From positions 1-20,785 of the IMG/VR virus record IMGVR_UViG_3300025684_000083: DNA of 20,785 nucleotides, one strand, 5' to 3'. This stretch comes from a virus. Shown piece after piece: positions 1 to 20,785 of this stretch (position 1 is its first letter; the number at the start of each line of letters is the position of its first letter). A program made the position numbers and the translations under genes. Under the pieces are notes generated by a model. It saw only the letters and a program-made list of their open reading frames with translations. It was not told where the DNA came from and ran no database searches.

Positions 1-1542
1 TTCTATACCTAATAATCTCATCATCGGACGTATAGCCGTTTGTCCAAATGCTGCGCCAGCAGCTTTAATTAACTTATTAAATTCACTATCAGGCTTAGCG
101 AGCGTACTACTGAATCCCTCGGCCATACCGCTAATGGCTTCGCCTAGATTTGCTATCCCATCAGATCCTGTCATCGATTGAATAAATGTACCTGTCGCAG
201 CTTTTATAGAGGCTGCAACTTCATCCATAGTACTAGCGAGACCTCGAATACCTTTGTTTTTTTCTGCATCTCCTACCATTTCCTCTGCTGCCTTTTGATA
301 TGCTTTAGTAACATCGTCGATTGCTTGAGTTCTAGTTTCAATAGCTAGTAGTGCTTCTGCAGACGAATCTCCAAAAACTGCCATTACTCTTGCTTGTTGT
401 CCGTTTAGTATACTAGTGTTCTTAAGATTTGTCACTAGTGCTTGACTTTGTATAGCAAAATCTTCTGTGCTTATTGAGGCATCACCAAGACTATTAGTTG
501 CAAAGTCAATTAAATCCTGTGCACCATCTCCTAAAAAAGCGATGAGTTTAGGAGCAAATGCTCTAGGATCCATGCCAGTCGCTATCCCTGATAGTATAGC
601 ATCACTTAGCTCTTTACCCTGAGGACCTAGTGTACTTAGAGACTCTGCTAGTTTTGCGAATTGTTGTTGGGTAGCCATGGTTTGCTCTGACAGATAACTT
701 TGTGCTACTGCACCCCTGCGAGCTTCCAAACCTGCTTTTCTTCGTTCTTGTACGTCTTGCCCTGTAATAGCTGCCATTGCTTCGTTAATTCTTAGACTTT
801 CGACCATCTGATCAGTAAACTCACCAGTTTTAAGGTTTCTCAGCCCTTCAGTGCCGACTGTTTGACGTCTAATTTCTAATTCATCTGCTAATACCATAGC
901 CATTTCGTCAGACTTCATTCCAAAGAATCCAAACTGCCTGGTGCCGTCACGCACAGCATTTCCTAAATCTAAAAATCGTTGCATGCCTTGACTTGTGGTG
1001 TCTCCTAGTCCTGCCATCACTGCGCCGTTAGTGCCGACTATTTTACCAAATTGATCAAGTGTAAGTCCTAGACTACCTGCTTGTGCTTGTACTTCAATTA
1101 ACCTGTCGCCAAAGTTAACACCAGTTCTAGCAACTTTATTCATTACTTCGCCTAGTTCTTCAGCGTATCCGAATGCCATGCCAAATTGAAGGCCAAAGTT
1201 TGCCATGCCCATAGCATCAAAAATACGTTTACTGAAAGCACCAGCTTTAGTTTCGTCACCTAATCTCGATATTCCAGCAACCGCTTCGGACGCTCCTCCG
1301 ATATTCATTCGAGAAGTCATTTTACTCAACAAACTTTTTTGTGCAGCATTACCTTGTTCTATACTTCTAGACAAATTATTAACTGCTCGTTGGGTAGAAT
1401 CGCTGCCTGTTTTAACACCACCTAACGCATCACGTATACTTTTAGATACGTCTAATATATCTCGCTGAGTGCCTTCCATAGCAAAATCGGGTACTTCTAT
1501 TGGTACAGGTCTACCTCCTATTGGTATTGAAATTATTGCCAT
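1..1542 (-). CDS. Tape-measure-like tail protein, N-terminal 514 residues (runs off left edge)
   Basis: An uninterrupted minus-strand frame runs from ATG at 1542 to base 1 with no stop, so the C-terminus lies outside the window. The product begins MAIISIPIGGRPVPIEVPDF and is mostly helical in character, rich in Ala, Gly and Gln. A stretch around residues 155-215 (containing LGLTLDQFGKIV and QFGFFGMKSDEM) resembles the repeating tail tape-measure segments of large myoviruses. A tape measure fills the tail tube and sets tail length. Supporting context: a late promoter lies 42 bases upstream, and the divergent neighbour is a gp26/gp51-like pair, a plausible tape-measure chaperone. The ribosome site is weak (GTGAG). 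T4 encodes its tape measure (gp29) on the same strand as 26 and 51; here the gene is flipped. Another large tail protein is possible, so the identity is by composition and context. Confidence 0.68.
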   Translation of the reverse strand, partial: MAIISIPIGGRPVPIEVPDFAMEGTQRDILDVSKSIRDALGGVKTGSDSTQRAVNNLSRSIEQGNAAQKSLLSKMTSRMNIGGASEAVAGISRLGDETKAGAFSKRIFDAMGMANFGLQFGMAFGYAEELGEVMNKVARTGVNFGDRLIEVQAQAGSLGLTLDQFGKIVGTNGAVMAGLGDTTSQGMQRFLDLGNAVRDGTRQFGFFGMKSDEMAMVLADELEIRRQTVGTEGLRNLKTGEFTDQMVESLRINEAMAAITGQDVQERRKAGLEARRGAVAQSYLSEQTMATQQQFAKLAESLSTLGPQGKELSDAILSGIATGMDPRAFAPKLIAFLGDGAQDLIDFATNSLGDASISTEDFAIQSQALVTNLKNTSILNGQQARVMAVFGDSSAEALLAIETRTQAIDDVTKAYQKAAEEMVGDAEKNKGIRGLASTMDEVAASIKAATGTFIQSMTGSDGIANLGEAISGMAEGFSSTLAKPDSEFNKLIKAAGAAFGQTAIRPMMRLLGIE

Positions 1543-1561
1543 TAACTGCTCACTTAACTAT

Positions 1562-1569
1562 GATAAATA
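1562..1569 (+). promoter_or_regulatory. Late promoter variant (GATAAATA) for the gp26-like gene
   Basis: Matches the late consensus TATAAATA at seven of eight positions. The predicted start near 1575 gives a leader of about 25 nt before ATG 1601, with a weak AGGCGA ribosome site at 1591-1596. The first-base mismatch suggests it is weaker than the opposing exact match. Confidence 0.5.
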
Positions 1570-1583
1570 CTTTTATATACTGT

Positions 1584-1591
1584 TATTTATA
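1584..1591 (-). promoter_or_regulatory. T4-type late promoter (TATAAATA) for the tape-measure-like gene
   Basis: The minus strand reads TATAAATA exactly, the sequence recognised by the gp55 late sigma factor in T4-like phages. Transcription would start near 1578, giving a leader of about 36 nt before ATG 1542. It overlaps the opposing late promoter at 1562-1569. Confidence 0.72.
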
Positions 1592-1600
1592 GGCGAAAAC

Positions 1601-2455
1601 ATGTCAGATAATCCATTAGCAAATTTCTATCGAAATAAAGAAATATACGTGAAATTACCCACACAAGGTAAATGGTATACCACGCCTCCAAAGCTAACAC
1701 AAGAGGGTGAGATCGGCGTATACCCAATGACATTACAAGATGAAATACGTATGAATATACCTGACAGCTTGTACAACGGTGAGAGTTTATTTGAACTGTT
1801 TCAAAGTATTTGTCCAGACATTGCAGATCCTTACGAAATAGCTATGCCAGATGTAGATGTACTTTTACTAGCAAGTAGAGCTGCAACTTACGATAAAAAA
1901 ATGTCAGTAGAAACACAGTGTACACACTGCGAAACACCAAACAGTTACGAAATTAATCTAGCGCAAGTATTAAGCAATGTTACATTTAACACAGATAAAA
2001 AAGAGATAGAACTACAAGAATTAGTCATCTCTATCAAACCCAACACATTAAAAAGTATATCAGCAAATACACTAAAGACTGTTGAAACAGCCAGAATGTT
2101 ACAAGAAATACAAAATCAAGATAGTACGTTAACTGACGATTTGAAAAAAAGATATGGTGATAGTATACAAATAGCTGCCGCTGCACAATTAGCAATACTA
2201 GCTGATGCGATTGAATACATAAAATTACCAGATGATACAAAAGTTGTAGACATGGAACATATTATACAATGGCTATCTAACAGTAACAAACAAGTTGTCG
2301 ATACACTACAAAAAATATGCGGAGAAGCCAATCAAAACGGAATCTCTAACGAATTTGATTTTGTATGCAACAACGAAGAATGTTTACAAAGTTTCAAAGG
2401 CAGAGTCGAGTTTAATCCAGCTTTTTTTTTCGGCAACAGATTACTAGAGCAGTAA
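1601..2455 (+). CDS. 26: Baseplate hub assembly protein, gp26-like (T4 baseplate family)
   Basis: 284 residues beginning MSDNPLANFYRNKEIYVKLP. The layout resembles the T4 gp26 baseplate family: a conserved N-terminal segment (LPTQGKWY, then YPMTLQDEIRMNIPDSLYNG), followed by a pair of cysteine knuckles that could bind zinc, C107-x2-C110 and C256-x4-C261. In T4, gp26 acts in hub and tail-tube initiation rather than being a major structural part. ATG 1601 is chosen because a late promoter lies 32-39 bases upstream; the frame stays open to 1469, but those extra 44 codons run through both promoters and into the divergent gene. The last codons (AFFFGNRLLEQ) follow a nine-T run that allows a -1 slip into the next frame, giving a second, longer product. 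Family assignment is good; the exact role is inferred from T4. Confidence 0.78.
   Translation: MSDNPLANFYRNKEIYVKLPTQGKWYTTPPKLTQEGEIGVYPMTLQDEIRMNIPDSLYNGESLFELFQSICPDIADPYEIAMPDVDVLLLASRAATYDKKMSVETQCTHCETPNSYEINLAQVLSNVTFNTDKKEIELQELVISIKPNTLKSISANTLKTVETARMLQEIQNQDSTLTDDLKKRYGDSIQIAAAAQLAILADAIEYIKLPDDTKVVDMEHIIQWLSNSNKQVVDTLQKICGEANQNGISNEFDFVCNNEECLQSFKGRVEFNPAFFFGNRLLEQ
2422..2431 (+). promoter_or_regulatory. Probable -1 programmed ribosomal frameshift site (T9 C)
   Basis: The gp26 frame reads GCT TTT TTT TTC. The heptamer T TTT TTC at 2425-2431 is a classical -1 slippery site, because both tRNAs can re-pair one base back. A slip leads into a frame open from CGG 2431 to TAA 2683-2685, bypassing the TAA at 2453-2455. 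Tail-assembly chaperone genes of many phages (lambda G/GT type) use this device beside the tape-measure gene. No strong stimulatory stem is obvious in the next 60 bases, so efficiency cannot be judged. Confidence 0.66.
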
Positions 2456-2685
2456 CTCCTGAAAAAATAAATCAGTTAGTTGAAAGTTATGATCAAGAAC
2501 GCAAAAAAATACGCAAAGTAGTTAATCAAATAGCACTTTATTCCAATGGAAGTTATACAGTTCAAGACTTACATAATATGACAATGGAACAAGTTAAAGA
2601 GATTCAAGAATGTATGCAAGAAAAAGGTGAATTAGAAAAACAAGCAAGAGAACAATCTAAAGGAACTAATCGTAAAACTTTTTAA
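2431..2685 (+). CDS. 51: gp51-like frame without its own start, read as a -1 extension of gp26
   Basis: An 84-codon frame in the -1 phase overlaps the end of gp26. It starts RQQITRAVTPEKINQLVESY, continues with basic and helical sequence (YDQERKKIRKVVNQIALYSN) and ends SKGTNRKTF. There is no ATG, GTG or TTG in frame before ATG 2578, so independent initiation would lose more than half of it. Fusion by -1 slip gives a product of about 361 residues. In T4 gene 51 follows gene 26 directly and encodes a small hub-assembly catalyst, so position and size fit a gp51 equivalent; sequence similarity cannot be confirmed by eye. Alternatives are a non-standard ATT start at 2440 or an independent internal product from ATG 2578. 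Confidence 0.6.
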   Translation, partial: RQQITRAVTPEKINQLVESYDQERKKIRKVVNQIALYSNGSYTVQDLHNMTMEQVKEIQECMQEKGELEKQAREQSKGTNRKTF

Positions 2686-2697
2686 TGTTTCTTCGAA

Positions 2698-2742
2698 GAG
2701 CTAAAGCTCATCGTCATACTCATTTCATTTCGTATGATATTT
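2698..2742 (+). terminator. Possible terminator region after the gp26/gp51 unit
   Basis: Just past the stop at 2685 there is a small hairpin (GAGC-TAAA-GCTC, 2698-2709). It is followed by a six-pair stem TCATAC (2714-2719) with GTATGA (2732-2737), then a T-rich tail. The stems are short and the tail is broken by C, so this is only a candidate. Confidence 0.3.
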
Positions 2743-2819
2743 CTTTCTTAGATATAATTTTTATTATGATTAGTTATTACCCTGTTTTCAGTCGCACTTA
2801 GCTTGTTAAAGCCAAGTAC

Positions 2820-2849
2820 AAAAAAAAAGCTAAAGGTCATTACCCCGCT
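2820..2849 (-). terminator. Intrinsic-terminator-like element, minus strand
   Basis: On the minus strand an imperfect hairpin (arms AGCGGGGT and ACCTT-TA-GCT around an AATG loop, with two G-T pairs and a small bulge) is followed directly by eight further T residues at 2827-2820. It would end minus-strand transcripts that pass the GIY-YIG stop at 3084. That leaves a long 3' untranslated region of about 260 nt, or releases a separate small RNA. Confidence 0.5.
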
Positions 2850-3083
2850 CCAGATCGCTCCGTTATAGTGAAACCTATTGCTAGGCAGAGGCGGTCTTGC
2901 GCTACCCCTTTACTCACTGCTTAAGACGCAGAAACTCCAAATGCTATAACGTCAACATTATTGGATATCCGTGGGTTACAATGGCACAGTAGAGCCCACT
3001 CTTTTGGTTTGTGTCCCTCAGCAAGTTCCGTTGTCTAACAAATTTAATTGCGACTTCTCAATGCTTTTTGTAAAGAGGGTATG
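2850..3083. ncRNA. Gene-free, GC-enriched region with RNA-like folding, unidentified
   Basis: Together with 2686-2849 this is a gap of about 400 bases with no credible protein. By hand count 78 of 160 bases in 2841-3000 are G or C, against 16 of 60 in the gene just before (2461-2520). Perfect arms CGTTATAG (2861-2868) and CTATAACG (2944-2951) enclose two smaller stems, CCTA/TAGG (2874-2885) and GCGGTCTT/AAGACGC (2891-2898 with 2933-2939, one bulged G), giving a three-way-junction layout. A further stem pairs GTGGG (2971-2975) with CCCAC (2995-2999) and extends by wobble pairs on the plus strand. A direct repeat CGCTCC occurs at 2846-2851 and 2855-2860. No tRNA, tmRNA, RNase P, SRP or group I core motif was recognised. 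It could be a small RNA, the structured 3' end of the GIY-YIG mRNA, or an intron remnant. The strand is unresolved. Confidence 0.35.
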
Positions 3084-3512
3084 TTATGACTGGTGTCTGT
3101 TTAGAGATTCTACAAGTGCCTTAGATCCGCCGACGCGGACATTTATTATGCCGTTGTAATATTCATCTGTTTCTAAAACTTTACGATCAAATTGTTCCCT
3201 GGCTTCTAGGTAACTCATTTCGCCTCTGCCTGTGCAGAAGTAAAGTATTTCTCTTGTAAAGTTTTCTGTGCCTAAGTTTTCAACATCTGCGTTTAACTTG
3301 TCACTGCTTCCCCAGTAGGTCTTCCAGTCACTTTCTTTAGTTGAACGCCTTTTGTTTTTTCTGCCTTTGAGTGGTTTTTTAGTTACTTTAAATTGTGCCA
3401 GTTTTTTGCCAATGTACTTTTTGCCGTTCGTGGTATTGGTTATGAGGTATACGAATCCTACGTATTCCTCTGATATCTGTTCAACGAGTTTTCCTTGATA
3501 AGTCCATTGCAT
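3084..3512 (-). CDS. GIY-YIG family endonuclease (homing-type, Seg-like)
   Basis: 142 residues. The N-terminal half carries the hallmark pair of the GIY-YIG nuclease fold as GFVYLI (residues 19-24) and KKYIGKK (31-37). A basic stretch (KPLKGRKNKRRSTK) and the segment DWKTYWGSSDKL, typical of the phage subgroup, follow. Such enzymes cut double-stranded DNA, and in T-even phages the stand-alone Seg proteins spread themselves into intergenic sites. At this size there is little room for a separate DNA-recognition domain, so specificity must lie in the short flanks. It is the last gene of the minus block, 48 bases after the HAD gene, and has its own strong early-type promoter with a very short leader and no clear ribosome site before ATG 3512. 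It could alternatively serve repair or recombination. Confidence 0.8.
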   Translation of the reverse strand: MQWTYQGKLVEQISEEYVGFVYLITNTTNGKKYIGKKLAQFKVTKKPLKGRKNKRRSTKESDWKTYWGSSDKLNADVENLGTENFTREILYFCTGRGEMSYLEAREQFDRKVLETDEYYNGIINVRVGGSKALVESLNRHQS

Positions 3513-3529
3513 GTGTTTATATAGTAATT

Positions 3530-3559
3530 AGTATATATGCCTTGTACCATCAATGTCAA
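3530..3559 (-). promoter_or_regulatory. Early-type (host sigma-70-like) promoter for the GIY-YIG gene
   Basis: The minus strand shows TTGACA (3559-3554), an 18-base spacer and TATACT (3535-3530). The start would fall near 3523, leaving about 11 nt before ATG 3512. The -35 hexamer sits immediately after the stop codon of the HAD gene, within the string ATTTAGGTTGACAT that recurs at 7363-7376. Confidence 0.68.
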
Positions 3560-3560
3560 C

Positions 3561-4256
3561 CTAAATGTACTTCTTTTTTAAGATTTCCCAGGTTTGTTTA
3601 TAACCTCTGTCAATCTGATGAAAATGTGTGCTTGCTTGTGCAGCAGAGTGATCGTTTCCGCCAGGAAAGCAATTGTCTCCAAAGAAGATAGTTCTTGAGT
3701 CTTTGAAGTCGTCGAGTACTTGTCCTTTATCACAGCCTATAGGAAAAATATCTAAACTAGTTTCTCCGGCAACTTGTGCAACAACATCATCAAACTGTTC
3801 ATTGAATGCAAGTGCTACTATTTCTCTAGCATGATTGTGTTCTTCCCATTCTACATATTGAGCACGTTGTTGCCAATCAGCATTGCGCCCGCAAATACTA
3901 AAGTTGGCAGTGCCTATTCTTTGTTCAATATGGTTACCAGTTTTTTCTGAATACTCGATTCTGTCAAGCTGATCTTCTAAAAATTTATATTGCTCTTTTG
4001 ATAGACTCCATGTGTTTCTACGTTGTTCTTGTGCACCAACAAACATGTGATTACCGCTACAATGATACACCCTACTAAATGTATTAGTGAGTGTTAAACC
4101 AATCTGTTCTAGTGTTTTAGGTCTATCGCTGCCTGTTACAATTATACAGTGATGATTGCAAATAAAATCCAACATAAACTTTTCAAATTCGGGATCGATA
4201 GGTTTACGTGCATCTGTAAGTGTACCGTCTACATCAAAAAGGAACTTGGTCGTCAT
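3561..4256 (-). CDS. HAD-superfamily protein resembling eukaryotic-type phosphomannomutase
   Basis: 231 residues. HAD motif I is FLFDVDGTLT with D8 (nucleophile) and D10 (general acid/base). Motif II is IVTGSD (39-44). K177 in the segment DIFPIGCDKGQVL and the acidic motif FFGDNCFPGGNDH (191-203) supply the remaining catalytic and magnesium positions. The cap segment IEQRIGTANFSICGR (110-124) matches the substrate-binding arginines of the eukaryotic PMM family, which interconverts mannose-6-phosphate and mannose-1-phosphate. Length is close to that family's roughly 250. A ribosome site (AGGAG, 4271-4267) precedes ATG 4256, which overlaps the end of the upstream gene by 23 bases. All key residues look intact, so activity is plausible, as a mutase or a sugar/nucleotide phosphatase. 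Its presence in a recombination operon is unexplained. Confidence 0.75.
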   Translation of the reverse strand: MTTKFLFDVDGTLTDARKPIDPEFEKFMLDFICNHHCIIVTGSDRPKTLEQIGLTLTNTFSRVYHCSGNHMFVGAQEQRRNTWSLSKEQYKFLEDQLDRIEYSEKTGNHIEQRIGTANFSICGRNADWQQRAQYVEWEEHNHAREIVALAFNEQFDDVVAQVAGETSLDIFPIGCDKGQVLDDFKDSRTIFFGDNCFPGGNDHSAAQASTHFHQIDRGYKQTWEILKKKYI

Positions 4257-4542
4257 AATCGTCGTACTCCTTTACTTCTTGTGGGAACCATTTGTATAGC
4301 AAATCTATTGGCATACAATATTTTAAATCTTTTATCTTTTTTGTCGACCTCATACTACTATCAGTAATAGTGTAATTGTTGTCGAATGTAAAAGTGCCAG
4401 GTGTTGTGCTAGTATCAGAAGTACAAGTAACTGTACTGTTGGATGATATCCAACTGTCGAAGTCATCGTCTCCTTTAACATCCTTGTTATTAAAACTGGT
4501 TAATGATATGTCTGATATATTAAAATCGTCATCATTCTGCAT
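4234..4542 (-). CDS. Small acidic protein of unknown function
   Basis: 102 residues, not recognised. It overlaps gp46 upstream (11 bases, ATG inside the end of 46) and the HAD gene downstream (23 bases), an arrangement typical of real genes in a compact phage operon. GGAG lies just upstream of ATG 4542. The first two thirds are strongly acidic and Ser/Thr-rich (MQNDDDFNISDISLTSFNN, then DDDFDSWISSNSTVT) and look disordered. The last third (KIKDLKYCMPIDLLYKWFPQ) is hydrophobic enough to fold, and the tail is acidic again (EYDDYDDQ). A DNA-mimic or protein-binding role would fit the charge but is only a guess. Confidence 0.6.
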   Translation of the reverse strand: MQNDDDFNISDISLTSFNNKDVKGDDDFDSWISSNSTVTCTSDTSTTPGTFTFDNNYTITDSSMRSTKKIKDLKYCMPIDLLYKWFPQEVKEYDDYDDQVPF

Positions 4543-6301
4543 CTACAAACTCCGTATCTGTACTAAATGTTGTGAACCCACCTTCTTTAACAACTTGCAG
4601 TATTGTGTTTACACGACCTACAAGTTCATCTCTGTGTGAGATAAGGAAGATATTTTTGTTACGCTCACGTTCTATCTTTTTGAGAACTCCTAATGCTGCA
4701 TCTACTCCGTTAGTGTCCATGCCACTATCAATAAGTTCGTCGACAGCAAGAAAGTTCATTGGTGTATTCATACTTTCAAATACATCTCTAAACGCCCAAC
4801 TTAAACCAAGTATAAGTCTGTTGCGTTCTCCACGACTCAAGTTATCAAAGTCTAACTCTCTGCCAAGCTCGGTGATCTCCACAGTTAAGTCTGGTTGGAA
4901 CTGCACTTCATGCGGCAATCCTAGTTTAGTCAAATAATAAGCTAGTCTGCTGTTTAGATATTGCAAGTTCTGTTCAATGATACGTTTTCGAATAAAACTG
5001 TCTTTGTTTGTTAGCAGTTTGTATAGGAAGTCTTGATGATCTTTGAGAACAGTCAAGTCATTCATATCTTGCCAAGTAATTTCCTGCATACCTGTTTCAC
5101 GTAATGCATCAACTTGTTCCTGATAAGTGTCGGTGTCTGATGCAATGCGTTCAGCCTCTGTTTTTAAATTATTAACAGTGTTTTGATGTTCTAGTGCTTC
5201 TTGCAGTTTGTTATAATGTGTAACTGGCATCATACCCAGTTCTCCAAGTTCCACTAATGCACTTTGATATTCTGTTTTAAGATCAGTATCGGTGTCGATA
5301 TGTAGTTGCGACTCGGCGACTGCTTCTTGTTTTGTTTTAAGTATTTCCTCGTGTTTGCTGTCGTGTATACTTTGACCACATGCGTAACATTCATGCTGTT
5401 GGGTTGCTATTAAATCCTTTTGTGCCTTTTCTAAACGCTTTTGTTCTCTAGTAATACTGTTTACTAGTTTTGTAATTTCTGTTTCTAATGTAGTTACTTG
5501 TGTTTTCTTTTCGAGGTAATCGTTTAGTAGTGCATGATTGTCAAGCTCGGTTTGTATATCTATTTTTTCGAGGGTGTTAATTTGGTTCTTAATAACTTCG
5601 ACATCATTTGATTGTTTGTCTCGCCAGATATTTTGTCTCCGCTCCAGATCACTAATACTTTTTTCAATCCTGGCATTTGCTTCTTCAATTGCATTAATTC
5701 TATATTCTTCTTGCTTGATTGCATCTTTTGTCAGCCTTTGCTGTTCTTTTAGTACTTCTGCCTTCTCACTAAGTTCTGTAATACCTAGTAGCTGTTCAAT
5801 GATTGCTCGTTGATCATTTGCTCGCATACTGAGAAAAGGTTCGGTATATGTGTTAAGTGCAACAATGTGTTTGAACATGTCGTGGCTCATACCAAATAGT
5901 TTTTCTATTTGTGCTTGAGTTTGACGGTTCTCACCTTGTGCTTCGTCATCATCGACGTTTTGTTCGTTGACATAGTATTTAAGCACATTAGGCTTTCTGC
6001 CTCGTTCGATGCGATATTTTACACCATCTTTTTCAAAATCCAGCGTAACCAACATACCTTTGCTGTTGGTTTTATTAACAAGATTGTCTTTGCGAATGTT
6101 TGTGAGTGCGTTTCCGTATATAGCATAACTGAGTGCATTAATGATAGTGGTCTTACCAGTACCATTTCTACTTCCATCTCCGCCTAAGTCTAAGTTATTA
6201 CCTAGTACCAATGTTAGTCCATTGTCATTGAAACGCACAGCTTGTGTAACGTTGCCGACACTCATGAAGTTCTTTACGGTTAAGTCATTTAATGTAATCA
6301 T
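4532..6301 (-). CDS. 46: Recombination endonuclease large subunit gp46 (SbcC/Rad50-like ATPase)
   Basis: 589 residues. Walker A is GSRNGTGKT (43-51). Two coiled-coil arms flank a zinc hook CYAC (C305, C308). The ABC signature LSRGE is at 488-492, Walker B ends in D521-E522 (FLAVDELID), the D-loop is SGMD, and the switch histidine is H556 (LISHR). This is the complete Rad50/SbcC plan at the usual T4 gp46 size (about 560). With gp47 it resects double-strand ends, feeding the strand-exchange machinery that drives recombination-dependent replication, and in T4 it also takes part in host DNA breakdown. ATG 6301 overlaps the gp47 stop (ATGA) without a good ribosome site, so translation is probably coupled. 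Confidence 0.95.
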   Translation of the reverse strand: MITLNDLTVKNFMSVGNVTQAVRFNDNGLTLVLGNNLDLGGDGSRNGTGKTTIINALSYAIYGNALTNIRKDNLVNKTNSKGMLVTLDFEKDGVKYRIERGRKPNVLKYYVNEQNVDDDEAQGENRQTQAQIEKLFGMSHDMFKHIVALNTYTEPFLSMRANDQRAIIEQLLGITELSEKAEVLKEQQRLTKDAIKQEEYRINAIEEANARIEKSISDLERRQNIWRDKQSNDVEVIKNQINTLEKIDIQTELDNHALLNDYLEKKTQVTTLETEITKLVNSITREQKRLEKAQKDLIATQQHECYACGQSIHDSKHEEILKTKQEAVAESQLHIDTDTDLKTEYQSALVELGELGMMPVTHYNKLQEALEHQNTVNNLKTEAERIASDTDTYQEQVDALRETGMQEITWQDMNDLTVLKDHQDFLYKLLTNKDSFIRKRIIEQNLQYLNSRLAYYLTKLGLPHEVQFQPDLTVEITELGRELDFDNLSRGERNRLILGLSWAFRDVFESMNTPMNFLAVDELIDSGMDTNGVDAALGVLKKIERERNKNIFLISHRDELVGRVNTILQVVKEGGFTTFSTDTEFVDAE

Positions 6302-7305
6302 AGGGAGTTATATATATCTACTAGAATTTTCTTGTTTATCATTTCACTGTCTACAGCGTTTAAACTATTGTACACTATCTGGTCTACATTTTCAACCTCG
6401 ATATCGTCTACAACTTTCCAATCCTGAGCATGTTCTTCCTTTTTGCTGGGGATCAACGCTATCTCTCTAACGTTGTACTGTTGGCTAAAAGTTTCTTTGA
6501 TAAAACTTGCTTCTTCGTAACTGATGTTAATGTCTAGTGTAGCACGACAATAAGTGTGTTGATTTAGAATAACGTCAGGTTCGTCAATTAGTCTGCTAAG
6601 AGGAACAGTTCTGTATCTTGGGCCTGGGTAATCTATATACTCAGGTACACCATTCCATTCCAGTTTCATCATGCCTCTGTCGTCATCCCATGTGTCAGCA
6701 TAGTTATGACCAAACGGGCTGCCCAAGTAGTGTACGTTGCCTTTGGCTTGACGTTTATGGAAGTGTCCACTAAACACATACTCGGGGCCTTGTAGATGTT
6801 GTGCATTGATGCCGCCATGATCTGGCATCTCAACCATTGCATTCATCTTAAAGAAAGGAAGTTCAAAGTGTCCAAACATATATCGACACTTTGTCTTTTG
6901 TAAGCCTTTCCATTCGTCGCCTACTAGCCAAGGAACAAGTGCAATATCGTCTTGCACCAACATATCCTCAACTAGTGTTACATTTTCAAACAGTCCTGCA
7001 TATGGTAAACTGTTTAGATCACGTTTCTCACGATAGTATAGATCATGATTGCCCATAATCATATACACATGCTTGAATGCACGACTGAGTTTGCCTACAT
7101 TTTCAACACTGTGATTGAGTGTACTAACATTTACGCTGGCTCTATGATGATGCCAATCGCCTAAGAATATGCAGGTTTCACAATCTTCGCTTTGTTCAAT
7201 AAACCAATCAACAAAGTCGGCACAATCTCGATTGTGTTGTTTGCTGTTGTTTTTGTTGCCAAAGTGTATGTCTGTAAAACATGCGGCTTTACTAAAGAAT
7301 GTCAT
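6298..7305 (-). CDS. 47: Recombination endonuclease nuclease subunit gp47 (SbcD/Mre11-like)
   Basis: 335 residues, matching T4 gp47 (about 340). The calcineurin-like phosphoesterase motifs appear in order: D12-x-H14 (TDIHFG), D50 (LGDWHHH), N86-H87-D88 (MGNHD), H146 (FGHFE) and H181-x-H183 (SGHFHK). Together they form a two-metal active site like that of Mre11/SbcD. It is the nuclease partner of gp46, encoded directly downstream with a four-base overlap. A GGAG ribosome site lies just before ATG 7305, and the 64-base gap to gp55 holds a possible promoter. The C-terminal third is the more variable region expected to bind the gp46 arms. Confidence 0.95.
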   Translation of the reverse strand: MTFFSKAACFTDIHFGNKNNSKQHNRDCADFVDWFIEQSEDCETCIFLGDWHHHRASVNVSTLNHSVENVGKLSRAFKHVYMIMGNHDLYYREKRDLNSLPYAGLFENVTLVEDMLVQDDIALVPWLVGDEWKGLQKTKCRYMFGHFELPFFKMNAMVEMPDHGGINAQHLQGPEYVFSGHFHKRQAKGNVHYLGSPFGHNYADTWDDDRGMMKLEWNGVPEYIDYPGPRYRTVPLSRLIDEPDVILNQHTYCRATLDINISYEEASFIKETFSQQYNVREIALIPSKKEEHAQDWKVVDDIEVENVDQIVYNSLNAVDSEMINKKILVDIYNSL

Positions 7306-7339
7306 GGTTCTCCGTTCAAAGAATGTCTACTTTGTACTT

Positions 7340-7368
7340 ACATTAACTGATAATGTATGTGATGTCAA
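7340..7368 (-). promoter_or_regulatory. Possible early promoter before gp47
   Basis: TTGACA at 7368-7363 follows the gp55 stop directly, in the same ATTTAGGTTGACAT context as before the GIY-YIG gene. At 17-base spacing the -10 would be only TAATGT, a poor match. Either the promoter is weak, or an activator helps, or the shared string has another function. Confidence 0.33.
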
Positions 7369-7369
7369 C

Positions 7370-8245
7370 CTAAATGTTGAAGCCGTGTTCTTTGCGTTCT
7401 TTGTCTGCGGCTTCGTCCCACTTAGCACGTTCTGCCATTTCGTGTTCAATTTGGCGTGTCCAGCTAGGCATCTGACCATTTTCTTGTAGTAGGTCATCTC
7501 TGATGTTTTGATTACGCTTTTCCAAGTTCAACACTCTTGTAAAACTGTTTGTAACTGCGGCAGTATAATATGCAAACGGATTTTGACTTTTAAGTTCATT
7601 GAACTGTAGTCCAATTTGCGATAGCTGTAGCAGTGCATGACTACGCATTTCATCTACATATGTATAACCACGCCAGTTGCTGCGCATACTGTAACGTTCG
7701 CATAGTTTGATGTACATTTTTGCTAGGTTATTAGTAATAGTACCATGCTGTACATTAAAATGTCCGTTGTCGAACCCACCATCCCAGTGACTGCGGAGTA
7801 CTTCTTTAAGTTCTCCGTTCACATAAGCATAGTGTTGAAAAGGAGGGAAGTTACATTTTGCATGATGATCTGCGGTAGTTTTAGGTTTGCTTTTTCTACC
7901 AGGCTCTAGTGGTACATGATCAAATGTCATCAAACGAAAAATAAGTGTGTTTTCTTCAATTGTATCTGGATCAATTTTATATGTAATCTGCTTGGGTTTC
8001 TGACTAGCTTTGCCGTTGTTGTCGTGCCAATCCCAATATGCTGTTTCATATGCTTGTAAACTTAGCTGATGAGCTCTGCTTTCTTTAGCTAATTGTATAA
8101 ATTCAGGATTATGCACATCTGCAATGTCTTCGACAATTGTATCAAACCTATTATATTCGTTGTCCAAACTGCTACAAAAACTGAGTTTACTTTTGTGTAT
8201 CTCTTTAAGCATGTCTTTGTTGTTTAAATATTTCTGTTTTTTCAT
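7370..8245 (-). CDS. 55: Late-transcription sigma factor gp55-like
   Basis: 291 residues. The region around 190-250 (SNWRGYTYVDEMRSHALLQL, then NPFAYYTAAVTNSFTRVLNLEKR) matches the conserved core of T4-like gp55, the divergent sigma subunit that directs host RNA polymerase to TATAAATA late promoters and contacts the sliding clamp. It is much longer than T4 gp55 (185): about 180 N-terminal residues precede the core, with aromatic and basic stretches and no motif I recognise. Context agrees: four late promoters lie in this window, and the 55-47-46 neighbourhood is typical of T4-like genomes. ATG 8245 follows an AAGGAAA ribosome site and a near-consensus early promoter. Confidence 0.83.
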   Translation of the reverse strand: MKKQKYLNNKDMLKEIHKSKLSFCSSLDNEYNRFDTIVEDIADVHNPEFIQLAKESRAHQLSLQAYETAYWDWHDNNGKASQKPKQITYKIDPDTIEENTLIFRLMTFDHVPLEPGRKSKPKTTADHHAKCNFPPFQHYAYVNGELKEVLRSHWDGGFDNGHFNVQHGTITNNLAKMYIKLCERYSMRSNWRGYTYVDEMRSHALLQLSQIGLQFNELKSQNPFAYYTAAVTNSFTRVLNLEKRNQNIRDDLLQENGQMPSWTRQIEHEMAERAKWDEAADKERKEHGFNI

Positions 8246-8268
8246 AGTGTTTCCTTAAAATTAGTTAT

Positions 8269-8297
8269 AGTATATGTTCGATAATTCAATTTGTCAA
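8269..8297 (-). promoter_or_regulatory. Strong early-type promoter for gp55 and the minus block
   Basis: The minus strand has TTGACA (8297-8292), a 17-base spacer and TATACT (8274-8269), so the -35 is perfect and the -10 matches five of six. The leader before ATG 8245 is short and contains AAGGAAA. It lies back to back with the late promoter at 8319. Confidence 0.78.
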
Positions 8298-8318
8298 TCA
8301 GTACGCACTTAATTCTGC

Positions 8319-8326
8319 TATAAATA
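8319..8326 (+). promoter_or_regulatory. T4-type late promoter (TATAAATA) for the tail operon
   Basis: Exact TATAAATA, 18 bases before ATG 8345, with GGAGAG (8335-8340) between. It is likely the main late promoter for 8345-14886. Confidence 0.82.
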
Positions 8327-8344
8327 CATATATAGGAGAGTTTG

Positions 8345-8938
8345 ATGAGATACACACATTTAACGGAAGATATAGCAACTGATATTGCTGTTTTTTACGG
8401 CGGCAGGTTTCAGCCTATGCATAAAGGTCATCATAAAGTTTATATGGATCTAGTAGAACAGTTTGGCTCCTCTAACGTATTTATCGCTACTATAATAGCC
8501 AAGAATGCAACTCCTGAAAAAGACCCATTCAGCTACGAAGAAAAAACAGGGCTTATGACAGAGATGTTTAATATACCTGCTAACCAGATTGTTAAGACCA
8601 GTCCTTATAGACCAGATGTAAGTTTAACAGGCAAAGACCCAAATAACACTGCTATTGTATTGGTATTCAGTGCCAAAGATGCAGGACGCTTAAAAGGCGG
8701 CAACTATCTCAGAGATTATACTCCTGGTGCTGAAATGGTACCCAGTGATCAAGCAGGATATATACTCGAAGTTCCGATACAAGAAGGTGGCATGAGTGCT
8801 ACTGATTTTAGAAAAGCTATGAAAAATCAAAGTCTCAACGACAATCAAAAAATGATGAAGTTCAGAGAGTTTTTTGGAAGTATCAATGAAAACGTGTTTA
8901 ATTTTATTAAGGATAAACTAAATGGCAGTGCTAGCTGA
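8345..8938 (+). CDS. Nucleotidyltransferase (HxGH cytidylyltransferase-like fold)
   Basis: 197 residues from ATG 8345, which has a well-placed GGAGAG; the TTG one codon earlier is less likely. The N-terminus holds the fingerprint of the nucleotidyltransferase superfamily: FYGGRFQPMHKGHHK with H26-x-G28-H29. The C-terminal half has GMSATDFR (149-156), which stands where this family has its ISSTxxR nucleotide-binding motif. Members transfer AMP or CMP to a phosphorylated acceptor (NMN adenylyltransferase, pantetheine-phosphate adenylyltransferase, glycerol-phosphate cytidylyltransferase); the acceptor cannot be told here. It is the first gene of a late tail operon and overlaps the next gene by 17 bases, so it is made late with virion proteins. 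That is odd for a metabolic enzyme and hints at a role in assembly, protein modification or the virion itself. Confidence 0.8.
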   Translation: MRYTHLTEDIATDIAVFYGGRFQPMHKGHHKVYMDLVEQFGSSNVFIATIIAKNATPEKDPFSYEEKTGLMTEMFNIPANQIVKTSPYRPDVSLTGKDPNNTAIVLVFSAKDAGRLKGGNYLRDYTPGAEMVPSDQAGYILEVPIQEGGMSATDFRKAMKNQSLNDNQKMMKFREFFGSINENVFNFIKDKLNGSAS

Positions 8939-9566
8939 AAACAAAACTAGATTAATGTTGCCCAAAGGTGCAGTTGGTTACTATGATAGTCCTTTATTGG
9001 CTCCGTTGCGAACTGCTAGCGGTGCAGGACTTGGTATAGTATTTCCTTATCAGCCTGATATCACATATAGTCAAAGTGTAAATTATAGTCCTTACGACTT
9101 AACACACACCAATTATACATACAATGCTTATAGAAATACACCATCTCCTGGTATACAACTTATGGCACAATTTGCTAGTGTTACACAAGAAGAAGCTGAA
9201 TATACCCTAGCTGTACTACATTTTTTCAGAAGTGTAACAAAAATGTTTAGCGGCAGAGGCGACATAGGTAATGTACCTGTAGCAGGCACGCCACCTCCTG
9301 TTTTAAGATTTAGTAGTTTCGGATCGCAAGTATTAGGTGCACCACAAGCAATAAGTAGTACGTCTGGAATTAGAGTTGTTATTTCAAATTTTAGTACTAC
9401 ATTTGATAGTAATGTAGATCTCAAAGATGTAAACGGACAACAGATTCCCACAGTTATGAGCTTTGCAATTGATCTTATGGTTCAGAACACACCCGATAGG
9501 CAGAAGAATGAATATAGTACTGGACAATTTATTAATGGTAATGCATACACAGGAGGGTTTATCTAA
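8922..9566 (+). CDS. Baseplate tail-tube cap protein, gp48/gp54-like
   Basis: 214 residues. The C-terminal part resembles the tube-like domain of T4 gp48/gp54, the proteins that cap the hub and nucleate tail-tube growth: HFFRSVTKMFSG, then TPPPVLRFSSFGSQV, then VVISNFSTTFDSNVDLK and IDLMVQNTPDRQKNEYS. T4 has two such proteins (gp48 about 360 residues, gp54 about 320). This one is shorter, and no second copy is seen in the window. AAGGA (8909-8913) lies 8 bases before ATG 8922, which sits inside the end of the nucleotidyltransferase gene. It abuts gp53 by a one-base overlap. The family is fairly clear; whether it equals 48 or 54 is not. Confidence 0.68.
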   Translation: MAVLAENKTRLMLPKGAVGYYDSPLLAPLRTASGAGLGIVFPYQPDITYSQSVNYSPYDLTHTNYTYNAYRNTPSPGIQLMAQFASVTQEEAEYTLAVLHFFRSVTKMFSGRGDIGNVPVAGTPPPVLRFSSFGSQVLGAPQAISSTSGIRVVISNFSTTFDSNVDLKDVNGQQIPTVMSFAIDLMVQNTPDRQKNEYSTGQFINGNAYTGGFI

Positions 9567-9871
9567 TGGCAACTCCTAAGTATAGACAAAGTAGTAATTA
9601 TGCAAATACTGCTGTGAATAGAAAGTATTTGGAATTATATAATCCTACTGTTACTTCTAAGAATTTAAACTCAGCAAAACGAAAGCTAGTTATACAGCAA
9701 AAATATAATAGACGTCCTGACTTACTTGCACACGATTTATACGGTAATAGTAGACTATGGTGGATATTTGTACACTACAATAGAGATGCAATCAAAGACC
9801 CGATAATGGACTTTACCAGTGGAAAGATAATTGAAGTACCAAAAACATTCAATCCTTCGGGAGTTAATTAA
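9566..9871 (+). CDS. 53: Baseplate wedge protein gp53-like (short form)
   Basis: 101 residues. The C-terminal half, RRPDLLAHDLYGNSRLWWIF followed by HYNRDAIKDPIMDFTSGKII, is the signature of the gp53/LysM-like baseplate family, in which gp53 clamps neighbouring wedges together. T4 gp53 is about 196 residues, so this is a minimal version. A strong AGGAGGG (9551-9557) precedes ATG 9566. The gene overlaps the previous and next genes by one base each, indicating coupled translation within the baseplate run. Confidence 0.75.
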   Translation: MATPKYRQSSNYANTAVNRKYLELYNPTVTSKNLNSAKRKLVIQQKYNRRPDLLAHDLYGNSRLWWIFVHYNRDAIKDPIMDFTSGKIIEVPKTFNPSGVN

Positions 9872-12552
9872 TGGCCGCAACAAATTTCTACGAAGAAAAT
9901 ATACTCAACAAATTTGCCAATTACACATATAATTGGAAGATTCACATGGTGCATCCTGCAGCAGCTACTAAATTTGATGATAATATAAAAGCAGGTCGTA
10001 CTATTGTATTAGCTGACAGCGGAGTTGAAACTGAAATCAATATCGAAAGCGTTGAGCAGAATATGGTACTGGCATTCTCAAAAGCAGATAGAAATAGTGT
10101 AGCTAACCAATTTAATATCCGTCTAGTAGAACCTGGTGGTGTTACACTGTTTAATAGAATACTATTTGCTGCTAGAAAGTTAGATATTGAAAATCACCTA
10201 AAAGCAACATACTTGTTAGAACTTAACTTTAAAGGATATACTGACGATGGTGTAGCTGTTAGTAATATAATAGGACCATATTATTACAGTTGTATATTAA
10301 CAGATTTAACTTTAGACTACAGAGACGGCGGGACTACGTATGTTGGGAATTTTATCGAAGTAGAAAATGATGCATACAGTAAAGTTAGTTTGCATTTGCC
10401 ATCAGATATAGATGTAGAAGCTAGTACATATGGTGATTTTTTAAACGCATTTCAAGAAAAAGTCCAACAACAAGAATTACACAGAGTAAGTTCTAGTACT
10501 TCTCAGATTTTTCCTAATAGATATGAATTTGTATTAGATCAAGAAGTTAGCCATTGGGGAGATTGGGAATTTGGCGCTACACAAGGCATAGACGATCAGA
10601 CAGGCACTAGAGCAATAAGTGTCAGTGGTAACGGAACACTAAAATTTAATTTTCCACAAGGTACAAGTATTGTTGCAGCACTTGCTACTGCATTATATCA
10701 AACGACAGAATTTCAAAAGCTGCCTATATTCGACGGTAGTAGTGGTAAACAAAATCCTGAAGACGGGCAAGCTCGACCTGAAAAATTATCAAAACTTTCC
10801 AGCTGGATGAAACTCGCAACAGATGTTGCATATCAGAACTATGATCCGTTACGTAAGCATTATCAAAAATTTATAAAGTATACAGTAGGACAATATATTA
10901 CCCCAGAACTTATACACGATCCAGTGAGTTATCTAGAACTTTATAAAACCAAAACACTACAACAAGAAAGACTCAAAAACATTGTGCGCAATGGGCTATT
11001 GAGGAAAAAATTCGACTACACTTATACAGGTTTAAACACTGAAGTATTAAACCTAGATATACAACTTAACAATACCTACTATCAATTACAAGCATTAAAC
11101 CACGGTGCTTTGCAATACAGCGATCAACTGTTTGCAAAAATAAATTCACGACTACAGCCGGTAGCTGATAAGATCGGAACGTTAAATGAGATAAAAGGAA
11201 AAATAGATAAACTTATCCGTGAAAAAAGCAAATTAGAAAGGGATCTTGGATCACTTAGTGATCACCCGTTGCATGACAACCCTACACTGCGAGATAGATT
11301 ATTAAATGATATAGCTGTTATTAACGAAACAACAGAACAACTGGGGCAAGAACAAGCTCGTGTTGAAGATGAAAAATCCAAACTAAGTGAACAATTCTTA
11401 AAGGATAATCAAGTTACGCCTAGACTTCAACGTTTACAAAATAGATACATTACTCAAAGTGATGTAGTAAGTACTGCTGCTGTTGATAGAGCATTTAACG
11501 AAGCAGATGATTTGCCATTAACTTTTATAGCAAATGCTGTTAATAGTAAAGCTACTGCTGGACCCGACAAGGGAGATAGTGCAGGTACAGTTATGTTAGG
11601 CGCAGTTGAAATTAACCTTAATAGTTTAGCAGATCTAGCAACCATGATAATTACAGTTAGAGGTGATCCTTATTGGCTTGGTAAACCCAAAGGCGCAGGT
11701 AATAAAAATAATCAAAATAATGCTGAATATACCAGAGGAGGCAATAGCTTTTTCTTAGACTTAAATTTTCCAACTTATCCAGAAGATAACACAGGACTAG
11801 TAAACATACCAGAAAAAGATTTTGGTATAACAGGATTGTATAGAGTAACACAAGTGCAAGCAAGATACCAAGATGGACAATTTATAATGATGTTAGATAC
11901 ATTTAGAGATACTAATGCCAATGTTGGATTGGTATTATCTGAGCTTACATCTGGTCAAATTGATCTCAATGAATATAATCAACTTGCTGACAGATTTGTC
12001 AATGAAGAACAAGGCGACGGCGGCAGCGAAGGATCAACTACCAGCACTCCGAGCGGTAGTGGCGTTGGCGAATTTGAAAACGGAACTGGGTCTGGAGTAG
12101 TTACACAAGCGCAAAGCGGTATTAGAAATCAAGCAGTAGATCCCAGTGTGGTCAGGATACTAGAAACAGCTGGTATAAACAGTGGTGTAAATGTTGTTGT
12201 TACCAGTGGCGGTCAATCAAGCAGTGGCCCTAATAGAACAGGAAGTCACAGACACGATAACGGTATGGCAGCAGATGTTCAGTTATTTGTTCCAGGAAGA
12301 TCGACACCATTGGATACCAACAACCCCAATGACTTACCCATAATACAAAACTTTATAAACCAAAGTCGTTTAGCGGGTGCAACCGGAATAGGCGCAGGCA
12401 ACGGATACATGGGAGACAATACATTTCATATCGACCGTTCTTATCCAGAAAGAGGGTATACACAATACTGGGGCGGCCCATTAGACAATGGTACGTTTAG
12501 ATCTAGAAACGCACCAAAATGGTTAGCAGATATAGCACAAGGAAGAGCATAG
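9871..12552 (+). CDS. Large baseplate hub protein (gp27-like role) with C-terminal M15-type peptidase domain
   Basis: 893 residues. The N-terminal 190 or so are beta-rich with no motif I can name (begins MAATNFYEENILNKFANYTY). Residues about 388-520 are predicted coiled coil (KIDKLIREKSKLERDLGSL). Residues about 585-690 look like a hub domain (MIITVRGDPYWLG, then GLYRVTQVQARYQDGQFIMM). A Gly/Ser/Thr-rich linker (about 715-742) leads to a C-terminal domain with the M15 zinc-peptidase pattern: GSHRHDNGMAAD, where H795 and D802 are zinc ligands, and FHID with H853 and D855. M15 enzymes cut peptidoglycan stem peptides. Position just before the gp5-like spike supports the hub role. T4 carries its cell-wall enzyme, a lysozyme, on gp5 instead. 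The peptidase domain is well supported; equivalence to gp27 is by context. Confidence 0.72.
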   Translation: MAATNFYEENILNKFANYTYNWKIHMVHPAAATKFDDNIKAGRTIVLADSGVETEINIESVEQNMVLAFSKADRNSVANQFNIRLVEPGGVTLFNRILFAARKLDIENHLKATYLLELNFKGYTDDGVAVSNIIGPYYYSCILTDLTLDYRDGGTTYVGNFIEVENDAYSKVSLHLPSDIDVEASTYGDFLNAFQEKVQQQELHRVSSSTSQIFPNRYEFVLDQEVSHWGDWEFGATQGIDDQTGTRAISVSGNGTLKFNFPQGTSIVAALATALYQTTEFQKLPIFDGSSGKQNPEDGQARPEKLSKLSSWMKLATDVAYQNYDPLRKHYQKFIKYTVGQYITPELIHDPVSYLELYKTKTLQQERLKNIVRNGLLRKKFDYTYTGLNTEVLNLDIQLNNTYYQLQALNHGALQYSDQLFAKINSRLQPVADKIGTLNEIKGKIDKLIREKSKLERDLGSLSDHPLHDNPTLRDRLLNDIAVINETTEQLGQEQARVEDEKSKLSEQFLKDNQVTPRLQRLQNRYITQSDVVSTAAVDRAFNEADDLPLTFIANAVNSKATAGPDKGDSAGTVMLGAVEINLNSLADLATMIITVRGDPYWLGKPKGAGNKNNQNNAEYTRGGNSFFLDLNFPTYPEDNTGLVNIPEKDFGITGLYRVTQVQARYQDGQFIMMLDTFRDTNANVGLVLSELTSGQIDLNEYNQLADRFVNEEQGDGGSEGSTTSTPSGSGVGEFENGTGSGVVTQAQSGIRNQAVDPSVVRILETAGINSGVNVVVTSGGQSSSGPNRTGSHRHDNGMAADVQLFVPGRSTPLDTNNPNDLPIIQNFINQSRLAGATGIGAGNGYMGDNTFHIDRSYPERGYTQYWGGPLDNGTFRSRNAPKWLADIAQGRA

Positions 12553-12553
12553 T

Positions 12554-13987
12554 ATGAGATACACAGGCAAAGACAATGAAAGTACTGGCATTCCCGATAG
12601 GTATTATCGAGGAGGTAGTGCTGGCGCAATTATGCAACTTAACGGTGTATTTGTTGCAAAAGTAGTAGCTATTAAAGATGATACATTCCAAGGCCACATT
12701 AATGTAGAACTAATAGGTCACCAAGTTATTACTGAAAAAGATAACGACGATGTTAGAAGACAATATCATCGAGTTAGACGCATGATGAATTTTGGCGGCT
12801 CGATACAAGACAGTGGATATAGTAATCAGTACGGTATGATAACGCATCCTCCAGCCCCAGGTAGTGAAGTACTAGTTGCATTTACAGGCGCTGACCAAGA
12901 GGGATTCTTATTAGGCGTATTACCAGACGCTGGCAGAGCAGGCCAAATACCAGGTCTACCTGCACACGAATTAGCAGAAGGCGGCCAAACAACCATTGGT
13001 CCTAGTTTAGATGCAGGTGTCGCTGTGTCAGATACTACAGAAAAAGTCAGACACCCTGTATCAGATCAATTAGCAATACAAGGGCTTGGACTAGATAGTG
13101 TTAGAGGATTAACTAGTAGTGGATCTAGAAGAGAATCTCCTATAAATTTATTTGGGTTTAACACACCTGGTGGACATAGTTTTGTTATGGATGATGGCAC
13201 CCGCAATGATGAAGATGTATTAGTTGCTGATAAAAATAGATCAGCAGGCGAAAATAAACTAATGCGCTGGAGAAGCAAAGGCGGCGCCCAGGTATTAATA
13301 AATGATACTAGTAATATTGTATACATTGGCAATCACGACGGCACTAGTTGGATACAAATGAACTCTGCAGGCGACATCGATGTCTACAGTGAAAGCAGAA
13401 TTAGTCTACACAGCGAAGATGATTTTAATTTATATGTAGGAGGCACGTTCAACTTAGATGCAGACAACATTAATATTAAATCAAGAGGATCAGAAGGTAT
13501 CAAGATAGAAAATGCAACAGGCGAACTAAACGTACACAGTGCAAAAGATATAAAACTTACTACTGATATGAATGGACATATCAAAGCCAGAGGAAATGTC
13601 AGGATTAGTACTGATGGATTAATCGATCTTAACGGCCCGCCTGCAACGCCTGCTACAAAAACAGTAACTCAAAATTTAACAAGTAACACAACTGTTAAGA
13701 AAAGTATTGCTGGCAGAGTACCAGAACATGAGCCGTGGGGCGGACACACAGAAGAACAAAGTAATATAGCTGTACAAGCACCAAGTAGTATAACAAATAA
13801 AACTGCCAAAGACTATGACTTAAACAAACTACAAAGTAATAAATCTCATAGTTACGACGAAATAAAGCCCCAAACTGTAAACACTAATAAAAATAGTGGA
13901 CTTGGTTCTGTAGAACCAGACGGTCATAAGATGTTAAATCCGAGAACCGGAAGAGGTTGGCTCAGAGGTCGGGGAGGTTCTTTGTAA
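12554..13987 (+). CDS. 5: Baseplate central spike protein, gp5-like, without lysozyme domain
   Basis: 477 residues. Residues about 28-130 form an OB-fold of the gp5/VgrG type (GVFVAKVVAIKDD, then MITHPPAPGSEVLVAFTGAD, then FLLGVLPDAG). Residues about 215-360 are a run of short beta repeats (VLINDTSNIVYIGNHDG, DIDVYSESRISLHSEDDFNL, HIKARGNVRISTDGLIDLNG), as in the intertwined triple-stranded beta-helix of the membrane-piercing needle. Between them lies no lysozyme domain, unlike T4 gp5 (575 residues). The last 115 residues are low-complexity, ending in a glycine/arginine tail (GRGWLRGRGG) that overlaps the next gene's ribosome site. GGAAGAG precedes ATG 12554. It should trimerise on the hub encoded just upstream. 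Confidence 0.84.
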   Translation: MRYTGKDNESTGIPDRYYRGGSAGAIMQLNGVFVAKVVAIKDDTFQGHINVELIGHQVITEKDNDDVRRQYHRVRRMMNFGGSIQDSGYSNQYGMITHPPAPGSEVLVAFTGADQEGFLLGVLPDAGRAGQIPGLPAHELAEGGQTTIGPSLDAGVAVSDTTEKVRHPVSDQLAIQGLGLDSVRGLTSSGSRRESPINLFGFNTPGGHSFVMDDGTRNDEDVLVADKNRSAGENKLMRWRSKGGAQVLINDTSNIVYIGNHDGTSWIQMNSAGDIDVYSESRISLHSEDDFNLYVGGTFNLDADNINIKSRGSEGIKIENATGELNVHSAKDIKLTTDMNGHIKARGNVRISTDGLIDLNGPPATPATKTVTQNLTSNTTVKKSIAGRVPEHEPWGGHTEEQSNIAVQAPSSITNKTAKDYDLNKLQSNKSHSYDEIKPQTVNTNKNSGLGSVEPDGHKMLNPRTGRGWLRGRGGSL

Positions 13988-14886
13988 TGTTAACTGAAGT
14001 TCCTGAATACTTCCGCACAGTGTGGACAGACTATGTTGTAAAAGATGACACTATGTATGACACCTTAATAGATATTACTACAATAGGTGCGAGCGAATCT
14101 GTCAGAAGTGTTGCGTTAAATTTTAGTAGATATAATGCTTACGACACCGCAGGATATGGCGAAAGTAATTTCGCAAACGGTGTAACAGAACAACAAGCAT
14201 ACAATGACTGGATATTACAATGGGAAAATGAAAACAGCAAAGTTTTAAAATCAATATCTAATTTAGATATTTTAAAAATTACACAGAATCAATATGATGC
14301 TATTGTGCTGTTTAACTGGACAACAGGGAATGTTTACACAGTAGCATCTCCTGAAGGTCATTATGATTTAAGATCTGTTATACAGAATAAAAACTGGGAC
14401 AGTGTTGCAGACATGATGTCTAGAAGTACGATCAACAAAGAAAAATCTGTTCTCTGCGCAAAATTATTAAGACTAGCAGATTATGATTCATTCAAAGACA
14501 GGATATGGCTCAGGACACAAGGTATCCATGACATGCGTAAGAAAAACGAATTAAGATTACTAGATAGTCAACAATTACGTTTTGCCCGTTTTGCATATTT
14601 TGCAGAAACTGGCGATTTTCTACCTTATACGCCAGAAGGAATTAAACGAGATATTGTTAAAAAGTATAACGATACACTTGTACAACAGAGATTTGAATCG
14701 GATGGCAACACTACACAATTTAAACTTACTCAAGATCCGAGTGTATATCCTGTTGAAAAAATAAAAGTATTGATAAATGGACAACAGATTCAGTTGTATT
14801 ATGATTATACTGTAGATAATACGACATTAACTATCACACACCCCCTTGTAAGTGGTGATTTAATAGATATTACTATTAAAATATAA
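13987..14886 (+). CDS. Lysozyme-like (GH24-type fold) protein with C-terminal beta domain; catalytic Glu not found
   Basis: 299 residues from ATG 13987, which overlaps the gp5 stop (TAATG) and has GGGGAGG (13971-13977) upstream; the ten codons before it lie inside gp5. Residues about 40-160 follow the phage lysozyme plan: NFSRYNAYDTAGYG (45-58) aligns with the EGxxLxAYxDxxGxxTIGYG motif, then GVTEQQAYNDWI, then ITQNQYDAIVLFNWTTG and a WDSVADMM helix. The catalytic glutamate position reads Asn45, and the TIG of TIGYG is missing, so muralytic activity is doubtful. Residues about 215-299 are a separate beta domain (QRFESDGNTTQFKLTQ, then KVLINGQQIQLYYDYTVDN), common in phage tail proteins. Adjacent to hub and spike, it is probably a virion part derived from the lost gp5 lysozyme. 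An atypical active enzyme remains possible. Confidence 0.6.
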   Translation: MLTEVPEYFRTVWTDYVVKDDTMYDTLIDITTIGASESVRSVALNFSRYNAYDTAGYGESNFANGVTEQQAYNDWILQWENENSKVLKSISNLDILKITQNQYDAIVLFNWTTGNVYTVASPEGHYDLRSVIQNKNWDSVADMMSRSTINKEKSVLCAKLLRLADYDSFKDRIWLRTQGIHDMRKKNELRLLDSQQLRFARFAYFAETGDFLPYTPEGIKRDIVKKYNDTLVQQRFESDGNTTQFKLTQDPSVYPVEKIKVLINGQQIQLYYDYTVDNTTLTITHPLVSGDLIDITIKI

Positions 14887-14905
14887 ACTGAGTAGTTAAT
14901 TTTGC

Positions 14906-14913
14906 TATAAATA
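14906..14913 (+). promoter_or_regulatory. Late promoter (TATAAATA) directly before gp25
   Basis: Exact TATAAATA ending only 5 bases before ATG 14919. Late promoters start transcription about 6 bases past the element, so the mRNA would begin at or next to the start codon. It drives gp25-gp6 and the last gene separately from the upstream baseplate run. Confidence 0.75.
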
Positions 14914-14918
14914 GTAGT

Positions 14919-15284
14919 ATGGCAACATATTATGGATATAGTACAATCGACACAGTTATAGCTAGCAAGACACTGGTAGACTCAGAACTTGCTAAACGTG
15001 ACCTAATGAATCATTTTTACACTCGTCGGGGTGAGAGAGTGCAGAACCCAGAGTTTGGAAGTATACTGCATGAACTAGTTTTTGAACCTCTTGACAGTGA
15101 AACAGAGTCAGCAGCATTAGATGACGTCAATCGTATTATTAATAACGATCCTAGATGGATTGCACTAGAAACACTATTAAGTAAACCCAATGATCATACT
15201 TTACAAATTAAAGTAAGATTAAGGTATGACGACACCGGAACAGCAGAAGAGCTGTTCTTAACATATGTAGGCGAGATAACATAA
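14919..15284 (+). CDS. 25: Baseplate wedge protein gp25 (GPW/gp25 family)
   Basis: 121 residues against 132 in T4. The family core is clear: SELAKRDLMNHFYTRRGERV, then NPEFGSILHELVFEPLDSET, then RWIALETLL. It contains the EFGS and RRGER motifs shared with phage P2 gpW and type VI secretion TssE. gp25 sits at the inner wedge next to gp6 and gp53 and nucleates the sheath. No ribosome site precedes the ATG, and the late promoter is so close that a leaderless message is expected. The stop overlaps the gp6 start by one base. Confidence 0.9.
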   Translation: MATYYGYSTIDTVIASKTLVDSELAKRDLMNHFYTRRGERVQNPEFGSILHELVFEPLDSETESAALDDVNRIINNDPRWIALETLLSKPNDHTLQIKVRLRYDDTGTAEELFLTYVGEIT

Positions 15285-18200
15285 TGGCACAGGGCGCAAG
15301 ACAAAGCAGTTTATTTGCTGCAGAAGATTTTAGTGTTGTATACGAAAGTTTTAGCGAAGCTAATTTTCAAGCATACGATTTTGAAACTATACGTAACAGC
15401 ATGGTTGATTACATCAACAATAACTATCCAGAAAATTTCAATGACTGGATTAGTTCAAGTGAGTTTGTAAGTTTAATTGAACTTATGGCTTTTTTAGGTC
15501 ATAATTTAGCATTCAGAGCAGATTTAGCAAGCAGAGAGAATTATTTAAGTACAGCAGAACGTAGAGAAAGCGCCCTACGTATTGCTGATTTCTTAGGTTA
15601 TACTCCTACTAGAAATATTGTTGCTAGTGGTTATTTAAAAGTAGATAGTATTACAACTGACGAAACAATCTATGATGTCAATGGTGTTAGTCTTGCAAAC
15701 ACTACACTACAGTTTGAAGACTTAGTAGACCCAGACGCTTATCAAAATTTTATCACAGTGATGAATGCAATTTTTCAAAGTACAAGTCAGTTTGGATCTC
15801 CGTTTAGTAAATTTAGTAATAACGGTATAACAAACGAGATTTATAGAACTACCAGTATTAATAATACAACTACAAAAAGTTTCAGTAATTCTGTTAATGG
15901 CAGTAGTGCTAGGTTTAGTTTACATAGTGTAGCTTACAACAACAAAAATTTAATTGAAAAAGACCCGGACCCGTATGGTGTTATAGACATACTTTACAAA
16001 AATGACAACAGTGGATTTGCAAGTGCAAATACAGGATTTTTTGTAGGATTTAAACAAGGTACATTGGAATATCAGGACTTTAATATCAATGACGGTTTAC
16101 CTAATATGGTAATAGATATCAATGAACAAAATATTAGTAATGGAAATATTTGGGTACAAAGTATCGACGAAATAGGAACTGTTCAAAAAACATGGAGTAG
16201 AGTTGATAGACTGTTCGGACTTAATGCAATTTTTAATGCAAGTCAAAATGGTGTTAGAGATATCTATACTGTGGCTAGTAGAGAAGATGATCAAATCAGT
16301 ATTGTTTTTGCAGACGGAGATTTTGGTAACATACCTAAAGGTATTATCAGAGTCTGGTATCGGGCAGGACTAAATGAAAGCTACACTTTAAATCCTGACA
16401 ATTTTAATTCAACGTCTTACAGTTTCACTTATATTGGTGCTGATGGGAATTCTCATAATGCAAGACTCTCATTGAGTCTTAAAAATAATGTTACTAATGC
16501 TAGTACTAGAGAAAGTGTAGATAGTATAAAAGCAAACGCAGGCCGTTTTTTTGCTACACAAGACAGAATGGTAACAGCAGAAGATTATAGTATCTTTCCT
16601 GTTACAGTAAGTGAAAATATTCGTAAGATAAAAAGTGTAAACAGAGTACACAGCGGACATAGTAGATTTAGAGATTTGTACGATCCAACTGCAACTTATA
16701 GCGATGCAGTGAACTATCTGACTGATGGTTACCTGTACGAAGATAATGTAACTACTCGTAGTTTAATTAACTTACCCACTAGTAATAATAGTAATCAAAT
16801 ATATCAAAAGTTTTTGAAACCTCTATTGAACAACCCTGAACTTAAAAACTTTTATTATAACAGACACACATACAGTGGATTGCATATAGCAGCTAACAGC
16901 TACAGTGAAGCTGGCTTGGGTATTAATGTGTTCAATGCTAATAATAGCGAAGACGGTGTGTTTAGATGGAATCAAGTTACTAAAGGTGCTAACACTTGTA
17001 CAGGATATATCACATATAATGCATTTGTGCAGAGATTAGGAAGTGTTGCAACTAACAGCTTACACAAACTACAAGTAAATGGATTAGCAGAATTTATTAC
17101 TGCTCCATATAAAATTGGATATGTTAAAACAATTAATGTTGTTGACCAAGGTAGCGGATATACAACTGTACCAACTGTTACACTTCTAGGCGCAGGTAGT
17201 GGCGCCACTGCAATTGCCAATGTTAGTGCTGGTAAAGTTATTAGTATTACTATAACTGATACTGGCCAAAATTATACATCAGCAACTGTGTGTAATATTA
17301 GTGGTGGCGGCGGCACTGGATGTGTTGCTACTGTTACAGTGGACAGTGCAGATACTAAATGGGTAAGAGTTACAAAACTTTTCAAAGATGGCCTTGGCAA
17401 TGACAACAACACTGGAGCGCCTACTGGAATTGATACGTCAGGCAAAGGTTCAGTAAGTATCAATGCTGTAATTCCAAGTGGCGCTAGAATTAGGAGACTT
17501 GTTCCTAGCTGGAGCTCAGATTTAACAACAACGGTAAAAGATAGTTTAATCTCTAAATTAGAATCAAATGTGGATTTTGCACTAAGATTTAATCCTAGTA
17601 GCCAAGAATGGATGTTGGTAGATAGTGCAAATCTGCCCAGTAATAGTGTACTCAACAATAGTGTAGACAAATGGAGTAGACTGTACGAAGGTGATAATAC
17701 AAATAATGGCAGAGATAACAGTTGGACGATCCGAATTAACTATAACAATACTTACTGGGAAATACTAACTAGAAAATCTAGATTTGTATTTGGTAGTGAT
17801 TCAGAAGTAAGATTCAACAACTTAAATTTTGAAGAAACATTTAGCAGTGAAACACTTAAACCGCACAAAGATACAGTAGAGGTATTAGACATAAATCCTA
17901 CTAGCAGCACAAACGCAATACCTTTGGGCAGAAACTATAAATTCAATACATTTGGATATTATACATACAATGACGGATTTACAGATCCTTATAAAATACG
18001 TGTTACTTTAGCTGATCCCGACAATGATGGTTATCCATCTGACCCGGAAGCATTTTTAAATGTAACAAAAAATCAAAGCATCAATCTAGGAACAACTACA
18101 GAAAATGGTTATACATTTGTAGTACAAGATAATGATAATGGAAGTACAATAGTAACTGGTAGAGGAAACTTGAGAACCAAATATCAGAGAATTGCTGATC

Positions 18201-18808
18201 TAAATCAACTGATAGATCCTAGCACTACTAATATGATTGATACCTATGTATTATTGCGTAGTTACGATAATAGTTATAGGACCTGGAGCATATACGACGG
18301 AAGAAGTCAAACTAAACCCAATCCGCCAACAGTTAGCGAACTAACAACATTATTTGAGAGTTTAGAAAGTAAGAAGAGCATCAGTGATCAAGTTATATAC
18401 AGACCTGTCAAGTATAAACTACTGTTCGGCGATTTAGCTAATAGTGAAGTTCAAGCACGGTTTGTTGTAACTAAAACTGCAAATAGTACAATGAGCGATA
18501 CCGAAATACAAAATAGAATTGTTAATCTTATTACTAGATACTTTAATGTTGATAATTGGGACTTCGGAGAAGACTTCTATTTTACTGAGATGGCAGCTTA
18601 CATACACAATAACATGATTGGACAGATTAGTCAAATTACAATTCAGCCAATTAGTGAAGATTTACAAAGTACAGACTTATTTGAAATATCAAGCGATAGC
18701 GACGAACTATTTCTACCAGTTGTGCAAAGCAGCAACGTTATAATTTCAAATACAACACTTGCTAATCCAACAAGTTTAGCAGCAAATCCTGGAGTTAGTA
18801 TTACATGA
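15284..18808 (+). CDS. 6: Baseplate wedge protein gp6-like (enlarged)
   Basis: 1174 residues, almost twice T4 gp6 (660). The N-terminus has the gp6 / baseplate-J signature (FETIRNSMVDYINNNYPENF, then FVSLIELMAFLGHNLAFRAD, then RESALRIADFLGYTPTRN). The central dimerisation segment (GRFFATQDRMVTAEDYSIFP) and the C-terminal domain near 1055-1110 (SDTEIQNRIVNLITRYFNVD, then FYFTEMAAYIHNN) are also present. Residues about 612-690 form an inserted Gly/Thr-rich beta module with a repeated pattern (DQGSGYTTVPTVTLLGAGSG, then DTGQNYTSATVCNISGGGG), of the sort found in many marine phage structural proteins. gp6 rings the baseplate and holds the wedges. AGGCGAG lies before ATG 15284. The extra mass probably decorates the baseplate rim. 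Confidence 0.85.
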   Translation: MAQGARQSSLFAAEDFSVVYESFSEANFQAYDFETIRNSMVDYINNNYPENFNDWISSSEFVSLIELMAFLGHNLAFRADLASRENYLSTAERRESALRIADFLGYTPTRNIVASGYLKVDSITTDETIYDVNGVSLANTTLQFEDLVDPDAYQNFITVMNAIFQSTSQFGSPFSKFSNNGITNEIYRTTSINNTTTKSFSNSVNGSSARFSLHSVAYNNKNLIEKDPDPYGVIDILYKNDNSGFASANTGFFVGFKQGTLEYQDFNINDGLPNMVIDINEQNISNGNIWVQSIDEIGTVQKTWSRVDRLFGLNAIFNASQNGVRDIYTVASREDDQISIVFADGDFGNIPKGIIRVWYRAGLNESYTLNPDNFNSTSYSFTYIGADGNSHNARLSLSLKNNVTNASTRESVDSIKANAGRFFATQDRMVTAEDYSIFPVTVSENIRKIKSVNRVHSGHSRFRDLYDPTATYSDAVNYLTDGYLYEDNVTTRSLINLPTSNNSNQIYQKFLKPLLNNPELKNFYYNRHTYSGLHIAANSYSEAGLGINVFNANNSEDGVFRWNQVTKGANTCTGYITYNAFVQRLGSVATNSLHKLQVNGLAEFITAPYKIGYVKTINVVDQGSGYTTVPTVTLLGAGSGATAIANVSAGKVISITITDTGQNYTSATVCNISGGGGTGCVATVTVDSADTKWVRVTKLFKDGLGNDNNTGAPTGIDTSGKGSVSINAVIPSGARIRRLVPSWSSDLTTTVKDSLISKLESNVDFALRFNPSSQEWMLVDSANLPSNSVLNNSVDKWSRLYEGDNTNNGRDNSWTIRINYNNTYWEILTRKSRFVFGSDSEVRFNNLNFEETFSSETLKPHKDTVEVLDINPTSSTNAIPLGRNYKFNTFGYYTYNDGFTDPYKIRVTLADPDNDGYPSDPEAFLNVTKNQSINLGTTTENGYTFVVQDNDNGSTIVTGRGNLRTKYQRIADLNQLIDPSTTNMIDTYVLLRSYDNSYRTWSIYDGRSQTKPNPPTVSELTTLFESLESKKSISDQVIYRPVKYKLLFGDLANSEVQARFVVTKTANSTMSDTEIQNRIVNLITRYFNVDNWDFGEDFYFTEMAAYIHNNMIGQISQITIQPISEDLQSTDLFEISSDSDELFLPVVQSSNVIISNTTLANPTSLAANPGVSIT

Positions 18809-20785
18809 GCGAACGCAAGTCAACCCCAATAAACGCACCAAAAATTACCAGACCAGGTGAAAGTAGTGAATTCACAGGTTCTAGAAATATTACAGAGTTT
18901 CTACCTGCGATATTTAGAACAGATTCAAACAAACAGTTTTTAGACACAACACTCGAGCAATTAATGAGTAGTGGTAGTTTAATGAGCATCAATAATATGA
19001 TAGGCAAAAACATTGCCACAGATGTAAACTTTCTCAGAGACAATAGAGAAAGTGACAACTATCAATTTGTTCCTGGCAATGTTATTAAAGATAAGGACGG
19101 CGTTGTTGAGTCAGCATTAACATATGACGATTTAATTAATACTCTAGCATTTGATGGAGTGAATGTAAACAAGCAAAATCAATTGCTAAATGAAAAAGGT
19201 CATACTTTAGATCTACCAATTAACTATGACATGTTTATTAACTATCAAAAGTATTTCTGGACGGTTGATGTTTTACCTCCTTGTAGTATTAAGCCCGCAA
19301 GTTCGGATGTTATTGACATTGACACTATTTTCGATGATGTGTACTATACAACACCAACATTGAGTACTGGCAACACACTTGAACTTATGAATGGCATGCG
19401 TATTAGATTTATGCCAACACAGATTGATAGAACACTACAAACTGTACCGGGCAATCAAACATTCAATGCTACAGTCGTTAAGGGTAATGTAGTTAAAGTT
19501 TATAAAAATAATCAACTTGTAGAAGACATTCCTGCCAACTACACCTATAACAGTGCAAGCGGCGTTGTGACATTTGTAACTGCACCAGCAGTGGATGATG
19601 AAATTGAAATTCATACATTTTATGCATATAGCACTAGCGGAAGTTACGCAGTGGGTGACATTTATATTGTAGACGGAGTTGGGTCTAACGAAGGTATTAA
19701 ATTAACAAACCAGTTTACAAGCGGTCAAGTTGAAGGTACATATAGCAAACGCAATTGGATGAATCGTACAGTTTATAGCAGCTTGGTTCCTACTGAATTT
19801 GATGCAGCTGGCACTAGTTTTGATTTCACACCGTACGACTTGAGCGAGTTCCGTATGACTGAAAGAGATTACGTAGTAGAACAAAGATGGAGTACAGATC
19901 AAAGTGCATGGGCTAGAAGTAATTTATGGATACACGAAACTGCCGCACTAGCAGTTGTGGCATTTGAAAATCTAGATCAAAGTACATACTTGCCAGATAA
20001 TTTTAGAGGTGTTAGACCTATTATCGAATTTCGTGCAAACATTGAAAAACACAACTTTGGTCAACGTCATATCGCATATGTAGATCATTTAATAGAAGCA
20101 GAGATTAATCCATTTGCTGATATTGCAGGTCTGGCAGAGTATAATCATGCCACATATAATATTAACACAGTGTGGAGTGAAAAAGGATTCACTAAAAGCG
20201 AAAAAGTAAAATTGGTTATGACTGGCGACACAACTTATTGGGAATGTCAAGAAAGTCATGGTGTTGGAAAAAATCCTAGTTATTACGAAAATAAAAAATA
20301 CTGGCAACAAATCTCAGGTCAAAATTTAGAAAATAACGATACAGTGATGTTTCTTCGGACCACTGGCGGTTCAACTGCTAATAAAATATACAAAGTTACC
20401 GGAGTCGGCTCTAGTATTAATTTAACTGAGGTATATGGTGATAGTAGTACACCTCTTATCCAAGGCGATAAAGTTGTTGTATTATTTGGATACAACAATT
20501 TAGAATTACCTTATGAATTAAACTCAGATCCTTACAGTGGAAGTGAATGGCATTGGAATGGAAGTGCTTGGATTTACTCACAACAAAAAACACACAAAAG
20601 CGCAAGTATGTTAACTAGTTTGTATGACACTGCACTTACTTCACTGAGTAATCTGGACAAATACCCAAACAGTAATTTTGTAGGCGATCGTATTTTCGAT
20701 TTTAGACGTAGTTCAAGTACTGCTTACGACAATGCACTTGGGTTTAGTCCTAGCTATGTAGACTACGGAAATACTCCAGGACTAA
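18805..20785 (+). CDS. Large virion structural protein, N-terminal 660 codons (possible gp7 equivalent; runs off right edge)
   Basis: The frame opens at ATG 18805, overlapping the gp6 stop (ATGA), with GGAG at 18791-18794, and stays open to the window end. I do not recognise the family. The N-terminus has a helix-rich wedge-like start (NITEFLPAIFRTDSNKQFLD, then TLEQLMSSGSLMSINNMIG). Residues about 210-275 contain a beta module (VVKVYKNNQLVEDIPANYTY, then GVVTFVTAPAVDDEIEI) of the same type as the C-terminus of the lysozyme-like protein. Later parts are rich in aromatics and short WxC/W motifs (TTYWECQES, SEWHWNGSAWIY). T4 places gp7, a 1032-residue wedge protein, straight after gp6, so position and size suggest the same role. 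A tail-fibre connector or adhesin is the alternative. Confidence 0.5.
   Translation, partial: MSERKSTPINAPKITRPGESSEFTGSRNITEFLPAIFRTDSNKQFLDTTLEQLMSSGSLMSINNMIGKNIATDVNFLRDNRESDNYQFVPGNVIKDKDGVVESALTYDDLINTLAFDGVNVNKQNQLLNEKGHTLDLPINYDMFINYQKYFWTVDVLPPCSIKPASSDVIDIDTIFDDVYYTTPTLSTGNTLELMNGMRIRFMPTQIDRTLQTVPGNQTFNATVVKGNVVKVYKNNQLVEDIPANYTYNSASGVVTFVTAPAVDDEIEIHTFYAYSTSGSYAVGDIYIVDGVGSNEGIKLTNQFTSGQVEGTYSKRNWMNRTVYSSLVPTEFDAAGTSFDFTPYDLSEFRMTERDYVVEQRWSTDQSAWARSNLWIHETAALAVVAFENLDQSTYLPDNFRGVRPIIEFRANIEKHNFGQRHIAYVDHLIEAEINPFADIAGLAEYNHATYNINTVWSEKGFTKSEKVKLVMTGDTTYWECQESHGVGKNPSYYENKKYWQQISGQNLENNDTVMFLRTTGGSTANKIYKVTGVGSSINLTEVYGDSSTPLIQGDKVVVLFGYNNLELPYELNSDPYSGSEWHWNGSAWIYSQQKTHKSASMLTSLYDTALTSLSNLDKYPNSNFVGDRIFDFRRSSSTAYDNALGFSPSYVDYGNTPGL

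Follow-up and report, generated by a model that had tools for sequence, protein, structure and literature searches.

A single late gene in the marine T4-like phage DNA studied here very probably (we estimate about 0.88) gives rise to two tail-assembly chaperones, a short and a long form resembling the lambda G/GT pair, by means of a -1 frameshift near its 3' end. The DNA, hereafter the window, is the whole stretch of 20,785 nucleotides that was analysed, a 20.8 kb IMG/VR fragment; for it, the ribosomal frameshifting, the ratio of the two products and their chaperone role are what we infer from computational analysis. The slip signal is kept in almost all of the T4 relatives examined, with the exception of T4's closest relatives, which have two separate genes. 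Frameshifting in tail chaperones is a classical phenomenon, and gp26 and gp51 are reportedly the T4-like chaperone genes treated by Vladimirov, Gautam and Davidson in 2022. An earlier account presents the lambda gpG/gpGT frameshift as a feature that long-tailed phages widely share, "except T4" (PMC5009743), and a review of T4 counts gp26 and gp51 among the chaperones of hub assembly (PMC3004832). The 2022 work, to judge by its title, identified T4-like chaperone genes and argued for a mechanism other than frameshifting (PMID 34826709); as cited by PRFect (PMC10885494), it described a short gene and a longer fusion gene in some T4-like phages, and in the Adele paper (PMC12846349) it is the reference given for polyT slip signals in the chaperone genes of T4-like phages.

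Organization of the locus

The features of the locus are as follows.

1..1542, minus strand: divergent structural gene that runs off the window, a tape-measure candidate
1562..1569, plus strand: T4-type late-promoter-like motif GATAAATA upstream of gp26, with 0-1 mismatch in 19/19 clusters of the window's clade
1584..1591, minus strand: T4-type late-promoter-like motif TATAAATA facing the divergent gene, exact in 19/19 clusters of the window's clade
1601..2455, plus strand: gp26 ORF in the 0 frame, 284 aa, candidate short tail-assembly chaperone
2422..2431, plus strand: T9C run with the -1 slip heptamer T TTT TTC (2425-2431)
2453..2455, plus strand: 0-frame stop TAA of gp26, 7 codons past the slip site
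2431..2685, plus strand: -1 frame of 84 codons and a stop, putative equivalent of the T4 gp51 C-terminal extension, expected only within a 26-51 fusion

The 3' end of gp26 reads, in the 0 frame, GCT TTT TTT TTC GGC AAC AGA TTA CTA GAG CAG TAA, and the nine Ts at 2422-2430 followed by C at 2431 place T TTT TTC in the phase that a slip heptamer needs. No stop interrupts the -1 frame from 2416 up to its own at 2683-2685, and 49 codons separate the slip site from the earliest ATG, GTG or TTG of that frame beyond it, the ATG at 2578. Both points had been made in a preliminary description of this DNA, which saw in the T9C run an ideal slip site and in the -1 frame a start-less stretch of about 49 codons open to 2685, and both proved correct. 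The feature that it placed at 2405-2685 is likewise real, with the small correction that this interval begins 20 bases before the slip heptamer. As in G/GT-type genes, the -1 frame extends beyond the 0-frame stop and has no conserved start of its own.

The protein belongs to the Pfam family PF12322 (T4_baseplate), which it matches with E=7e-10 and 39.3 bits against a curated cut-off of 24.5 (36.1 bits in the genome search), and it matches the baseplate hub family phrog_150 with E=2e-13. Its structure model (pLDDT 84) finds matches in BFVD among the hub proteins of T4-like baseplates; a Foldseek search of the PDB with gp26 gave no match.

If the locus works as we propose, most ribosomes would read gp26 to the stop at 2455 and make the short form. 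A minority would shift back by one base at T TTT TTC as both tRNAs pair anew with TTT TTT, and would then continue to 2685. Their product would be a 26-51 fusion, about 361 residues long, that carries an additional helical domain at its C terminus. On the model of lambda gpG/gpGT, many copies of the short form would coat the tape-measure protein, a few copies of the long form would recruit the tail-tube subunit, and neither form would remain in the virion.

Conservation of the slip site among relatives

The comparison covered 172 gp26 loci, grouped into 102 clusters at about 90% DNA identity, and a control set of 194 other ORFs from the same loci. A canonical A/T -1 heptamer within the last 20 gp26 codons, followed by 56-85 open -1 codons, was present in 101/102 clusters and in 1/194 control ORFs, and the combination of slip site and open frame is therefore not a product of chance. 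The heptamer is TTTTTTC in 90 of these clusters, AAATTTT in 7, TTTTTTT in 3 and TTTTTTA in 1; the 7 clusters with A AAT TTT and the 4 with T TTT TTT or T TTT TTA all retain tandem-slip sites. The first 10 relatives recovered, which are 51-100% identical, all keep the T9C and the -1 frame. Among the jumbo phages, T TTT TTC and an open -1 frame occur in PA5oct, Atu_ph07, Phosso, 121Q, RaK2, GAP32, SCTP-2 and Vibrio 2.275.O; a ninth, XacN1, has T TTT TTT instead, with its -1 frame open. The same layout is found in Cr30, in the KVP40-like R10Z, in Aeromonas phage AS-szw and in the loci of two further searches. The expectation that the slip site and the missing start would be conserved in related loci, and with it the lambda G/GT-like layout that had been proposed, is thus confirmed: the slip site and the start-less -1 frame are real features of these genomes.

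The length of the T run bears on whether the ribosome or the polymerase does the slipping. An RNA polymerase that added or dropped Ts on the T9 run would produce some mRNAs that read into the -1 frame, instead of or beside frameshifting. Nine Ts is a length at which bacterial polymerases are known to slip, and T9 is carried by all 19 clusters of the window's clade. Yet the run is T6 in 72 clusters, T7 in 3 and T5 in 7 (in these last it sits inside AAATTTTT), and such loci keep a canonical heptamer and the same layout of frames, although runs of T5-T7 are too short for efficient polymerase slippage; AAATTTT, moreover, is a tandem-slippage site for tRNAs and not a homopolymer. The T6 and AAATTTT sites of the relatives speak against polymerase slippage as the mechanism in general, and we consider it an unlikely explanation. 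In the clade where the run reaches T9, the greater length might make the shift more efficient, either by offering additional slip registers or by letting the polymerase slip to some extent.

A second alternative, to which we give even less credence, treats the -1 frame as a small gene of its own, translated by independent or coupled initiation, with ribosomes re-initiating at or near the gp26 stop. A start codon does lie within 5 codons of the slip site in 43/101 clusters, in many cases close to the stop or sharing bases with it (ATGA, TAATG), and gp51 of S-PM2 is annotated as just such a separately started gene. Within the window's clade, however, the first start falls anywhere from codon 3 to codon 58 with no position in common, 17 clusters overall have no start within 30 codons, and a Shine-Dalgarno-like sequence accompanies the start in only 6/101 clusters. 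The conserved tail begins directly after the slip site, the two parts are joined in frame in T4 gp51, and independent initiation would leave the near-invariant heptamer unexplained.

Finally, a sequencing or assembly error that split one continuous ORF, a danger that the preliminary description had itself raised and to which homopolymers are prone in some technologies, is rejected, for independent contigs with 51-95% protein identity share the T9C, distant loci and finished isolate genomes show the same architecture with T6, T7 or AAATTTT (T6 in the finished genomes), and the 0-frame stop falls 1-16 codons after the slip site throughout the relatives.

One gp26 cluster has no canonical heptamer: that of the Ackermannviridae Vibrio phage 1.255.O (L211), which has ACTTTTTCGC at this place and a -1 frame that is still open. 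Its TAATG overlap suggests coupled initiation in that phage.

Constraint on the slip site and on the -1 frame

The codon that precedes T TTT TTN ends in T in every case, while the residue that it encodes varies (N, F, S, A, D, H, R or Y); the constraint is therefore on the nucleotides. Elsewhere in these genes TTT TTC accounts for 9/47 Phe-Phe pairs. Judged from these comparisons, the conservation of the slip site is not something that the amino acids alone require.

The -1 frame has the properties of coding sequence. Over the tail, each locus has no stops in this frame and 6-9 in each of the other two. Since synonymous sites were saturated and qualifying pairs few, dN/dS was uninformative, and codon-position counts were used in its place: the differences among four relatives number 169, 90 and 258 at positions 1, 2 and 3 of the -1-frame codons, a coding signature. 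The tails of relatives can be aligned over most of their length, and a helical domain is predicted for the window's tail (pLDDT 82).

In the window's clade neither a conserved RNA structure downstream of the slip site (mean z -0.3) nor a Shine-Dalgarno-like stimulator near it was found. Strong RNA stems are predicted just after the slip site in three other loci, L013 (Atu_ph07; z -7.0), L076 (-4.2) and L085 (-4.5); these could possibly be lineage-specific frameshift stimulators.

Relationship to T4 gp26 and gp51

T4 gp26 and gp51 both match PF12322, so that T4 has two copies of the family; S-PM2, eight jumbo phage records and the window (as a 20.8 kb fragment) have one each, and SCTP-2 has none at the E limit of 0.01. 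The T-even arrangement of a separate short gene 26 and a long gene 51 was accordingly found neither in the window fragment nor in S-PM2 or the eight jumbo phages. From this difference in copy number it follows that the short product, 26, should be the counterpart of T4 gp26 and the 26-51 fusion the counterpart of all of T4 gp51.

Profile comparison agrees with such a correspondence. The cyanophage frameshift product matches T4 gp51 at 99.2% (E 7e-20), with an alignment that crosses the junction (QSFF-RISMFYNTLENYYRTNF). The fusion profile of the jumbo phages matches that of the cyanophages at 99.0%, and that of the window's clade matches that of the jumbo phages at 100%. By way of these linked profiles the frameshift product combines a gp26-like domain and the gp51 C-terminal extension in one polypeptide. 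Taken alone, the window's -1 tail has no detectable similarity to T4 gp51 in profile comparison (0.5%), and a direct tblastn search of phage genomes with the -1-frame tail returned no hits; profile comparisons with single T4 sequences were weak, and an alignment that mixed distant sequences yielded no pattern fit for searching. The window's tail is too diverged for a direct match to T4, and the homology with gp51 therefore rests on linked steps. The search of the tail against gp51 that the preliminary description had proposed gave no direct match, the link needing intermediates, and its view of the -1 frame as gp51-like holds for the C-terminal extension, to which the frame appears to correspond, and not for the whole of gp51.

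In an unrooted tree of the shared domain, whose branches are long, the gp26 and gp51 proteins of the T-even phages fall into one group (97/94) from which every frameshifting form is excluded, which suggests that an ancestral frameshifting gene was duplicated and fused in frame. As frameshifting forms are present in two lineages of the Straboviridae (R10Z and AS-szw), the simplest reading is that the gene was duplicated near T4 and the frameshift then hard-wired, and it is from this that we infer the polarity of the change. A single frameshifting gp26-type gene is probably the ancestral and near-universal state in the T4 superfamily (cyanophages, jumbo phages, KVP40-like phages and Aeromonas Straboviridae). 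The exception would be T4 with the phages nearest to it, in which the gene was duplicated and the frameshift product hard-wired as gp51.

Neighboring genes and other features of the window

The divergent gene matches the virion structural protein family phrog_14121 (E=2e-8), and about 45 loci have a homologue of it, 570-820 aa long, at the corresponding position. The depositors of RaK2 noted a tape-measure similarity for its counterpart, and Cr30 has an annotated tape-measure gene just downstream of its gp26-type gene. No homology with T4 gp29 was detected. The neighbor's proposed tape-measure-like character is suggested by its position, its length and the depositors' note, and not by kinship with the T4 protein. 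Over the whole window late-promoter motifs occur at the frequency expected by chance; therefore only the conserved position of the two listed above carries weight.

On the minus strand at 2750-3090, just 3' of a SegE-like gene, lies a candidate structured RNA of about 340 nt, with 59 predicted pairs, 16 of which show changes on both sides that preserve the pair. Its alifold energy is far below that of column-shuffled controls (z -25 on the minus strand, -9.5 on the plus strand). It has no Rfam match even at E<=1, and none in the phage genome collection. In window 2686-3512 and 80 IMG/VR loci (L212-L291), a distance of about 150-180 nt separates the motif from the end of the SegE-like GIY-YIG frame in 78/81 cases, the others being cut by contig ends, and the motif is convergent to the gp26 gene in 67/81, the others extending only a short way in that direction. 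At the DNA level the motif is about 90-92% identical in loci whose gp26 proteins share only about 50% identity (L007-L009, L049), which suggests recent exchange or strong constraint.

The adjoining gene (3084-3512, minus strand) encodes a SegE-type GIY-YIG homing endonuclease (PF19835, E=4e-36). At 3561-4256, also on the minus strand, lies a gene for a HAD-type protein that matches eukaryotic phosphomannomutase (PF03332, E=2e-20), which is unexpected in a phage. At 12000-12550 on the plus strand, the end of the gene at 9871-12552 encodes a C-terminal SGGQSSSGPNRTGSHRHDNGMAADV that by eye resembles a peptidase M15-type motif.

Comparison with known systems

Were the proposed history true, T4 would cease to be the standing exception to the G/GT rule. 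The reading of the gene as a two-form chaperone would bring most T4-like phages under the frameshift rule of lambda. For T4 gp26 and gp51, whose functions have been described only vaguely ("hub assembly", "catalyst"), it would offer a testable prediction, namely that they are short and long tail-tube chaperones. Public annotation would also be corrected, the -1 frame having been missed in PA5oct and RaK2 and called a separate small gene in S-PM2, 121Q and GAP32.

The window's gene resembles lambda gpG/gpGT in that one gene, through a -1 frameshift near its 3' end, would yield a short form and a long form with a C-terminal extension. It differs in that it belongs to the PF12322 family, in its slip sequence T TTT TTC, and in that the candidate tape-measure gene is divergent and not downstream. 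The chaperone locus of the Vandenendeviridae and Andersonviridae (PMC12846349) belongs to other phage families and has another slip motif. T4 gp26 and gp51 are of the same protein family as the window's gene, gp26 being similar to the short form and gp51 to the fusion, C-terminal extension included. In T4, however, each has a gene of its own, the two lying on opposite strands; the T4 gp51 gene is an in-frame fusion, and T4 gp26 ends in GAGTTCTTTGAGTTACTATAA, without T TTT TTC.
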